In this document: positions 1-64,000 of the stretch, piece by piece
Layout of the letters: each line of letters opens with the position of its first letter
How positions within the stretch are numbered: position 1 is the first letter of the stretch
Assembly: GCA_029262055.1 (NCBI GenBank)
Contig: JAJDAD010000033.1
Coordinates: 1-64,000 of the forward strand
DNA: 64,000 nucleotides
Reading direction: 5' to 3'
From: Candidatus Zhuqueibacterota bacterium
Lineage (GTDB): Bacteria > Zhuqueibacterota > Zhuqueibacteria > Oceanimicrobiales > Oceanimicrobiaceae
Notes under the pieces: generated by a model
Told to the model about the DNA's origin: nothing
What the model saw: only the letters and a program-made list of their open reading frames with translations
Databases searched by the model: none
Program-made: the position numbers and the translations under genes

Positions 1-1
1 G

Positions 2-242
2 CTCTGCCTGTCGATGACCGGTCACACAATTGGTGCAGCAACCCATCGGGCTTTCGAGCAGAGCGGTAAAACGCCAAACGCAATTCAGTCCGACAATGGC
101 AGTTGCTATATCAGCAGTGAGTATCGAGCCCTGCTATCGAATCATCGAACAAAGAAAACGTAAATTAGAAAAAGCCAGAAAAAAACGTATTCAGCAAAAC
201 ACCATTCGATTCGTCAATCAACAAGAAATGCAAATACCATAA
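2..242 (+). pseudogene. Decayed IS3-type transposase (integrase core remnant)
   Basis: From base 2 to a stop at 161-163 one frame reads a piece of an rve integrase core, including the typical stretch IQSDNGSCYISSEY around the second catalytic Asp. A second frame continues to 242 with a basic tail (KRKLEKARKKRIQQN) of the kind that ends IS3-family OrfB transposases. The two parts lie in different frames and the conserved segment with the catalytic Glu is missing, so this is an internally deleted, inactive remnant. The 5' part lies outside the window. The IS3 assignment is inference from motif style; another DDE family with an rve core is possible. Confidence 0.7.
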
Positions 243-446
243 GGCGGCATAAGTCCCTAACTTAAATTTTTCAAAATGTGCGGTTTTTGGCTGAAACAAT
301 TGGGCCGGGTATTAAGCTTCTCTTGTGATGAACATTTTGACGGTTGGGCAAGTTGAATTAGTCAATAGTCACTTCCTCGTAGCGTGTTAGTCTAGCATGC
401 GTATTTCTACTTTGCGGATCCTAAACAAAAGACTCGGACATCGAGC

Positions 447-2369
447 ATGATCAAGTACTCTTTACATCTGGTTTTCGTCGTTTGCCGCTCCATACTTATA
501 TCTGCTCTGGTTTGGCAAACTACGTTTTCGATGGAGTCCGACATCTATGAAAGAGGGCAGGCAGCACGAAAAATGGGCAACTGGGAAAATGCGCTGAAGA
601 TTTGGTCCACAGCACTAGACTCGGTTGCTAACGATGCAGCAACTGATCCCCGGGTCGGAATCGGTTTCATTGAGCTGGCCACAGAAAAGGAAGCTGCACA
701 GTATTATGAGCAGGCAAGCATTGAGTACCTGCGCAGTTTGACCCGGGCAGACCCAAAGCAGCATCATGCTTCTCTGCGTGAGGAGATCCTGCGATTAGCC
801 CCGGTTCTTGATGTTGATACGGCAACGTTGTGGCATGAGAGGCTGGAGAGGGGGGACCGGGCCTTGGGTGGTGAGTTCAAAGCTTTTTGGATGACAAGGG
901 ATCCGATCCCGACCACGATAGTTAACGAGAGACTCATCGAGCACTGGGAACGCATCGCCATAGCCAGAAAGCAATTCAATGCGGCAAAGACCACGGTTTA
1001 TGGGACGGATGATCGTGGTCTGGTCTTCGTGAAATATGGTGCACCGGATGCCCGCTATGCAGGCAAGCTGGGGCTTGACCAGCTTGAGATCATGCGCTGG
1101 CTGGATGATTTTCTGGTGCGCCAGGAAGTCTTACGATTCAATTCCAAACCTGAATATGAGATTTGGCATTACTTTTCTCTGCAGGAGGATGAAACGACAC
1201 TCTTCCTGTTCGGAAAAAAAAGAGGGTTTGGCAAGTATGGCCTACGCTATGGCATTGAGGAGTTTATCCCGGGGAACGCTTTCAGGCGCAGCAGCGCTCG
1301 AGCCGCCGCCGGTGTCTTGCCTGGCGGAATGCTGCAATTGATGTACTACAGTGAGCTAAGAGGAATAGATAGCCATTATCAGGATCGATTTAAGGCAGTT
1401 GAAACGCAGTGGCTTAATTCACGCGGCTCCGGCCGGCTGGGGCCGGACCGGGAGGTCGTTCTGGGGACGTTAGGCTATTACAAAAGCGTTGACCAGGGTG
1501 TCCTCAACTTCAAATATCTGCCCCTGGATAGAACCAGCGTGTTTGATGCGTTTGAACCACTCTACCTCAATTATAAGACATTTCGCTATCTTAGCCCGGA
1601 AAACCGTCCACGGTTGAGCATCATGGTTGTATCTGGGAATGCTACGCGGGAGGCAGGCTTTGCCGTCCCCTTCTTCACACCGTCCAAAAGGACAAAATTC
1701 AAACACAGGCACATTCTCATTCAATACGGCCAGGAGTGGGAGCGGAATGAGATAGCGTTGATGTATCCAGATCTGCACAATCACAACACGTCCGTGTTCG
1801 ATTCTTTGCAGAATGCGGACAAGCACTTGTACAGTCTGACAGCCGAAAGGGTCATCCTCGATGTACGAAAATCGGAGCTGAGCCGGGCCGATCTGCCTGA
1901 CACAGCGAAAGTCGTAGGTGTACAGTCCGTGTTCCTGGGCGACCTACAATCTCTCGATAGCGATTCCAGCAGGTTCCAGGTTAGCGATCTGATAGTTGGG
2001 AAAGACACACCTGAAGATGTGTCAAACGAATTCACGTACCCATTCCCGGTTATCCCTAGCGACCCGGTTAAATCAGATTCGGTCAAAGTGTACTTCCAGA
2101 TCTACCATTTGGCGCTGACGGACAACGAGTCAGCCGTGCGGTTAGAGTGTGAAATGAAGGCCCTTAAAAGGTCCGGTAAGCTTGACAAGAAGACGGAGCG
2201 GCTCAAGAAGACGTTTGACCCGGTTCTTTCCGCTGCCACGACAGACCAGGTAATTGCACTGAACATCTCGAATCTCAAAACGGGCAGGTACGAACTCAGT
2301 ATGAAAATAAGAAGTAAGACGGCGAAACGAGAGATCATTCGAAAAAGCGTGTTTCGCATCGCACGCTAG
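447..2369 (+). CDS. GWxTD domain-containing secreted protein
   Basis: This 640-residue protein begins with a hydrophobic signal peptide (about residues 1-28), followed by a helical, TPR-like region to about residue 110. A GWxTD-type domain follows, recognised by FWMTRDPIPTTIVNE, the helix HWERIAIARKQF, and YGTDDRGLVFVKYGAPD near residues 184-200. In the family this last motif is GW.TDRGRVYI.YGPPD. GWxTD proteins are common in Calditrichota, KSB1, Acidobacteriota and Gemmatimonadota and are predicted to act in the envelope, but their biochemical role is unknown. The gene stands alone, 40 bases before the convergent LOG gene. The second half (about 330-640) is mainly beta-rich and I do not recognise it. 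Confidence 0.85.
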   Translation: MIKYSLHLVFVVCRSILISALVWQTTFSMESDIYERGQAARKMGNWENALKIWSTALDSVANDAATDPRVGIGFIELATEKEAAQYYEQASIEYLRSLTRADPKQHHASLREEILRLAPVLDVDTATLWHERLERGDRALGGEFKAFWMTRDPIPTTIVNERLIEHWERIAIARKQFNAAKTTVYGTDDRGLVFVKYGAPDARYAGKLGLDQLEIMRWLDDFLVRQEVLRFNSKPEYEIWHYFSLQEDETTLFLFGKKRGFGKYGLRYGIEEFIPGNAFRRSSARAAAGVLPGGMLQLMYYSELRGIDSHYQDRFKAVETQWLNSRGSGRLGPDREVVLGTLGYYKSVDQGVLNFKYLPLDRTSVFDAFEPLYLNYKTFRYLSPENRPRLSIMVVSGNATREAGFAVPFFTPSKRTKFKHRHILIQYGQEWERNEIALMYPDLHNHNTSVFDSLQNADKHLYSLTAERVILDVRKSELSRADLPDTAKVVGVQSVFLGDLQSLDSDSSRFQVSDLIVGKDTPEDVSNEFTYPFPVIPSDPVKSDSVKVYFQIYHLALTDNESAVRLECEMKALKRSGKLDKKTERLKKTFDPVLSAATTDQVIALNISNLKTGRYELSMKIRSKTAKREIIRKSVFRIAR

Positions 2370-2408
2370 ATGCGGTGGTTTGGCACCAGCTATCGGTTTC
2401 CGGCACTG

Positions 2409-3002
2409 TCAGCCCCTGTCGCGCACCGGCCAGCTGTCGGATTGCGGCGGCTGATGGTTCTCAAAACGAACGAGGAGGGTGGCTGGATTGGCTTCGACAT
2501 GCAGGATAGAGCGATTCTCCCTCGAGACAAATCCTTGCTCGACAGCATGATCCAGAAAGCGCACCAGGTCGTTGAAGTATCCGCTTACATTCAGCAGGCC
2601 GCACGGCTTGCTGTGCAGCCCCAACTGCGCCCAGGTCAAAACTTCAAACAATTCCTCGAATGTGCCCAAACCACCCGGCATGGCAATGAAAGCATCAGCC
2701 AGCTCAGCCATGGCCATTTTCCGCTCGTGCATGGAATCTACCACCGTGAGTTCCGTAAGTCCTTGATGGGCGACCTCTTTGCGCACGAGAAATTCCGGCA
2801 TGACGCCGGTGACCTTTCCTCCGGCTGCAAGCGCTGCGTCAGCTATTGCTCCCATTAGTCCGATTTGCGCTCCGCCGTAAACCAGGCCTATTTGTTTTTC
2901 CGCAAGCAAGCGGCCGAGCGCATCGGCTTGTTGCAGGAAAGCGGGTTCAGTCCCGGCACTGGAACCACAGTAGACGCAGATATTTTTCAAATCGTCAGAC
3001 AT
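2409..3002 (-). CDS. LOG-family protein (cytokinin-riboside-monophosphate phosphoribohydrolase type)
   Basis: LOG proteins cleave the N-glycosidic bond of nucleoside 5'-monophosphates (AMP or N6-modified AMP) in the cytoplasm. The sequence shows the Rossmann-like N terminus ICVYCGSSAG, the motif VYGGAQIGLMG, the catalytic Arg/Lys stretch MHERKMAM and the family signature PGGLGTFEE. About 197 residues is the usual length. I chose the ATG at 3002 (MSDDLKNICVYC) over an in-frame ATG at 3014 because GGGG lies just upstream and family members start close to the first beta strand. The C-terminal tail after about residue 180 is Pro/Arg-rich and unlike the family. It is convergent with the GWxTD gene. 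Confidence 0.88.
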   Translation of the reverse strand: MSDDLKNICVYCGSSAGTEPAFLQQADALGRLLAEKQIGLVYGGAQIGLMGAIADAALAAGGKVTGVMPEFLVRKEVAHQGLTELTVVDSMHERKMAMAELADAFIAMPGGLGTFEELFEVLTWAQLGLHSKPCGLLNVSGYFNDLVRFLDHAVEQGFVSRENRSILHVEANPATLLVRFENHQPPQSDSWPVRDRG

Positions 3003-3119
3003 AAGACCCCACATTTTTCATTTTGACTCAGGTGGATGATTGAGATTTGTGAATGGACCTGCCTTCGAAATAACGCAGGCTGTATTTCCTCAATGCGCCA
3101 GGTTTTAGGACATTTCCCG

Positions 3120-3515
3120 GACTTGAGTGCTACACGCTTCGGAATCCGGCGTTCATTATGACCTCAGATGTCTGATCACCCCGGGCTTCCGAGGACTCCG
3201 AGCCTCTGAATACCCCACGCTTCGGAAGCTCCGGCTTCATCATGGCCAGGCTTCAGGAGGGTCTACGCTCCCGGAATAGTCCCGCCGCACACAGCCTTGG
3301 TTCTCCGGCCGTGACTGCCCCCGTGGCTTCAGAATATCACAGGTCGTTTGTCCGCCCAGGCTTTGGTGTCATAATAGTCCCGACCTCTGAGTAGCCCCGG
3401 ACCTCTGAATAGGTCTGGGTTTTCTGGATAGCTCCTGGCTTCTGAATGGATCCGAGCTTCTGGATAGCTCCCGGCCCTGAATAGCTCCGGGCTTCAGCTC
3501 GGAGGACGAAAAGAC
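3120..3515. repeat. Degenerate tandem repeat, about 18-22 base unit
   Basis: A non-coding stretch contains many diverged copies of a unit resembling CCGGGCTTCTGAATAGCTC, clearest between about 3380 and 3500, where near-copies follow each other every 17-22 bases. The last unit (CCGGGCTTCAGCTCGG, 3488-3503) is one mismatch from the REP-like palindrome GGGCTTCAGCCC found on the other side of the neighbouring RAYT gene. An open frame over the repeat on the minus strand (3337-3519) encodes only an imperfect 6-7 residue repeat and is probably not a gene. The array may consist of decayed REP-type elements; this is inference. Confidence 0.65.
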
Positions 3516-3530
3516 CCAAACGTCAGCCCA

Positions 3531-3542
3531 GGGCTTTAGCCC
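3531..3542. repeat. REP-like palindrome at the 3' end of the RAYT gene
   Basis: GGGCTTTAGCCC is a 5-bp inverted repeat with a TT loop. It contains the TAA stop codon (minus strand) of the adjacent RAYT gene. Related palindromes lie on the 5' side of the same gene. Confidence 0.6.
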
Positions 3543-3979
3543 GCATCCTCTCCCAGAATCTGAAACCCATATCGCTTCATAAACAACTCATATTCCTCCG
3601 CAAAACCCTTCACGCGATGATGCTCCTCCTGACTCTTGATGTATTCACGCACTCTTGGCACAGCCGATCTGCTGACCGACAGCCCCATATATTCATTTTG
3701 CCAACAAAATCTCGTTTTCGTCAGTTGGTTCGCATTGACCCAATGTGAAGATTCCCCTTTCAGAGCCTGAGCCACCTCCGCAATGGTCTGGCTGGCGTTC
3801 AAAGATATCAACGTGTGCACGTGTTCACTGTAGCCATTGATGAAATCCAGGTGAATTCCTTTTTTCTTGGCGTTTTGCCGAATGTGTTGAAAGACCGGTT
3901 GCCGGACTTGTTTTGTCAGAAATGGGTGGCGGTTCTTTGTTGCCCAAATCAGGTGGATCCAGACGTTGATGTAAGACAT
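3536..3979 (-). CDS. REP-associated tyrosine transposase (IS200/IS605-like, Y1 HUH)
   Basis: RAYTs are single-domain HUH nucleases that bind and nick REP palindromes as single-stranded DNA. The 147-residue protein shows the family opening (VWIHLIWATKNR), the HUH-type metal motif HVH at residues 53-55 and the nucleophile helix VREYIKSQEEHH with the candidate catalytic Tyr at 113. All key residues are present and the frame is intact, so it could be active. The ATG at 3979 is preceded by GGGAGG at good spacing; the in-frame GTG at 3985 overlaps that ribosome binding site and is rejected. The gene is bracketed by REP-like palindromes (3531-3542, 4001-4014, 4045-4056) and borders a degenerate tandem repeat. 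Confidence 0.9.
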   Translation of the reverse strand: MSYINVWIHLIWATKNRHPFLTKQVRQPVFQHIRQNAKKKGIHLDFINGYSEHVHTLISLNASQTIAEVAQALKGESSHWVNANQLTKTRFCWQNEYMGLSVSRSAVPRVREYIKSQEEHHRVKGFAEEYELFMKRYGFQILGEDAG

Positions 3980-4000
3980 TTGCACCTCCCTTCATCATTC

Positions 4001-4079
4001 GGGGATGAATCCCCGGTGGTTGGTTCTGTTCGTTTGTTTTCTCCGGGCTGAAGCCCAATGCTATTCAGCAGCCCGGGCT
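4001..4079. repeat. Cluster of REP-like palindromes upstream of the RAYT gene
   Basis: Three short perfect palindromes lie here: GGGGATGAATCCCC (4001-4014), GGGCTGAAGCCC (4045-4056) and AGCCCGGGCT (4070-4079). The first two have 5-6 bp stems with a GA loop, like the GGGCTTTAGCCC element at the gene's other end. They are the expected substrates of the neighbouring RAYT. Binding is inferred, not shown. Confidence 0.6.
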
Positions 4080-4131
4080 ATTTAAAGCGCAAGCCATTGG
4101 GAAGCGCGGGCGATTTAGCTTTGTCGGGTGC

Positions 4132-4905
4132 TTAGCCCATCGCCAGACATGCCTGTGCGGCCAGAAAAATCAGGCTCCTGCGCAGTTCAGATTGCCTGGT
4201 CCAGCCACGACTTTCCCAGTCAGGGCCGCTCAGATCGTCACCACTGTACAAGATTTGGCCCAGGGCAACGCCGCGGAATTCAGCGACGGCGAGTAAGGCG
4301 GCCGCTTCCATTTCTACGGCGAGACAGCCTTCTGATTTGCGTAAAGCCACTTTGTCACGCGTTTCGCGGTAGAAGGCGTCGGTGGTCCAGGTCTTGGCAA
4401 GACGGTAGGGGGCTTTCCTCTGATCGAGTGTCGTTTGGATTGCCGTGAGAGCCGCAGGATTGACGACAACTTCGCGGGCAGGCGCCAGGTAGTGGTAAGA
4501 TGTTCCTTCATCGCGCACTGCAGAGGCAACCACAAGCAGCTCTCCCAGTGCTACATCCCTGGCCAGAACACCAGCTCCGCCGCAAGCGACGAATTTCCTA
4601 CAGCCGAGGGCAATGAGTTCCTCCAACTGCCCGGCCGCCATTGGAGCGCCCACACCTGGGTGACACAGTGCGACTTTCCCGTATTCGGTGTCGAGGGTGA
4701 ACACCAGGTTTGGGCCGATTTCGGTCTTTAGTTTTGTCTCTCTCCTGGCTGTGCCTTCTTGATGCAACTTGTTAATTTGTTCGTTGAAGAATGACAACAC
4801 GCAGTGCTGCGGGAGATCGGCGGATTTTACAAGCCTCTGTGGCGCAATCACAGCCGTTTTGGCGTGATCGAATTCCAGGATGGGGACTTTCTGCTTCTTC
4901 AGCAT
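4132..4905 (-). CDS. Nucleoside phosphorylase (uridine phosphorylase-like)
   Basis: A cytoplasmic NP-I family enzyme that would release the base from a nucleoside with phosphate, giving ribose 1-phosphate. The 257-residue protein shows the order expected for the PNP_UDP_1 fold: GVGAPMAAGQLEELIALG (phosphate and base site region), FVACGGAGVLARDVALGELLV, and the ribose-binding signature LAVEMEAAALLAVAEF. GDDLSGPDWESRGW near the C terminus is typical of uridine-phosphorylase-like members of unassigned specificity. The substrate base cannot be read from the sequence. Its stop lies just beyond the REP-like cluster. No strong ribosome binding site was seen for the ATG at 4905. Confidence 0.85.
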   Translation of the reverse strand: MLKKQKVPILEFDHAKTAVIAPQRLVKSADLPQHCVLSFFNEQINKLHQEGTARRETKLKTEIGPNLVFTLDTEYGKVALCHPGVGAPMAAGQLEELIALGCRKFVACGGAGVLARDVALGELLVVASAVRDEGTSYHYLAPAREVVVNPAALTAIQTTLDQRKAPYRLAKTWTTDAFYRETRDKVALRKSEGCLAVEMEAAALLAVAEFRGVALGQILYSGDDLSGPDWESRGWTRQSELRRSLIFLAAQACLAMG

Positions 4906-5403
4906 AGCTTTCGTAAGGTGGTCCTTGATAGGTGGCTTTTCAAAAAATCTACGGTCCGGCCCGAAAGCGGATCCACGGGTTCGATAAGGAGGGAGTGGCC
5001 GCCGCTCTTCAAACCATCCAGAGTTGAGTCGTCGATATTCCTGTAGGGCATCTCAGCGCCAGTGATTGAGAATACATGAATTGAGTAATAACAACGCGAC
5101 CATTTACCCGCAGCCGCAAGCGGAAGAGACTGGGGTCACAAGAAAGCACATGGCCTGTTAATGGTGAGCTCTGGCTTTGCCCTTTGCATCAAAGATTAGT
5201 GGAATTTTGTGCAAGTTGCAAAGGTTTTAGACTTGCAACGACGAGCATTTGAAATTCCTTGATGATTTGCATTTTCTACTGTAGCTTATCCTGTGGTGTA
5301 AGGCCCAAATCGGGGATGCTTAATTTTTGACACTCCTGTGATACTTTTGTGATCCTGGTTTCGTTTAATTGAAATGACAGCTCAAATGAACCCGAGGACA
5401 AAA
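4906..5403. other. Intergenic region, no gene seen
   Basis: This stretch separates the divergent nucleoside phosphorylase and MsrAB genes and must hold both promoters. The only structure noted is an inverted repeat GTTGCAA (5215-5221) / TTGCAAC (5233-5239) with an 11-base spacer. Confidence 0.5.
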
Positions 5404-6465
5404 ATGAAATATATTCAAAGTCTATTTGTTGTAGGTGCGTTCCTTGCGATTGGCTGTTCGCCCGGTACAACGCAGCCAAAGCTTGAAAAGGCAACGTTTG
5501 CAGGAGGGTGCTTTTGGTGCATGGAGCATCCTTTCGAACATCTGGAGGGTGTGCATGCGGTTATTTCCGGTTATACGGGTGGCGCCAAGGTGGATCCCTC
5601 ATACAAAGAAGTGGCCTCCGGTAGGACGGATCACCTAGAGGCGGTACAGATTAGTTTTGACCCGCAGAAAATCAGCTATCAGGAATTGCTTGACGTTTAC
5701 TGGCGGCAATTTGATCCAACGGACGCGGGTGGATCCTTTGTCGACCGTGGTCCGCAGTACACTTCCGGAGTGTTTTATCACAATGAGAAGCAGCGTGTCC
5801 TGGCCGAAGCATCGAAGAAAAAGCTGAGCGATTCCGGCGTCTTTGACAGGCAGATTGTCACACCTATTCGCGCGGCCGAGGCGTTCTACGCTGCTGAAGG
5901 CTACCATCAGGACTATTACAAGAAGAACCCGCGTAACTACAAACGCTATCGTTCCGGTTCGGGACGAGATCAATTCATCAAAAAAGTTTGGGGCGATATG
6001 GACAAATCTAAACACAACAACGGCCACAGCTACTCCAAGCCTTCTGACGAGGAGTTGCGCAAAGAACTCACGCCATTGCAATACCAGGTAACTCAACATG
6101 AGGGGACCGAAAGACCATTCAGCAACGAATACTGGAACAACAAGGAAGAGGGCATCTACGTGGACGTCGTTTCGGGTGAGCCGCTGTTCAGTTCAACAGA
6201 TAAGTTCAAATCCGGGACCGGCTGGCCGAGCTTTACCAGGCCGTTGCAGGAAGAGAATGTGTTGGAGAAAGTCGACCGCAGTCTGTTTGTGGCCCGCACT
6301 GAGGTGCGCAGCAAATACGGTGACTCTCACCTTGGCCATGTTTTTAACGACGGCCCTAAGCCCACAGGTCTGAGATATTGCATCAATTCTGCTTCACTTC
6401 GTTTTATCCGGAAGGACAACCTGAAAGAGGAAGGGTATGCAGAGTACCTAAAGCTATTTGAATAG
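5404..6465 (+). CDS. msrAB: Bifunctional peptide-methionine sulfoxide reductase, lipoprotein MsrAB
   Basis: Repairs both S- (MsrA) and R- (MsrB) methionine sulfoxide in proteins. The predicted lipobox (LAIGC, Cys18) places it on the envelope. The MsrA domain follows with catalytic GCFWC (Cys36/Cys39). The MsrB domain comes next ([17 protein letters not shown]) and ends with the catalytic Cys326 in [11 protein letters not shown]. The CxxC zinc motifs of many MsrB proteins are absent (VSGEPLFSS instead) and GTGWPSF has Thr where some enzymes have a resolving Cys, so this is a zinc-free MsrB form. The ATG at 5404 follows GAGGAC at good spacing; an upstream in-frame ATG (5374) would bury the signal peptide. 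A terminator follows. Confidence 0.95.
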
Positions 6466-6486
6466 AAACGTCGTCGTTCAGTTTTG

Positions 6487-6520
6487 ACCCCGGGATTTGT
6501 TTGGAATTCCGGGGTTTCTT
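6487..6520 (+). terminator. Rho-independent terminator of msrAB
   Basis: The stem ACCCCGG (6487-6493) pairs with CCGGGGT (6509-6515), with further A-T and G-T pairs inside, followed by TTTCTTGTTT. It lies about 20 bases after the stop codon. Confidence 0.75.
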
Positions 6521-6683
6521 GTTTGGAGGAAGAATGGATGTGAATGGCAACCACAGACGACCAGAGGGACGCCGGGCGCTCTGCACATATTTTCCCGCCT
6601 GACCTGGCGGAAACCACCGCCGGTGCTCATCTAAAGACGGGTGAGTTTGGCTGGGAAGATAAGGAGAAGACAGGAGGGGAAAC

Positions 6684-6715
6684 AAAAAAGGCTGCCCGAC
6701 GCGTCAGGCAGCCTT
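6684..6715 (-). terminator. Rho-independent terminator of the DUF2934 gene
   Basis: A perfect 9-bp stem, AAGGCTGCC (6688-6696) with GGCAGCCTT (6707-6715), is followed on the minus strand by six T residues (A run at 6684-6689). It lies about 30 bases after the stop of the minus-strand gene. Confidence 0.85.
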
Positions 6716-6744
6716 AAGGCTTAGTCAAAAATCGCGTACACCAT

Positions 6745-7059
6745 TTACGCGGTCAGTTCTTGTTCGGCCTCCAACCAGTCCTGCATCGCATTACCGTGAA
6801 CACCACCTCGGTGCAAGTAGAGTTCGAACGCGCGTTGCCGAATCTCTGATTCGTTCGGAACTATGGTTACCTTCCGGACTGTTCTAGCCCGGCCGTTGGC
6901 CTTTTTGGCGGTCGTCTTTTTAGCTACGGTCGTCTTCTTTGCAGCGCTAGTCTTCGCGGCTACTGTCTTCTTGACGGTGACTTTCTTGGCGACTGCCTTC
7001 CTGGGAGTGCTCTTTTTGGGGGCTACTCCTTTCGTCGTTTTTTTTGTTTCTGTACTCAC
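6745..7059 (-). CDS. Lysine-rich histone H1-like tail fused to a DUF2934 domain
   Basis: About 104 residues. The first two thirds is a low-complexity Lys/Ala/Thr/Val tail with repeated AKKT and KKTV motifs, like bacterial histone H1-type DNA-binding tails. The C-terminal 33 residues (EIRQRAFELYLHRGG ... DWLEAEQEL) match the DUF2934 pattern. The start is taken as GTG at 7059 because GGAGGTG lies at the right distance; an in-frame ATG at 7095 lies upstream of that site. The likely role is nucleoid or nucleic-acid binding, which is inference from composition. The gene is monocistronic with its own terminator. Confidence 0.85.
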   Translation of the reverse strand: MSTETKKTTKGVAPKKSTPRKAVAKKVTVKKTVAAKTSAAKKTTVAKKTTAKKANGRARTVRKVTIVPNESEIRQRAFELYLHRGGVHGNAMQDWLEAEQELTA

Positions 7060-7362
7060 GTTACTAACACCTCCATGATAACTACTAGTGTACAATTACT
7101 TTGATTTTGCAATGGCGGCAAGGATAGTGAATAAACCTGCAAAAGTCAAGTGACATTTCCACAATTTTTCGGCAGATTTTGAAGATCATTTAGCGAAGTT
7201 ACAAACTCCAAATCTTCCGTCCGCTATGCAGCCGGCGTATTCATGAGTCCCAATTCGGCTGTAAGTCCGACAGTTTCTCATTTGGTAGGATGAACGATGG
7301 GAGCGGTACAATAGGAGAATGGCGCTTGTGCAATGGAAAATCGGGGGATAGTGGCGGCTCAC

Positions 7363-7599
7363 TTAGCCGGCATAACAGGGTGTGGTACAAACAGGGGATT
7401 CAGCCGCATCTTGTCCGGGGTTGTGAGGTTCGAATCTCAAGTAAAGGTATTTGCCACGACTAAACAATGAAACCAGCTCCCAGTTTCCATCAACTCTGTG
7501 GTTCACCCGCAAGCTGATTTCTTCTTTTAATGCTTCGGAAGATCTGAAATCGGGCAGAACGATTTTCTCTTCTTCAGACTGAGTGGAACCGGTGTTCAT
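7363..7599 (-). CDS. Small hypothetical protein
   Basis: A 78-residue frame with an acidic N terminus (SEEEKIVLPDF) and a plausible beta-rich centre (GNWELVSLFSRGKYLYLRFEP). I do not recognise the family. The ribosome binding site is weak. The gene lies 126 bases downstream of pdxB on the same strand. A tRNA-like T-loop string inside it is discussed under rejected items. Confidence 0.4.
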   Translation of the reverse strand: MNTGSTQSEEEKIVLPDFRSSEALKEEISLRVNHRVDGNWELVSLFSRGKYLYLRFEPHNPGQDAAESPVCTTPCYAG

Positions 7600-7724
7600 G
7601 GTGTCGGAACTCGGATATGAGGTGAATGCTTAACAGGCGTTATTCATTAGACAGCCGAACGGCAAGAAAAGTTGTCCAAACTTTTAAGTTATTTTGAATA
7701 GTCGAGGTTTCCGGGCGCTGAGGA

Positions 7725-8870
7725 TCAGTTCGCACTGCGCTGGCGAAAACCAAGCGCCCGGAGAGTCGGTGCAAGGTGTGATAGCGGTGGTGGTAATGCG
7801 ATTTCAGTTGTAGAAAACTCCCGTCGTACACCGTACTTCTGCCGCAACTCCGCGAAGCGAGACGCCAAACTGGCCGGCTGTGCTGCCGCAGTTCGCAGGC
7901 TGTGGTCGTCTGATTCTATGTCGTAGAAGTTTCTTACCAACTCTCGAAGAAGCTGTTGTAAGTTATGCCGTGCCTGCGCCTGCAGAGCAGGAACGGCACG
8001 CGCGGGTTCCATGTCCGAACTGATCTCCGCGGACACTCCCAGGAAGTTGCACGCCGCCGCATGAATCATCGCAGTGGCCCGTACTTTTCCATCATAGGAG
8101 TAGCCAGCAATATGCGGCGTAGCTATCTCGGACATTTGGATCAATTCGGGATCGACCTTCGGTTCATTTTCCCAAACATCGAGAATGGCCGCGCGCAATC
8201 TGTGTTCTTTCAGCGCTTGTTTCAGGCTGCTGCCGTCGACGACCCCGCCACGGGAAGTGTTGAGCAGGATACAAGATGGGGAAAGTTGGCGCAAACAGGT
8301 TTCATCTATCAAATGGCAAGTCGCATCTGCGCCGGTGAATGTCAAGGGTACGTGCAAAGTCAGAAGGTCAGCCTGGTACAACTCCTCAAAAGGCCGGAAT
8401 TGCGCGCCGCCTGACAACCGTTCCTGCGGCGGGTCATTTTGCAGGACCCGCATGCCCAAGGCCTGACATATCCGGACGACTTTACTACCCACCGCGCCGA
8501 CGCCGACCACGCCGATGCACTTACTTTGTAGAGAAATATTTTGCCGGTGGGCGATCTCCAAGAGCGCCGCCAGAACATATTCCGCAACCGATCTTGAATT
8601 GGCCCCCGGCGCACTGGCAAAAACGATCCCTTGTTCCGCAAGATAGGCCGTGTCCACGTGGTCAATGCCCGCGGTCGCGGAGGCCACAAAACGGACTCGG
8701 CTTCCGGTCAGAAGTTCGTGCCCTACTTTGGTCTCTGACCGGACTAGCAAAATATCTGCGTCGCGCACAAAAGCAGGCTGCAGTTCACGGCTGTCAAAAA
8801 GCCGGACCTGACCAAACTGTGAGAAAGAAGATTCAACCCGGGGGATTTTTGCGTCAGCGCAAATGAGCAT
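7725..8870 (-). CDS. pdxB: 4-phosphoerythronate dehydrogenase (PdxB)
   Basis: Oxidises 4-phospho-D-erythronate with NAD in the DXP-dependent route to pyridoxal 5'-phosphate. The sequence has the 2-hydroxyacid dehydrogenase fold with the nucleotide loop GVVGVGAVGSKV and the catalytic triad Arg207 (NTSRGG), Glu234 (DVWENEP) and His253 (TPHIAGYSYDGK), near the positions in Escherichia coli PdxB. TPHIAGYSYDGK and a C-terminal extension of about 100 residues (PdxB dimerisation domain) separate it from SerA and other relatives. The ATG at 8870 aligns with the usual N terminus (MLICADAKIP); a TTG at 8897 in frame is the alternative. No other pdx gene is nearby. A possible structured leader lies upstream. 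Confidence 0.9.
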   Translation of the reverse strand: MLICADAKIPRVESSFSQFGQVRLFDSRELQPAFVRDADILLVRSETKVGHELLTGSRVRFVASATAGIDHVDTAYLAEQGIVFASAPGANSRSVAEYVLAALLEIAHRQNISLQSKCIGVVGVGAVGSKVVRICQALGMRVLQNDPPQERLSGGAQFRPFEELYQADLLTLHVPLTFTGADATCHLIDETCLRQLSPSCILLNTSRGGVVDGSSLKQALKEHRLRAAILDVWENEPKVDPELIQMSEIATPHIAGYSYDGKVRATAMIHAAACNFLGVSAEISSDMEPARAVPALQAQARHNLQQLLRELVRNFYDIESDDHSLRTAAAQPASLASRFAELRQKYGVRREFSTTEIALPPPLSHLAPTLRALGFRQRSAN

Positions 8871-8948
8871 GGGCAGGTGCTTTGTCGTGGCTGGCAATCA
8901 TGGGCATAACGTGCGGCTTTCTGAGGTCATTTGCAACTCAATTAAGGA

Positions 8949-9059
8949 GGCCGCCCGGCCTGTGTAGGTGTTAGAGGGGGTGACTTTGGGCAAGCCGAAA
9001 GAGCGTACTTTCCCCAACTGTCCTTCGACTGGCCTGCGCGGATGTGATGCCGGGCGGCC
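8949..9059 (-). ncRNA. Candidate structured 5' leader of pdxB
   Basis: The intergenic DNA between the HATPase-REC gene and pdxB is enclosed by an 11-bp perfect inverted repeat, GGCCGCCCGGC (8949-8959) and GCCGGGCGGCC (9049-9059). On the minus strand this would close an RNA domain of about 110 nt that ends about 80 bases before the pdxB start. I could not match the interior to a known riboswitch class. It could also be a terminator-like or REP-type element. Confidence 0.35.
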
Positions 9060-9076
9060 CGGTGGGATTCCTGCCT

Positions 9077-9943
9077 TTAGGAAGGCCTGGTTTTGCGTCC
9101 TTTGTCCAATTCTTTTCTGACTGCTATGGCCAACTCCGACGACGACACGGGCTTTGGTAGAAACGCTCCTGCACCCAGCCGGATGGCTTCAACCACCAGT
9201 TCTTCCGGTGAAGAGCCGGAGACTATGATGGCTTTCTGTTCCGGTTCAAATTCTAAGACGCGGCTATAGGTCTCGGTCCCGGTGATATCCCCGATCATCA
9301 TGTCCAAAACCAAGAGGTCCTGTGGGTGCTCTTCAACATAGCGCACAGCCTCCTTGCCACGCGAGCAAGTGCTCACTGCATAGCCCTGGCGCAGCAGGAT
9401 GCGTTTAATAACTGCGCGCTGGATTGGGTTGTCATCCACTACCAGGATTCGTTCACGACACGTTTGCTGGGACGCTGCCACATTCCGGCTGATGGGGAAA
9501 TACAGGAGAAAGGAACAGCCCTTTTCGCGAAAACTTTCAACGCGCAGAAATCCTCTGTGTTCTTGAATAATGCTGTGAGCCTCACGGACATTGGCATAAC
9601 GTTCAATTTCATTAACAGAGTTTTCAGTTGCATGTACTTTCATGTTTTCCATTTCCACGTGGCAGATCGTCAGCTTGACATAACGACCCACCGGTGGCAA
9701 TTGTCCCGGCCCGTCTTTGCGTTTGCGTGAGAAATTTTGGGCCTGCAATGACAGGAAACCGCCGGTGTAGTGTAAATACCGCGAGTTGTCCATCAAGAGT
9801 GAAAGGGCCACTGACAACGTCTCAGGGTTTCCTTCGATGTGTTCTAAGTCGGCGTCGATTCTTCTGTCGATGTAGTATTTCCTGTGAAGTTCAGCAGAAT
9901 CGATGACATTGTCTATCAAGTACTGTAGTTGGATCGTTCTCAT
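9077..9943 (-). CDS. Degenerate histidine-kinase ATPase domain fused to a REC receiver domain
   Basis: 288 residues. The first half resembles a HATPase_c domain with an N-box-like LLMDNSRYL (Asn53) and the C-terminal strand pattern HRGFLRVESFREKGCSFLLYFP. The glycine-rich G boxes are not recognisable and there is no phosphoacceptor-His (HisKA) domain. The second half is a complete receiver domain: Asp170/Asp171, phosphoacceptor Asp214 (LLVLDMMIGD), Ser242 and Lys264 (FLPKPVS). There is no DNA-binding output domain. It may be a receiver-type adaptor rather than a kinase. It is divergent from the ECF sigma gene and shares that promoter region. Confidence 0.75.
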   Translation of the reverse strand: MRTIQLQYLIDNVIDSAELHRKYYIDRRIDADLEHIEGNPETLSVALSLLMDNSRYLHYTGGFLSLQAQNFSRKRKDGPGQLPPVGRYVKLTICHVEMENMKVHATENSVNEIERYANVREAHSIIQEHRGFLRVESFREKGCSFLLYFPISRNVAASQQTCRERILVVDDNPIQRAVIKRILLRQGYAVSTCSRGKEAVRYVEEHPQDLLVLDMMIGDITGTETYSRVLEFEPEQKAIIVSGSSPEELVVEAIRLGAGAFLPKPVSSSELAIAVRKELDKGRKTRPS

Positions 9944-10147
9944 TGCAGGCCCCAGTCGGGTTTGTAGAACACTTCTTATCTTTCGAAATCAACACCAGGA
10001 CAGAGCCGGCTCGGCGTTTACTAAGCAAGAGTTGCGTAACCCACGGAAAAGGTCACAAAAAAATTCAGATTCACTGTTCCGGAATATTCTTGCGATTGAA
10101 AAGACGGTTCCTTATTTTCTTCGAATGCCCGCAGCCCTGACCTGAAA

Positions 10148-10185
10148 CTCCGTAATTACACACCTTTGACGAGCTCCGCAATTAC
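10148..10185. promoter_or_regulatory. Pair of direct repeats upstream of the ECF sigma gene (candidate operator)
   Basis: CTCCGTAATTAC (10148-10159) and CTCCGCAATTAC (10174-10185) match at 11 of 12 positions and are 26 bases apart start to start, within the 280-base region between divergent genes. The arrangement fits a tandem binding site, or duplicated promoter elements recognised by the sigma factor itself. No protein is assigned. Confidence 0.4.
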
Positions 10186-10221
10186 CGCTGTACTTCTTGA
10201 CAGGAAGGTCTATTCCCTATA

Positions 10222-10872
10222 GTGTCTCGTTCTACCCAAAAACACATTGCTGCGCTTCTGAGTGCTGCAAAGGAAGGCGATAAAGAATCTCTCCATCGTT
10301 TGTGCCGCGAATTAGAGAGATTCATCAGGGGTTATTTTGAAACGAGGTTTCACGATCCCGATCTGGTCGACGATCTTTGCCAGGACACTTATGTGCGCTT
10401 AATTGCCAACATCTTGACTGTGCGCGAACCTATGAAACTGAGGAGTTTCGTAGCCAAAGTCGCCATGCACGTTTCTAATGACTATCTGCGCAAAAAATAC
10501 CGGAATCTTCGGGAGCAATCGTTTGACGTAGACGAAACCAAAGTTGCCTCTGCCGACGGTGACCCGATCGGGGAATACGAGACGGAAGCCACGCTCTTGA
10601 GCAGAATGGATGTGAATCGGGCCTTGGCGCAATTGCCCGAACGTAGCAGAGCCATTTTGCTGCTCAAAATGGCAGGGTTCAAGTATGAAGAAATATCTAA
10701 GGAGTTTGACCTCTCGGTTAGTGGTGTGAAAATGCAAGTGAAGCGCAGTTTGGAGACGCTGAAAACTTTGCTCTATTCTGTGACTTTCTTTCTACTAACA
10801 ACGACACATATGTTTGAAAGCGCTAGATCCGCCTTTATCAATCAGCCAGGCCACCATGAGCAACTGCAATAG
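10222..10872 (+). CDS. ECF-type RNA polymerase sigma factor
   Basis: A 216-residue sigma-70 family protein. Region 2 covers about residues 25-95 (GYFETRFHDPDLVDDLCQDT, then SFVAKVAMHVSNDYLRKKYR). Region 4 covers about 135-185 (LAQLPERSRAILLLKMAGF, then YEEISKEFDLSVSGVKMQVK), the HTH that reads the -35 element. Regions 1 and 3 are absent, as in ECF sigmas. About 30 residues past region 4 are hydrophobic and then polar, which is unusual. The start is GTG at 10222 with AGGAAGG 13 bases upstream. The stop overlaps the start of the anti-sigma gene by 17 bases, so translation is probably coupled. Confidence 0.92.
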   Translation: MSRSTQKHIAALLSAAKEGDKESLHRLCRELERFIRGYFETRFHDPDLVDDLCQDTYVRLIANILTVREPMKLRSFVAKVAMHVSNDYLRKKYRNLREQSFDVDETKVASADGDPIGEYETEATLLSRMDVNRALAQLPERSRAILLLKMAGFKYEEISKEFDLSVSGVKMQVKRSLETLKTLLYSVTFFLLTTTHMFESARSAFINQPGHHEQLQ

Positions 10873-11872
10873 CATCCGGAAGAAACTCTTTCTCTTCGAT
10901 GAGGCGAGCGAAGACGAACAGCAAGAGATTCGCTCACATCTGTCTGCGTGCAAAGTTTGTCAAAGAGCTGCGGATGAACAGAAAGCGATTCTCGCAATGC
11001 TATCCCGGCAACATGAGGACACGGAATTGAGGCAGGAAGACGTAGTGCGCTACGCAATTCATACGCGTGCACCTGAGGAGGCTGATCATGACGGCAAGCG
11101 TCTCTCCCGGGCCGAGCGGATCAGAATAGAAGAAGCCATGGCTGCCGACCCTGTTGCTGCTGCCCGGGTCAGTTTGTTGGCGCGCGAATTCGAAAGCATC
11201 GAGCAATATTTGGAAGAAGAAGGGCTGCCAGACCTCGAACTCGCCCCCGGCCGGTCAAAGTCAGCGTTGCACAGATTTACTGCTCTGTTGAACCTGCCTG
11301 CGGAAGCACTGACTTTCTTTGCAAGAGCCGTGCGGCCCGCCAACCTGGGACTAGGACTGGCTGCAGCCAGCGTCCTGTTCGCCTTCCATTTTTCACTGCA
11401 AAGCAAAAATCCGTACCATGATTTGGCTGTTGTGCAGAAGTCCGAGTTCACATTTGTGACTCGCAGCAGTTCTACCAGTGCACTGAACACTGCGATCAAC
11501 GAATTCCAGAATCGCCGGTATGAACAAGTCATTGCCGGGTTGCAACAGCCGGTACGACAAGAGCAGGACAGGGAAACACAATTCAGCATGCGCTACCTGC
11601 TCGGCATTTGCCACTTGCTGCTCGCGGAGAAACAGCTTTTGTGGGTAAGACAGGATTTTGACCGTCAGCACGTTGAGCAGGCCATCGCCGAGCTTCGTAT
11701 GGCACAGGATCTGGCGTCCGTTGCGGGCGCCCGGGAAGGGTCCCTGTGGTATCTGACAAAAGCCCACCTGATGCTTGCGGATACAACAAACGCTGAGAGA
11801 ACACTGCGTGAGATTGTCGGTATGCGAGGCCGCTATTTTCGGCAAGCTAAAGAACTACTGAACAGACTTTAA
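10856..11872 (+). CDS. ZAS-type anti-sigma factor with periplasmic TPR-like domain
   Basis: 338 residues. The cytoplasmic N terminus carries the zinc anti-sigma pattern Cys4 ... His28-x3-Cys32-x2-Cys35 (HLSACKVC). A helical linker follows, then one transmembrane helix at about 162-181, then a helical TPR-like C-terminal domain (INEFQNRRYEQVIAGLQQP; LWYLTKAHLMLADTTNAERT) predicted to be periplasmic. Known ZAS proteins hold ECF sigma factors inactive until they are cleaved or change shape. The gene overlaps the sigma gene by 17 bases, which supports the pairing. I chose ATG 10856 (MSNCNS) rather than 10814, because it places the zinc motif at the N terminus as in the family. Confidence 0.82.
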   Translation: MSNCNSIRKKLFLFDEASEDEQQEIRSHLSACKVCQRAADEQKAILAMLSRQHEDTELRQEDVVRYAIHTRAPEEADHDGKRLSRAERIRIEEAMAADPVAAARVSLLAREFESIEQYLEEEGLPDLELAPGRSKSALHRFTALLNLPAEALTFFARAVRPANLGLGLAAASVLFAFHFSLQSKNPYHDLAVVQKSEFTFVTRSSSTSALNTAINEFQNRRYEQVIAGLQQPVRQEQDRETQFSMRYLLGICHLLLAEKQLLWVRQDFDRQHVEQAIAELRMAQDLASVAGAREGSLWYLTKAHLMLADTTNAERTLREIVGMRGRYFRQAKELLNRL

Positions 11873-11903
11873 GTGAATCCTTATCCAGGGATTGGAGGTC
11901 CAC

Positions 11904-14900
11904 GTGCAAAACGGACTTGCACTAGGCTTGGCGTTATGTCTGCTTAGCGTAACAATCGGTGTCACTGCATCATCACCCGGCCAGCGCAGCGTTGCGGAAG
12001 CCTACCGCCAGGCAGTCATGCAGGTCAACTCGAATGATTACCGCGGTGCGATAACTGTCCTGCAAGCCATCATTTCAGACCATCCCCATTTGGAACAGAC
12101 TTACAAGTTGGCGGTTGATCTCTATATTTTTATGGGGGAATTGCAGGAAGGGGAGTCCTACTTCCGCTCACTGCTCACAGCTTCGCCGTCCAACTCCCTC
12201 GCACATTACGGCCTGGCCAGAATTCAATTTCGCCAGCAGAAATATCCTGAAGCGCTGGCCGGTCTGAAGAACGTCATCAAGTTGAATCCGGACTACGCTC
12301 CTGCTTACGGCTATCGCGAGGGGCTCCCGGAAGTCTACCGGGCGTTGAAGCGGCTGGATGACGGCGTGTCATTTTTTCAATCGGAAATAGCCCGGGATGC
12401 CCGGAACGCCTTTGCCCACCTCGGCCTGGCGCGCTGTCTGATCCGTAAGTACGACTGGGACAGCGCTTCATCTGAGCTGCGTAAAAGCCTCCGATTAAAG
12501 CCGGATTTGCTGCTGGCCTGGCATGCAAGTGTCCATATTCAGTGGCGGCAGAGCAAGTACAGCCGGGTCATTCAAACCGCAGACTCGCTTGCGGCACTAG
12601 CCACTGAGCGCAAAGACTATGAGATGCTGGCTTACGCCAACATGATGCTGGGTAACGCCCATCTCCGGCTTGGTGACTACAGCACTGCCCTGAGCTTTTT
12701 GCAGAGTTCCCTGGGCAATGCCCGGCGCTGTGGTGATTTGCAAAGAAAGGCGGCCTGTCTCAACACCATAGCGGCCACCTATGCCATGATGGGAAGTTAC
12801 GATCGGTCGCAGACTTATTTCCGGGAGGCGTTAATGCTTGCGCAACAAAGCGGCAGCGCCAAATTGGAAACACGCGCTCTCCTCAACATAGGCAGCGCCT
12901 ACAGGGACGACGGCAAGTTCGCGCAGGCCAGCAGCCATTTTGAAAAAGCCCTGCACCAGAGCAAAAGCCACGGGCTGAAAATCGTTGAATGCCACGCGCT
13001 AACAAATCTGGCGGAGATCAGCTCCCTGCAGCGCGACGATGTGGCCGCAACCAATTGCTACACGATGGCGTTAAGTATCGCCAGGAGAATCGCAGACCGG
13101 GGCCTGGAGGCGTACATTTTGCGGGGGCTTGGCAGTCACATGTACCAGTCGGGCCACTATGCGACAGCTCTGACCTACTTTTCCGAAGCGCGTGCCATCG
13201 GCCAGTCCATTGATGACGCCCAGATTGTCTGGGAAGCTAATTCCGGCCTCGGTGCGTGTTACGCGAAACAGAATGCGCTGCCATCGGCCATCCACCATTT
13301 TGAGGAAGCGGTGCGCTTGTATGATGAGGTGCGCAACAGCCTAACGCTGGAATTCCTCTCGGACAACTTCCTGGATAGCAAGCATGAGGTGCATCCACCG
13401 CTCGTCCGGCTCCTGGCTGAGAGCGGCAACAAGGAGAAGGCATTTCACTACGCCGAAAAATACAAGGCCAAATCTCTGCTTGATATTCTCTTGCAAAGGC
13501 AGATTCTTTTGGCAGATATGCTACCGGACACCACCCGAAACCTGCTCAAGAACCTGAGTCAGCAGATCGAAGAGCTTCGCAACGGGAAAGAAACCGGCGA
13601 GCCCGGAATCCCTGAGGATGAAATCGCCGGCGGAGTTCGACTGCGTAAGGCGGCGGAATTACAATTACAATGGGCACAAGAGATTCGGCGCATCTCGCAG
13701 GCTCACGGCAACTATCTGCAATTGACCAATCCTGATATTGTCGACAGCGATTTCCTGCAAAACTCCATACTAAAGCCACATCAGGCTTTGGTCGAATATG
13801 TCGTCGGCACAGAATCCATTTCTGCTTTTGTGATCACACCCGATAGTCTTTTCTATACTGAGATCCATACATCCCGGGCAGAGCTTCACCAAATGCTGCG
13901 CAATCTCAGCCCAGTTTATGACCAGGGCAAGGCCCGGACCGATATGCTTCTGAATTCCCTGGCTGTCGACTTGAAGGTACGGCCGGCCTTTAGAATTTAT
14001 GAAACGTTAGTCAAGCCGTTACAACCTTACTTCGCCGGCAAGAGCCATTTGATCATTGTGCCGGACGACTGGTTGCACCATCTACCATTTGAATTACTGG
14101 TGTCGGACACGAGCCGGATCGAGACAGATTACGATTTTGCCAATGTGCCCTTTCTGATTGAAGACTTTACAATTTCTTATGTCCCGGCGGCGACTTTGCT
14201 CAACCCGGAACTTCACTCACTGAAAGAGCCAGTCAAAGGCCTGCTGGCTGTTGGCAATCCCACGTTTGTGCAGGAGCCTGGCCCGCCCTTAACCAGAGCA
14301 GCGGTTTTTGGCGGGGCCCTCGCTGCTGCGGGCGCCACCAATCTGCTTGAAGCGGAAAGAGAGGTAAACAGCATTGCCGGGATCATCGATTCGCCATCAA
14401 CAACGGTCTTAACGGGAGCAGATGCGACTGAAGCATCTTTTAAGGCCAGGGCCGCTGACTATCAGGTCATTCACCTGGCAACACATTTTGTCAATAACGA
14501 CAAGGAGCCGCTTTATTCAGCAATTCCCCTGTCCCCGCCGGTTGCGGGCGTAGAAGATGGTTCGCTGCAAACATACGAAATCTTCAATCTGACCCTTAAC
14601 GCCGACCTGGCGGTACTGAGTTCCTGCAGTTCGGGCGCCGGGAAAATCCATCGCGGTGAAGGATTGATGGGTCTGTACCGGGCTTTTTTGTACGCAAACA
14701 CACCGAGCCTGGTGCTTAGTTCGTGGGCTGTAGAGGACAATTCTACCTCCGCGGTCATGCAGAGTTTCTACAAATATCTGAAACAAGGAAACAACAAGGC
14801 GGAAGCCCTGCGCAAGGCCAAACTGGACTTCCTGAACGCGGCCAGTCCAACCGGCAAGGATCCCTACTACTGGGCTCCATTTGTCCTGGTCGGGAATTGG

Positions 14901-15023
14901 CAGCCCATAGATTTCTCGCGAACCGAGCGGGTGAATCCGATTTTGTGGATCCTGTCCATTCTGGCGGTGGTCGGTCTCCTGACGACCATATTCCGCATGA
15001 AAAAACTCGCATACTCTCGTTGA
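11904..15023 (+). CDS. Membrane-anchored TPR-CHAT protein (caspase-like protease)
   Basis: 1039 residues. An N-terminal signal peptide (about 1-24) is followed by roughly ten TPR units to about residue 500, then a charged helical linker (about 520-590) and a CHAT domain from about 660 to 995. The catalytic dyad of the caspase-like fold is present: His861 in VIHLATH and Cys908 in LSSCSSGAG. A transmembrane helix at about 1011-1030 and a basic tail (RMKKLAYSR) anchor it, so TPR and CHAT parts should face the periplasm. The start is GTG 11904 behind GGAGG; an in-frame TTG at 11892 overlaps that site. It lies 31 bases after the anti-sigma gene, in the same operon. The substrate is unknown; the anti-sigma is the obvious candidate. 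Confidence 0.92.
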   Translation: MQNGLALGLALCLLSVTIGVTASSPGQRSVAEAYRQAVMQVNSNDYRGAITVLQAIISDHPHLEQTYKLAVDLYIFMGELQEGESYFRSLLTASPSNSLAHYGLARIQFRQQKYPEALAGLKNVIKLNPDYAPAYGYREGLPEVYRALKRLDDGVSFFQSEIARDARNAFAHLGLARCLIRKYDWDSASSELRKSLRLKPDLLLAWHASVHIQWRQSKYSRVIQTADSLAALATERKDYEMLAYANMMLGNAHLRLGDYSTALSFLQSSLGNARRCGDLQRKAACLNTIAATYAMMGSYDRSQTYFREALMLAQQSGSAKLETRALLNIGSAYRDDGKFAQASSHFEKALHQSKSHGLKIVECHALTNLAEISSLQRDDVAATNCYTMALSIARRIADRGLEAYILRGLGSHMYQSGHYATALTYFSEARAIGQSIDDAQIVWEANSGLGACYAKQNALPSAIHHFEEAVRLYDEVRNSLTLEFLSDNFLDSKHEVHPPLVRLLAESGNKEKAFHYAEKYKAKSLLDILLQRQILLADMLPDTTRNLLKNLSQQIEELRNGKETGEPGIPEDEIAGGVRLRKAAELQLQWAQEIRRISQAHGNYLQLTNPDIVDSDFLQNSILKPHQALVEYVVGTESISAFVITPDSLFYTEIHTSRAELHQMLRNLSPVYDQGKARTDMLLNSLAVDLKVRPAFRIYETLVKPLQPYFAGKSHLIIVPDDWLHHLPFELLVSDTSRIETDYDFANVPFLIEDFTISYVPAATLLNPELHSLKEPVKGLLAVGNPTFVQEPGPPLTRAAVFGGALAAAGATNLLEAEREVNSIAGIIDSPSTTVLTGADATEASFKARAADYQVIHLATHFVNNDKEPLYSAIPLSPPVAGVEDGSLQTYEIFNLTLNADLAVLSSCSSGAGKIHRGEGLMGLYRAFLYANTPSLVLSSWAVEDNSTSAVMQSFYKYLKQGNNKAEALRKAKLDFLNAASPTGKDPYYWAPFVLVGNWQPIDFSRTERVNPILWILSILAVVGLLTTIFRMKKLAYSR

Positions 15024-15199
15024 TTTCCCGCTATTCAAGCTGGCTCTTTTGGGCCAATCGCTTGTGCACGAGGGCAAACAGACTGGCTGATTCACTCCAT
15101 CGTCCATCTTGAATCCTGCTGCTTCCGTCCGTTATCGCTATCTATTGTCTTTGTTTGTTAAGCACTTAGGTCTTTTCCGGCTTCGTCACTGATTTTTTC

Positions 15200-15214
15200 G
15201 GCACTGCTTTTGCA
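15200..15214 (+). promoter_or_regulatory. Candidate sigma-54 promoter (-24/-12)
   Basis: GGCAC (15200-15204), five bases, then TTGCA (15210-15214) fits the -24/-12 consensus TGGCAC-N5-TTGC with one mismatch in the first base and exact spacing. It lies about 50 bases before the ATG of the ZU5-like lipoprotein. A sigma-54 activator gene lies 1.7 kb downstream in the same direction, which makes the match more credible. Confidence 0.5.
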
Positions 15215-15265
15215 AATTGCGCCCCCCAAAACGGCAACGATAGACCACAACATGGGGAGCACAAC

Positions 15266-15853
15266 ATGAAAAGAAGCCGAGGATTTCTAAGAACAGCCTG
15301 CAGCGCCGTCCTACTGTTAAACCTTGCTTTGCTGAATTCGAGTTGCTGGCAGGATTCACCGACCGGACCCACTGACCAGGGGCGACAGCGAGTGCGGATT
15401 CTTGGGTTCGCTGAGACAAGTCAGAGTTTGAAGAAACATGTTACCAGTTCGAAGATGGTCAAGGCCGGTGAGGGAGGTACACTTGAGCTTCTTGCAGCAG
15501 GCGACACACTGGGTAATTCGGCCGGCATCCAGGCGTCGCTGATCATCGCGCCCGGGTCCATCGACGCAGACACGGAGATCAGTTTTAGCATGGACGCGGC
15601 CACGCTCGATTTCCGTTTTGACCCCAGCGGCCTGGTCTTTAGAACACCGGCGTTGTTTAACGTGGAGGCCCATGGCATCGAGCCTTCTGGAGTCGTCGCG
15701 ACCGGCGTGCAACTTCTGTATGACGACGTGGAGGGCAACCAGTGGGACAGAATGCCACACGAGGGCATCGTTCTGGAGCCGAGCAGCGGAAGGGTCAGGC
15801 TTGTGAATGGCCGCATACCACATTTTTCCCGCTATATCCTTGCTGACGAATAA
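15266..15853 (+). CDS. Lipoprotein with ZU5-like domain ending in an HFS motif
   Basis: 195 residues with a lipobox (LNSSC, Cys27). The body reads like a ZU5-type beta-sandwich: SLIIAPGSIDADTEISFSM then FDPSGLVFRTPALFNVEA. The chain ends with HFSRYILADE (His186-Phe187-Ser188). Bacterial ZU5-like domains often end in HFS, and in eukaryotic ZU5-UPA proteins such as PIDD an HFS site self-cleaves between Phe and Ser; cleavage here is speculation. GGGGAG lies about 8 bases before the ATG. The gene is preceded by a candidate sigma-54 promoter and lies between the TPR-CHAT gene and the TPR/activator pair. Confidence 0.75.
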   Translation: MKRSRGFLRTACSAVLLLNLALLNSSCWQDSPTGPTDQGRQRVRILGFAETSQSLKKHVTSSKMVKAGEGGTLELLAAGDTLGNSAGIQASLIIAPGSIDADTEISFSMDAATLDFRFDPSGLVFRTPALFNVEAHGIEPSGVVATGVQLLYDDVEGNQWDRMPHEGIVLEPSSGRVRLVNGRIPHFSRYILADE

Positions 15854-16038
15854 GGAAACCGTGGCCCTGGTTCATATACTGCAGAAAGATTTCCAAGAAT
15901 CATAATCGCCTGCCGATATAGAAACCATTACCACAGGCTGATTGGGGCTATCCGCACGGGTATCACTGCGGCTGATGCAAGGAGCCGGAACGCAGGCTTG
16001 TTGGGGCCGCCCCGTTTTTTGAACAATGAGTAGATTGA

Positions 16039-16968
16039 ATGCAGCAGGATAACATCCGGAGCACCATTGAGCGTATTTCGCTTATCGTTGCCGGGAGCAA
16101 CAGCAACAGTCACATCGCAGTGCCGGCCACGACCTGTCTGTTGCAGGCTCTGCAAAGCATGGTAGACGGACCTGAAGTGACGGTCGTGGACGCGCTTTCT
16201 GATTCTGCTACAAATAAGGTAGCAGGTCTGGCCGAGGCGGGCGCCATTCGCGAGGCTAAGCTGGCCTGTCGATCGGGTAATCTGGCAGATGCTGCAGAGG
16301 TCGTTGAAGCTGTGTTGCTGGATGAGGGGTTAACGGATATCAGAGAGAAAGCTATTGCCAGAAACCACCTTGGTGTGATACGTCGTATGCAGCGACAATA
16401 TCGTGATGCGGGTATTATTCTCAATCATGCTCTGATCGACTTCAAAACGGTACTGGACCATCACTTTGTTGCTGAGAGCCTGAATAATCTCGGTCTGCTG
16501 CATTTTCGGACACTTGATTTTGCCCAGGCGCAAAGCCTTTTCGACAAATCGCAGGCGATTTGTTCACAGTTGCACTACAACACTCTTCTGGCCTTTGTCT
16601 TTCTTAATAAGACCGAGTTTTTCTCAGCGATAAAGGACTACGACATGGCAGCCCAAATGTGCATCCGTGGACTGCGCCTACTCACCAGGCTGAACCTGCG
16701 GGTAGGGTTGGCCAAGGTCTGCCTGCTGATGGGACATATTTTTTGGAAATGCGGCCACATTCTTACAGCGCGGGACCTCTATCTTGAAAGTATCAGCCTG
16801 TACAAGGCCATGCACATTCCGTTGGGTCTGGCAAATTGTTGTAGCGAGTTTTCAGTCATGTTACATGAAACAGGAGCGGCGAAACAGGCGGAAGCACAGC
16901 GGCAGGAGGCAAGACGGACGTTGGTACAAATGCAAATAGACGAACCAGGGCGTGGTCGGAATGGATAG
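16039..16968 (+). CDS. Cytoplasmic TPR-repeat protein coupled to a sigma-54 activator
   Basis: 309 residues, no signal peptide. From about residue 95 onward there are four to five TPR-like helix pairs (ARNHLGVIRRMQRQYRDA; SLNNLGLLHFRTLDFAQAQS; GHILTARDLYLESISLYKAM). The first 90 residues are helical and unrecognised. Its stop overlaps the ATG of the AAA+ activator by 8 bases (16961-16968), so the two are probably made together, and the TPR protein may act as the activator's sensor or inhibitor partner, since the activator has no sensory domain. That role is inference. The ribosome binding site is weak. Confidence 0.8.
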   Translation: MQQDNIRSTIERISLIVAGSNSNSHIAVPATTCLLQALQSMVDGPEVTVVDALSDSATNKVAGLAEAGAIREAKLACRSGNLADAAEVVEAVLLDEGLTDIREKAIARNHLGVIRRMQRQYRDAGIILNHALIDFKTVLDHHFVAESLNNLGLLHFRTLDFAQAQSLFDKSQAICSQLHYNTLLAFVFLNKTEFFSAIKDYDMAAQMCIRGLRLLTRLNLRVGLAKVCLLMGHIFWKCGHILTARDLYLESISLYKAMHIPLGLANCCSEFSVMLHETGAAKQAEAQRQEARRTLVQMQIDEPGRGRNG

Positions 16969-17950
16969 GACAGTCGAGGTCATCGGGCGCTCACCGGCCT
17001 TTCACAAAGTTCTGGATACTGCCGAGAAGATCGCAGCCAGGAAGACGCTAACCATTCTACTGTCCGGCGAAAGTGGAACCGGCAAAGAGGTCATCGCCAG
17101 ATTGATCCACGATATGAGCTGCCAACCACACCAACCTTTCATCGATATAAACTGTGGCGCGCTGCCTGAGACGCTTCTGGAGTCCGAGTTGTTCGGTCAT
17201 GAAAAGGGTGCTTTCACCGGGGCTTCAGTGCAAAAGCCGGGTCTGTTTGAACTGGCCAATGGCGGTACCATTTTTCTGGACGAAATCAGCAATACTTCGC
17301 TCAATCTGCAAATCAAGCTTCTCAAAGCAGTTGAAACGAAACGTTTCCGGCGCGTCAACGGAGTAGAGGAAGTCAGCGTTTCCACACGCATCATTGCGGC
17401 TACCAACGTTCCCCTGGAGCAGGCTGTTCGCGAGGGCCGGTTCCGGGAGGACCTGTATTACCGTCTGAACGTGTGCGCCATCGACCTGCCGCCTTTACGC
17501 CAACGAGGCCATGACTGTCTGCAGCTCGCGGATCACTTCATCAAGAGATTCAACAACGACTATGAACTGAATGTCGTGGGTTTGACCGACGCCGCGCGGG
17601 ATTTCCTTTTGCGCTATACCTGGCCCGGAAATATCCGGCAACTCAAAAACACACTCGAGCGTGCCGTCCTGGTCGAAAGCGATGAATGGGTGGATATACG
17701 GCATTTGCAGATCGATTCGTTGTGGGGGGACGAGCGCCTGCAGGGGCAAAGCGCACCCAGCGTGGAGAGCCCGGTGCGAGTGATTGCGGACCAGATGACC
17801 TTCGAAGATACGGAGCGCTTCGCCATCAGCAGCGCTCTCACTGAAGCAAGCGGCAATGTCAGCGAGGCCGCCAGACTGCTGAAAATCAACCGGGGTAAAC
17901 TGCGCTACAAGATGTCCAAGCTCGGCATCTCCGCTTTCGAGCGATCGTAA
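16961..17950 (+). CDS. Sigma-54-dependent transcriptional activator (AAA+ and Fis-type HTH)
   Basis: 329 residues, with no N-terminal receiver, GAF or PAS domain. The AAA+ domain starts at once: Walker A GESGTGKE at 36-43, the sigma-54 contact loop GAFTGA at 83-88 and Walker B GGTIFLDE at 101-108, then FREDLYYRLNV with the arginine-finger region. The C terminus carries a Fis-type HTH (SGNVSEAARLLKINRGKLRYK). It should open sigma-54 promoter complexes. Control must come from another protein, most simply the overlapping TPR protein. GTG at 16952 is a possible alternative start. A candidate sigma-54 promoter lies upstream of the lipoprotein gene in the same locus. Confidence 0.93.
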   Translation: MDRTVEVIGRSPAFHKVLDTAEKIAARKTLTILLSGESGTGKEVIARLIHDMSCQPHQPFIDINCGALPETLLESELFGHEKGAFTGASVQKPGLFELANGGTIFLDEISNTSLNLQIKLLKAVETKRFRRVNGVEEVSVSTRIIAATNVPLEQAVREGRFREDLYYRLNVCAIDLPPLRQRGHDCLQLADHFIKRFNNDYELNVVGLTDAARDFLLRYTWPGNIRQLKNTLERAVLVESDEWVDIRHLQIDSLWGDERLQGQSAPSVESPVRVIADQMTFEDTERFAISSALTEASGNVSEAARLLKINRGKLRYKMSKLGISAFERS

Positions 17951-18001
17951 TCCTGACGCAAGTGACCCGCCGCGTAGGGCCACGCTTCTGACCGCGCTTC
18001 C

Positions 18002-19426
18002 CTATGGGAAAATCCCCAACTGCATGTAAGAAACCGCTACTTTATTGATGGCACAAATGAAGGCTGCTGTGCGAAAATCATCAACGCCTTCTGTTCTGAG
18101 CGAAAGCTCCCTGATGTCATCATAGGCGTTGATCATGGTCTCTTCCAGCCCAGAGTTTACCAGGTCCTTCTCATCCGCGCCATGCGCGATATAGTTCTTC
18201 TCTTCCAGGGACAGCTCTTTTCCCGTGAGACGCTCCACCGTGCTTAACAACGCGCGATTCGATGCCTCCTCGAAGCGCTTGCTGATCCGGCCAAAACGCA
18301 CGTGACTTAGATTCTTCAACCATTCAAAATACGAGACCGTAACACCTCCGGCATTCAGATACATATCCGGAATGATAAACGTGCCCTTTTCGCGCAGGAT
18401 GTCCGCCGCTGCGGCCGTGGTAGGTCCGTTTGCCGCTTCGGCCACAATCTTTGCCTTGATTTTCGGTGCGTTGGCTTTGGTGATCTGACGCTCGAGCGCC
18501 GCAGGAACCAGGATGTCACATTCATATTCCAGTGCGTCCAGATTATTTTTGAAGTTCTTTGCACCGGGGAAATTCAGGATCGAGCCACTCTCCTTCCGGT
18601 GTTCCTGCACCAGATCAACATCCAGGCCATTTGGGTTGTAGATGGCGCCGTCGTATTCGGAAACCGCAACAATGACGGCGCCGGCCTCCTGGAAGAACCT
18701 TGCCGCGTAGTAGCCGACATTGCCCAGACCCTGTACCACGATTTTCTTACCCTCGATGCCGGGCGCCAGGCCAATCTTTTGCATGTCGTCGGCAAACGTC
18801 AACGCGTGGCGTACTCCGTAGAACACGCCATTGCCCGTGGCTTCTATTCTGCCGCGAATGCCGCCCTGCTCGATAGGTTTTCCGGTTACACACGCCGCTG
18901 CATCCAGCGCTCCTTCCGAGCTGGTCATAGCGGCATAGGTGTCAGCGATCCATGCCATTTCGGCCGGCCCCGTGCCATAGTCCGGCGCCGGCACGTCAAC
19001 CCCGGGACCGATGAAGTTCTTCTTGGTCAGCTCGGCAGTATATCGCCGCGTGATTCGTTCGAGCTGGTCTCTGTCATAGTTGCGCGGTTCAATGCGAATG
19101 CCACCTTTGGCGCCTCCGAAAGGTACATCAACCAGGGCACACTTGAAGGTCATCAAAGCCGCAAGGGCCTTTACCTCGTCCGCATTCACCATGCCGCTGT
19201 AACGAATTCCACCCTTGACCGGAAGTTTGTGATGACTGTGCTCGACTCGAAACGCCTGAATAGTTTCGTACGACTTGTCGGCATGTTTCAGAGGAAATTT
19301 GAATTCATAAATGCTGTTGCAGTACATTATCTGTTCCAACAATCCCGACGGATGAGCTGTAAAGGAAGCTGCTTTGTCGAAGAATCTCATCACAGTTTCG
19401 AAAAAAGACAGCTTCTGCTGAGACAT
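18002..19426 (-). CDS. gdhA: Glu/Leu/Phe/Val dehydrogenase (glutamate dehydrogenase)
   Basis: Oxidative deamination of glutamate to 2-oxoglutarate (or the reverse) with NAD(P), in the cytoplasm. The 474-residue protein shows the substrate-binding lysines in [10 protein letters not shown] and the catalytic region [12 protein letters not shown], the dinucleotide loop [13 protein letters not shown], and [10 protein letters not shown] with [12 protein letters not shown], all typical of the family. The insert relative to short GDHs ([17 protein letters not shown]) is also usual. The ATG at 19426 follows AGGAG at good spacing; an ATG at 19450 would put that site inside the gene. The coenzyme preference was not determined. 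It converges with the sigma-54 activator. Confidence 0.93.
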
Positions 19427-19714
19427 AGGCACTCCTGATGTTGGATTCAACTCGGATTCGGTTGTGTTTTAGCAGCGTGACGGAATCAAATGAAATCGGG
19501 GGTATTCAGAAATAACATTTCCCAGAAAAAAAAGCAAGGGAATTGCGCCCGGCCAATTTCCACTCTTTGGGCTGATTTGTACCGGCCTGGAGCCGTCTTT
19601 TTGTGATTGACATCAAGTCTGAAAATTCGTAAGTTACGCTGGTTTTAGTCCCCCGAATGGCTCATCAACTGAACTGCCTCGCAGCAAGAAATGCTCAGAA
19701 CTTTTGTTGGATAA

Positions 19715-21742
19715 ATGATCTCAATAAGATTGCCGGCGCTCTACGTTTTAGTTTTTTGGGCAAGTCTAGTACATGCTCAGAATAACCCGGAAGGGTGGTC
19801 GCCGGCGCTCATGGCCACTTTTCGGCAGGTGGACGCTACCGCAATTTCCGCTGACGGGAAATTTGTAGCTTACTCCGTCGCCACGGCCAGAATGAGCGCA
19901 GAAGGCGCAGACTATCTCACCCACATCTGGGTGGCGTCGAGCGACGGCCGGCGCAATCAACAATTCACTCATGGTAAAACTTCGTGTACTGCCGCGTCCT
20001 TTTCGCCGGACGGTAAGTACCTGAGCTTCCTGTCTGCTCGTGGGTCCACCAGAGGTCCGCAGATCTGGCTGGCGCCGATGACCGGCGGGGAAGCCCGGCA
20101 GCTCTCTAACGCGGAACAGGGCGTCACGGCTTATGCCTGGGCGCCGGATTCCAGGATGATCGCCTTTACCGCGCTCGACCCGGTCCCGGCGAACGGGGAG
20201 AGGAAAGATCACGGACGCGTCATCGACGCCGCTCCACAGTACGCTCATCTTTACACTGTGGCAGCGCAGCAAAACTCCTTCGGCGTCCATCCGGTTGCCC
20301 GGTTGACCGGCGGAGCATTCCACATCGCGGCGCCGTTCGATGGGGCAGGGGCTTTTGATTGGGCACCGGACGGCCAGGCCATCGTTTTTGCGCACCGGGA
20401 GAATGCGGCAGTGGACGCGTGGCCGGGCACCGATATTTCCACGGTCGGCATCGACGACCAGAAAGTGCAGGTGCTGGTGGACCTGCCTGGCGCAGATTTT
20501 TCACCGCGCTACTCACGGGATGGCAAGTCGGTGGCCTTTGTCTCCGATGGTGGCGAGCCACGCTGGGCCGCTGCGAATGACATTTACCTGGTACCCGCCT
20601 CCGGCGGAGAGACGACGAAGCTCAGTGCAACGGCCGATCAGAATCCGCAGATCATCGGCTGGTCGGAAAACAACAAGCACATTTTTTTCCGCGAGGCGGA
20701 TGGAACGGCGCAGCGATTCTTTTCACTGCCGATCAACGGAGAGCCGGCAGTGGTCATCACGCATGGCGCCGGGACATACACAAAGCCCTCACTGAGTGCG
20801 AAAGGCGATAAGTTTGCGCTTGTGCATGAGACTGCTGAAATCCTGCCGAATGTCTACGTAACCTCCACACAAACTCCGAGTTTAAAGAAAATCACCAATC
20901 TGAACCGCGATTACCCTAATCTAAGGATGGGGAAGACCGAAGTCATCTCCTGGACGGCCCAAGATGGCCAGGAAATACAAGGCCTCCTCACGTATCCGGT
21001 TTACCATCAAATTGACCGCTCGGCACCGCTGATCGTCTTGTTGCACGATGGTCCAAACCTGGCCAGCACTCAGACCTACACTGCCTCCGGCGACCGTTAC
21101 CCGATTCAGGCTTTTGCGCAGCAGGGCTATGCCGTGCTGCGTCCCAATCCGCGCGGCAGCACCGGCTACGGTAAAGAGTATCGTTTCGCGAACTACGCGG
21201 GTTGGGGCATGGTCGACGCAGACGACGTCCTGGCCGGTGTCAATAAAGTGGTTGGAATGAACGTTGCTCATCCTGACAGCCTGTGTGTACTGGGCTGGGG
21301 CTACGGCGGTTATTTGGCGGCATTTATCACGACCAGGTCGAGGCGGTTTCGGGCGGCCGCTGTCGGTGCTGCACCGAGCAACCTGGTGAGCCTGGCAGGC
21401 ACGACGTCACGACCCTCGTACTTGTCAGACTACCTGGGTGGTTCCCTGTGGCAGAACTTTGACACATACGTGCGACACTCGCCCGTCTTTAATGTTGCCG
21501 GTGCCCGTACTCCAACTCAAATTCTGCACGGTGAGAATGACCAGTTGGTGCCGCCGGGTCAGGCTTTCGAACTTTACCATGCACTGAAGAATCAAAAGGT
21601 AGCGACTGAGCTGATTCTTTATCCGGCCGGACACACGGCAACCGCTCCCGGAACCATCATTGATATCGGAGAAAGAACCCTGGCATGGTTTAACCATCAA
21701 CTCGGACGCGCTCCCAGGACCGGCGTCATCACCCTGAAATAG
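19715..21742 (+). CDS. S9-fold peptidase homologue with the catalytic Ser replaced by Gly
   Basis: 675 residues: signal peptide (about 1-21), WD/propeller-like TolB repeats (AISADGKFVAYSV; SFSPDGKYLSFLS; RYSRDGKSVAFVS) to about residue 400, then an alpha/beta-hydrolase domain as in acylaminoacyl/dipeptidyl peptidases. The oxyanion region (NPRGSTGYG), the Asp loop (LHGENDQLVPP) and a C-terminal His (YPAGHTA) are present. The nucleophile motif GWSYGG reads LGWGYGGY, with Gly529 in the Ser position (codon GGC). It is therefore probably not a peptidase, and may be a binding protein or have lost function recently. The gene ends 21 bases before ddl and is likely co-transcribed with it. Confidence 0.88.
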   Translation: MISIRLPALYVLVFWASLVHAQNNPEGWSPALMATFRQVDATAISADGKFVAYSVATARMSAEGADYLTHIWVASSDGRRNQQFTHGKTSCTAASFSPDGKYLSFLSARGSTRGPQIWLAPMTGGEARQLSNAEQGVTAYAWAPDSRMIAFTALDPVPANGERKDHGRVIDAAPQYAHLYTVAAQQNSFGVHPVARLTGGAFHIAAPFDGAGAFDWAPDGQAIVFAHRENAAVDAWPGTDISTVGIDDQKVQVLVDLPGADFSPRYSRDGKSVAFVSDGGEPRWAAANDIYLVPASGGETTKLSATADQNPQIIGWSENNKHIFFREADGTAQRFFSLPINGEPAVVITHGAGTYTKPSLSAKGDKFALVHETAEILPNVYVTSTQTPSLKKITNLNRDYPNLRMGKTEVISWTAQDGQEIQGLLTYPVYHQIDRSAPLIVLLHDGPNLASTQTYTASGDRYPIQAFAQQGYAVLRPNPRGSTGYGKEYRFANYAGWGMVDADDVLAGVNKVVGMNVAHPDSLCVLGWGYGGYLAAFITTRSRRFRAAAVGAAPSNLVSLAGTTSRPSYLSDYLGGSLWQNFDTYVRHSPVFNVAGARTPTQILHGENDQLVPPGQAFELYHALKNQKVATELILYPAGHTATAPGTIIDIGERTLAWFNHQLGRAPRTGVITLK

Positions 21743-21763
21743 CTAACTCTTCTCATTCTTCCT

Positions 21764-22870
21764 ATGCAAAAAAAACTCCGTGTTGGCATCCTGTTCGGCG
21801 GCAAATCCGCCGAACACGAGGTTTCGCTGCAGTCGGCCCGCAACATCGTGCTGGCCATTGACCGCAACAAGTACGACGTTGTTCTCATCGGCATCGACAA
21901 GCAGGGACGCTGGTACCTGAATGATGAATCCAGGTGGCTCCTGAACGCCGAAGATCCGAAGCTGATCAGTTTAAATAAGAGCGGAGAGAGCGTTGCCCTT
22001 GTGACCAACGACGATGGCGGCAGGGAGATTGTGAGCCTGGTCGAGCAGCAGTCGTTCGGGTCGCTGGATGTGATTTTCCCCGTGTTGCACGGCCCTTACG
22101 GTGAAGATGGCACGATCCAGGGACTGTTAAAAACCATGAACGTGCCCTTTGTTGGCGCCGGGGTCCTGGGCTCTGCAGTCGGGATGGACAAGGATGTGAT
22201 GAAGAGATTGCTGAAAGAGGCAAATCTGCCCACGCCCGGGTTCCTCACGTACGCAGGCCACGATCTCGAACGGATTGACTTTGAAGTCTGCAAGCAAGCG
22301 CTCGGCCTGCCGATGTTTGTCAAGCCTGCCAATCTGGGCTCGTCAGTGGGTATTCACAAGATCGCCGGGCCGGAGGAGTTTGTGGCCGGTGTTCGGGATG
22401 CGGTGCGCTACGACTCCAAGATCATTCTGGAAGAGGCGATCGTGGGACGGGAAATCGAATGTTCGGTTCTGGGAAACCACGAGCCGATAGCCTCGCTGCC
22501 GGGCGAAATAATCCCGACCAGCGACTTCTACTCGTACGAAGCGAAGTACATCGATGCGGAAGGTGCTTTGCTGGAGGTGCCGGCCAAACTGCCGGATGAC
22601 CTGGTCAAGAAAGTGCAGGAACTGGCGATCACGACCTTCAAGGTGCTTTGCTGCGAGGGCATGGCGCGCGTGGATCTGTTTCTCACGGCAGACAATCAGT
22701 TGTTTGTCAATGAAATAAACACCATTCCCGGCTTTACCAAGATCAGCATGTACCCGAAATTGTGGGAAGCGAGTGGGCTTTCACAAACCGAGCTAATCGA
22801 CAAACTCCTGCAGTTGGCGCTGGCAAGGCATGAGCGCGAACAGCAGCTCAAGACTTCATTTGACCTGTAG
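21764..22870 (+). CDS. ddl: D-alanine--D-alanine ligase
   Basis: ATP-dependent ligase making the D-Ala-D-Ala dipeptide for peptidoglycan. The 368-residue ATP-grasp protein shows GGKSAEHEVSLQSA at the N terminus, the hinge VLHGPYGEDGTIQG, the loop KPANLGSSVGIHK, and VNEINTIPGFTKISMYPKLW with the metal ligands near the C terminus. SYEAKYIDAEG occupies the omega-loop position; Tyr here fits D-Ala rather than D-lactate specificity. It follows the S9-like gene by 21 bases. Its 3' end overlaps the convergent membrane-protein gene by 23 bases. Confidence 0.95.
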   Translation: MQKKLRVGILFGGKSAEHEVSLQSARNIVLAIDRNKYDVVLIGIDKQGRWYLNDESRWLLNAEDPKLISLNKSGESVALVTNDDGGREIVSLVEQQSFGSLDVIFPVLHGPYGEDGTIQGLLKTMNVPFVGAGVLGSAVGMDKDVMKRLLKEANLPTPGFLTYAGHDLERIDFEVCKQALGLPMFVKPANLGSSVGIHKIAGPEEFVAGVRDAVRYDSKIILEEAIVGREIECSVLGNHEPIASLPGEIIPTSDFYSYEAKYIDAEGALLEVPAKLPDDLVKKVQELAITTFKVLCCEGMARVDLFLTADNQLFVNEINTIPGFTKISMYPKLWEASGLSQTELIDKLLQLALARHEREQQLKTSFDL

Positions 22871-23240
22871 GCGCCGGCCAGAGACAGCGAAACAGAAATC
22901 CTGCCAGACCGCACAGACCACCCACAAGCCCGCCGACGAGCGCGGTAACCAGAAGCACCACAAAGTCCGCAGGCACTCCCAGCATTTGTGCAATACGATG
23001 GGTCAAAATGCCGCCCGATTTAACATGAATAAAGCCCGCCATTACAAGCCAGAGCACGGCCACTCCCAGGCTACCGGCGCTGAAGGCAGTCTTGCCCGAC
23101 CGAGCGCGCCAGGCGCCCACCGCGAAGGAGACCACACCCATCGACCACCACGGCAGAAACGTCGCAGCCAAAAAACCGGCGATCACAACCAGAGCGATAT
23201 TCGATACGACTTCCAGAGTCTTAGACAAGTCTTCAGGCAT
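22848..23240 (-). CDS. Small integral membrane protein
   Basis: 130 residues with about four hydrophobic segments (IALVVIAGFLAATFLPWW; SMGVVSFAVGAW; SLGVAVLWLVMAGFI; FVVLLVTALVGGLVGG). Family not recognised. It begins two bases after the stop of the RlmL-like gene, so it is the last gene of that operon, and it overlaps the end of ddl on the opposite strand. Confidence 0.7.
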   Translation of the reverse strand: MPEDLSKTLEVVSNIALVVIAGFLAATFLPWWSMGVVSFAVGAWRARSGKTAFSAGSLGVAVLWLVMAGFIHVKSGGILTHRIAQMLGVPADFVVLLVTALVGGLVGGLCGLAGFLFRCLWPAPTGQMKS

Positions 23241-23242
23241 TC

Positions 23243-24394
23243 TTAGTACAATTCAAACTTGGCCAGACGCCCGTCCAGTCCGCCATTCGATAGCGGCACT
23301 TTCCAGGACGACCTCAGTCCAATGTTCTTGAGATACTTCCGTTCCCCGAAATAAATGTAAGCCGAGGAACCGCAGCAACGTTGCTTGAGAAAATCGCCGA
23401 ATCGTTTGTAGAATAAGCTCAAATCCTCCCCCTTGCGCATTCTGATGCCATACGGCGGGTTGCAAAAAATAGCCTGGCCCTCGATTTTTTGCACGTCGAA
23501 AATGTCTTTCTGTTTGATCTCGATTGCCCGGTCGGCGTCGATGGCAGAGCAGTTTGTTCGCGCGGCTTCGACTGCGGCAAGCGAAATGTCGCTGCCCGAA
23601 ATGATGCCCCGCTTCAGGGGGACTTTGTTTTTCAGACTTTCGCCGCGAACCTCGCGCCACAAGGATTTATCGAAATCAGGCAATCGCTCAAATCCGAACT
23701 TTTTGCGCAACATGGCCGCGGGTTGATTGCTGGCATGAATGTAGCCCTCGCACAGCAACGTGCCCGAGCCGCAGAACGGGTCGTACATCGGCTGACTGCC
23801 ATCCCATCCGGACTGTTTTATGATGGCGGCCGCCAGGGTTTCGACCATGGGCGCTTCTACTGCAGATACGCGGTATCCTCTGCGGTGCAGGGAGCCACCG
23901 GACGTGTCCAGGCTGATGGTTGCGCGGTTCCTGGCGATGTGCAGGTTTACCCACAGATCCGGCTCCCGTGTGTCGACCGAGGGGCGCACACCAAACTGCG
24001 TCCGGAAGTAGTCGGCAATGGCGTCTTTCAGGCGCAGAGCAGCGAACTTTGAGTGCCGGATTGCTGAGTTCGAGACGTTGGCGAAAACCGCGAAAGTGTG
24101 GTCTGGAGTGAGAAAGTCCGCCCACTCGATCTTCAGTGCCTGTTGGTACAGGTATTTGTCTGAGTGGCAGTTGAAGAACTTTATCGGCGCCAGGACGCGG
24201 TTCACCAGCCTTGCGTGGAGATTGATGCTATAAATCGTTCTTAAGCTCGCGGTAAAATACAGACCTCTGAAACCTGGGCGCAGATCGGTGGCCCCCAGCG
24301 TCGCGAGTTCCTGTTCCGCAAGCTCCTGCAGGTCTTCCGCGACCTGCGCGAAATAGGTGCTATCGTCCTGGTAGCTGTAAGCCATAGTTGCCAT
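23243..24394 (-). CDS. THUMP-domain rRNA guanine-N2 methyltransferase (RlmL/RlmK N-terminal type)
   Basis: 383 residues. An N-terminal ferredoxin-like and THUMP region (about 1-165) is followed by a Rossmann methyltransferase domain with the SAM-binding motif YDPFCGSGTLLCEG and the catalytic motif FCNPPYGIRM of N2-guanine RNA methylases. Length and order match RlmL-type proteins that make m2G in 23S rRNA; the exact target base is inferred from family. It is probably in the GT2-DUF4922-SpoIID operon (69 bases after SpoIID). An ATG at 24382 is an alternative start; neither has a strong ribosome binding site. Confidence 0.9.
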   Translation of the reverse strand: MATMAYSYQDDSTYFAQVAEDLQELAEQELATLGATDLRPGFRGLYFTASLRTIYSINLHARLVNRVLAPIKFFNCHSDKYLYQQALKIEWADFLTPDHTFAVFANVSNSAIRHSKFAALRLKDAIADYFRTQFGVRPSVDTREPDLWVNLHIARNRATISLDTSGGSLHRRGYRVSAVEAPMVETLAAAIIKQSGWDGSQPMYDPFCGSGTLLCEGYIHASNQPAAMLRKKFGFERLPDFDKSLWREVRGESLKNKVPLKRGIISGSDISLAAVEAARTNCSAIDADRAIEIKQKDIFDVQKIEGQAIFCNPPYGIRMRKGEDLSLFYKRFGDFLKQRCCGSSAYIYFGERKYLKNIGLRSSWKVPLSNGGLDGRLAKFELY

Positions 24395-24462
24395 TTGAAA
24401 TTTGGTTCAGACTCTGTGAAGACCGTTTGTCACCGCAAGCGTCCCCAAAGTCCTTTGCGTTA

Positions 24463-25812
24463 TTATTGATAGAGTTGCTCAACTTGAGTCCCGGGATAGT
24501 AGTGCTGCAAAATATCGGCATGCGAGATTCCCTGCCAGGCCATTGCGGCGGCTCCGATTTGGCAGAGGCCGACCCCGTGTCCCCATCCTGCGCCCTTAAG
24601 GATAAACTCATCCGGCGCTTCCTCTGGCCCGACCGTGTCAACGACAAATGCGGAACTGTAGAGGTGCGAGGGTGACAGGGCCCGGCGGATTTCCAACTCT
24701 TTGCCGATGACCACGCTGCCTTTTTCACCGGTTAGCCGGACGCGTTTCAATCTGCCGGAAAGACCGCGTTCGACCGGCTGTATTGCCACCAGCGCTCCGA
24801 AGTCGAGACCCAGTTTTTGTTTGAGCAATTCACCGCCTTCCGCAGCCGTCAGCTTAACCTGCCAGCGAAAAAAGTCACGGGTGTTCTGATCATAAGAAAC
24901 CAGAACTTGCTTTAAGATGCGTTCGTCCGAGCAATTGCAATAAACATCCGGTTCGCTGAGAATAGACTCACGTGCTGCCGCTTCATCGGTGAGAGGCGGG
25001 CGGGGCATTTGTTTGTCCGGGCCATCGACCAAAGGAACCAGGTAGGGCACCTCCTCGTCGCTCCAGGCCAACCGGAAGTCTTCGGTCACACCACCACAGC
25101 TCTTGCTGAAGCGAGCGTCGCAGACTTTGCCAAGATGGGTAAGCACCTGGCCGCTGGTGTCTTGAATAGCGGAATAAACCCGGGACTCGGAAATCCGGTG
25201 GACGCCCTGATAGCGCTGGCAGTGGTCGTCGGCACAAACGTCAAAACCGGCATGTGCCTGGTGGTCGTACCAACGGGTGATCTCATCATCCTTGATTTGC
25301 TCGTGCACGGCGTTGTCCGGCGCGGATGATTTTGCCGCCATCTGAGCCAGAAGCCAACTGCGCGAGACCACTGCATGCGCCTTGACCAGGTCCGGCGGGG
25401 AGGACGAACTCATTTCCGAACAGATAACCGAGAGAATGTAGGTTTCCAGGGGCACGTCATTGATGGCGGTCACCCGGTTGCCGGTTTGCAGCACAAACCG
25501 CAGCGCACCGTTAAAGGTCTGGACTTCCGTCTGCTGCCAGTGAAAGTCGATGCCGATGGTCGCTTCCAGGGAAAAGCGGCCCGCGTCTCTGTCCACGGGG
25601 GACAAGTGAAACTCACGCGAGTCAGGTACGGGTCTGCCCTGGCACGTCAGCGTGCCATCCGTGCATGCAATTTTGTATTCGCCTGCCGGATAGGTGCTGC
25701 CGGAAGCATCCACAAATTCACTCAGCAATCTGAACGAGATGTCCTCGGCCTTTTCCACCAGGCCGACCGCAATGACCGGCTCGCTACCTGAGTCAAGCTG
25801 GGGTTTGGTCAT
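24463..25812 (-). CDS. SpoIID/LytB-domain protein
   Basis: 449 residues. The SpoIID signature is clear: VPLETYILSVICSEM, the helix PDLVKAHAVVSRSWLLAQ and the C-terminal GAGWGHGVGLCQIGAAAMAWQG with HADILQHYYPGTQV. SpoIID proteins are lytic transglycosylases acting on denuded glycan strands in sporulators; in non-sporulating bacteria the role is unknown. There is no signal peptide, which is odd for a wall enzyme. A Cys/His-rich insert (HAGFDVCADDHCQRYQG) is usual in the group. It overlaps DUF4922 by 4 bases, so the genes are tightly coupled. Confidence 0.88.
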   Translation of the reverse strand: MTKPQLDSGSEPVIAVGLVEKAEDISFRLLSEFVDASGSTYPAGEYKIACTDGTLTCQGRPVPDSREFHLSPVDRDAGRFSLEATIGIDFHWQQTEVQTFNGALRFVLQTGNRVTAINDVPLETYILSVICSEMSSSSPPDLVKAHAVVSRSWLLAQMAAKSSAPDNAVHEQIKDDEITRWYDHQAHAGFDVCADDHCQRYQGVHRISESRVYSAIQDTSGQVLTHLGKVCDARFSKSCGGVTEDFRLAWSDEEVPYLVPLVDGPDKQMPRPPLTDEAAARESILSEPDVYCNCSDERILKQVLVSYDQNTRDFFRWQVKLTAAEGGELLKQKLGLDFGALVAIQPVERGLSGRLKRVRLTGEKGSVVIGKELEIRRALSPSHLYSSAFVVDTVGPEEAPDEFILKGAGWGHGVGLCQIGAAAMAWQGISHADILQHYYPGTQVEQLYQ

Positions 25813-26777
25813 GTGATTTCCTCAAATAGATTCTTAAATCTGCTCTCTTGCAGTGACACCTCATCATAAATGGCCAGGGCCGTTTCCTCGTCCACCAGGT
25901 CGAAGTGGTCGATTTCGGCGACGACCAGCAGTCCGCTCATTTCCAGAGCGGCGGGACTGATGGCCAGCCGGCTTGCATCTTTTGCAGAAAAACGGGCCGG
26001 ACGGTGGCGCGCGCGTGGAAACAGGCAGGCAAGATAACCATCCTTCTGCCGGGTTAGAATCAGATTAAACATCGGCTCTTCCGGGTCTCCGGCGATGGCC
26101 GACAACGCGCTGATCGCACCCTGCACGGATTCAGATATACTGGCGCTACTTGTGCTTCTGAAAACTATAAACCTCCTGCCGAAGCTGTGCGTGGCAGTGA
26201 CCGCCCGCGCCGGTTGTGTTTCATTCTTTGTCAGGTCGGACAACAAGGGTACGTCTGCGCTCGCACAAGCTTGAAAATGAAAATGATCCGGAGCCGAAGC
26301 GCCGCAGCTTGCACCGTTGTAAAAAACCAGCATCCGCGGCCCAAGCCCCTTGGCCAGTTCGAGCATTTGGTCGACGTTGCCCGCGATCCTTTGCGGAATG
26401 TGCCGGCGCAGGGGAATGGTCAGATGACGCCGCACGATGGGATAGGGATTGGGCAGCAGCACGAAGTCGCCAAATCCGATTCCGCGTTCGGCGGCGGGAA
26501 TATTCTCGGGGCAAAGAAAACAGGGGCGCGCGGCAATCGACGCGTGATCGACCCTGGCATTGGTGGAGGTCTGACGCCCCGGATTTGCCTGCACCACGAC
26601 ATGACCGTCCGTCCTGGAAAACACTTTACTGCGCATCCCCCGCAGCAACTGCTCGCCGGTCTGGAACGTTTCCCATTGTTTGCGCTGGTTGGCCAGCAGG
26701 TCATCGATGAGGGCGGGCAGATCTTTGGCGTCGTCAGCCTGTTGCAGAAGCACCGGTTCCCAGCTTTTCTCAGGCAT
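25809..26777 (-). CDS. DUF4922 / HIT-like nucleotidyltransferase-type protein
   Basis: 322 residues. The central motif DHFHFQA (H-x-H-x-Q) after FYNGASCGASAP is the active-site pattern of the GalT/ApaA branch of the HIT superfamily, and CFLCPENIPAAERGI is a conserved zinc-type or substrate region. The family is annotated as DUF4922; related enzymes transfer or phosphorolyse nucleotidyl groups on sugars. The substrate is unknown. It sits between a two-domain glycosyltransferase (8-base overlap) and SpoIID (4-base overlap), which suggests a nucleotide-sugar or glycan step. Confidence 0.75.
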   Translation of the reverse strand: MPEKSWEPVLLQQADDAKDLPALIDDLLANQRKQWETFQTGEQLLRGMRSKVFSRTDGHVVVQANPGRQTSTNARVDHASIAARPCFLCPENIPAAERGIGFGDFVLLPNPYPIVRRHLTIPLRRHIPQRIAGNVDQMLELAKGLGPRMLVFYNGASCGASAPDHFHFQACASADVPLLSDLTKNETQPARAVTATHSFGRRFIVFRSTSSASISESVQGAISALSAIAGDPEEPMFNLILTRQKDGYLACLFPRARHRPARFSAKDASRLAISPAALEMSGLLVVAEIDHFDLVDEETALAIYDEVSLQESRFKNLFEEIT

Positions 26778-28248
26778 TGTTTTGGCGCTGGCGTGCTGCT
26801 ATTTCGATGGTGCGTACCCGGTCTTTGTACAGTGCGTAGCGATTGCTCATCTCCAGCGACAGCGAGCTGTCCGTATTATCCTCCCAGCGTCTGCACCAGT
26901 AGAGCGACTCGTAAATACGGCCGACGCGATAAGTCCGGCTCAGCCGCAGCGCCACCGCGTAGTCTTCCCCGTAACTGACATTGGCAAAACCAACAGAACG
27001 CAAAGTGGGTACGTGGAATGCCCGTGGCGCACCCAGGCCAGCGATGCGCAGCGCATTATTGTGCCCGTTTGCGTCAGTCCATTCCCGGTGGTCGATAAGT
27101 CCGGGGGGCAGCTCTTCCAGGTCGAAATTGACTGTCGTGTAGGAGCCAATCACCACGGAGTAGGCGCCGTGCTCAAACTCGTCGACGATTTTTTGCGCTG
27201 CCGAAGTCCCATTGTACAAATCGTCACTGTCGAGTTGTACGGCAAACCTGCCACAGTGTCTCGACATGATGGCTTCCTGCCAACAGCCGCCAATCCCGAG
27301 GTCAAGCCGGTCCGGCGTCCAGTAGAGCAAGCGCGGGTCAGTGCTCGCAATCTCGGCCAGCAACTCCGTTGTGCCATCGGTCGAGTGGTTGTCTACCACA
27401 AGCACGTTGAAATCGAACGACGTTTCCTGCGACAAGGCACTCCGCACTGCATCGGAAATCGTCCGTACCCGATTGCGGACCGGAATTATTACGCTCGCTT
27501 TTGCACCGTAATCGCAATCATCGGGCAGCGGCGCCGCATCCGGCGGTTCCAGGAAAGCCCCGATGCGCCGCAGGTGGGCGGTGGCGACTTTCTCCATTTC
27601 GATCTGATAGTCCCGGTTTCGCGGATCCACATATTTGAAGTGGCTCTCAATCTCGTTTTCTTCAGATTGCGCCGGCACCAGATAAGCAGGTTCAGGCAGG
27701 CGGTGGACCGCGCCGCGTTCAGCCAGCCGCAACCGCAGATCATAGAGGCCGCCGAACTGCAAATCGTTGGTAGTTGAGCCTATCTCCTGCGCGAGTCCGG
27801 CGAGGCAACCCGCGTTGAACAGCATGGCCGGGCCAAAATCGAAGTCGTCACGCACGCTGCCCGACTGATAGTCAACCAGCGGATGGAGCCGCACGGTGCC
27901 GTCCTTTTCCTGCTCGGAATAGTCGCTGTAGACGATGGCCGCCCCGCTGTCGCCGGCGCAGTTCAACAGGCGTTGCAAGCCTGCCGGGTGCAGGATGGGC
28001 GCCCCCGGCCCGAGCCACAGCAAGTGCTGCGCTCCCGTCGCCTGAAACCAGGTCAAGGCGGCGAGGATGTCCTGCTTCGACCATAGGCTGTCGATGGCCA
28101 GGGTTTCCTGGCCGGGAAAGGACTGCGTCACTTGCGGCGTGCCCGCCAGGATGCTTCTCGAAATGGCATCACAGCTCCGTAGCGACTGAACTGTTAGAGA
28201 TTCTCCCGCTTTACCGGTACAAGTGATGAGCGCTGCTACTGAGTTCAT
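26770..28248 (-). CDS. Two-domain family 2 glycosyltransferase
   Basis: 492 residues. The C-terminal half is a GT-A fold GT2 domain: ASVIIPVRNRVRTISDAV, VVDNHSTDGT and the metal-binding QLDSDDLYN, followed by GEDYAVALRLSRTYRVG. The N-terminal 220 residues look like a second, degenerate GT-A domain (HLLWLGPGAPILHPAG; IVYSDYSEQEKDG). The ATG at 28248 follows GGAG at good spacing. It is the first gene of the GT2-DUF4922-SpoIID-RlmL-membrane protein operon. No transmembrane segment is seen, so it acts in the cytoplasm or at the inner leaflet. Acceptor and donor are unknown. Confidence 0.87.
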   Translation of the reverse strand: MNSVAALITCTGKAGESLTVQSLRSCDAISRSILAGTPQVTQSFPGQETLAIDSLWSKQDILAALTWFQATGAQHLLWLGPGAPILHPAGLQRLLNCAGDSGAAIVYSDYSEQEKDGTVRLHPLVDYQSGSVRDDFDFGPAMLFNAGCLAGLAQEIGSTTNDLQFGGLYDLRLRLAERGAVHRLPEPAYLVPAQSEENEIESHFKYVDPRNRDYQIEMEKVATAHLRRIGAFLEPPDAAPLPDDCDYGAKASVIIPVRNRVRTISDAVRSALSQETSFDFNVLVVDNHSTDGTTELLAEIASTDPRLLYWTPDRLDLGIGGCWQEAIMSRHCGRFAVQLDSDDLYNGTSAAQKIVDEFEHGAYSVVIGSYTTVNFDLEELPPGLIDHREWTDANGHNNALRIAGLGAPRAFHVPTLRSVGFANVSYGEDYAVALRLSRTYRVGRIYESLYWCRRWEDNTDSSLSLEMSNRYALYKDRVRTIEIAARQRQNNA

Positions 28249-28794
28249 TTTAACTTCTCCACAGGGGTCGGGGTCATGATTCAGATACCGACAGGCAAAC
28301 TGATCTTCTGCTCTGGTCCGAGCGAACTTGAATCCCGGGACGTCTTAACAAAGGAGTTCATCTCTGTTTGCAAACTGGCGGCCGGCGAAAGATATGCTGC
28401 CCGGCGGACAAAATCAAGACAAGTGTTGAGTGTGGGTATTGGTTTCGGCCGGCACTGCTGGCACGCCCAAGGCTGAATGCCCACGGCTGCTTGCCTGCTA
28501 GCTGGTTTTGGCCGCAGGCCACCAAAAGAGGTTTTTGGTGCAGCCGGCGCACCTTTTGCTTGACACATCACCAGTATTTCACTAATTTGTTCAAAGCTGT
28601 AACATCGCTGCGGTGCCTCAGCTCCACCTGAAATGACGAATTGTCGGTTCGACAATTTTTGTGATAGGGAGGTACTTCCGGTGTGACCTGGCTGGCGAGG
28701 TTTGCACCCGTCCCCCATTGACCTGCTTGTGCAGTCCCTACTTGACTGACCCCTACTATTGGCAAGATTTGATGAACTACAGGAGAATACGAGT
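28249..28794. other. Intergenic region, no gene seen
   Basis: No convincing coding frame. It should contain the promoter of the minus-strand GT2 operon and of the plus-strand small gene at 28795. A short hairpin TGGCC-GCA-GGCCA occurs near 28507. Nothing else was recognised. Confidence 0.5.
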
Positions 28795-29130
28795 ATGAGT
28801 TTTGGAATCACAAAAACCGTTCCCTCCAAAGAGGGCGTTTCAGCTTTGAATTGCTTGTACGACGGCACGTTGAGCGAATTCGAATTTCACATGGCGGGCA
28901 CGCCTTCAAAGCTGAATGTCGGCGACTATGTCTACACCATCTACGGCGACCAGCTTCATGGCCGTCTGAAAATCAAGCGACTGGTCGGTGGCGCGGTGAA
29001 CCCGAGCTCTGGCAAACCCCGCACTCTGATCATCGTCTCCGCACCGGGTGAGCGTCTGCTTGAGCCCGTTGCCCGCAAAGGACATCGTGGGACACGCTAC
29101 TATGACGGCGCGGATTGGCCCCAAAAATGA
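28795..29130 (+). CDS. Small conserved-looking hypothetical protein
   Basis: 111 residues, soluble, beta-rich (FEFHMAGTPSKLNVGDYVYTIYG; RTLIIVSAPGERLLEP), with a basic C terminus. No family recognised. The ATG at 28795 is preceded by AGGAGA at good spacing; an ATG-less upstream extension to 28759 is less likely. It stands alone between intergenic stretches. Confidence 0.6.
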   Translation: MSFGITKTVPSKEGVSALNCLYDGTLSEFEFHMAGTPSKLNVGDYVYTIYGDQLHGRLKIKRLVGGAVNPSSGKPRTLIIVSAPGERLLEPVARKGHRGTRYYDGADWPQK

Positions 29131-29306
29131 GCGCCAGGCGCCCCGCGCATCAAGTGAGGAACTTGGCTTTAGCCAGTGCCGAATCGAACAACTTCAGCCT
29201 GCGCCGCGTGTGCCCGAACAGAGTGTTCGGTGGCCAAATGATAGTCATTTCGTGCTCGCGGGGATTTGACCATGCGCGGCCACCTCTTCCGAGTGGTCCC
29301 CCGGGC

Positions 29307-29450
29307 ATGATGTTGGGTGCAATGCCCGCGGACGGAGTAGGGCTGTTTGGATTGCAAATCAGCATAATGGTGCCGATGTTTACGTTAATAGTGCACTTAA
29401 TCTATGGTGCTGTACTTGGCAAATTTCATGAATTGCTAGGCCCCAAATGA
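29307..29450 (+). pseudogene. Possible C-terminal remnant of a small membrane protein
   Basis: 47 codons, hydrophobic (ISIMVPMFTLIVHLIYGAVLG), resembling the last helix of small bacterial membrane proteins of the DUF6789 kind. The upstream part of the frame does not look like protein and no ribosome binding site was found. The stop overlaps an ATG (ATGA) of the next frame. It could be a decayed gene or a real short peptide. Confidence 0.25.
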
Positions 29451-29482
29451 AATCGTATTCATGCAAGGCAGGGAGCGGAAAA

Positions 29483-29785
29483 ATGCGCAATTTGATAGTC
29501 ACGATATTGTCCAGTGTTGTTTTGGTGATTGGCCTGATCTCAATGGTAACACCATTGCCTGGTGGTACTCTGATGATCGCCTTCAGCTTAACCGCTCTTA
29601 TCTGCAGTAGTCCACGCGCAAGAGTCTGTCTGAGGGCCATGCGTACGCGGGTGTCATTGCTTAACAAAGCCTTCATGTGGCTGGAGGGAAAGGTAGGTGA
29701 TCGCATTGGTGTCGTAGGTGCTGCCTTGGGCATGACCAATCCCCTGACAGAGCAGGAAGCGTCGCCATCGGAATCTGCAAGTTAA
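29483..29785 (+). CDS. Small two-helix membrane protein (PGPGW-like)
   Basis: 100 residues. Two adjacent hydrophobic helices (LIVTILSSVVLVIGLISMV and GGTLMIAFSLTALICSS) are joined by TPLPGG, the arrangement of PGPGW-type small membrane proteins, then a basic amphipathic helix and a Ser/Glu-rich tail. Function unknown. The ATG at 29483 has GGGAG upstream; an ATG at 29447 overlapping the previous stop is an alternative. Confidence 0.6.
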   Translation: MRNLIVTILSSVVLVIGLISMVTPLPGGTLMIAFSLTALICSSPRARVCLRAMRTRVSLLNKAFMWLEGKVGDRIGVVGAALGMTNPLTEQEASPSESAS

Positions 29786-30414
29786 CATAGGCTGGAGCTC
29801 CCTGGCGTGCTAAGTGAAGGAGGCTCTTGAAGGGCGGTCTCACCCAGACCGAAATGGCCGAGTGTCCGTACAAAAACCATCCATGCATGCTGGGGAGTCC
29901 AGCTCAGTGATTCCATTTCCCGGGTAATCGTCCGCACGGTATGACGATGGGGATGGTGTCCCCACACGTTGCCTTGCCGCTTAGCTCGTCCGGGCGCTGC
30001 AAAATTATTGAGTTTTCTCTTGAGTTTGTCCAGCAATTTGAGCTTCTTTTGACAAGCCCGTTTTGCAGACACGAATAGGCGTTCTTCGGTTCATCCCTCT
30101 GACATGATGGGGCGATTTCCATTGTCGTGTCTCAGGCAGACATCCAGGTCTTTTTCTATTTCCCCCATGGTTTCATAATATCTCTCGCATCCCGGATTCT
30201 GGCGTGCTCATCGAGCAGTGTCAGCGCATTCGTTCGACAAAGCCATTGCGTTGCGGATGCCGTGTCTGCGCCTTGGGGAGCACCCGACGGCGAGGCAGGC
30301 GAGTGTCGAGTGCTCAGCAGCGGATACTGCTTTTGTTTGAAAAACAGGGCCTTTGAAATGTTAGGGGTATTTCTTACCCACTGATGTAAATTCACTTAGA
30401 GGAGGGAATGAATC
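29786..30414. other. Intergenic region, no intact gene
   Basis: Several short minus-strand frames (for example basic text KKLKLLDKLKRKLNN near 30040) may be debris of a mobile-element protein, but no family motif could be identified. Nothing else seen. Confidence 0.4.
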
Positions 30415-30891
30415 ATGCGAAGCAAAAACGCAAGCGTCACTACCGTTATGATTGCGATGTTCTTGCTAATCAACGCGGGTTGTACCGCAGTACAGCAGGA
30501 CAATGCCGCAACCCACAATGCCATCGTTGCCGCGAACGAACAATTCATGATCGCTTTCAAGAGTGGTGATGCGACAGCCATGGCTGCTCTGTACACAGAA
30601 GATGCACAGTTGTTACCCCCAAACAGCGATCTTGTCAGCGGAAAGCAGGCGGTGCAAGTTTTCTGGACAACAGTATTTGACATGGGCATAGAAACGGCGG
30701 CACTTGAAACTTCGGAGGTAGAAGGGGTGGGTGACACGGCATATGAAGTCGGGAAATATACCCTTTTCATCGCGGGCGAACAGGTGGCTGATTCAGGAAA
30801 ATATGTTGTAATCTGGAAAAGGGTGAACGGGCAATGGAAATTATACCGCGACATCTGGAATACCAGTGTGCCGGCGCAGCCGCAATCATGA
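30415..30891 (+). CDS. NTF2-like (SnoaL/DUF4440) lipoprotein
   Basis: 158 residues with a lipobox (INAGC, about Cys23). The body is a cone-shaped NTF2-like domain: NEQFMIAFKSGDATAMAALYTEDAQ at the entrance helix, LVSGKQAVQVFW, and the closing strands KYVVIWKRVNGQWKLYRDIWN, the DUF4440/SnoaL pattern. These domains bind or convert small ligands; no catalytic assignment is possible. GAGGAGGGAATG lies just upstream of the ATG. It is a single-gene unit. Confidence 0.85.
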   Translation: MRSKNASVTTVMIAMFLLINAGCTAVQQDNAATHNAIVAANEQFMIAFKSGDATAMAALYTEDAQLLPPNSDLVSGKQAVQVFWTTVFDMGIETAALETSEVEGVGDTAYEVGKYTLFIAGEQVADSGKYVVIWKRVNGQWKLYRDIWNTSVPAQPQS

Positions 30892-31049
30892 GTGGGTAGT
30901 GACAACAACGGTTAGGCTCTCGGGCGGGTGTTGTCATCCTGAGGAATGGCGTTGCGGTTGAGGATTCCTTTACCAGTGAAGGAACATTTGAGGACTGAGT
31001 GTTGGTCCGAAAAGATGAATCCAACGTATTAGCCTATGTGCCGCCAGAC

Positions 31050-31087
31050 AAAAATGATAGAGTGGTGGCCGTTCGCCGGCCACCACT
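31050..31087 (-). terminator. Rho-independent terminator of the S9 peptidase gene
   Basis: A perfect 10-bp stem AGTGGTGGCC (31061-31070) / GGCCACCACT (31078-31087) is followed on the minus strand by CTATCATTTTTG. It starts 11 bases beyond the stop at 31098. Confidence 0.75.
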
Positions 31088-31097
31088 CAGATTCGGT

Positions 31098-33206
31098 CTA
31101 TTCAGGCAGCTCCAGACCATACTTGTCACTGATATCCAGCGGCGGCATGGGGCCATCCAGGGGCTTTGCGTCTCTCACATACCAGTCATACCAGTCAGTC
31201 ACGCGGTGTACGACATCGATTTGTCCGGTCTGTTTGCGATTTCCGTGTGGCTCGCCGGGGTACTGCACCAGCCGTACTGCCGGGTGATTATTCATTTTCA
31301 GCCGGCGATGAAACTCCCGGCTCTGTGATGGATCGACCCTGGTGTCCGCCAGACCTCCGTAGATGAAAGTGGCTGTCTTGCTTTGATGCGCGTAATAGAT
31401 TGGGCTGCGCTCCAGACTCTGCTGCCACATCTCCTCCAGTTTCTTACCGGAGTGCACAAAAAGCTCCTCATAGGGAATATCGGTGGAACCGCGCTTGCTT
31501 ACCAAATCGCTGATGCCGACGAACATGCAGACGGCCTTGACGTACCGGGTGTAGTAGGTGGCAAACCAAGCCGACGCATAACCGCCGTATGAACCGCCAC
31601 CGAGTCCCACTCGGTCTTTGTCTGCGATTCCTTCTGCCACAAGATGGTCAATGCCATCGGCGATGTCATCGAATTCAACACCGGCAGCATCGTTATACCC
31701 CGCGGCGGCAAACTTGACCCCGTAACCGGTGCTGGAGCGGTAGTTCGGGTAAAACACAGCGTAGCCGCGCCCTGCCAGGACCTGTCCCGGCTCGGAGTAG
31801 CGCGTGACCCAGCGGTTAGTCCAGTTTGACTCAGGCCCGCCGTGCACAACAATAATGGCTGGATAGCTCTGCCCGGCGTCGTAACCGACCGGGTAGATCA
31901 ACAGACCCTCGACCCCCTGACCATCCCTGGCTTTATACTGGATGGGTTCCTGCTTGCCCAGGTCGCGATCGGCAAGCCAGGAATTCGTGGTGGTAAGCCG
32001 CTTCGGTTGAGAGCCGGATTTCCAATAAAAAAGCTCTGACGGATGACGACCCGACTGGCCCACAAAGGCGTGGTGCTTAAAATCCTGTGACGAACTTGGC
32101 TTGCTGAATACAATTCCCGCCTCGCCGCCATCCAGAATGATCTTGCGTGCTACGCCGTTTCCAGTCAACTTGACCGTGCTGAGGGTCGTGTTTACCCCCT
32201 CATTGGAACGATACACGACAGTGCGGCTGCCATTCCAGCCGACCCAGTTGACGTGTCCACGAAAATCCGACTCCGTGATGTTCTTCGGCTCTCCACCATC
32301 GACGGAAATCACGAATGCCTGACTCACCTGGTTGTCACTCTGCGTCAGGGCAGCGGCATAAGCTAGCCTGGAGCCATCCGGACTGAAGGCGTAGTTTCCG
32401 AGTTTTCCAGGATTGTTGCTGAGTTGGTTGAGCTGCCGGCTGGCCACATCAAGCAGGTGGATTTTGCGGAACGCGTAGCGGTGGTCAATCAAATTCTTCT
32501 CGCTGACCGAGGCCGCAATCGCTTTGCCGTCCGGGGAAAACTCAAAGTCCCAGACTGTGACATCCTGAGTTAGCTGCTCGGCCTTGCCGGTCTCAATATC
32601 GAGAAGGTGAAGGTTGCGGTGTTTCAGATTCTCCTCGTAGAAAACGAAGCTGTAACCCTTCTTGGCAAGTTCTTTCTCACGCTTTGATTTCGGGGTTTTC
32701 GCCACGTACGCTATTTTTCCACCACCGGGATGCCAGCGATAGAACAGGACACCAGTCTCAGAACTGGTCATTTGCGTGGCCTCGCCGCCGTTGGCGGGAA
32801 TCCGCCAGGCCTGTTTTTTGGCCTTTTCGCCTCTCGCCATGAGAAATCCAAGGTACTTTCCGTCCGGGCTCCATTGCACGCCACTCACACTTTGTTTGCC
32901 GGTCACGAATGGCAATGCCTCACCGCCGTCCCGCGGGATCAGGAATAGGTTGCGATAGGCCCCTCCCGGCTTGTCCGCAGCCTTGCGGGGATTTGAAACG
33001 GTGTATGCAATCAACTGACCGTCTGGGCTCATTTCGGCGCTGAGTACGTACTGGGTTTTGAGCAAATCTTCGGCGGTCAACACACCGCCGGCTACTGCCG
33101 CTGCCTGGGACCAAACCAGAGCAACGATCGTCAGAGCCGAAAGGAAGACAAGGCGTCTTGTCAAGGTCCAACTCCAACTTCTGATTCTTCGAAATGGGTA
33201 AGTCAT
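31098..33206 (-). CDS. S9 family prolyl oligopeptidase-type peptidase, exported
   Basis: 702 residues from the ATG at 33206, which follows GAGAGGATT; an ATG at 33242 is in frame but lacks such a site. A long basic signal peptide (about 1-38) leads into TolB/WD-like propeller repeats (SPDGQLIAYTV; WSPDGKYLGFLM; FSPDGSRLAYAA). The alpha/beta-hydrolase domain follows with nucleophile motif LGGGSYGGYAS, YGGLADTRVDPSQ (Asp) and YPGEPHG (His), the complete triad. It should cleave short peptides in the periplasm. Compare the 19715 homologue, which lacks the Ser. Confidence 0.92.
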   Translation of the reverse strand: MTYPFRRIRSWSWTLTRRLVFLSALTIVALVWSQAAAVAGGVLTAEDLLKTQYVLSAEMSPDGQLIAYTVSNPRKAADKPGGAYRNLFLIPRDGGEALPFVTGKQSVSGVQWSPDGKYLGFLMARGEKAKKQAWRIPANGGEATQMTSSETGVLFYRWHPGGGKIAYVAKTPKSKREKELAKKGYSFVFYEENLKHRNLHLLDIETGKAEQLTQDVTVWDFEFSPDGKAIAASVSEKNLIDHRYAFRKIHLLDVASRQLNQLSNNPGKLGNYAFSPDGSRLAYAAALTQSDNQVSQAFVISVDGGEPKNITESDFRGHVNWVGWNGSRTVVYRSNEGVNTTLSTVKLTGNGVARKIILDGGEAGIVFSKPSSSQDFKHHAFVGQSGRHPSELFYWKSGSQPKRLTTTNSWLADRDLGKQEPIQYKARDGQGVEGLLIYPVGYDAGQSYPAIIVVHGGPESNWTNRWVTRYSEPGQVLAGRGYAVFYPNYRSSTGYGVKFAAAGYNDAAGVEFDDIADGIDHLVAEGIADKDRVGLGGGSYGGYASAWFATYYTRYVKAVCMFVGISDLVSKRGSTDIPYEELFVHSGKKLEEMWQQSLERSPIYYAHQSKTATFIYGGLADTRVDPSQSREFHRRLKMNNHPAVRLVQYPGEPHGNRKQTGQIDVVHRVTDWYDWYVRDAKPLDGPMPPLDISDKYGLELPE

Positions 33207-33375
33207 AATCCTCTCTCCAAGTGTTTTTAATTCAGTTGTCATGGAATGTACGGAGACAGGTTGAGTTTTTCAACATCTTCGTAGGCTGGTAATTCCCAAG
33301 ATGGCGCTGCACGCTCAGGAGATTTCCCGGTTGAGGGATTGCTGGGTTCAAAAGAATGAACCCAGCCCACGCTGA

Positions 33376-34449
33376 TTATGACTTCTGGTTTATCACGTAG
33401 TGTGTTTGCGTCGGAAAGGCCATATCCAGACCCGCAGCATCCAGGTTTCGTTTCAAGCCTATGTTGACTGCATGGATTACCATTTTCCAATTCGACATGT
33501 CCGTAACCCAGTAGACGATTTCCAGATCCAGGGAAAAAGCGCCAAAATTGACAAACCGAATCATGATATCTTCATGGCGGGTGCCGGCGACAGACTTGAT
33601 TGTGTTGTCACAGATCGCAATCGCTTCATCTAAGCGGTCCGCCGTGGTGTCGTAAGTCAGACCAATCGTGACAACCTGACGCCGTGCTGTGCGGGTCGAG
33701 TAGTTTTCGATCATCGTATCGGCCACCGTACTGTTGGGCAGGACCACTGTCGTACCTCCGACGGTTCCGAGACGCGTACTCCTTAGACCAACTTCTTTCA
33801 CAGTGCCGGATTTGCTGCCTATTTCGATGAAATCATCGATCTGAAATGGCTTATCCCAGAAAATCGAGAGGCCGCCGAGTACGTTCTTTACCGCATCCTG
33901 AGCCGCCAGGGCCAGAGCAAGGCCACCGATTCCAAGACCCGCTAAAATAGAGAGAATGTCATACCCCAGGTTAGACAGCACGACAATCACTGCCATGATG
34001 CCGACAACTGTCTTGACGGATTTCCGCAGGATGGGCAGGATCTGGTCATCAAGCTTGCTTTCTGATTTCGAAACCAGGGGGGCGACATAGATTGTGAGCA
34101 GCATGTCGAGCAAACGAATAATAAACCAGGTCACGGTCACCGTCAGCAACACCAGGACCACGTTGTCGAAAAATTTCTCGGCAGCCGCGTTCAGAGTGAG
34201 GGCAAAGGCTCCCACCCAAACACCGATGGTGACGATGAGCAGGACAATCGGCTCTTCAATGATATCGATCAGATAATCATCGAGCTTGGTTGTAGACTTT
34301 GCCGCCAGACGCCGCAGTTGGTTCTTGCAGATGTAATAGAAAATCTTGCCCAAGATGACGCCCAGGATGATGGCGCCGAAAAACACCAGGTACTGCCAAA
34401 GTGAATTATTGAAATACGTCTCCATTGCGAGCTCTCGTGCGGCTTCCAT
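33376..34449 (-). CDS. MscS-type mechanosensitive channel
   Basis: 357 residues. Four to five transmembrane helices lead into the MscS pore helix and beta domain: GLGIGGLALALAAQDAVKNVLGG (TM3) then WDKPFQIDDFIEIG and GTVKEVGLRSTRLGT, the signature order of the family. The C-terminal alpha/beta part ends at HYVINQKS. The channel would release solutes on hypo-osmotic shock. GGGAGG precedes the ATG at 34449. The gene is downstream of the M1 lipoprotein gene on the same strand, separated by 271 bases without a recognised feature. Confidence 0.93.
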   Translation of the reverse strand: MEAARELAMETYFNNSLWQYLVFFGAIILGVILGKIFYYICKNQLRRLAAKSTTKLDDYLIDIIEEPIVLLIVTIGVWVGAFALTLNAAAEKFFDNVVLVLLTVTVTWFIIRLLDMLLTIYVAPLVSKSESKLDDQILPILRKSVKTVVGIMAVIVVLSNLGYDILSILAGLGIGGLALALAAQDAVKNVLGGLSIFWDKPFQIDDFIEIGSKSGTVKEVGLRSTRLGTVGGTTVVLPNSTVADTMIENYSTRTARRQVVTIGLTYDTTADRLDEAIAICDNTIKSVAGTRHEDIMIRFVNFGAFSLDLEIVYWVTDMSNWKMVIHAVNIGLKRNLDAAGLDMAFPTQTHYVINQKS

Positions 34450-34720
34450 TTGTTCCTCCCAAAGTTAACTTTCAAATCCTCTATAGTTGAGCAGAGGGGG
34501 TATTTTCGAATCCATATCCATTTGAGGTCGACCACGAACCCTGTTTTACCTGATTACAGGCACATTCAGAATCGTCTTCCTTCAAATGCCTCCAATACCG
34601 GCTTTGCCGGATGGCCACCTCACTTCTTTTGGAATGAACCCTGTTTCGCTAGATAAGAAATACGCAGGAAAAAGTAAAGCCCACGTTTGACAGCCCCTCA
34701 AAAGTGGTGCAGACCGTGCG

Positions 34721-36493
34721 CTACGGCCATTCATTATTTGATTCATCCAGTTCAAACTGAATTGCATCATGCGGATCTATGCGGACGCGCGCTATCCGCG
34801 TATCCTTACTCGGGAAATAAAACGTGGCATAAGGCTTCTGTCCGTCCCATCGTTTGAGGACACGCGTGCCATCGCCGAACCAAACTTCAATCCAAACGGG
34901 AAAGTCGAGGGCGCCCCACTTTCTTATCTTGAGGCTCTTTTCTTGAACGGGGCCAATCGTAAAATCGATGACGCCCGGCGTTTGCAGCAATTGCTGCAAT
35001 TCGTTGCGCAGATTGTGGCCGGTCATTTCTCTGGCAATATCGACAAAATTGCGCGCGATCGGGTGTTTGAATCGCCAACGCTGAAAAAAGGTCTGCATGA
35101 CCGGCTGCCAACGTTCATGGCCGTAGTACTTATCATAGCTCTGCAGGATAAGGCGTGGCTTGACATAGCTGGCAATGTAGTAGTCCTTGTGCGAGGCATG
35201 CTCCCACGATTTTCTGGCGATCACAGGAGTCGGGTTAAGCAGGAAATCTACCTTCCTGTAATCCCGAATTGACACGCTGTCACCGTTTTCGTGCGCGAAC
35301 AATGTTTCCCCGTACGCCCGTTCAAAGGCCTTGACCGTTGTGAACTCAGCCAGACCCTCGTCGAGCCAGGCCTCTTTTGCTTCGTCATTGGCCACCATAC
35401 CGTACCACCAACTGTGCGCGAATTCATGGATGGTGAGCCTTTCCGGGAACTTGTTGTTCGGCGGCACGGGCGTAACTCTGGCATGGCTCGCCCCTGAACC
35501 GTCAAAGTTGCCGGTGAGAAACATGGTATTGTATTCCATGACCGACGCAAAGACCGGCGTGTCGACGATGGAGACCTGGGGATAAGGGTATTCCCCCAGA
35601 TACTCGGTGCAGAAATCGTAGGTATGCTGCGCGGCACTTAGAATGCGATCCCTGATCGGCTCGGTTTGTGGCCGCAGGTAGAGCAAAATGTCCAGGTCTT
35701 TGTACCGGGTCGCAACCTTCCTGAAGCGTTTGTCTGCGCTCCAGGCGAAATCGTGTACGTCGGCAATCGCAAAGCGCCATTTTGTTAGTCCATCTGCGAG
35801 CCCCGTTTCCTCCTGCAGCAAGCCGCTGGCGGCGACAATGTACTCTTCCGGCAAGGTAATCGTAACATCGTAAACACCGAAATCAGCGAAGAACTCGGAG
35901 TTGTAATGGTACTGGCTGCAACTCCAGCGATGGCGGTATTTTTCGTAGACAGCGATTTTGGGAAACCACTGCGCCACCATAAAAAAGTCGTCAATGAAGC
36001 CGGTTCTCTCCATCAGCGGCGGCAACCTGGTTTCAAACTCAATGATGATGCTCAGGGAGGAGTCCGGCAATAGCTCCTGCGGTAGCGGCAATGCAAAAAC
36101 CGTCTGGTCGTGGCGATTTTTGTCGTCCGGCTGGACAAACTTGATTGTCCCGGTTAAGTCTTCTCCGGAGCCGAGACTAAGCCGCTTTATTCTGCAGTAC
36201 CCCCAGTTCCCAATCAATTCATCAGGCACTTCGCCTGCCTCTCGCCAATATGTGGATTTTTCATTCTGAAACGCATTCATGTAAGTGTGAAACAGGAGCT
36301 CGCTCAGGGTGTCGTCCGAGGCATTGCGCCACCGCAGAGTCTCCGTTGCCGTGATCAGCTTTGTTGTTGGAGAAAATGAGCAATCGATAGTATAATTGGC
36401 GATTCGGTCCGAAAGTGGTTCGGACGGTTGCTTTTGTTGGCAGTTTAAAGAAAACAGGTTGACTGCAAGGCAGAGTAGTAGAATCCATCTCAT
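34721..36493 (-). CDS. M1-family zinc metallopeptidase lipoprotein
   Basis: 590 residues with a lipobox (FSLNC, Cys18). An N-terminal beta-domain (TKLITATETLRWRNASDDTLSELLFHTYMN) leads to the gluzincin catalytic domain: HEFAHSWWYG with His356 and His360 and the third ligand Glu379 in WLDEGLAEF, the HExxH-18-E pattern. The GAMEN exopeptidase loop is replaced by VMEYNTMF, so strict aminopeptidase activity is uncertain. About 590 residues is short for M1, as in bacterial lipoprotein members. Likely substrate: peptides in the periplasm or outside. Confidence 0.9.
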   Translation of the reverse strand: MRWILLLCLAVNLFSLNCQQKQPSEPLSDRIANYTIDCSFSPTTKLITATETLRWRNASDDTLSELLFHTYMNAFQNEKSTYWREAGEVPDELIGNWGYCRIKRLSLGSGEDLTGTIKFVQPDDKNRHDQTVFALPLPQELLPDSSLSIIIEFETRLPPLMERTGFIDDFFMVAQWFPKIAVYEKYRHRWSCSQYHYNSEFFADFGVYDVTITLPEEYIVAASGLLQEETGLADGLTKWRFAIADVHDFAWSADKRFRKVATRYKDLDILLYLRPQTEPIRDRILSAAQHTYDFCTEYLGEYPYPQVSIVDTPVFASVMEYNTMFLTGNFDGSGASHARVTPVPPNNKFPERLTIHEFAHSWWYGMVANDEAKEAWLDEGLAEFTTVKAFERAYGETLFAHENGDSVSIRDYRKVDFLLNPTPVIARKSWEHASHKDYYIASYVKPRLILQSYDKYYGHERWQPVMQTFFQRWRFKHPIARNFVDIAREMTGHNLRNELQQLLQTPGVIDFTIGPVQEKSLKIRKWGALDFPVWIEVWFGDGTRVLKRWDGQKPYATFYFPSKDTRIARVRIDPHDAIQFELDESNNEWP

Positions 36494-36689
36494 TTCAGTT
36501 CTCTGGTGTCCGGTTAATAGTGAACTAACATTTCTTATGTGCCTGATTGCCTCATAGAGCTTGTTTTATTCGTGACGCCTGCTGCATGCCTGACTGGGCC
36601 GGCGTTGTGCCGGAACAAGCATCCCGCCAATTCTTCAGGAGGGCTCTCTCCAGCCATTGCATGACTATGATCCAGGACTCAAACTGGAA

Positions 36690-37412
36690 CTACCCGGCCT
36701 TTGTAAAGAGAACGACGTCCTTTCCGGGAACAGTCAATGTCGCACACCAATGGTTCGCAAGCCACTGAAAAGTCTCGATTGAAAAGAAGCAGACGTGTGT
36801 TGGATCGCTTTTGTAGTGCCAACGCGAAAAAGCATCCCGGTCAATTACGCGTTTGGTCATGATGCCTAACCAGCCATTCGGCTTCAGGCAGGACCAAAGT
36901 CTATCCAATTCCCGTCGTGGATGATGCAAATGCTCTACTACTTCGGATGCAGTAATGAAGTCGTATTTCAGGTGGAGAGGCCTGATCTCTGGCGCGTAGA
37001 ACGGGTCGTAAATCTCCACGGAATGACCAGCCTCCTGGAACATCACCGAGAGTGTCGGTTCCGGTCCGGACCCGAAATCGAGGCCAAAACTGCCCGGGGC
37101 CAAACGCTGCGACAACGGGCCGAAAAGGCGGCCCAGAAAACGGCGATAACCTGGATCGTCCACGGAATTCTGATGAAGGTCGTATACAGCTTTCTCCTCT
37201 TGCAGAGTCAGAAACTGGTAGGAAGGCACGAAGACCAGGTGGCAAACTGGGCACCGATAATACTCGCGCCTGTCCTGGTAGAAAGCACTGCCTTCCGAGG
37301 TCCGGCACGATGGACAGATTAGAGCAGTGGTTTCGCGCCGCGCTGAAATTCCCGCCGGGTACGTTTTCTTGGAGGTGGTAGTGGTTTTCATAATGCTGTA
37401 CAGGATACTCAT
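36690..37412 (-). CDS. Class I SAM-dependent methyltransferase with N-terminal zinc ribbon
   Basis: 240 residues. A CPSC ... CPVC zinc-ribbon-like pair lies near residues 34-58. The methyltransferase core follows: FGLDFGSGPEPTLSVMFQ (SAM loop), VEIYDPFYAP, ITASEVVEHLHHP and WLGIMTKRV. The target is unknown; similar proteins act on quinones, sugars or lipids. The start is 37412 or an ATG at 37391; neither has a strong ribosome binding site. It is upstream of the M1 lipoprotein gene on the same strand, 196 bases apart. Confidence 0.82.
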   Translation of the reverse strand: MSILYSIMKTTTTSKKTYPAGISARRETTALICPSCRTSEGSAFYQDRREYYRCPVCHLVFVPSYQFLTLQEEKAVYDLHQNSVDDPGYRRFLGRLFGPLSQRLAPGSFGLDFGSGPEPTLSVMFQEAGHSVEIYDPFYAPEIRPLHLKYDFITASEVVEHLHHPRRELDRLWSCLKPNGWLGIMTKRVIDRDAFSRWHYKSDPTHVCFFSIETFQWLANHWCATLTVPGKDVVLFTKAG

Positions 37413-38117
37413 GCCTGTCTTTGGCTGGAGTCATTTGAGTGACGCCGTGGCTCAGCCCGGTCAGTTTTGTTGACCCACCTATTCCCCGAGCGTATGTTGC
37501 TTTGCACCTCTTTCCAGACCTCACGAAGAATCCGCCGGGCCAGTTTGGAAATGAGGCATTCTTTAAGACCGGGTTTGGTGGTGGAATGACAGGAATTTAG
37601 TGAGGACTAGTTTAAAAAACAAGCAATGGGGTTCAGAAGACTTCGTGAATAGCATTGTCAGATTTTACAGTAGTTAAGCAATCCCCTCTCCCGGGCAAAC
37701 GTACCCACCCCGGTTCAAAACGCTGCACGCGATTTGAAACTGCCCCTCCGCGCGCGTTGTGCGTTTGAAGGGGGTTAAGATACCAAAAAGTGTTTCCGGA
37801 GAAGGAGGAAGCCGAGTCAGACATGTCAGTAGTTTACTTTTATGATTGTACCTTTCAGCCATTTTGATCCACTCTATACCAAATGAAGTACTCTTGCCAT
37901 GCCTAACGCGCGCAGGGGGAGATTATCCACGGGTGATCACAAACTTTCATCCAGTTCGCCATGCTTTTTCTTGACTTTCGTGTAACATTTGGGAATATTT
38001 GAGGTCAGTGGGAAACGCGCCACCGGTTAGTCGGCTAGGCGGTCGAGCCTGAGATTAACTTTCGGGATGAACGTCGAGGCCGTCAGATCAACATCCGAAA
38101 AAAAAGGAGAAATAGAA
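37413..38117. other. Intergenic region, no gene seen
   Basis: About 700 bases between divergent genes. Short open frames near 37633-37862 have no protein-like character or ribosome binding site. No hairpin with a T run was noticed. Confidence 0.5.
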
Positions 38118-38756
38118 ATGGGTAAGAACGTGAGAAGAATCGTACTGGCGATAGCACTCGGTGTCTTCATTGTTTCAGTGGCCTTGCTGACTGGTATCAT
38201 ACTATCCCAGCCGGTGGGCGTTTCAGAGTCGAACGCGGGAGTACCGACCTACGAGGACAAGCAAGGTGACCAGGAGTTTGCCTACCTCCTGGTCAAGCTG
38301 GAGTTGAGACTGCGGGCGGTTATCGGAGGACACTACACTCGTCCCCAATCCGCGATTCCCGGGGTTGACGACATCTATAAGCGTTGGGTCGCGAAGAACG
38401 CGATCCTGCCCGCTGCTGTCGCTGACCGGGTTTTTTCAGAAGTCGTCCCTGGCGTTACGGGTGGTCGCGCCTGGGTGAAGATGGTAGTGGGAAGCCCGCG
38501 CAACCCGAATAACCGCGGTGACTCCATCGCACTTGAGCTGCTCGACACGATCCAAAACGGAAATACCACGGCGGAACGAGCAACCGCAGACGCGTACTAC
38601 TACGCTGAACCGATCAAAGCCACGAGCGCCTGTCTCCCCTGTCACGGCCAGCCCAAGGGAGCGCCTGACCCGGCGTTCCCACAGTATGAGAAGGATGGCT
38701 GGCGTGAGGGCGACGTCATCGGAGCCGTAGTCGCGCGCGTGGCGCCGGAGTTGTAG
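38118..38756 (+). CDS. Tll0287-like (DUF3365) single-haem c-type protein, membrane anchored
   Basis: 212 residues: a signal anchor (about 6-30) and a periplasmic domain with one haem c site, CLPCH at residues 172-176. The family usually follows this with a GxxxGDxxGA-type stretch, here WREGDVIGAVVARV. These domains serve as redox or small-ligand sensors, often fused to kinases or cyclases. Here the domain stands alone with no signalling output. AAGGAGAAATAG precedes the ATG at 38118; an upstream ATG (38067) would add 17 polar residues before the anchor. No cytochrome maturation genes are nearby. Confidence 0.85.
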   Translation: MGKNVRRIVLAIALGVFIVSVALLTGIILSQPVGVSESNAGVPTYEDKQGDQEFAYLLVKLELRLRAVIGGHYTRPQSAIPGVDDIYKRWVAKNAILPAAVADRVFSEVVPGVTGGRAWVKMVVGSPRNPNNRGDSIALELLDTIQNGNTTAERATADAYYYAEPIKATSACLPCHGQPKGAPDPAFPQYEKDGWREGDVIGAVVARVAPEL

Positions 38757-39104
38757 CTGAATGGTTTTGAACCGAGTCGCGCTAACGCGCAGACTTAGTT
38801 TCAATTAAGACTTTTTGTGGTCAACACCGAAGATATCTTTGGATGGTACGCGAGTTCATTGCTTGTGTTGAGGCGGGATCCGACCTTGCAGGAGGCTTTT
38901 GGCACAAGCAGCCGAACTGAGCTGAAGCTTGCAGAGGATTCGGTGCTATTTGGCCTCGCGGCATAAATCCCCTGCCAGCGTGCTATCTCTCATATTGTTC
39001 TGTGCCCTCATCATTGCAACCTGTGTATGTCGTCAAAACAAATTGGACAAATAGTATCGAAAATTAAGAGAGGCATTCCTCATGGTCAATCACCAGCCAG
39101 CACC
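38757..39104. other. Intergenic region, no gene seen
   Basis: The region lies between convergent genes. No open frame or clear terminator was recognised. Confidence 0.5.
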
Positions 39105-40229
39105 TTAAGTTGCGTCCAACTGTTCCAACTGCTGCTCAATATTCTCGCGCAAGGAAGCTCGAGCGGACTCATTCCGCGTCGTGTCAGAATCAATTTTTTC
39201 AAGTGCAATTCTGTAGTTCTTAACTGCTTCCTCATTTTGACCTGAAGTCATGTAGGCCTCTGCCAAGCTGTCATAACAGTTGGCAGCGTTTGGGAAAAGG
39301 CTGACGTTTAGACGAAGCACGGCAATTGCGTTCTCGAACTCCTCATTGCGGAGAAAGCCATAGCCAACCTGATTTAATACACCGTCGCTATTTATGTTGT
39401 ATTCTCCTCTTAGGGAGTCGATGCGAGCCGTTAAAAAAGCTATGCCACGCTCCTGAATCACGTCTTCCAGTTGCATGCGCCGGTAGATATTGCTCACAAA
39501 ATTATTTTGGGGATAGTCACGCAAAAAGCCAGTCAAATAGATTCGCGCCTTTGTTGGATCCGGCTCCATAAACCGGTAAAGCGTCGAAAGAATGAACCGG
39601 GCCTCGGCCTTACACAGGGTACCCTTCTGCGCCACTATTTCTAGGTCATTCAGTGCTGCTTCTTTATCGCCGGACATACCCGTAATCCAGGCAATCGTTT
39701 CCTGCCACCAGCTTGTTAACCGGGTTGCGGCGAAGTAGTCCAGTACGGCAACGCCGACTTTGGCATCATGATAATTCGGATCTTCTTCGACAAGGTCTTC
39801 AAGCGTGCTTTTGCAATCGCGGGCGGCGGAGTAGGCATCATAGACAGACCGGTCCTTAAGAAAATTTGCCCGGCTCAAAAGTCCATATGCCGAGCCAAGG
39901 TAGAATCTGTTGTCCGGTGTTTGCTCCAAATCCTCCGTCAGCTTGATGGCCTTTTGGGAGTTTTGCGCGACCAGATCGAGCAGCTCCGTGGCGCTCAGCT
40001 CAGTGTTACCAAAATAGCGGGTGTAAAATGCCAGATTCGCCCGCAGGTAGTAATATTGGGGATTATTCGGATCTTGCTGAATCCCTTTTTGAATGAGAGC
40101 CTCGGCGTGAGCATATTCGCCGTTAAATGTGTGATAGACAATTTGCTTGTCTTCTTGTTGTGCGCTGGTTATGTGTGCGTGCACTAGCACGCACAGGGCC
40201 GCTGCGGTAACAATCTGATGGGCTTTCAT
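39105..40229 (-). CDS. Exported TPR-repeat protein
   Basis: 374 residues. A signal peptide (about 1-23, ending TSAQ) is followed by helical repeats of TPR type: HAEALIQKGIQQDPNNPQYY near the start, IYLTGFLRDYPQNNF in the middle, and a clear final pair (EFENAIAVLRLNVSLFPNAA; YDSLAEAYMTSGQNEEAVKN). It is likely a periplasmic scaffold with no assigned partner. AGGAGG precedes the ATG at 40229. It is monocistronic. Confidence 0.85.
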   Translation of the reverse strand: MKAHQIVTAAALCVLVHAHITSAQQEDKQIVYHTFNGEYAHAEALIQKGIQQDPNNPQYYYLRANLAFYTRYFGNTELSATELLDLVAQNSQKAIKLTEDLEQTPDNRFYLGSAYGLLSRANFLKDRSVYDAYSAARDCKSTLEDLVEEDPNYHDAKVGVAVLDYFAATRLTSWWQETIAWITGMSGDKEAALNDLEIVAQKGTLCKAEARFILSTLYRFMEPDPTKARIYLTGFLRDYPQNNFVSNIYRRMQLEDVIQERGIAFLTARIDSLRGEYNINSDGVLNQVGYGFLRNEEFENAIAVLRLNVSLFPNAANCYDSLAEAYMTSGQNEEAVKNYRIALEKIDSDTTRNESARASLRENIEQQLEQLDAT

Positions 40230-40901
40230 GATTCCTCCTGAGTTTGGTTAGAGGTTTTTAAATCATGTGATTTCTGCTCTGGACAGGCTAATTGTCTCAT
40301 TACGGTTGCACGTTCACTATGTTTCGTCATAATTTGTAGGCGTTAAAGAGTCAACTTTGTTCGCTATGCCGATGACTTCATCATCAACCTGTAGTGTTTT
40401 AAACGAATGGCATTCCGGGTTTGGTCGATTAATTTTAGGCCTGACATTGCATTTTCCCTTTGCTTTTTAAAGATTGAGCTTGCTTAATTTAACTCAAGCA
40501 ATAGAAAAACAACCCTAGCACACGCCCTTCCCTGGCAGGATCTGTATTGAAACGGCCATAGAACATAATATGGGAAAAAGGGAATTAATTGGGATCTTTG
40601 CGACCATTGGAATTCTTGTTGTCTTTTCGTTTCTTTTACTACTTGCTCCCTTAACCGACCAGTTTCTATGAGTTATTCACAGATGAATTGTTTGGGACGT
40701 ATAACATTAGTTTGCAGTTTGGCGAAAGCGTCGGTTCTCTGCGTCGGTTTTGTGTCTTCTTTAATGTCGTTTTGAAACAATAGGTTAAGCGCACTTATGT
40801 CCTCTGCAACTGAAACTTGTCGTTAGTTTACTGGCAACAGATTTGCACTGGTAACAACGAGCGTCACCTCAAAGTACTCAAACCAGGCTATTCAAGGATT
40901 A
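40230..40901. other. AT-rich intergenic region with one possible micro-gene
   Basis: About 670 bases between divergent genes. Apart from the short frame at 40570-40671 (listed separately) no gene or strong structure was seen. Confidence 0.5.
40570..40671 (+). CDS. Possible 33-residue single-helix membrane peptide
   Basis: An ATG frame reads a basic start (MGKREL), one hydrophobic helix (IGIFATIGILVVFSFLLLLA) and a short polar end (PLTDQFL). The layout is that of real small membrane proteins, but there is no good ribosome binding site and AT-rich DNA can produce such text by chance. Confidence 0.3.
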   Translation: MGKRELIGIFATIGILVVFSFLLLLAPLTDQFL

Positions 40902-43160
40902 ATGATGAAACGATTATTATTCGCGCTTTGCTTTTGCCTCTCGCAGTTACCTGCCCGAGCTCAAGATCATTCGCTTTTAACGGTGGAGCGAATCTACCAT
41001 AGCGATGAATTCGCAGAAGAAAAATTTGGCCCGGCGCGGTGGCTGGAAGAAGGCGCGGGTTACACCACTTTGGAACCGTCGCAAACTATTGAGGCCGGGA
41101 GTGACATCGTTCGCTATGATACGCGTAGCGGTCAGCGGGAAATTCTGGTTGGGGCGGAAAGACTTTTTCCGAGCGGCGCAAAGTATCCTCTTGAGATTGA
41201 CGATTACGAGTGGTCGAAGGATAAAAAGAATCTGCTCATTTTTACGAATACAAAGAAAGTCTGGCGTTATAACACGCGCGGTGACTACTGGATTCTAAAC
41301 CTGAAAACCTCGAAACTCAAAAAGCTCGGCGGGCTCGCCAAGCCATCTACATTGATGTTCGCGAAATTTGCCCCGGATGGCCGGAAAGTAGGTTACGTCA
41401 GAGAAAAAAATATATATGTAGAAGACATCTCAAGTTCGAAAATTGTGCAGCTTACTTTCGATGGTCTCGGCGATATTATCAATGGGACGTCTGATTGGGT
41501 TTACGAAGAAGAGTTCTGGCTGCGTGACGGATTTCGGTGGAGCCCTGACGGCCGCCATATAGCTTACTGGCATTTTGATGCAAGCGGCATCAAGACTTTT
41601 TATATGATCAACAATACCGATAGCTTGTACCCGAAATTGATTCCGCTGCAATATCCAAAAGTTGGAACTACTAACTCAGCCTGCCGAGTGGGTGTGGTCA
41701 GTGCAGAAGGTGGCGAAACTACCTGGTTTAAGGTTCCCGGAGATCCCCGCAATCATTATATTCCCAAAATGGAGTGGGCAGCTTCTTCAGAAGAAGTGGT
41801 GATCCAGCAGTTGAACCGGCTACAGAACACTAACAAAGTCATGCTGGGGCAAATTTTAGACGGCTCCGTTAAGACGATCCTTACAGAAAAGGATGAGGCC
41901 TGGCTCGATGTCAACGATGATCTTAAGTGGTTTAATCATGGCCGGCAATTTACCTGGCTCAGTGAGCGTGACGGTTGGAGGCATCTCTACGTCGTCTCTC
42001 GGGATGGGGAAAAGGTCAGGTTGCTGACGCCGGGAGAGTACGAAATTGTCTCCATTCAAAAAATCGATACTGGTTCGGGATGGGTTTATTTCATTGCCTC
42101 ACCAGACAATCCGACGCAACGTTATTTGTACAGGGTTAGTTTGGGTGGCGACGGCAAGTCCGAACGCTTGACGCCAACGCGCCAGCCAGGGACGCATTCC
42201 TACCAGATTGCTCCAGGAGGGGAGTGGGCTTTTCATACCTTTTCAACATTTGACACGCCACCGGTGCTTTCGCTCATCAGTCTTCCGGGACATGAGCAGG
42301 TCCGGATTATGGAAAGCAATTCGGCGCTTCACAAACGAGTTGCAGAACTTGAAAAACAGCCAACCGAATTTTTTCGCATAAAAACTGCAGATGAGATTGA
42401 ATTTGACGCCTGGTTCATAAAACCGCCTAACTTCGATTCCTCCAAAAAATATCCTCTGTTTTTCTATGTTTATGGAGAACCCTGGAATCAAACCGTCCTG
42501 GACAGATGGTTTGGCAACCGGACTTTATGGCATTATCTAATTGCTCAGCACGGGTATCTGGTGATGAGTGTCGATAATCGTGGCACGCCGGGACCGCGGG
42601 GTCGTGAGTGGCGTAAGAGTATTTATCGACAGATTGGAATTCTTGCGTCTCAAGATCAGGCGGCCGCGGCGCAAGCCATCATTGAAAATAGATCTTATGT
42701 TGATAAGAATAGAATCGGAATCTGGGGTTGGAGCGGCGGCGGACAGATGACGCTGAATATGCTGTTTCGATATGCAGAGATTTACTGTACCGGTATTGCT
42801 GTCTCATTTGTCAGCGATCAACGTTTGTATGACACCATCTATCAGGAACGGTTTATGGGATTGCCTGATGATAATGAACTTGGCTATACTAATGGCTCGC
42901 CAATAACATTTGCCCACCGACTTGCAGGAGATCTACTCATCATTCACGGAACAGGTGATGATAATGTCCACTATCAAAGTTTTGAGCGAATGGTCAATGA
43001 ACTCATTGCGCACAACAAGAAATTTACCATGATGTCGTATCCGAATCGTTCACATAGTTTGTCAGAAGGAGAAAATACCGAGCGGCATTTGTATGAGCTG
43101 ATGTTGTCCTATTTAAGAGGAAATTTGCCAGCCGGGGCTGAGAGCGTTGTTGAAGATTAG
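40902..43160 (+). CDS. DPP-IV-like S9 peptidase, exported
   Basis: 752 residues: signal peptide (about 1-20), then the DPPIV-type beta-propeller N-terminal domain (WLRDGFRWSPDGRHIAYWHFD; the Glu-rich YEEEFW that in DPP-IV binds the peptide amino terminus) and a catalytic alpha/beta domain. The triad is present: Ser in GIWGWSGGGQM, Asp in HGTGDDNVHYQ and His in NRSHSLSEG. It probably cleaves X-Pro or X-Ala dipeptides from the N terminus of peptides; WSGGG instead of WSYGG is unusual but found in the family. AAGGA precedes the double ATG at 40902/40905. This gene begins the AT-richer part of the window. Confidence 0.92.
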   Translation: MMKRLLFALCFCLSQLPARAQDHSLLTVERIYHSDEFAEEKFGPARWLEEGAGYTTLEPSQTIEAGSDIVRYDTRSGQREILVGAERLFPSGAKYPLEIDDYEWSKDKKNLLIFTNTKKVWRYNTRGDYWILNLKTSKLKKLGGLAKPSTLMFAKFAPDGRKVGYVREKNIYVEDISSSKIVQLTFDGLGDIINGTSDWVYEEEFWLRDGFRWSPDGRHIAYWHFDASGIKTFYMINNTDSLYPKLIPLQYPKVGTTNSACRVGVVSAEGGETTWFKVPGDPRNHYIPKMEWAASSEEVVIQQLNRLQNTNKVMLGQILDGSVKTILTEKDEAWLDVNDDLKWFNHGRQFTWLSERDGWRHLYVVSRDGEKVRLLTPGEYEIVSIQKIDTGSGWVYFIASPDNPTQRYLYRVSLGGDGKSERLTPTRQPGTHSYQIAPGGEWAFHTFSTFDTPPVLSLISLPGHEQVRIMESNSALHKRVAELEKQPTEFFRIKTADEIEFDAWFIKPPNFDSSKKYPLFFYVYGEPWNQTVLDRWFGNRTLWHYLIAQHGYLVMSVDNRGTPGPRGREWRKSIYRQIGILASQDQAAAAQAIIENRSYVDKNRIGIWGWSGGGQMTLNMLFRYAEIYCTGIAVSFVSDQRLYDTIYQERFMGLPDDNELGYTNGSPITFAHRLAGDLLIIHGTGDDNVHYQSFERMVNELIAHNKKFTMMSYPNRSHSLSEGENTERHLYELMLSYLRGNLPAGAESVVED

Positions 43161-43179
43161 GTCGAAGAAAGCTTGAGAA

Positions 43180-43197
43180 ATAGTTAGGTAACTAACT
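43180..43197. terminator. Short hairpin after the DPP-IV-like gene
   Basis: A perfect 7-bp stem TAGTTAG (43180-43186) / CTAACTA (43191-43197) with a GTAA loop lies 20 bases after the stop codon. There is no T run, so termination is uncertain. Confidence 0.35.
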
Positions 43198-43263
43198 AGG
43201 ATTCGCTTCTTTCTAAATAGCAAGTCATTGAATACTTGATAATTATAAGAATAGGTTGGCACC

Positions 43264-44286
43264 ATGACTGTGAATCGCGTCTTAATTCTATTCCTTTTCA
43301 TCTGGTGCTCTGGGTTGGCTTGTTCCAAAAATCCAACAACAATTGATCAGGAAGATATTTGGCTCGAGTTACTTAGCCTACCTGGCGAGTTAGGTGCTGA
43401 CGAATTCGCCTTCGGTCAGGGGGGTGAGATATTTGCAGCAACCTGGGGTAATGGTATACTCATCTCTGCTGATGACGGACAAACCTGGACATCACATAAC
43501 GAAGGGTTGCCACATTTATTTCTTGAAGCCGTATTGATCAAATCGTCTAATGAGATATTTGTCGGTTTAGGTGCACCAGGGGATAATGTTGAAGGTATCT
43601 TTATTTCCCAGGACAATGGGCAGAGTTGGTCCAATACGGGGTTGCAGCGCTATGGTATTATCTCAATGTTAAATACACCAAGCGGCCAGACTTTCGTTGG
43701 GGGTGGCTTCAGTCTTTTTGGCTCAGGTGCTCTATTCCGCTCTGATGACGATGGTAAGACTTGGCAAGAATTGAACAAGCAGGTCTCCACGTCTGCAATC
43801 TATTCGCTTGCATACTCCCAAAACGATGTGCTGTTTGCAGGTACAGAAGGAGCTGGTTTACTAAAATCAGAGAACGGTGGAGACTTCTGGACAACCGCCA
43901 TCCCAAACCAGTCATTCTGGTCTGTTATTGTTAATTCAAAAGAAGATGTATTTGCATGTGCGTCTGACGGTACACTGTATCGTTCGAATGATCAAGGTCT
44001 TAATTGGACTGCGATACCAACCGAAATGAGATTTGGTCGCCTGGTCGTCGACTCGCAGGATCATTTGTATATGATAAGTTTGGGATCAGTGAAAGGGTTA
44101 TGGCGATCTATCGACAATGGTAGCAGTTGGCATCGATTTGATTCAGGGCTGCCTGCTCTTGAGACATCAACGATAGCAATCGACCCAAAAGACCGTCTCT
44201 ATGTTTCTTTTGAGGGTGGTAGCGTATTTCGCTCGGATAGAAATGAGCAAATGACAAGGGCGCGGCGGGTGGCCAGGATGCAATAA
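43264..44286 (+). CDS. BNR/sortilin-like repeat lipoprotein
   Basis: 340 residues with a lipobox (SGLAC, about Cys20). The rest is a beta-propeller of BNR/Asp-box repeats: SADDGQTWTS, SQDNGQSWSN, SDDDGKTWQE, SENGGDFWTT, SNDQGLNWTA and SIDNGSSWHR, spaced about 40-50 residues apart, so six blades. Such outer-membrane or surface propellers bind glycans or proteins; no catalytic residues can be assigned. The ribosome binding site is weak (AGG). It lies downstream of the DPP-IV-like gene. Confidence 0.88.
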   Translation: MTVNRVLILFLFIWCSGLACSKNPTTIDQEDIWLELLSLPGELGADEFAFGQGGEIFAATWGNGILISADDGQTWTSHNEGLPHLFLEAVLIKSSNEIFVGLGAPGDNVEGIFISQDNGQSWSNTGLQRYGIISMLNTPSGQTFVGGGFSLFGSGALFRSDDDGKTWQELNKQVSTSAIYSLAYSQNDVLFAGTEGAGLLKSENGGDFWTTAIPNQSFWSVIVNSKEDVFACASDGTLYRSNDQGLNWTAIPTEMRFGRLVVDSQDHLYMISLGSVKGLWRSIDNGSSWHRFDSGLPALETSTIAIDPKDRLYVSFEGGSVFRSDRNEQMTRARRVARMQ

Positions 44287-44298
44287 CAGAAAATTGTG

Positions 44299-44331
44299 TG
44301 GCAAGTGCTTCCGTTCGTGCCTAACTTGCCA
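44299..44331. repeat. Inverted repeat after the BNR lipoprotein gene
   Basis: TGGCAAGT (44299-44306) and ACTTGCCA (44324-44331) form a perfect 8-bp stem with a 17-base loop that contains GCCTAAC partly. The following bases (GCACCC ... GGGTGC near 44333-44358) form a second stem. It may be a transcription terminator or the decayed end of a mobile element. Confidence 0.35.
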
Positions 44332-44573
44332 GTGCACCCGGACGTTGCCAATGGGGTGCGATTCTAACGCTTGTGCATTCTTATCAAAATCAATATTGAA
44401 TTACGTAGCATAGTGCTCCTAAGCCCTTTTAAGACTAAGACAATCACAAGAAATATGGCCAATACAATTATTATTGCTCTAGTTATCGGATAGCTTTAGT
44501 AGCCGTCCATGAATAGTGTTCCTGGGCTGGCGAACAAGCGAGTAAGCGACGTGCTGCAATGTAGGAGTCAGTG

Positions 44574-47300
44574 ATGAAATTATTGGTGTTTACCCAGTTC
44601 ATGTCTGAACGAATTCTTGTACTTCTATTCTTTTTTATTCCAGTTCAACTCTATGCTCAGGATGCAAGAACCAGCATCGCGGCTCGTCAGGTGATGCTGC
44701 AACGGGAAACAAAACGCCTTCAGCAATTAATGATTGCAGATCTTGAAATTACCGCCAACCAGCGAAAGTATGATGTCAAGTATTATAACCTCAATCTCAC
44801 ACCTGATCCAGGGACATCAAGTCTGAAGGGAATCGCAGAAATACGTGCAGAAGTGATTGCGCCTTTTCTTTCTGACGTCGAGCTTAATTTCGTGGATGTT
44901 ATGGCTATCACCGATGTTCACAATCTCAGTTCCCCCGGAACCCAGCTGAATTATTCCCGCGGTGATAATTTCCTGACAGTGAGTTTAGAACGAACGTATT
45001 CACAAGGTGAGGAATTTGTCATCTCCATTGCCTATAATGGCCGGCCGCAGGATTCAGACCAGTTTGGCTGGGGTTTTGGTTTTTCGGAACATGCCGGCGA
45101 ACCAATGATCTGGTCATTTAGCCAACCCTGGGGGGCCCGTGCCTGGTGGCCCTGCAAAGATGTGCCCTCAGATAAAGCCGATTCTGTGGACATACATGTC
45201 ACCGTTCCAAATAGTCTTATCGTAGCCTCAAATGGATCTCTACGCCAAAAGACCACACTGGGAGCCGAGACGACCTACTGGTGGCATGAGAAATATCCCA
45301 TCGCCACCTACCTCGTCTCCCTGGCAATTTATCCCTATGAAGTGCATTACGATGATTTTCTCTACAATGAAAATGCTGACACCATGAAAATTCACTTCTA
45401 TAATTTCCCTGGTAATTACGACAGATATGCCGGGATAAATGGCAAAGTGAAAGACATGCTGGGATTCTTCACCGACATGTTTGGTGAATATCCTTTTCTC
45501 GATGAAAAATATGGTCACGCTGATTTCACTGAGGGCGGCGCCATCGAGCATCAGACTTGTTCGAGTTTTCACATGTGGCATGAATCCGTCTATGCGCACG
45601 AGCTGGCGCACCAATGGTGGGGCGATATGATTACTTACGCAGATTGGCACTCCACCTGGCTCGGAGAGGGATTTGCCACTTATAGCGAAGCCTTGTGGTA
45701 CGAACACAATAATGGCCCGGGCGCAGCGAGCGAATTTCAAATGAGCAACAATCTGTATCGGGGCGGCGGCACCGTGTACATCGCTGATCTGGAAAATGAA
45801 AGCCCACTGAACTGGAACCTGGTCTACAAAAAGGCTTCCTGGATTTTGCATATGTTACGGCATATTGTAGGTGATGAGAAAATGGTGGAAATATTCCATG
45901 CTTTCCGTAATTCCGGGCATCAGTACGCATCCGCCAACACGGAAGATTTTCAGGCCATTTGTGAGCAAGTAACCGGGATGAACTTATCTAACTTTTTTCA
46001 TCAATGGGTCTATGAGGAATACTGTCCCCGTTATTCCTTTCAATGGGCTGCAACGCAAAATGGCTCCCAGTATGATGTTGAACTGGAAATCGAGCAAAAT
46101 CAAATAAATCACCTGTTCTGGATGCCGCTTGATATCAGAATCACATCAGCAGAGGGGGAAACGACTTTTGTTATCTGGGACAGCCTCAAAACTCAGCAGT
46201 TTTCATTCACGGTTGATTCTGAGCCGTCCAATCTTGAGCTTGATCCGGGGAATTGGGTATTAAAAAAGATTGAACAGCCCTTTGAAAATCCATCATTTGA
46301 GAAAACTCTGTTGCTTGTAAATGGCATCGCTTTTGACGTTTATGGTGATGAAATTTATAATGCCTATCAGAATATGTCCTTTTTAAATGAATTTGATTTT
46401 GATTTTTGGGATTGCATGGAAACCCCGACAAAACCATATCCTACCATCTTGCCCAATACATCAGGTCATGGTATTATTCCTGATGCTCTTTTGGGCCAAT
46501 ATAAAAACGTCGTCTGGTTTGGTAACAATTATCTCGGTGATCTAAATATCTGGTCGGACACATCCATCCAGCAATACTTAAACGCCGGTGGCAACGTGAT
46601 CTTGGTGACCCGATATGCCCGTGATTTTCTCACCTTACAGATGAAGCAAAATCTCGGCATTACCTGGGTTGGAGAACCAGGCAACACAATTGCTAACTGC
46701 ATATCGACGTATTCAGGTTTGGTAAATATGCGCATCCCAGGCGGACAATCCGCAACTGCTGTATTTAACCCATCACTGACAGCAACCGACGCGAGGTTGT
46801 TGTTTAAGGAGACGACTTCATTTGCAGAGGAGAAGGGGTTGGGAGTATGGTATAATCCTGCCAATGGCGGAACCTACAATCAAAATGGCGGACAGCTTAT
46901 CCTGATCAACGGCCGTCCTTATCGCTATAATTTCGACGACTTCAGTAAGAATATGGAATATGTTCTTACTCATTTCTTTGGAGCAAAATTGGCAACCAAT
47001 GTAAGTTCTGCCAATGAAATCTCGCACTATTCATTATCCCAGAATCATCCAAATCCGTTTAATCCAGCCACGACCATTCACTTTGAGCTTCCGAAAAGAT
47101 CTGATGTCGAGATCATAATTTATGATCTTCTTGGTAGAGAAGTTCGAACGCTTGTTGATCGTAGGTTCGAGCGCGGCAGCTATTCAGAAATCTGGAATGG
47201 CAGAGATAACAAGAATCTACCAGTTGCTACCGGAGCATATTTTCTACGAATGCAGGCAGGCGACTTTGTGACAGGAAGAAAACTCTTATTAATCAAATAG
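44574..47300 (+). CDS. Secreted M1-family aminopeptidase with C-terminal sorting domain
   Basis: 908 residues: signal peptide (about 1-31), beta-domain, then the M1 catalytic domain with HELAHQWWGD (His342, His346) and Glu365 in WLGEGFATYSE. The GAMEN-like motif is EGGAIEHQT. A middle domain (about 570-800) has a GAT-like look (VNGIAFDVYGDEIYNAYQN; GNVILVTRYAR). The last 85 residues are a FlgD-like/type-IX-style sorting domain (NHPNPFNPATTIHFELP; VEIIIYDLLGREVRTLV; GAYFLRMQAG). It should be exported to the surface or medium. The ATG at 44574 follows AGGAG; GTG at 44571 is too close to it. No type IX secretion gene is in the window. Confidence 0.93.
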   Translation: MKLLVFTQFMSERILVLLFFFIPVQLYAQDARTSIAARQVMLQRETKRLQQLMIADLEITANQRKYDVKYYNLNLTPDPGTSSLKGIAEIRAEVIAPFLSDVELNFVDVMAITDVHNLSSPGTQLNYSRGDNFLTVSLERTYSQGEEFVISIAYNGRPQDSDQFGWGFGFSEHAGEPMIWSFSQPWGARAWWPCKDVPSDKADSVDIHVTVPNSLIVASNGSLRQKTTLGAETTYWWHEKYPIATYLVSLAIYPYEVHYDDFLYNENADTMKIHFYNFPGNYDRYAGINGKVKDMLGFFTDMFGEYPFLDEKYGHADFTEGGAIEHQTCSSFHMWHESVYAHELAHQWWGDMITYADWHSTWLGEGFATYSEALWYEHNNGPGAASEFQMSNNLYRGGGTVYIADLENESPLNWNLVYKKASWILHMLRHIVGDEKMVEIFHAFRNSGHQYASANTEDFQAICEQVTGMNLSNFFHQWVYEEYCPRYSFQWAATQNGSQYDVELEIEQNQINHLFWMPLDIRITSAEGETTFVIWDSLKTQQFSFTVDSEPSNLELDPGNWVLKKIEQPFENPSFEKTLLLVNGIAFDVYGDEIYNAYQNMSFLNEFDFDFWDCMETPTKPYPTILPNTSGHGIIPDALLGQYKNVVWFGNNYLGDLNIWSDTSIQQYLNAGGNVILVTRYARDFLTLQMKQNLGITWVGEPGNTIANCISTYSGLVNMRIPGGQSATAVFNPSLTATDARLLFKETTSFAEEKGLGVWYNPANGGTYNQNGGQLILINGRPYRYNFDDFSKNMEYVLTHFFGAKLATNVSSANEISHYSLSQNHPNPFNPATTIHFELPKRSDVEIIIYDLLGREVRTLVDRRFERGSYSEIWNGRDNKNLPVATGAYFLRMQAGDFVTGRKLLLIK

Positions 47301-47387
47301 TTGCTTATGTCTAGACCTGGCGAGCTTCGATAGGATAATCATTGAGGCTTAGCGGCTTTATCAGGCAGCAGCAGAACGGTCAAGAAA

Positions 47388-48134
47388 ATGAGAAGAATTG
47401 CTCTGATTACGGGCTCAAGTCGTGGCATCGGTGCGGCGACCGCGTTGCGTCTTGCGGAGGATGGTTATGATATATGCATAAACTACTTGAAGAACACAAA
47501 TGCAGCTCAACAATTGGCTATGGAAGCAAAGTCTAAGGGTGCAAAAACCATCGTCACAAAAGCAGATGTTTCAAAAGAAGATGGCGTAGAAGAAATGTTT
47601 GAACATATCGATAACGAGCTAGGAGCAATAGATTGTCTGGTAAATAATGCAGGGATTCTATTCCATCAAATGCGTGTTGAAGATATGACCGCTGCCCGAA
47701 TAAACAGAATACTCTCAACAAATGTTACGAGTTACTTTTTATGCTGCAGAGAGGCGATAAAACGTATGTCGAATAAGCATGGCGGTAAAGGAGGTAGTAT
47801 TGTTAATGTATCGTCCGCCGCTTCACGCACAGGTGCGGGTGGTGAATATGTCGACTATGCATCATCCAAAGGAGCTATTGATACGTTAACCAAAGGGCTT
47901 GCCATAGAAGTTGCGAATGAAGGTATTAGGGTAAACTGTGTGCGGCCAGGGTACATATATACGGATATGCACAAAGACGGCGGAGAGCCTAACAGGGTCG
48001 ATCGAATAAAAGAGCAAATACCGCTAGGTCGTGGTGGCAGTGCAGAAGAAGTAGCGGCAGCCATAGCATGGCTTCTGTCAGATGAAGCTTCTTATTCTAC
48101 AGGAATTTTCTTAGATGTTTCTGGTGGCAAGTAG
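47388..48134 (+). CDS. Short-chain dehydrogenase/reductase
   Basis: 248 residues, classical SDR: cofactor loop TGSSRGIGAA, NNAG motif in CLVNNAGILF, catalytic Ser in VNVSSAASRTG, the YASSK motif (Tyr-x3-Lys) and RVNCVRPGYIYTDMH. The Asn-Tyr pair after the first beta strand suggests NADP use. It resembles FabG/YgfF-like oxidoreductases of unknown substrate. It stands alone with a weak ribosome binding site. It is followed at once by an attC-like imperfect palindrome. Confidence 0.9.
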   Translation: MRRIALITGSSRGIGAATALRLAEDGYDICINYLKNTNAAQQLAMEAKSKGAKTIVTKADVSKEDGVEEMFEHIDNELGAIDCLVNNAGILFHQMRVEDMTAARINRILSTNVTSYFLCCREAIKRMSNKHGGKGGSIVNVSSAASRTGAGGEYVDYASSKGAIDTLTKGLAIEVANEGIRVNCVRPGYIYTDMHKDGGEPNRVDRIKEQIPLGRGGSAEEVAAAIAWLLSDEASYSTGIFLDVSGGK

Positions 48135-48136
48135 CT

Positions 48137-48260
48137 GCCTAACCCCGCGTAGAACCCGACCCGCCTCTGGCGGATGGTAAGCGGCACGATGGGGCAAGGA
48201 TGATTGTGGTTTACAATAGCTTTGGGCCATGTCCGGCGGGCGGTTCACGCCCCTGTTGGA
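48137..48260. repeat. attC-like imperfect palindrome after the SDR gene
   Basis: Starting 3 bases after the SDR stop, the left arm begins GCCTAAC, followed by GCGTAGAACCCGACCCGCC (48147-48165). The right arm GGCGGGCGGTTCACGC (48235-48250) pairs with it with three bulged bases, and is followed by GTTGG (48255-48259). A bulged stem of this length with R-box-like ends is what integron attC sites look like, but the R-boxes are imperfect and no second site or integrase was found. Confidence 0.35.
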
Positions 48261-48447
48261 AAAATTATGCGAATAGCTAAGAAAGACAACCGAAAGACCA
48301 TTCACATGCCAACCGAGCCATGTCTTACTGCCCATTAGCGATGCATTATTCTCCGAACACGATTTTGGAAAACTAAAGCGGGATTCTTATCTCGTGCATT
48401 GAGGATAAATGGTTTATGCACTTCGAAGACAATAAAAGGTAGGAGCT

Positions 48448-49227
48448 ATGATAGACATAAAAGCAAAATTTACCAAAGCCATAGTCCGTATGCCAGGCAA
48501 AAGCATAGTCGAAGGATTAGCATCAACCAGTATCGGAAAACCCGATTACGATAAAGCTTTGGAGCAACATCAAGAGTATATCAAAGCCCTACAATACTGT
48601 GGCCTTGAAGTGATTATCTTACCTGCGGATGAACGATATCCTGACTCTACTTTTGTTGAAGATACTGCCCTGCTTACACCAGACTGTGCTATTTTAACAA
48701 ACCCAGGTGCAAAATCGAGAACAGGTGAAATAGCCATTATTGCAGAAACCATTGCTGATTTCTATGATTCTATTGAAACTATCGAGCCACCCGGTACCAT
48801 TGAGGCTGGTGATATCATGATGGTCGGCAATGATTTTTATATTGGTTTATCGGAAAGGACCAATAAAGAAGGTGCCAATCAAATGATTGATATCTTACAG
48901 CGTATTGGCATGAATGGTTTCCCAATTGCTATGAATGAAATGCTGCACCTTAAATCCGGTTTAAGCTATTTAGAAAATAATTGCTTGGTGGTAGCCAAGG
49001 AATTCCTCAATGAACCTAGATTTCAACAATTCAAGCAATTAGAAGTCAGCAGTGAAGAAGCATATGCAGCCAATTCACTATGGATTAACGACAGGGTGCT
49101 GGTACCTAAAGGTTTTCCCAATACAAAGGCCCTGATTGAATCAGCGGGATATAAAACGATTGTTGTTGATACTTCAGAATTTCGTAAAATTGATGGTGGA
49201 CTCAGTTGTTTGTCGTTGAGATTTTAG
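48448..49227 (+). CDS. Dimethylarginine dimethylaminohydrolase-like enzyme (DDAH)
   Basis: 259 residues of the guanidino-modifying superfamily. Visible active-site parts are FVEDTALL (Glu/Asp at 71-72), His167 in LHLKSGLSYLE and Cys254 in DGGLSCLSLRF at the C terminus. DDAH hydrolyses methylated arginines to citrulline and methylamines; arginine deiminase or another amidinohydrolase activity cannot be excluded. TAGGAG precedes the ATG. The gene is AT-rich compared with the first 40 kb and is followed 57 bases later by an amino-acid permease, suggesting uptake and breakdown of one guanidino compound. Confidence 0.87.
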   Translation: MIDIKAKFTKAIVRMPGKSIVEGLASTSIGKPDYDKALEQHQEYIKALQYCGLEVIILPADERYPDSTFVEDTALLTPDCAILTNPGAKSRTGEIAIIAETIADFYDSIETIEPPGTIEAGDIMMVGNDFYIGLSERTNKEGANQMIDILQRIGMNGFPIAMNEMLHLKSGLSYLENNCLVVAKEFLNEPRFQQFKQLEVSSEEAYAANSLWINDRVLVPKGFPNTKALIESAGYKTIVVDTSEFRKIDGGLSCLSLRF

Positions 49228-49284
49228 CGAGGTAAGGCAATAAGGCCAACTAAAAAAAGCATGGTGGATTAAGGCATTAGTCGT

Positions 49285-50583
49285 TTGCGAAGGAGTCTAG
49301 GTTTTTGGCGTTCGTGGGCCCTGGTTGTCGGGATTATGATAGGCAATGGTATTTTTATGCTCCCGGCTGTGTTGGCGCCTTATGGTAGTTTGAGTTTGCT
49401 GGGCTGGATCTTTGCCGGAGGGGGTACACTATTCATTGCGCTTATGTTGGGGGCGTTGGCTCGACGAATACCCAAGCTAGGCGGACCGTATGCTTATACA
49501 CGTACAGCATTCGGTGATCTACCTGGTTTTCTTGTTGCATGGGGGTACTGGATTTCGATTTGGTCGGGCGTTGCTGCGGGAGCTGTTGCGTTCACCGGTT
49601 ATTTTAGTGTTTTCGTGCCTCAAGTGTCCGCGGTGCCGCTCGTAGGCGCCTCAGTATCTCTAACTATCATATGGCTAGTTACAGCAATTAACGTTGCCGG
49701 TGTTAAATCATCAGGCATTGTTCAGCTCGTCACAACGTTGTTGAAATTGTTACCCCTGTTTCTCGTCGCAGGTAGCGGCTTGTTGCTTGGAGATATCACG
49801 GACGTGCCTACGGCAAACCCCAACAACGAGCCTTTTCCATTGCTCATAGCCGGGCTTATTATGCTGACCATGTGGGCTTACGTGGGCGTTGAAGGGGTAA
49901 CAATTCCCGCTGATGACATCATCGAACCGGAAAAAACTATTCCCCGCGCACTGATTGCAGGGACTTTGGCAGCGACAGCCGTTTACATCATAGCTACGTC
50001 TGGTGTTATGGCGTTGATACCAAGTTCCAAACTAGCAATCTCTACATCGCCGTTTGCTGATGCAGCCTCACTCATTTTCGGGCCGTGGGGAGCTGGCTTG
50101 GTAGCGTTTGGAGCGATTGTCTCTATTACCGGTTCGATCAATGGCAACATACTCGTGGGTGGAATGATGGCACGCGCAATCGCGGCAGACAGGCTGTTTC
50201 CTGTCCGGTTTGCGAAGTTGAATACTGTTGGTGCGCCAGCTTTCGCTCTTGTCGTTTCAGGTTTCTTGTCATCTGTGCTAGTGGTGATGAATTACGCGAA
50301 AGGATTAGTAGCCGCATTTGAGATGCTCATTTTGCTCTCAACGCTGACCTCGCTGCTACCTTACGCAGCTTCGGCGCTATCTGATATTGCGTTACAGAAG
50401 AAAGATGCCACGGCTGGAGAAGGGAAAAACAGAAAATCACTCTGCATTGCCATTGGCGCCCTCGCATTTTCCCTTTTCACCATCGTCGGTACCGGGATGG
50501 AAGTGGCGGGATACGGCTTGATTTTGCTTGCAGCCGGTTTGCCCATTTATTACCGATTAAAACGTATAGAACTGTCTAAATGA
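49285..50583 (+). CDS. APC-superfamily amino acid permease/antiporter
   Basis: 432 residues with about 12 transmembrane helices. TM1 carries the substrate loop IMIGNGIFMLPA and TM6 the MWAYVGVEGVTIPADD stretch, as in AdiC-like arginine/agmatine and related transporters. The start is taken as TTG at 49285 since no ATG or GTG occurs before TM1 and the frame is closed at 49270. It probably forms a unit with the DDAH gene just upstream, so arginine or methylarginine is a reasonable guess for the substrate; this is context inference. Confidence 0.88.
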   Translation: MRRSLGFWRSWALVVGIMIGNGIFMLPAVLAPYGSLSLLGWIFAGGGTLFIALMLGALARRIPKLGGPYAYTRTAFGDLPGFLVAWGYWISIWSGVAAGAVAFTGYFSVFVPQVSAVPLVGASVSLTIIWLVTAINVAGVKSSGIVQLVTTLLKLLPLFLVAGSGLLLGDITDVPTANPNNEPFPLLIAGLIMLTMWAYVGVEGVTIPADDIIEPEKTIPRALIAGTLAATAVYIIATSGVMALIPSSKLAISTSPFADAASLIFGPWGAGLVAFGAIVSITGSINGNILVGGMMARAIAADRLFPVRFAKLNTVGAPAFALVVSGFLSSVLVVMNYAKGLVAAFEMLILLSTLTSLLPYAASALSDIALQKKDATAGEGKNRKSLCIAIGALAFSLFTIVGTGMEVAGYGLILLAAGLPIYYRLKRIELSK

Positions 50584-50728
50584 AATCGACTTTAGCCGAG
50601 TTTGTAACGCAAGGGCTCTGGCGGGATTTTCATGTTCAGAACGTTCCCTCGAGATTTTGATAAAGCCCTAAATTATTTTCAATCAATCCTTGCGCAAGCG
50701 AAACCAGCGCTAGCCGTATGGAGAAGTA

Positions 50729-51094
50729 ATGAACTACGCACCGATAAATCTCAAAGAGAAGCTTTCAAAATTCGATAAATACTGGTCTCCCAGAGTTATT
50801 GCCGAAATGAATGACTACCAGTTCAAGTTGGCAAAAGTGAAAGGCGAATTTGTTTGGCATGACCATCCAGACACAGATGAGGTATTCATCGTTATTGATG
50901 GTACATTAGATATTGAGTTCAGAGACGGAAAGGTAACTCTTGAATCAGGTGAAATGTTTGTCATTCCAAAAGGCGTAGAACATAAACCAGCAGCTCAAAA
51001 TGAATGCAAAATCATGTTAGTTGAGCCGAAAGGTGTGGTGAATACGGGGGAGGTAGAAAGCGAGTTAACCGCGGAAAATGACGTATGGGTGTAA
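50729..51094 (+). CDS. Small cupin-domain protein
   Basis: 121 residues. Single cupin fold: metal motif 1 [16 protein letters not shown] (two His and Glu) and motif 2 [16 protein letters not shown] (His). Function cannot be assigned within the superfamily; such small cupins serve as isomerases, dioxygenases or ligand-binding proteins. ATGGAGAAG precedes the ATG. It is a stand-alone gene. Confidence 0.87.
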
Positions 51095-51450
51095 TACACT
51101 CAGAGAACACTATGAACCCTTGAAAAAAGTGAAGACGTTACGACATACCGGGACATGCACACGAACTGACTTTCCTCATCGAACAGCGCTCCCGATTCAG
51201 ATGCATGACGGCCACGGCCTTTTAAGGCATATGCCACCCGATGGCCGGGCCACGCGGCCGTTATTCTTGTTGGTACAAGGGTGGCCCTCATATTTGTAAC
51301 CTTCCGGATGGTTTCAATTTGGCTAAAAGACTATGGCCATCAATTCCGTCCGTCATCATTGCCCGTTGGCATCCTGACCAGTATCTCCCAAACTGCAACA
51401 TTTTCCCTTTTCGTTTGTCGGTTGTTTCATAACCTACAGACGGAGGCTTC
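51095..51450. other. Intergenic region with an imperfect hairpin
   Basis: No gene. An imperfect inverted repeat pairs ACGGCC-AC-GGCC (51208-51219) with GGCC-ACGC-GGCCGT (51248-51261). Nothing else was recognised. Confidence 0.45.
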
Positions 51451-51927
51451 ATGTTCAAGAACTATGTTGGATGGTCACTAAACAAAATAGCAGAAGAATC
51501 AACGATAGTCAAACGTATCCGCATTATGCGACTCTGTTTTACCTTAACGTTAATCAGTGTATTACTGTCAGTTCAGAGTAATGCTCAAGAGTCTGCTGCG
51601 ATTCCCCCTGTCGACACAGTTGTCTCTCCGGATACTCTGTTTCAAGAAATCAGATCAGAGTTACAGAAAGCAGTCAAAGAGGGAGAGCTGCCTTCTGTGG
51701 CGATAGGAGTTATTCATAAGGATAACGTCTTGTGGCAAGAGGCCCTTGGCTGGGCAGACAAAGAAAATAAGGTGCCTGCTACGACCGCAACAAGTTATGG
51801 GCTTGCATCCGTCGGTAAATCGGTCACTGCTACGGGGGTGACGGTACTCGTGGATCAGGGTAAGGTCGTTCTTGATAGCCCGGTCGGTCCCTATATTGCA
51901 CCGACAAAACTGTCAGTGGGCACTTTA
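51451..51927 (+). pseudogene. Truncated serine hydrolase (class C beta-lactamase fold), interrupted by an IS21 derivative
   Basis: The frame encodes a signal peptide (MRLCFTLTLISVLLSVQSNA, from codon 26) and the start of a beta-lactamase/PBP4*-type domain: PSVAIGVIHKDNVLWQEALG, the SxxK nucleophile motif in LASVGKSVTA, and DQGKVVLDSPVGPYIAPTKL. It stops being homologous near 51920, where the IS21 remnant begins; the remaining frame to 51969 is element sequence. The YxN and HxG parts are absent and were not found beyond the element, so the gene is dead. GGAGG precedes the ATG at 51451. Confidence 0.8.
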
Positions 51928-51955
51928 AAAGCGGCCACTTCCGAAGCATTCAGGG

Positions 51956-52128
51956 TTAGTCATTTTTGATATTTTTATCAAGTTTTTTGTTCAAAGATTT
52001 CACGCGGTAGCTTCGTCCGGTGATTTTGATGAGATTCATACCATCCATAAACCGATCCAGGATTGCCGAAGTGGTGACATTGTCTCCGAGGATTTTTCCC
52101 CAGTCCTCAATGGGCGATATCTCTGAGA
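51956..52128 (-). pseudogene. istB: istB fragment (C-terminal part of the IS21 helper ATPase)
   Basis: About 57 codons: EDWGKILGDNVTTSAILDRF, DGMNLIKITGRSY and a Lys-rich tail, matching the C terminus of IstB proteins. Walker motifs are lost in the deletion. Confidence 0.8.
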
Positions 52129-52253
52129 TATTGTGCTATCACTGGACGTGACAGGTTCAGAGTCCTGGATATGGCTCGTTCGCTTAGATGGCATTGTTGT
52201 TTCAGTCGTATGATTTCTCGAACCTTGTTCATCGAGATCCTCCGCATTGGCAT
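52110..52253 (-). pseudogene. istA: istA fragment (N-terminal HTH of the IS21 transposase)
   Basis: The first 47 codons of IstA with its HTH (LKQQCHLSERAISRTLNLSR), starting at an ATG with GGAGGA upstream, then a stop at 52110-52112. The integrase core is deleted. It overlaps the istB fragment in another frame at the deletion joint. Confidence 0.8.
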
Positions 52254-52345
52254 AGTGGTCCTCCGTTTGATACACTATCAACGGAGGCATGCTAATAAAC
52301 AGGCGAGAAATGTTCTTGGGAAAAATGCTGACCGGAGAACTAAAG

Positions 52346-52437
52346 TGGCAGGTTTCGTCCGGAATACCTGGCAGTTTTCAACCGGAATGGGTGGCAGGCT
52401 TCATCCGGAACAGGTGGCAGGTTTGGACCGGAATACG
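52346..52437. repeat. Four 23-bp tandem terminal repeats of the IS21 element
   Basis: Copies of TGGCAGGTTTCGTCCGGAAT begin at 52346, 52369, 52392 and 52415, exactly 23 bases apart. Differences lie mainly in the middle (TTTCG, TTTCA, CTTCA, TTTGG). IS21-type elements carry such multiple end repeats as transposase binding sites. Confidence 0.85.
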
Positions 52438-52505
52438 CACTTTATTCGCCAGTCGTAAACAATGACGCATAAAATGTTCATGGTTCTTCATATCAGAACA
52501 CCTAC

Positions 52506-53423
52506 TCATTTCGGGTTGAAGGGTGAATAATCGATCAGGTTCCAGGAGGCGCCTTTAAGCGAATCTATCTGAACCCACTCATTGACCTTAAACGTCCAGA
52601 AACGCCCTGTGCCGCCAGAGACTTCTTCAGCATTTGTTTCACCCCAAGCAATTCTTGCTTCTCCCGTTATCTGTAAAGTCTTGCCCATTTCGAAATCGAC
52701 AAACAGCAGGCCGGCCTTTGGGTTCGTCATAAAATTTCCCAACGTATTGTACATGCTATTTCCCTGATAATCAGGTACTTTAAGAGTGAGGTCATCCAAT
52801 ACCTGTATGAATCCTGGATTTCCGCCACGATGAGAAGCATCCAGGTTGCCTTCGTCGTCCGAACTGCCGACAAAAAATGTGTCAGAATTTTGAACCTGTT
52901 CTTTCAAATCAGCCGTCAATTGGGCCCCTCTTCTTATTGAATGCTCGACAGCAGGCGGCACCGATGTCACTGCAATTTCCCGGCGTTGAATGTATTTGGG
53001 GCAGTTCGGAAACGCCTGCTCAACTGAAACGCGAAGATTGCCATTGTCTATGGAAGCACTGCCATTTACCCTCAACCTTCTTCTGGTCGCCAGTTCGATA
53101 AAAAGCAACCCGATACGACTCTCATCCTCCATATTCTTCCAAAAGGGATCCAATTTGCAGCTGACCATTGCAGGCATATGGATAGTGATATTTCTTTCGT
53201 CTACTGCGGTAACAAAACCGGGCTTTCCGGCAAGAATGGATGTCCAGATATTTCTTTGTCGGTCCAGGCTGCTCACAATGACTATAGATTGTTTGTCGAT
53301 AAATTGCAAGGCTCCCACAGGTATGAAATCCTTTATGGCAATTCCGGTGCGCATGGCGATATCTTCTTCACCGACTTTCTTTTGAATCTGCAACTCGCCT
53401 TCGTGAAAAGGTGATAGCGTCAT
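52506..53423 (-). CDS. Pyridoxamine 5'-phosphate oxidase-family FMN-binding protein
   Basis: 305 residues with the split-barrel flavin fold, apparently in two halves: an N-terminal lid and barrel (FIDKQSIVIVSSLDRQRNIWTSILAG) and a C-terminal PPOX-type barrel (QNSDTFFVGSSDDEGNLDASHRGGNPGF; AGLLFVDFEMGKTLQITGEARI). The second matches the pattern of MSMEG/YwrO-like and Pnp-type FMN proteins. The substrate is unknown; general flavin or F420-dependent reduction is possible. AGGAG precedes the ATG. It probably shares its promoter region with the DsrE gene (75 bases upstream), separated by a terminator. Confidence 0.85.
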   Translation of the reverse strand: MTLSPFHEGELQIQKKVGEEDIAMRTGIAIKDFIPVGALQFIDKQSIVIVSSLDRQRNIWTSILAGKPGFVTAVDERNITIHMPAMVSCKLDPFWKNMEDESRIGLLFIELATRRRLRVNGSASIDNGNLRVSVEQAFPNCPKYIQRREIAVTSVPPAVEHSIRRGAQLTADLKEQVQNSDTFFVGSSDDEGNLDASHRGGNPGFIQVLDDLTLKVPDYQGNSMYNTLGNFMTNPKAGLLFVDFEMGKTLQITGEARIAWGETNAEEVSGGTGRFWTFKVNEWVQIDSLKGASWNLIDYSPFNPK

Positions 53424-53457
53424 CCTTTTTCTCCTTCCGTACAGTTCTTGCAGTATT

Positions 53458-53487
53458 TAAAGCCGCCTGCTTTCGTCAGGCGGCTTT
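53458..53487. terminator. Hairpin terminator between DsrE and the PPOX gene
   Basis: A perfect 11-bp stem AAAGCCGCCTG (53459-53469) / CAGGCGGCTTT (53477-53487), T-rich on both sides. On the minus strand it lies 11 bases after the DsrE stop. Confidence 0.75.
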
Positions 53488-53497
53488 TGATAAAAGG

Positions 53498-53860
53498 CTA
53501 GAAGATCAATACGTTATGCCCTTGTTTCTGAAGATTGTACAAACTGGGCAGGCCGCTGGTGCCGGGCACCTTGTTGTCGTTGACCAAATCAAACCCTGAG
53601 GGATTACCGCCGAAAACATCCGAGCAACCACTGGAGACGCCCAGGACTTTATCTTTGACAGCTTCGAATAATTCATGCACGGGATTGTCTTCTTTTTGAA
53701 GCGCCTCAGGCCATCTCGTGCCAGCGCCCTGAAAGATGATACCCACGTCATCGCCGGCATTTTTTGTATCATAGGCCACGGCCAGTGCATTGAACACGCG
53801 TCCAAGTGATTCTTCGGAACCTGACTTCGGATCAGAGAGAATTACGATTGTGGTCTTCAT
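53498..53860 (-). CDS. DsrE-family protein
   Basis: 120 residues of the DsrE/TusD fold: TIVILSDPKSGSEESLGRVFNAL at the N terminus, DDVGIIFQGAGTRWPEAL and the conserved Cys in GVSSGCSDVFGG. DsrE-like proteins bind sulfur on a conserved Cys or form small oligomers; the single Cys here fits a persulfide carrier, but this is family inference. It is followed by its own terminator. Confidence 0.85.
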   Translation of the reverse strand: MKTTIVILSDPKSGSEESLGRVFNALAVAYDTKNAGDDVGIIFQGAGTRWPEALQKEDNPVHELFEAVKDKVLGVSSGCSDVFGGNPSGFDLVNDNKVPGTSGLPSLYNLQKQGHNVLIF

Positions 53861-54278
53861 GAACAGCTCCTTTGTTTTTAACTATGAAAAAGAATGATTA
53901 ACGGTTAGAATATAGTCATCGCAATCTAACTTGTCAAGAGTATTTTAACGGGTTAGTGTTTTTGTCTTAATTTCTTGCATTGAGATGATTGGCATTATCT
54001 GCGGGCTGGTGGTAAAGAGGCTCCTCGAAATCAAGCCCGTCTCCGAAAGTACGAAGCTGCCAAACACAACGGAAGAGAATAGGCCTGTTCTAACAAGTCT
54101 CGGCAGACAGATAAAGCTGGTCAGCGAATCTGAATATAATGCTGAAGATTGGGCAGCAGGAATATTATGATAGAAAACGAGTTGTGGATTTGCCTTGCAG
54201 GAAAGTAATCAATTGTCGAATTCATGAATTGAAGAAATCATGAGCTGGTCCAACGGCTCTCGACAAAGGAGAAAGAGA
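53861..54278. other. Intergenic region, doubtful short frame only
   Basis: A 61-codon plus-strand frame (53985-54170) begins with a short hydrophobic stretch (MIGIICGLVVK) but has no ribosome binding site and no recognisable family. Otherwise nothing was seen. The AT-rich first part should hold the DsrE promoter. Confidence 0.4.
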
Positions 54279-55064
54279 CTATGCTTTTGGCGGCTTCTTG
54301 CGGGGATGCAAAATCACCACTGTGCTGCTTATCCGATCATGGATGGTCTGGCGATTGGGGTGCCAGAGTGCTTCCAAAAACCCGAGGCCGAACGTAGACA
54401 AGCTGGCGCTGTAGCCACCGGCGCGGCCAAACGCATCCCACAAGCCGATGGGCCTACCATCCAGGCGCACGACCTTTAGGCCCAACAGTAATTTGCCGGG
54501 CGTCCTGCCTCGCAAGAGCCAGGTGAACAGCGTGAAGTAGGACAGAAACAGGATACCGAGGTTAAACGTAAGAATAAAGTCACCAAAAAAGAGATCCCAC
54601 CTTACCCTTATCTGTTTCGATGGATAGTCAATTTGGCTCTCCTGCCTACCGTCGAACGTCAGGTCCATTATCACTCGATAATCGCGTGTGAGCTTGTCAA
54701 ACTCGCTTGCATCCGTGCTTGCCAACGCCTGTTGGAAAAGGGGCGAAACTGTTTCCGGTTTTCGTTTTGCAAACAGGCGGACTATTTCCTTTTTGAGAAC
54801 AACTTCAGACGCCTGGTCGTCGGCCGGTGCTTTCAGTCTATCGGTAAGCGCGGAATAAACATCTGGATGCGCAAAATAGAGCACAAGGACGGCAATCGAT
54901 GTCATAATGGGTACAGCGGCCAAAAGCCAAAGAAACAAATCGGCCAGAAAGGCGATCCCCCGGCGTAGCGTCGAGGCGAGTTCTGTGCCCAACAGCTCGG
55001 GTTGAACCAACATCGGCTCGTCTGTGATTCGGCGTTTGCGCTCGGGCTTCTGCTTTCTGACCAT
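54279..55064 (-). CDS. RDD-family membrane protein
   Basis: 261 residues from the ATG at 55064; longer frames to 55181 add unlikely sequence. A basic N terminus (KQKPERKRR) precedes TM1 (FLADLFLWLLAAVPI with Arg-Asp type start RGIAFLADL), TM2, a soluble helical insert of about 80 residues (about 85-165), and the RDD signature RGRTPGKLLLGLKVVRLDG then LWDAFGRAGGY. RDD proteins are membrane proteins, some implicated in Na+/H+ or Na+/glycine-betaine transport; the large insert makes this member unusual. Confidence 0.82.
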   Translation of the reverse strand: MVRKQKPERKRRITDEPMLVQPELLGTELASTLRRGIAFLADLFLWLLAAVPIMTSIAVLVLYFAHPDVYSALTDRLKAPADDQASEVVLKKEIVRLFAKRKPETVSPLFQQALASTDASEFDKLTRDYRVIMDLTFDGRQESQIDYPSKQIRVRWDLFFGDFILTFNLGILFLSYFTLFTWLLRGRTPGKLLLGLKVVRLDGRPIGLWDAFGRAGGYSASLSTFGLGFLEALWHPNRQTIHDRISSTVVILHPRKKPPKA

Positions 55065-55372
55065 GCTATGCCTGCTTCTGTTCAAAGCAATCTGCAACGG
55101 CTGTGAGAGGAGACAAGACTCACGTATCGTGACGACAAGAAGATTAATGTCAAGAATACAGATGCTCAGATAGAAAATCAACCATCCGCTGCACGCCTCC
55201 TGGTCGGGCGTCTGACGACCGGGGCGCGGCAGGAGTTTTTAGGGTAGATGTAGACTTTTTGAAACATTCTGATTATCTTGCCACATTACGAGGACGGCTA
55301 TTGCAGCAGTCTGGTTAGCGGTGGCGTTACAGGATGCCTTTTGTATCATGATATGAGGGCTTGTAGAAAGCA

Positions 55373-56341
55373 ATGAAAAAGACATCTCCGACTACTTTGA
55401 CATATACCGGCATGTGCGATGCTTCTGCCGCCGTTTGCCTTGACGATCTGAAATTTGTCGTCGCGAATGACGAAGACAACGTCCTGCATTTCTATGATGC
55501 CGAAAAGCCGGGCCCGGCCATCTATAAGCAAGATATCTCGGCCGATCTAAGTCTTGATGCGGAGGACGAAGTCGACATCGAGGGCGCTACAGCACTCAAC
55601 GACCTGACCTACTGGATTTCGTCTCACGGCCGAAACCGCAAGGGACGCTCAGCCGAGGAACGTTTCCGCTTCTTTACGGCGCACATTGAGGAAACCAGGA
55701 ATGGATTCTCCGTTACGGTTGTCGATGTTTACGAAGATCTCGTCGAACATTTGGTCAGGGACAGGCGTTTGCAGGCGCTGGGTCTTGACAAAAGTGCCCG
55801 GCTGAAGCAACGAAAGATCAAGAAGTTGGCGCCGAAGAAGGAAGGTCTGAACATAGAAGGGCTTTGCACGGCCCGTGACCAGCGGACCATCATGATTGGA
55901 TTCCGAAATCCTCGCCCCGCCAACAAGGCCCTCCTGGTCCCACTGACAAATCCTGATGATACCGTTAAGCAAAGATCTCATCCTATCTTCGGACCACCGA
56001 TCCTTCTCGATTTACAAAGTCGCGGCGTCAGGAGCATAGAGTACTGCCAATATTTGGGAATCTACCTTGTCGTAGCCGGGGCTCATGACGGCGGCGTCAA
56101 CTCGCAGTTGTATTCCTGGAGCGGTGACCCACGGTCCGAGCCGAAGTTCCTCCTTGATTTTGATGACCTTAATCCGGAAGCCTTGCTCATCCATGCTGAT
56201 GGGAAAAGTCTGCAGGTGCTCAGCGACGATGGCCGTCGGAAAACGGGCGGAGTGGCCTGTAAGGAGATGGCAGACTCCGAGAAAAAGAGCTTTAGAAGTA
56301 TTTTGCTTGATTTAGGATCACTGTCGGGAAGCTGGTTTTAG
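55373..56341 (+). CDS. DUF3616-family protein
   Basis: 322 residues, cytoplasmic. DUF3616 features: [64 protein letters not shown] and [27 protein letters not shown], which together read as a beta-propeller with Asp-rich loops. Function unknown. The ribosome binding site is weak. It is followed by the HerA-like gene on the same strand, 114 bases later. Confidence 0.85.
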
Positions 56342-56454
56342 AATGGCCGATAGGATCCACACCCTGGACAGCGAATGCGAATTCAGGTTGGCTTATCTGC
56401 TGGGAGAATTGCGGTGGTACGCCCCCTGGTTGGGCAAAAAACAATGAGGATACT

Positions 56455-57933
56455 ATGAGCGAACTAAACCGTTTTGCCATTGGAGGCGCGCAGGGCCGTC
56501 ATGTGGAACAACTCTGCAAGATGAGTAACCGGCACGGCCTCATCGCAGGAGCAACCGGCACCGGCAAGACCATCACCCTACAGATTCTGGCGGAAAGTTT
56601 TTCGCGCCAGGGAGTACCTGTCTTTGCCGCTGATATCAAAGGCGATCTTTCCGGTCTATGTAATCCTGGTTCACCGCATCCTAAAATTGACGAACGGTTG
56701 GCCACTATCGCGCTGGATAGTTACCAGCAACGGGCTTATCCCGTCGTGTTTTGGGACATCTTTGGTGAGAACGGCCACCCGATACGTTCAACCATTTCGG
56801 AGATGGGACCATTGCTGTTGTCCAATCTGCTGGCGCTGAACGATACACAGTCCGGCAATTTATACACGTGCTTCAAAATTGCCGACGATCAGGGTCTTTT
56901 GCTGCTGGACTTGAAAGATCTGCGCTCGATGCTGATGTGGATGGCAGATAACGCCAAAGAACTGCGCAGTGAGTATGGTAACATCTCCGGCGCCAGCATC
57001 GGCACCATTCAACGTCAACTGCTCATACTGGAAGAGCAGGGTGCCGAACACTTTTTTGGGGAGCCTGCTGTAAAGCTACAGGACCTGATGCAGGTCGATT
57101 TTTCGGGCAACGGCGTCATCAGCATCCTGGATGCCACAAAGTTGATGGCGCAGGCACCTAAGGTTTACTCCAGCTTTCTGCTCTGGTTGCTTTCGGAGCT
57201 ATTTGAGCAACTTCCCGAAGTTGGTGATCCCGACAAACCAAAGCTCGTATTCTTTTTCGACGAGGCACACCTGCTGTTTGACCAGGCCCCCAGGATGCTT
57301 GTCGACAAGATAGAGCAAGTGGTTCGATTGATTCGGTCAAAAGGCGTTGGGATCTACTTTGTCACCCAAAGCCCCGGTGATATCCCGGACGACATTCTGG
57401 GACAGTTAGGACTTAAGATCCAGCACGCTCTGCGGGCTTTCACTCCCAAGGACCGAAAGGTGGTCAAGAGCGTGGCGCAATCCTTTTGCCCAAATCCGGA
57501 ATTCGATACCGAGACCGTCATCACGCAACTCGGCATAGGTGAAGCGCTGGTTTCCGTGCTGGATGCAAAAGGGAGCCCCCTTCCTGTTCAAAACACCCTG
57601 ATTCGTCCCCCTGAATCGCGCATGGGTGCCATCACTGAAGATGAACGTCAGGTCCGCATCGAACGTTCTCCCTTGAAAGGCCGGTATGATGATGCCGTTG
57701 ACCGCGAATCTGCCTATGAACTCCTAAAGGAACGAGCCAGGCAGGCGCAGGTGCAACAAGATGAAGTCGAAAAGGAAAGAACGGCCAGGACGTCCAGGTC
57801 CGGACGCGGCCGAAGCAGACAGGGCGCAGGAGAAGCTCTACTCAAGAGTGCGGCCCGGGCAATCGGTAGTCAGGTTGGGCGGCAGATAATCCGCGGAATA
57901 ATGGGGTCAATTTTGGGCGGGCGCCGGCGGTAG
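56455..57933 (+). CDS. HerA-like/YjgR-type P-loop ATPase (DUF853)
   Basis: 492 residues. The N-terminal barrel is short; Walker A is GATGTGKT (near residue 33), Walker [13 protein letters not shown] (near 264), and [18 protein letters not shown] carries the sensor region. The C terminus is basic ([13 protein letters not shown]) and ends with the glycine-rich [15 protein letters not shown] typical of YjgR/DUF853. HerA relatives form hexameric DNA-translocating rings; the role of YjgR-type proteins is not established. No NurA gene is adjacent. Confidence 0.9.
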
Positions 57934-58108
57934 CAATTAAGCGCAGCGGCCAGGGATTCGGAAGAGGTGTTGCGGTATGCGTGTTGCCATTCATGGCAAA
58001 CCCTGCCATCGTTTCCTCTGGCCATAATGACTGCCGGGGATTGCGCTGTGCACAACCCCCGGCGTGGGTGGGTCTGTTGTTGGTGTTCCGTGCAAGACGT
58101 CCGGGCTT

Positions 58109-59095
58109 CTACCTGACGGTAAAGACCACACGACGATTTTGCCGGCGGCCGGTTTCAGTCTGGTTGTCGGCAAGCGGCCGGGATTCGCCATAACCTCGTG
58201 CATGTAACCGGTTAGGGTCTATCCCTGATTCAACCAGGAATCTCTTCCCGTTCTTTGCCCGCTCCTCGCTCAAGGCCATATTCTCGCTGTCATCCCCAAT
58301 TGCATCTGTGTGACCCGCAATTTCAATTTCAACGGAAGGGTATAGCTGCATGAACTGAGCAAGCTTTTGGAGTGTCAGTTCGCTGTTCGAGGTTATGATT
58401 GCATCGTTGCTTCCAAATTCGATACCGCGGCTGGTAATGGCGTCTATCTCGGCTTTGGCGGCCGTTTTCGCTTCGGACACCTTGGCAACGGACCTTTCTG
58501 TCATCCCCGCTTCTGCTGATGGAGCCTCAGTGACCTGAGGCATTGATGCCTTTGAGTAGTTGCCCGGGTCGACTCGATATGACTGATCGTCCGTAGCACC
58601 GGTCTTGTTTTGGACTTCAGATGCGATGTGCCGCGCCTGTGCAGCGGACTCTTTGCTTTTGCCGGTCATTTCCCGGGTGATCTGGTCCACCGATTGCCCG
58701 GCTGTTTCTTTGAGGGCGGCCACCGTACTTTTGCCATCAGCCAGGACTTTTTTACCTTTTTTAGCGGGTGGGACCACCGGCAGATTCTCCGCCGCGCTTG
58801 CCTTAGCCCTGTCAGCGACTTCGCCGGCGACAGCAACGGCACTTTGAGTCTTTTCGGTTACCACATCCGAAATGGCTTCGACAGTCTGACTGCCCTCGTC
58901 TGCAACCCGGGACGCCAGCTCTTTGCCAGCAGATATGACGCCTTCACCTTTGGATGCAAGGCCTTCCACAACCGAGGCTACTTCGGACGTGGTTTGAAAA
59001 CCGTTTCCGCCGCGATCAGACTTACCCCAAAATCCAAAATAACCTGCAAGCAACGCGGCTGCGATTCCTAAAAGCACTACTGTTCTTTTACTCAT
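58109..59095 (-). CDS. OmpA-family protein with long Ala/Lys-rich helical linker
   Basis: 328 residues. A signal anchor (about 5-22) is followed by about 190 residues of low-complexity helix rich in Ala, Lys, Glu and Val (VAVAGEVADRAKASAAEN), probably coiled coil, and an OmpA_C peptidoglycan-binding domain (about 215-328) with IEFGSNDAIITSNSELTL, IEIAGHTDAIGDDSENMALS and RLHARGYGESRPLADN. It would tie the inner membrane to peptidoglycan. It is the last gene of a minus-strand group with the MscS-like, DUF937 and DUF4332 genes. Confidence 0.88.
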   Translation of the reverse strand: MSKRTVVLLGIAAALLAGYFGFWGKSDRGGNGFQTTSEVASVVEGLASKGEGVISAGKELASRVADEGSQTVEAISDVVTEKTQSAVAVAGEVADRAKASAAENLPVVPPAKKGKKVLADGKSTVAALKETAGQSVDQITREMTGKSKESAAQARHIASEVQNKTGATDDQSYRVDPGNYSKASMPQVTEAPSAEAGMTERSVAKVSEAKTAAKAEIDAITSRGIEFGSNDAIITSNSELTLQKLAQFMQLYPSVEIEIAGHTDAIGDDSENMALSEERAKNGKRFLVESGIDPNRLHARGYGESRPLADNQTETGRRQNRRVVFTVR

Positions 59096-59165
59096 TTTGT
59101 CTTCCTCCTTGATTGACTACGATATTCTGTTGCTTCATTTAATGCCCCAATCTACCGGCTCGTGG

Positions 59166-60704
59166 TCACTTCTTTAATGGTGTCGCTGCCTTTTGGGATT
59201 TGCCATTGCTAGCTTCGGAGCCCACAAAGTCCACCCAGCTTTCGACTTGCCTGGCCGCGATCTCTTTGCCGCCGATGCCAAAGGATATGGCCACTGCTAC
59301 AGCTATCGCTCCCAGGCCGAGACCGAATGCCAAATTGATGATCTCGTTCGCGATCCCCATCTGGCGTAAAGCCATTGCTCCGGTTAGAACGAGTATTGCG
59401 ACCCTGGCCACATTCCCGATCAACACCGACTGGTTAGCCCCGCTACTCCGGATAGTATTGGCAGCCAAGTTCGACAAGAACAACCCGATGGTAAAAATCA
59501 GAATGCCCATAATAATCTGGCCGGCAAACAGCGTGAACTGAGCCATAATCCCGGACAGCATATCAAAGCCGAGCAATTCAACCGCCTCGATCGCTGCAAA
59601 GAACATGAGCGCAATCATGACCAGACTGCCAACCAGTTCGGAGGGCGTGCGGCTTCCTTCTTTGAGATTGCCGAATCCCAGCTTTGCCAAAATATTATTG
59701 AAGCCGAGCCCGGCCAGGATATTCGCAACAAGCCCGGAAACGACTTTGCCGACGAAATAGGCAATCAGCAGAATCATGGCCGCCGCGAAGATGAATGGGA
59801 AGGCCGAAAGAATGCTGTCGAGCAGATTGCTCGCCGGGCGTGTTATCGCTTCGAGTGCAAGTGCATTGAGAGCTGAGATGATAATCGGAAACAGAATCAA
59901 CATGTAAATGATGAGTCCGGTTAAGCCTGAGAGTCTTTGCTTACCGAGCGCCGCACTGAGGCCGATTTTGTCTCCCAACCGGTCGAGGCCGATGGCGGCC
60001 AGGAGGCTGGTGACAATCCTCTGCACAATGCGCGCGACAAACCAGCCAACCGCAAGAATTACTCCCGCCGTAATGATGTTCGGCAGAAAACCGAAGATTT
60101 TGTTAACAATGTTGTTCACCGGTGACAGCAGCCCATCCAGTTCAAGCGTCCCCAGTATTGCGGGCAAAAAGAACAGAAGAACCAGCCAGTAGACCACTTC
60201 ACCCAAGGTTTTTGACAGGGATATGTGCTCTACATTCTCCATGCCGGCCTGGTCACTTAAGCGTTCGTCTACGCCCGCCGCACTGAGCCCCCGGGAAACA
60301 AGCATGCGCAGAACCGTCCCGACGCCCCAGGCAATTGCCAACAGGATCGCCGCGCCGAGTAGTTGCGGTGCATATTGAAACAACTGGGTCAGTAAACCGT
60401 TCAGCGGCTGTGTGATCGCCGTGAGCCCCAGCTTCTGAAAGAAAGCCACAAGAACAAACAACATGATTAGGAAGAAAACTCCTTTCCCGATCACTGCTTC
60501 CATACTGAAAGCGTCTTTCGACTCTTTCCCTGAAATCCAGTGAGCCATCCGATCGTCCAAAGTAGTGCGTTTGAGAGCCGCCCGGACAAGCTTAGACGCT
60601 ATCAGAGCCAGCAGCCAGCCGCCCACAAGAATTCCTAGTGCTGCCAGAATGCTCATGAGGTTGCCACCCGCCAGCTCATTGATTTTGGTTAGAATGCTTT
60701 CCAT
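59166..60704 (-). CDS. Mechanosensitive-channel-like membrane protein (conserved TM helix type)
   Basis: 512 residues and about ten or more transmembrane helices. The repeating unit ILAALGILVGGWLLALIASK / IITAGVILAVGWFVARIVQR / FIFAAAMILLIAYFVGKVVS, each followed by LLAAIGLDRLGDK-type turns, is the PF05552 TM-helix repeat. The last part ends GLGLGAIAVAVAISFGIGGKE, like the MscS pore helix, but the cytoplasmic beta domain of MscS is missing. The ATG at 60704 follows a GAGG; upstream codons are basic and not conserved-looking. Likely an envelope channel or scaffold. Confidence 0.85.
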   Translation of the reverse strand: MESILTKINELAGGNLMSILAALGILVGGWLLALIASKLVRAALKRTTLDDRMAHWISGKESKDAFSMEAVIGKGVFFLIMLFVLVAFFQKLGLTAITQPLNGLLTQLFQYAPQLLGAAILLAIAWGVGTVLRMLVSRGLSAAGVDERLSDQAGMENVEHISLSKTLGEVVYWLVLLFFLPAILGTLELDGLLSPVNNIVNKIFGFLPNIITAGVILAVGWFVARIVQRIVTSLLAAIGLDRLGDKIGLSAALGKQRLSGLTGLIIYMLILFPIIISALNALALEAITRPASNLLDSILSAFPFIFAAAMILLIAYFVGKVVSGLVANILAGLGFNNILAKLGFGNLKEGSRTPSELVGSLVMIALMFFAAIEAVELLGFDMLSGIMAQFTLFAGQIIMGILIFTIGLFLSNLAANTIRSSGANQSVLIGNVARVAILVLTGAMALRQMGIANEIINLAFGLGLGAIAVAVAISFGIGGKEIAARQVESWVDFVGSEASNGKSQKAATPLKK

Positions 60705-60756
60705 CCTCTTTATCCCTCTTTTGTTTTTCCATCGGTTTTTGTGGTCTGTCCCACGA

Positions 60757-61245
60757 CTATTTCCCAAACATCCCGGAGAGCTTGCCGAGCAATCCGGATT
60801 TGGCCGCCAGGCCTGCCACCGGTCCTGCCATCTCCTTGAGACCGCCTAAGCTACTCAACACCGAGGCCAGGTTGCCTGCGCCACCGCCGGCTTTATTGGT
60901 TATGAAAGACATGACCAGTGGAACCACCGCCCCCAGGATGCCCTGCGCTTTGCCGGAATCCACGCCGACCTGACCGGCAAAATTCTTGGTGATTGAATCT
61001 AACTGGGAACCGAAGAGGTTCGATACTAGAGAGCCATTACCGTCTCCACCAGCAGCGCCCGACATTAGTTCACTTATTGCCGATTGACCTCCGGACGCCA
61101 GCTTATCCTGCAGGCTGGAAGCGATGGCCGGGGCGATTGACGGCAGGACTTTGTCGGCAGATTCCTGCGATAGCCCAAATTGAGACGACACCTGCTCGGT
61201 TACCTTTGGCCCGAGCTTGCTAAGCAAATCATTTAGTAAATCCAT
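60757..61245 (-). CDS. DUF937-family protein
   Basis: 162 residues: MDLLNDLLSKLGPKVTEQVS, SADKVLPSIAPAIASSLQDK, a Gly-rich linker and AQGILGAVVPLVMSFITNKAG, the DUF937 pattern. Related to YidB-like proteins. Function unknown, cytoplasmic. GAGGAG precedes the ATG at 61245; ATG at 61284 is less likely. It lies 52 bases upstream of the MscS-like gene. Confidence 0.85.
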   Translation of the reverse strand: MDLLNDLLSKLGPKVTEQVSSQFGLSQESADKVLPSIAPAIASSLQDKLASGGQSAISELMSGAAGGDGNGSLVSNLFGSQLDSITKNFAGQVGVDSGKAQGILGAVVPLVMSFITNKAGGGAGNLASVLSSLGGLKEMAGPVAGLAAKSGLLGKLSGMFGK

Positions 61246-61339
61246 CCTGTTTCTCCTCAGTCTTAATAGAACCTTGCCCTGCATCGTTTAGAACTCAGAT
61301 GCAGGGCCAAGGCAAAGTGATTAACAATTCATCAATGTC

Positions 61340-61362
61340 ATTCCGGGCACGAGGCCCGGAAT
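61340..61362. repeat. REP-like palindrome between the DUF4332 and DUF937 genes
   Basis: ATTCCGGGC (61340-61348) and GCCCGGAAT (61354-61362) form a perfect 9-bp stem with an ACGAG loop. There is no T run, so it is more like a REP element than a terminator. Confidence 0.5.
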
Positions 61363-61477
61363 TCCGTTACTTCTACCAGGTTTGAACGCGTGCGATGAAC
61401 CTCCCAATAGCCGAGGAGATTCGGCGCGTTTAGATGGTGCTTCATGACCGGACAATCCGTCACTTCGCGTTCAGGTG

Positions 61478-61879
61478 TTAATATGAAACTGCGCGCGGCA
61501 ACTGTTTTGCTTGTTGCACCCAGTCGCTGACACGTGCCAATCCGGGTACCTGACGCACCAGTTTCCGTTGCGCATTCGTTTCCGCAAGCGCCTTGTACAG
61601 ATTCTCAGGATTGCGTTGCGCCAATTCCTTCACAGTATCCACACCGGCAGCTTCTAAAAGCTCGGAGTACTGCGAGCTGATACCGCTGATTCTGAACAGG
61701 TCGGCCATATTTACCCATTTCAAAAGAAGCGCGGTTGATATTCCCGCAGCCTCCGCAATGGCGTTTCTTCCCTGGGGAGTGCCTCCTTTTTTGAGCAAAC
61801 CGGTCACACCTCTGATCCCGGCTTTCGCGAGCTTTTCAGAACTGGACGGGCCGATACCCTCGATTTGTTCAACAGACAT
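61478..61879 (-). CDS. DUF4332-family helix-hairpin-helix protein
   Basis: 133 residues made of tandem HhH units: IEGIGPSSSEKLAKAGIRGVTGLL, RISGISSQYSELLEAAGVDTVKEL and VPGLARVSDWVQQAKQLP. DUF4332 proteins are predicted nucleic-acid-binding proteins of unknown role. AAGGAGGACATC precedes the ATG. It is first in the minus-strand group DUF4332-DUF937-MscS-like-OmpA, although 232 bases separate it from DUF937. Confidence 0.87.
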   Translation of the reverse strand: MSVEQIEGIGPSSSEKLAKAGIRGVTGLLKKGGTPQGRNAIAEAAGISTALLLKWVNMADLFRISGISSQYSELLEAAGVDTVKELAQRNPENLYKALAETNAQRKLVRQVPGLARVSDWVQQAKQLPRAVSY

Positions 61880-62514
61880 GATGTCCTCCTTAGTTTAGAT
61901 TAATAATGGTACATTAGATTGTTTACAAATTGGTCAGGCCATCAAATCCGGCCTTAGCCAGGTTTCTCTTGTAACCTGGAGACATCGTCGTTCCCTGCGG
62001 GATGATGGCCCGAGACTTTCGTTAGAAAAAAGGTGCTGCAATCAATGAGCGCGCTTACCAGGTAGCCATCCAGACACGTTCGCCGTCCTTCCTGTCATGA
62101 AGAGGATAACTGAGCGCTCACCATACAAGCGCTATGCCAGAAAGCACAGAATTGTCGGGATCCAATCGTAAGCGCTATGCGAACAGCGGCTTGTGAGTTT
62201 CAGGAATGTAATATTGCCGGAGTTGTTCCTGTGCCGACGGCCTAAACATTGGTGAAATGACCGTCCTGATTAGGTGATATCACCAGGTTGCAGTTGGCTG
62301 CCAGGACTGGAGAGGAAGCCGGCAGGAGCAAATGAGAGATTCCAGTCTGGGGGCGGTGGCTGGCCACATTGCGTGAAGCCAGATACGTTGAAATAATAGT
62401 TGAAAGTTTAAGATCCAGTCAGGATCATATAGGACCACTTGTTTCGATGAATGTTGTTTTGCAAAATAACATGAACCATTGTCGATATTCAACCACCGGG
62501 GCCGCGTAAGGACC
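61880..62514. other. Intergenic region with several repeat-like signals
   Basis: No gene. It contains a hairpin CCAGGTT (61958-61964) / AACCTGG (61973-61979), an 11-base direct repeat AAGCGCTATGC (62127-62137 and 62170-62180), and two palindromes GGTGAAATGACC (62251-62262) and GGTGATATCACC (62273-62284). It should hold the promoters of the divergent DUF4332 and acylase genes. Confidence 0.55.
62251..62284. promoter_or_regulatory. Two related 12-bp palindromes, 22 bases apart (candidate operator)
   Basis: GGTGAAATGACC (62251-62262) and the perfect palindrome GGTGATATCACC (62273-62284) match at 9 of 12 positions and start 22 bases apart, about two helical turns. The arrangement suits a dimeric repressor binding twice. 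The regulator and the gene controlled are unknown; the acylase ATG is 230 bases downstream. Confidence 0.4.
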
Positions 62515-64000
62515 ATGAAAATGCCTACTGTTTTGCCAACTTATTACCGCAAGAATCACAAGATCGTGAAGCAAACCTGTTTCATCTTACTCCTTTTTGT
62601 CAGCGCCTGCACACGTCCGCAACCACAGTCGGAACAAGAACGCTGGCAAGCACATGCTGCCAATACTGAGATCATTCGCGACGATTTTGGCGTGCCGCAT
62701 ATTTACGGCAAGACCGATGCCGACGCCGTGTTTGGGTTGCTGTACGCCCAGTGCGAAGATGATTTCAATCGAGTCGAAAGAAACTATATCTGGGCTATCG
62801 GCCGGTTGGCCGAAGTGGACGGTGAGGGTGCGTTGTACAGTGACCTCAGGGCAAGATTATTCATGACTCGCGCAGAGGCGGTTCAGCATTATGAGAGCAG
62901 TCCGGCATGGTTGAAAAAACTCTGTGACGCCTTCGCCGATGGGGTCAACTACTACCTGTACACACATCCGGAAGTACAGCCGAAGCTCCTGACGCACTTC
63001 GAGCCCTGGATGCCCATGTACTTCAGCGAAGGTTCCATAGGCGGAGATATTGAACGTGTCTCCACAAAGAAGATAAAGGCCTTTTACGGGGCTCCGCAGC
63101 CGGTTGCCGCAAAGGAAGGTCATGACCAGGCGGTACATCTTAGCGACAATGAGCCGAGGGGGTCCAACGGGTTTGCCATTTCAGGTAAATTGACCGAGTC
63201 CGGCAACGCCATGCTACTCATCAATCCGCACACGTCTTTTTTCTTCCGGGGAGAAGTCCACGCCGTGAGTGAAGAAGGCCTGAATGCGTATGGCGCCGTG
63301 ACGTGGGGGCAGTTTTTTGTCTACCAGGGGTTTAATGAAAAGACCGGCTGGATGCACACTTCTACCTACACCGATGTCATCGACGAGTTTGTTGAGACTA
63401 TTGTTGAGAATGAAAACGGACTGCAATATGAATACGGTGATGAACTTAGGCCGGTTGAGACGGTGGAAGTCACCTTGAACTACAAGGACAGCACCGGGAC
63501 GCAAGAGCGAAAGTTCACCATGTATCGTACACATCACGGTCCGGTTACCGGGTCAATCGACGGCAAATGGGTGGCAACGGCCATGATGTGGGATCCCGTA
63601 AACGCTTTGGCTCAATCCTATACGCGAACAAAGTTAGGCGGTCATAAAGACTTTAGGGAGATGATGGATATTCGCACCAACTCCTCTAACAATACTGTTT
63701 ATGCTGATGCCGAGGGAAACATCGCCTATTATCATGGTAATTTCATTCCGAAAAGAGACGTTAAGTTTGATTATACCAAACCTCTGGATGGTAGTGATCC
63801 CGCGACTGACTGGCAAGGGTTGCATACGGTGGACGAAGCCATCGTTGTAGTCAACCCGGCCAATGGCTGGCTCCAAAACTGCAATTCCACGCCATTTACC
63901 AGTGCGGGGCAATTCAGCCCCAAAGCTGCGGACTACCCGGGATACATGTCTCTCAACCGGGAAAACTTTCGCGGCGTTCACGCAATGCGACTCCTGCAGA
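62515..64000 (+). CDS. Penicillin acylase-family lipoprotein (incomplete at window end)
   Basis: 495 codons are visible and the frame is open to base 64000. A lipobox (VSAC, Cys32) is followed by the alpha part (IIRDDFGVPHIYGKTDADA; YAQCEDDFNRVE) and the N-terminal nucleophile Ser217 in PRGSNGFAISG, the point where the precursor is expected to self-cleave. The beta chain continues with MLLINPHTSF, GQFFVYQGFNEKTGW and YRTHHGPVTG. Family members hydrolyse amides such as penicillins, N-acyl-homoserine lactones or other N-acyl compounds; substrate not determined. TAAGGA precedes the ATG. Confidence 0.9.
   Translation, partial: MKMPTVLPTYYRKNHKIVKQTCFILLLFVSACTRPQPQSEQERWQAHAANTEIIRDDFGVPHIYGKTDADAVFGLLYAQCEDDFNRVERNYIWAIGRLAEVDGEGALYSDLRARLFMTRAEAVQHYESSPAWLKKLCDAFADGVNYYLYTHPEVQPKLLTHFEPWMPMYFSEGSIGGDIERVSTKKIKAFYGAPQPVAAKEGHDQAVHLSDNEPRGSNGFAISGKLTESGNAMLLINPHTSFFFRGEVHAVSEEGLNAYGAVTWGQFFVYQGFNEKTGWMHTSTYTDVIDEFVETIVENENGLQYEYGDELRPVETVEVTLNYKDSTGTQERKFTMYRTHHGPVTGSIDGKWVATAMMWDPVNALAQSYTRTKLGGHKDFREMMDIRTNSSNNTVYADAEGNIAYYHGNFIPKRDVKFDYTKPLDGSDPATDWQGLHTVDEAIVVVNPANGWLQNCNSTPFTSAGQFSPKAADYPGYMSLNRENFRGVHAMRLLQ

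Follow-up and report, generated by a model that had tools for sequence, protein, structure and literature searches.

In the Craspase system (Cas7-11-Csx29, Csx30 and CASP-sigma), the TPR-CHAT protein Csx29 cleaves the inhibitor of an ECF sigma factor in the cytoplasm, and mutation of its residues H615 and C658 abolished cleavage (PMC10028731). DdvA of Myxococcus xanthus is the anti-sigma factor of the ECF factor DdvS (PMC4374960), and its PDB entries (8rot and 8rw5) bear the title transmembrane anti-sigma factor and the molecule name CHAT domain-containing protein. ECF54 sigma factors have CHAT, subtilase or carboxypeptidase genes in their neighbourhood; proteolytic control has been proposed for them, with no anti-sigma factor (PMC8999054). 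In the CalpL/CalpT/CalpS system, a protease cleaves the anti-sigma factor of an ECF sigma factor (PMC11417357).

Here we describe an operon of three plus-strand genes (10222-15023) in the window, by which we mean the whole 64,000-nucleotide stretch of Candidatus Zhuqueibacterota DNA that was analysed. The genes encode an ECF sigma factor, a zinc anti-sigma factor and a TPR-CHAT protein. The likeness to Craspase lies in the TPR-CHAT architecture with a His-Cys dyad, and Foldseek ranks Csx29 structures near the top of its matches to the window CHAT protein; however, Csx29 works inside the cell and needs target RNA to become active, whereas the window protein is predicted to be exported and anchored, and is accompanied by a one-TM zinc anti-sigma factor. 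DdvA, the best Foldseek match, is a CHAT-bearing transmembrane anti-sigma factor by the naming of its PDB entries, although it is one polypeptide where the window has two separate ORFs (10856-11872 and 11904-15023). As at ECF54 loci, an ECF sigma gene lies near a CHAT gene, but the window locus has an anti-sigma factor. The protease of the CalpL/CalpT/CalpS system differs from the window CHAT: it is of Lon type, carries a SAVED domain and is switched on by cyclic tetra-adenylate. With the RseA-DegS-RseP pathway of sigma E the locus shares a one-TM anti-sigma factor, a proposed first cut on the outside and the presence of an M50 site-2 protease. DegS is a PDZ serine protease, whereas the candidate site-1 enzyme here is a CHAT cysteine protease, in which Pfam finds TPR and CHAT domains only and not the trypsin-like domain with PDZ of the DegS family.

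Craspase and DdvA are close precedents for the window system. The first-pass annotation had called a site-1 role something not known to be described for CHAT proteins, which is too strong in view of Craspase, DdvA and ECF54. A literature search found neither an exported CHAT protein acting as site-1 protease of a separate anti-sigma factor nor the linker arginine described below, which is weak evidence, since subscription papers lay mostly outside the search.

Proposed mechanism

We put at roughly 60% the probability that this operon works as a switch by regulated intramembrane proteolysis, with a caspase-fold CHAT enzyme as the site-1 protease that cuts after Arg203 of the anti-sigma factor. 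The anti-sigma factor would grip the ECF sigma factor through a cytoplasmic zinc domain and cross the membrane once, and the TPR-CHAT protein would be exported, with its C-terminal TM segment as anchor. Export and C-terminal anchoring place the protease domain outside, on the side where the TPR domain of the anti-sigma factor lies, and the TPR regions of the two proteins may contact each other, as the first-pass annotation suggested. A signal in the envelope, sensed through the TPR parts, would let CHAT act, and the linker of the anti-sigma factor would be cut after Arg203 (FVTR/SSS), at a distance of about 22 residues from the membrane on its outer side. An RseP-like site-2 protease would then cut the leftover stub, and this second cut would free the sigma factor. 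An RseP-like M50 protease with the HELGH motif is encoded beside a dxr-like gene on host contig C58, so a site-2 enzyme is present.

The operon, topology, intact dyad, recurrence, fusions and arginine enrichment are computed features; signal sensing, Arg203 cleavage, site-2 cleavage and sigma release are the four steps that we infer. The earlier proposal that CHAT is a site-1 protease gains indirect support from synteny, the dyad, the RseP-like enzyme and the linker arginine, which makes the cut probable. For the broader proposition that extracytoplasmic caspase-fold site-1 proteases, split or fused, control ECF sigma factors across several phyla through a cut between a juxtamembrane arginine and a following glycine or serine, we would give even odds. 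The proposed mechanism, if true, would give the many exported CHAT proteins of this phylum a definite target and cleavage position, would set a cysteine-protease route for envelope signals beside the DegS-type enzymes, and would unite Craspase, DdvA and the ECF-CHAT neighbourhoods as versions of a single protease-anti-sigma design. The predicted Arg203 makes the hypothesis checkable at a single residue.

Organisation of the operon

The first gene (10222-10872, plus strand) encodes an ECF sigma-70 family factor (TIGR02937, E=1.8e-22; Sigma70_r2 and r4_2 above cutoff). Directly after it, in the position expected of an ECF anti-sigma gene, the ORF for a 338-residue membrane anti-sigma factor (ATG 10856-11872, plus strand) overlaps the 3’ end of the sigma ORF by 17 nt. 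The third ORF, for the 1039-residue TPR-CHAT protein (11904-15023, plus strand), starts at a GTG with GGAGG 5 nt upstream; its AlphaFold model has a pTM of 0.79. Six CHAT genes are present in the host genome, whose assembly spans 5.7 Mb.

Upstream of the operon, 174 bp from the sigma ORF, lies AAAGGTCACAA (10048-10058, plus strand), a candidate promoter element or operator. It has three exact copies in the host genome: this one, a second ahead of a paralogous sigma-CHAT operon (C11:167), and a third within an unrelated gene on C67. It also occurs upstream of the sigma gene at two loci of other genomes, exactly in L022 and with one mismatch in L023, and its position upstream of these sigma genes suggests a common regulation of this operon subtype. 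The GGTCACAA element was spotted by eye in the upstream sequences and not through a spaced-dyad search, which across seven upstream regions found no 4-mer pair common to four or more of them.

In most close relatives (L021, L022, L024, L041 and L043) the sigma factor has a hydrophobic segment near its C-terminus, and a C-terminal stretch of the window sigma factor (10222-10872), LLYSVTFFLLTTTHMF, resembles it.

The anti-sigma factor

The zinc motif, the TM segment and the TPR-like periplasmic domain read from the sequence in the first-pass annotation are all borne out. The motif H28xxxC32xxC35 (10937-10960, plus strand) is the HxxxCxxC of zinc-binding ECF anti-sigma factors, lies on the cytoplasmic side and is invariant in the five closest sequences; Pfam zf-HC2 matches the protein with E=4e-4 and 20.8 bits, just under the cutoff of 22.2. 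The zinc domain is predicted to hold the ECF sigma factor. The only hydrophobic segment, residues 163-181 (11342-11398, plus strand), has a weak mean Kyte-Doolittle value of 1.56, against 1.99-2.68 in relatives. Residues 208-338 (11477-11869, plus strand) form a predicted extracytoplasmic helical domain (AlphaFold pLDDT mostly 91-98) that Foldseek matches to the periplasmic TPR domain of YbgF (TMt 0.84), so that the label TPR-like is correct. A scan of genome contigs with the window anti-sigma factor as query found no relatives.

A second HxxxCxxC lies about 66 residues after the first in the anti-sigma factors of L021, L022, L023, L024 and L043, and is absent from the window copy; double motifs are also present in more distant anti-sigma factors.

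Recurrence and fusion

The order of sigma factor, one-TM anti-sigma factor and exported CHAT protein recurs in five other genomes (L022, L023, L024, L041 and L043) and in a paralogous host locus, L021. Beyond these close relatives, a phylum sample was drawn of 60 further stretches with 63 CHAT genes, picked from the search listing blind to their neighbours, with giant frames set aside along with the loci that the anti-sigma factor had already yielded. An ECF sigma gene lay within 4 kb of 31 of the 63 sampled CHAT genes, compared with 3 of 44 large control ORFs (Fisher p=1.9e-6) and with the 6% that the density of sigma genes in the host genome would predict; for about half of the sample no ECF sigma gene was nearby. 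At nearly all linked loci the gene after the sigma gene encodes a protein with one TM segment and about 100-190 residues beyond it, and the CHAT gene belongs to the operon at some loci and runs convergently towards the sigma-anti-sigma pair at others. Loci of this kind are also present in Bacteroidota, Acidobacteriota and a gammaproteobacterium, and the association of ECF sigma factors with CHAT proteins is widespread.

The paralogous operon on host contig C11 (L021:304-5180) encodes a CHAT protein about 40% identical to that of the window, and is followed by genes for a Ser/Thr kinase-AAA-TPR protein and a solute-binding protein. A third host CHAT gene with a sigma factor and a one-TM anti-sigma candidate lies on contig C88 (L034:8122-13447), where a 153-aa gene sits between the anti-sigma candidate and CHAT. 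At L062:9033-11918 a CHAT protein close to the window’s had no sigma gene found in its stretch, and translated fragments of another CHAT lie upstream. CHAT matches were found in 74 of 82 genomes of the phylum, and in many of them CHAT domains lie inside open frames of about 2,500-2,900 aa.

In Acidobacteriota the two partners are joined. Most CHAT proteins of a set comprising L226 and its relatives L254-L263 carry HxxxCxxC, a TM segment and TPR-CHAT in one chain, and an ECF sigma ORF adjoins in 7 of 10 loci. Entries 8rot and 8rw5 suggest that DdvA is likewise a fusion of anti-sigma factor and CHAT. A phmmer search of the PDB with a fused Acidobacteriota protein found nothing.

An arginine in the extracytoplasmic linker

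The candidate cleavage motif FVT-R203-SSS lies in the extracytoplasmic linker of the anti-sigma factor (11453-11473, plus strand; Arg codon 11462-11464), and T202 and R203 are invariant in the five closest sequences. Caspase-fold proteases, separase and paracaspases among them, commonly take arginine at P1. Among non-redundant sequences, arginine followed by glycine or serine 14-34 residues after the TM segment was found in 24/42 CHAT-linked anti-sigma factors compared with 1/32 unlinked ones (p=3.5e-7), the motif having been discovered within the same data that supply most of its statistics. In the CHAT-linked set the motif peaks 20-29 residues after the TM segment, and none of 5000 shuffles reached 24 sequences with it. 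Where the anti-sigma and CHAT genes are adjacent, an arginine of any context is present at positions 18-31 in 24/26 cases (14/32 unlinked), with about a third of adjacent pairs having no R[SG] in the set window.

A prespecified test on newly fetched loci (41 stretches, one dropped as a repeat of a discovery locus) was borderline. R[SGA] was present in 5 of ten partners, some of which may not be true anti-sigma factors, and in 6/32 controls (one-sided p=0.064), the relaxation from R[SG] to R[SGA] having raised the control rate to that figure. With R[SG], a narrowing made post hoc, the counts were 3/10 and 1/32 (p=0.036). Across seven aligned fusions R195 is invariant within a gap-rich, variable linker, about 40 residues from the TM segment. 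The recurring arginine hints at where CHAT may cut the anti-sigma factor, and is compatible with CHAT as an arginine-specific site-1 protease and the RseP-like enzyme as site 2.

These results bear on the best-surviving alternative, in which CHAT is mainly an output: the sigma factor would autoregulate the operon, the exported CHAT protein would act on envelope or foreign proteins, and another site-1 protease would cut the anti-sigma factor. The last place of CHAT in the operon, the upstream element that suggests the operon to be one regulated unit and the many exported CHAT proteins without an ECF neighbour all fit such a role. It does not account for the many loci at which CHAT is convergent to the sigma-anti-sigma pair and so lies outside its operon, for the fusion of anti-sigma factor and CHAT in one protein, or for the enrichment of the linker arginine in CHAT-linked anti-sigma factors, and we consider it unlikely.

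The CHAT domain and its dyad

Residues of about 30-480 of the window CHAT protein (11991-13343, plus strand) form a TPR superhelix, with many Pfam TPR matches and AlphaFold helices, and residues 694-998 (13983-14897, plus strand) form the CHAT domain (PF12770, CHAT peptidase; E=4.5e-63, 213.8 bits against a cutoff of 24). A phmmer search of the PDB with the window CHAT region gave no match; DdvA and Csx29 were reached with a profile built from 34 CHATs. In the profile alignment His861 (14484-14486, plus strand) and Cys908 (14625-14627, plus strand) line up with the motifs that contain H615 and C658 in Csx29. Across ECF-linked CHAT proteins the cysteine is present in 50/50 and the histidine in 48/50, the remaining two carrying HFATTAHF. 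From this intact His-Cys dyad, as expected of a CHAT peptidase, the window protein is predicted to be a protease.

The partners of the two CHAT proteins with an altered histidine motif (L097 and L113) have linkers reading VTR-ES and TTR-ET, nearer the membrane. Autoprocessing of CHAT at Arg-Gly in the loop between its halves was also considered; R[GS] occurs in 13/35 ECF-linked loops, close to the shuffle mean of 12.2, and autoprocessing is therefore not supported.

The near-invariance of the dyad argues against a second alternative, in which CHAT is a non-cutting co-sensor that binds the TPR domain of the anti-sigma factor and either protects it or changes its conformation, CHAT being used as a protease elsewhere. 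Both partners do have TPR domains, and DdvA-type fusions could signal by conformation, but such a co-sensor would also leave the recurring linker arginine unexplained. We hold it to be less probable still than the output role, and prefer CHAT as the protease that cuts the anti-sigma factor.

Export and topology of the CHAT protein

A signal peptide at the GTG start and a C-terminal TM segment with a basic tail, both proposed in the first-pass annotation, are confirmed by hydrophobicity and by the family. The predicted signal peptide (11904-11969, plus strand) has its hydrophobic segment at residues 4-22 (Kyte-Doolittle 2.12) and a predicted cleavage site after VTA22, and the C-terminal anchor at residues 1012-1030 (14937-14993, plus strand; 2.36) is followed by the tail RMKKLAYSR. 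The C-terminal TM segment is present in every recurrent operon with a complete CHAT gene, that of L043 being cut by a contig end. Export calls were made with our own signal-peptide rule together with relatives, and the rule was satisfied by 41/47 ECF-linked CHAT proteins; among the controls, 1/55 sigma factors passed it and 11/402 segments from inside CHAT proteins. The strongest support for export comes from the family, because the n-region is basic in relatives and has no lysine or arginine in the window protein. The idea that export is a hallmark of ECF-linked CHAT proteins was rejected, because unlinked ones score similarly (29/36).

In the fusions, one TM segment separates the zinc domain from TPR-CHAT, so that within one molecule CHAT and the zinc domain lie on opposite sides of the membrane. 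The claim that CHAT and the sensor domain of the anti-sigma factor share the extracytoplasmic face is therefore well supported, on hydrophobic segments, on family-wide conservation and on the fusions, which enforce that face. That the topology has been misread, with a cytoplasmic CHAT protein and a false signal peptide, would suit the window’s non-basic n-region but is very improbable given the standard n-, h- and c-regions of relatives, the C-terminal TM segment with its basic tail and the arrangement of the fusions.

Beyond the end of the CHAT gene, the window encodes a putative lipoprotein (15266-15853) with no Pfam match, a homologue of which (34% identical) lies near the sigma-CHAT operon in L023.

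Follow-up and report, generated by a model that had tools for sequence, protein, structure and literature searches.

The 64,000-nucleotide stretch of Candidatus Zhuqueibacterota DNA analyzed here (the window; contig JAJDAD010000033.1) carries at positions 51911-52439 (529 bp) a fusion of parts of two equally oriented IS21-family insertion sequences: the right end of one and the left end of another. The two belong to different groups of the family, which are named type II and type I in this analysis. With high confidence, the arrangement is explained by two IS21 insertions in two genes followed by one deletion with breakpoints inside both, which left an inert product. An earlier note on this DNA had described a single nonautonomous derivative of an IS21 element, which it thought might be MITE-like and open to mobilization in trans.

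Architecture of the locus

Going from left to right, the 5' part of a serine hydrolase gene with a β-lactamase-like fold (51451-51910, plus strand) is cut by the type II element. All features that follow lie on the minus strand. The type II right (istB-side) tip, TGTCAGTGGGCACTTTAAAAGCGGCCAC, occupies 51911-51938; herein, 23 of 23 nucleotides at 51916-51938 are those of the inner end repeat of the related locus L040. Next come the last 52 codons and the stop of the type II istB (51956-52114; assigned by PF01695, NF038214, and comparison with L040), the putative deletion junction CCCAT (52110-52114), common to type I istA and type II istB, and the first 48 codons of the type I istA (52110-52253; aligned to the istA of contig C64). 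The type I left (istA-side) end, consisting of four 23-bp repeats and the tip GGAATACGCA, spans 52345-52439. The type I element cuts a cytidine/nucleoside deaminase gene, of which the first 17 codons (MKNHEHFMRHCLRLANK) are encoded at 52440-52491. The next host gene to the right, at 52506-53423, encodes a PNPOx_N domain (PF01243, E 3.4e-13).

The whole unit was used for a search of its own genome (G000, a draft of 114 contigs), and its two halves served as separate queries against other genomes.

The type I half and its intact parent

The type I part of the window (52110-52439, minus strand) comprises the left end and the start of istA. A search of the own genome with positions 51900-52460 at E <= 0.001 returned four matches: the unit itself, a match of 339 columns and 90% identity on C64, and two short end-repeat matches, one each on C64 and C98. 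Further copies of the whole unit, whose absence the earlier note had named as speaking against its reading, are thus missing from the own genome at this threshold, and a full-length parent exists there for the type I half and not for the type II half.

The parent on C64 is an intact IS21 type I element of 2580 bp (L005, 5222-7801). Its IstA has 521 aa (NF033546, IS21 family transposase, 262.3 bits with a cut-off of 160), and its IstB, encoded downstream of istA, has 246 aa (NF038214, 254 bits with a cut-off of 200). The element begins with TGCGTATTCC and ends with GGAATACACA, the right tip sequence ending ATACACA, and is flanked by a 6-bp flush target duplication, TCCGCG. Hence, IstA, IstB, multiple terminal repeats, TG...CA tips, and a short duplication, by which the type I element is placed in the IS21 family, are all found on C64. 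The copy in the window retains one end and 48 istA codons, and its istB is absent. It matches the C64 element from the left tip (52439) via the istA start (52253) to codon 48 (52110), with 306 of 339 columns identical over the type I end region.

The four repeats of 23 nucleotides lie at 52345-52436 with start-to-start spacings of 23, 23, and 23, exactly as the earlier note had reported. The same four recur at the left end of the intact C64 element, and they are therefore not a product of chance. When the own genome was scanned with a pattern of the end repeat (at most two mismatches), 11 places were found, as opposed to none with the reversed pattern: the window unit accounts for four of them, C64 for five, and C98 and C44 for one each, the last being a probable chance match. 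No MITE-like end pair was detected in the own genome with this pattern, which is strict and also failed to pick up both outer repeats at the right end of the C64 element. In a scan with the type I IstA, 24 stretches matched a pattern, and one locus (L144) encodes a relative that is 71% identical. On C98 (L006:3480-3600), a fragment some 50 bp long, in which one type I-like end repeat is complete, is located between two copies of AGACATTATGTTAAAAAGTA; judged from their open reading frames, the adjoining genes probably encode an RHS-like protein and an IS256-like transposase.

The type II half and its relatives

The type II part of the window (51911-52114) consists of the right end (TGTCAGTGGGCACTTT...) and the last 52 istB codons. 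Read on the minus strand from 52114 to 51956, the sequence encodes PIEDWGKILGDNVTTSAILDRFMDGMNLIKITGRSYRVKSLNKKLDKNIKND followed by a stop, and the last 47 residues match the end of IstB. This tail aligns with positions 201-234 of 238 of PF01695 (E 2.3e-5) and reaches 27.4 bits with NF038214 (E 2.3e-6); the cut-off of 200 applies to the whole protein, and the shortfall is expected for a fragment. The local alignment score of the tail is 169 with the IstB of L040 (32 of 42 residues identical) and 65 with that of C64 (14 of 43), compared with maxima of 45 and 42, respectively, in 500 shuffles each. Both scores exceed the shuffle maxima, so that the tail is related to both proteins, being much closer to type II.

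L040, in genome G038, is the nearest intact type II relative (68% identical over the tail). It measures 2579 bp, is flanked by a 7-bp flush duplication, TTATCAA, and has open frames of 548 (istA) and 261 codons (istB), counted stop to stop, in which PF01695 (E 4.8e-69), rve, and Mu-transpos_C_2 domains are recognized. The IS21 membership of type II is read from this relative, which shows the IstA/IstB pair, TG...CA tips, and a short duplication; the window copy has the IstB tail and the right tip. Beyond the istB stop, TGTCAGTGGGCACTTTAAAAGCGGCCAC leads to the tip at 51911. A tip pattern, written to fit this tip, matched the window, L039, L041, L042, and L044 among ten loci scanned, the window included. 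The bare tip and the exact start at 51911 rest on TGTCA, which is common to L040, L041, L042, L044, and L039. By eye, one type II end repeat is seen in the window and two are seen in L040; L038 also has one on that side. The earlier assignment to the IS21 family is therefore correct, and its assignment to a single nonautonomous element is not, the istB remnant coming from a different element than the repeats.

No second copy of the 206-bp left piece or of the IstB tail was found in the own genome at E <= 1. With the L040 IstB (252 residues) as the query, 15 of 63 genomes of the class matched at E <= 1e-10. The matches in G028 (63% identical), in G061 (80%, over a 65-residue piece), in a fusion in G024 (57%), and in the window piece (68%) stand apart from the remaining ones, which, L040 itself aside, are 25-41% identical. 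Eight of the 63 genomes belong to the own family, and the own genome alone matched among these, with the C64 IstB (31%), the window fragment, and a piece on C12 (30%). At the DNA level, apparent type II remnants occur in two other genomes of the family: a type II tip and istB tail in G004 (L039, E 1.5e-14) and, more weakly, an istB tail in G002 (L043, E 5.6e-5). Used as a query, the 206-bp left part matched 30 of 194 genomes, the own included, at E <= 0.01; many of these matches span 20-40 bp and are probably due to chance, and nine were examined further.

Two of the related loci deserve a separate description. The type II-like copy L038:1033-2360 (G024:C116) has an internal deletion as well, by which istA is joined in frame to the end portion of istB. 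Its istB breakpoint lies about 16 codons upstream of that in the window, and TTTCAT is common, by eye, to its junction and the istB of L040. L038 and the window, as two cases, would at most hint at a deletion hot spot. In L134 (G003:C695, own family), a lone type I-like end with four repeats (2695-2785) is separated by about 1 kb from a fragment of a type II-like istB that encodes an N-terminal part (3774-3929, 56% identical over 52 aa). Remnants of both IS21 groups are hence again neighbors at L134:2695-3929, in an arrangement that differs from that of the window.

The 8-bp repeat

The sequence GCACTTTA, which the earlier note had placed correctly at 51920-51927 and 52437-52444, was reported there as a direct repeat bordering the element. 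These are its only two places on the plus strand of the window, with none on the minus strand, and about 0.9 occurrences per strand are expected from the base composition. The left copy sits inside the type II terminal repeat, and the right copy is composed of GCA, the last three bases of the type I element, and CTTTA of the host gene. In addition, GCACTTTA was present in all seven other loci counted (L038, L040, L041, L042, L044, L045, and L046), each time, by eye, within an end repeat and with different flanks. Countercases are the type II end of L039, with GCATTTTA at this place, and the outermost L040 repeat, with GTACTTTA. The C64 copy lacks the repeat at its ends and shows the 6-bp duplication described above instead.

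The pair is taken as a coincidence of five bases and not as a target duplication. With the bounds of the unit corrected to 51911-52439, no flush repeat of 3-12 bp is found between its outer flanks. An insertion of the type I element into the type II tip at CTTTA was considered as well and rejected: past 51927, the type II sequence goes on without a break, and it is the deaminase gene that flanks the unit on the right.

Flanking genes

The broken gene of the earlier note is confirmed: from 51451 onward, the open reading frame matches positions 4-99 of the 329 in the serine hydrolase profile PF00144 (E 1.4e-18) and is truncated. In a paralogue of the own genome (C77, L085), hydrolase-like sequence continues, by eye, beyond the point at which the window gene is cut. 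Homologues of the fragment occur in 53 of 99 genomes, the own included, at E <= 1e-8, and the match with the best E-value outside the own genome is 34% identical. Among the 25 of 39 NCBIfam matches listed, class C β-lactamase models score 17.7 to 30.1 bits with cut-offs of 415 to 875; these scores lie far under the cut-offs, and no resistance function is therefore implied.

Right of 52439, the deaminase reading frame is cut after its start. Full deaminase genes with a like start are found beside a PNPOx-like gene on G002:C57 (L084) and on C91 of the own genome (L086), with E-values for PF00383 of 1.2e-27 and 3.9e-26. In both, the deaminase gene is followed by a DUF1330-like gene, recognized by Pfam in L084 and by likeness in L086. 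The region of the PNPOx-like gene shows 78% DNA identity to G002:C57. As a query, the right flank matched three of 60 genomes, the own being one of them, and identified the deaminase gene, not the left flank. The earlier statement of a further loss of DNA is borne out; the right flank is the start of a deaminase gene and not the hydrolase gene. With two different genes at its sides, the unit cannot be accounted for by a single insertion.

The paralogous cluster on C91 (L086:306-2551) contains intact PNPOx-like, deaminase, and DUF1330-like genes in the own genome, and the gene loss at the window may therefore be buffered.

Junction, origin, and alternative explanations

At the breakpoint, type I reads ATATCGCCCATACAGG, the window ATATCGCCCATTGAGGACTGG, and the type II relatives L040, L137, and L038 read GCCCATAGAAGATTGG, CCCCATCGAAGATTGG, and ACCCATTGAAAATTGG, respectively. 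CCCAT is found in C64 and in all three type II relatives, and it is here that type I similarity stops and type II similarity starts. The length shared at the junction is deduced from the letters of the three relatives since the type II parent of this copy is absent from the genome. In the proposed sequence of events, a type II element would have inserted in the hydrolase gene and a type I element in the deaminase gene. One deletion, by slippage or end joining at CCCAT, would then have connected a point in the type II istB with a point in the type I istA, thereby removing what else the two elements contained, the 3' part of each host gene, and any DNA in between. With both breakpoints lying inside the elements, ordinary illegitimate recombination is suggested rather than transposase action at a tip. 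The product is considered inert because its two tips differ and both a whole transposase and a whole helper are absent.

It is extremely unlikely that the unit is instead an internally deleted single IS21 copy, MITE-like, bordered by an 8-bp target duplication and mobilizable in trans by a parent. Such an origin would fit the confinement of GCACTTTA to two places in the window and the presence of a type I parent in the own genome, and relatives seem to carry MITE-like IS21 units, as described below. The left half, however, belongs to the other IS21 group with a different tip and IstB, GCACTTTA is common in type II end repeats, and the two flanks are different genes. Inverted ends of the same element, a flush duplication, and several copies in the own genome, as expected for a MITE, are all lacking: the ends come from different elements, and the unit is present in a single copy. 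Mobility in trans would not be expected either because IstA pairs two ends of one element and the tips of the unit are mismatched; judged from the sequence, mobilization of the window unit is unlikely. According to excerpts of PMC10122671, an IstA tetramer joins the two terminal inverted repeats of one element.

Fusion by two deletion breakpoints within one region is also to be weighed against insertions at distant sites or on different replicons that were brought together by inversion, cointegrate formation, or translocation. In G002, matches to left-flank genes lie on C56 (a cupin gene), C10, and C54, and the right flank lies on C57 beside intact deaminase and DUF1330 genes, as distant sites would predict. 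Matches to the window region are, however, scattered in the family in general (12 in five of seven genomes, those of G002 alone spanning six contigs), so that this split says little; an undeleted locus was not found in any relative. Since a single deletion would be simpler, the distant origin is regarded as rather unlikely. IS copies are common misjoin points in assemblies, and the genome is a draft of many contigs; even so, a misjoined contig is very unlikely here. Only about 5-8 nucleotides are common at the junction, far fewer than in an assembly word; the identity between the type I copy and C64 is 90% and not complete, and no other copy of the type II tail was found in the genome. The locus is accordingly read as two IS21-family insertions that underwent ordinary decay and were joined by a deletion, and the MITE reading is rejected at this place.

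End pairs in genomes of the same class

Five gene-less, MITE-like units, 114-184 bp long and bounded by inverted type I-like ends, were observed in genomes of the same class, four of them in G057 and one in G021. The G057 units lie on C333 (184 bp, L130:1697-1880), C221 (138 bp, L184:66-203), C306 (114 bp, L186:521-634), and C152 (156 bp, L139:2723-2878), and the G021 unit lies on C69 (160 bp, L135:2927-3086). All have inverted TGCRTATTCCGG-like tips; the far tips of the C221 and G021 units deviate at one or two positions. With the two IstA and the two IstB proteins as queries, tblastn found nothing at E <= 1e-3 in L130 (4292 bases), L135 (6001), L139 (4022), L184 (900), or L186 (1101). A flush duplication is seen in one of the five units (C306, CTTAT, 5 bp), and the other four show none of 3-12 bp. 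The C333 and C221 units are 92% identical over 134 bp and differ in the number of left repeats (four and two); those of C306 and C152 are 87% identical over 109 bp. Both pairs have different flanks. Two further G057 contigs, C253 and C194, carry what look like truncated relatives of these units.

Within the type I right end on C64 (L005:7680-7801), the terminal repeat recurs as an inner, inverted copy that might act as a second tip. At E <= 1e-8, four of the five units align with this right end, the exception being C152. The same stretch is also matched by sequences next to whole istB genes of G060 and G011, and part of the likeness of the units is therefore that of an ordinary right end. IS21-derived miniature elements thus seem to exist in this class, although not at the window, and one duplication among five units is thin evidence. 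That the class carries true IS21-derived MITEs, with one to four repeats of the 23-bp type per side and several diverged copies in G057, and that they may stem from a type I-like right end whose inverted inner repeat serves as a second tip, is given an even chance. Ends left over from deletions remain a rival explanation of the pairs; at some places, e.g., L132 (G044), a single end has no partner in the 5.5 kb covered.

Comparison with known systems and implications

Like the elements described here, IS21, IS5376, and their kin combine istA and istB with TG...CA tips and duplications of a few base pairs at intact copies. Two or more terminal repeats per end are given for the IS21 family in excerpts of PMC10122671 and PMC11208146. 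The window differs from such members in holding only the mismatched ends of two of them, and the type I element has four left repeats. ISPve1, an IS21-family element of Paracoccus versutus, resembles the window in that an IS21 insertion is tied to the loss of neighboring DNA: excerpts of PMC3281130 report deletions of 0.5-4.5 kb that take in DNA adjoining the 5' end of the IS. At the window, by contrast, both breakpoints are inside elements. The bacterial MITEs MITEPsy1 and MITEPye1, tied by their authors, in excerpts of PMC3189936 and PMC11578231, to ISPsy2 of the IS5 family and to the IS1182 family, respectively, are short and without a transposase gene, as is the window unit. MITEs, however, have paired ends of the same kind and further copies, and the window unit has neither. 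An IS21-derived MITE was not found in the open-licence literature searched, which is not proof of absence; none appears in the excerpts of PMC9330008, PMC12755819, PMC3189936, PMC3281130, PMC10122671, PMC11208146, PMC6053426, and PMC11578231.

A decayed pair of related insertion sequences can hence mimic a single nonautonomous element. Agreement in family name together with a chance 8-bp repeat is insufficient for such an assignment, and both tips as well as both flanking genes need to be checked. The gene-less IS21 end pairs, one of them with a clean target duplication, are the part that could interest transposon specialists. In excerpts of PMC11208146, autoinhibition of the IS21 transposase is proposed to be maintained by the multiple terminal repeats. 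Miniature substrates of natural origin that vary in repeat number would allow this proposal to be tested.
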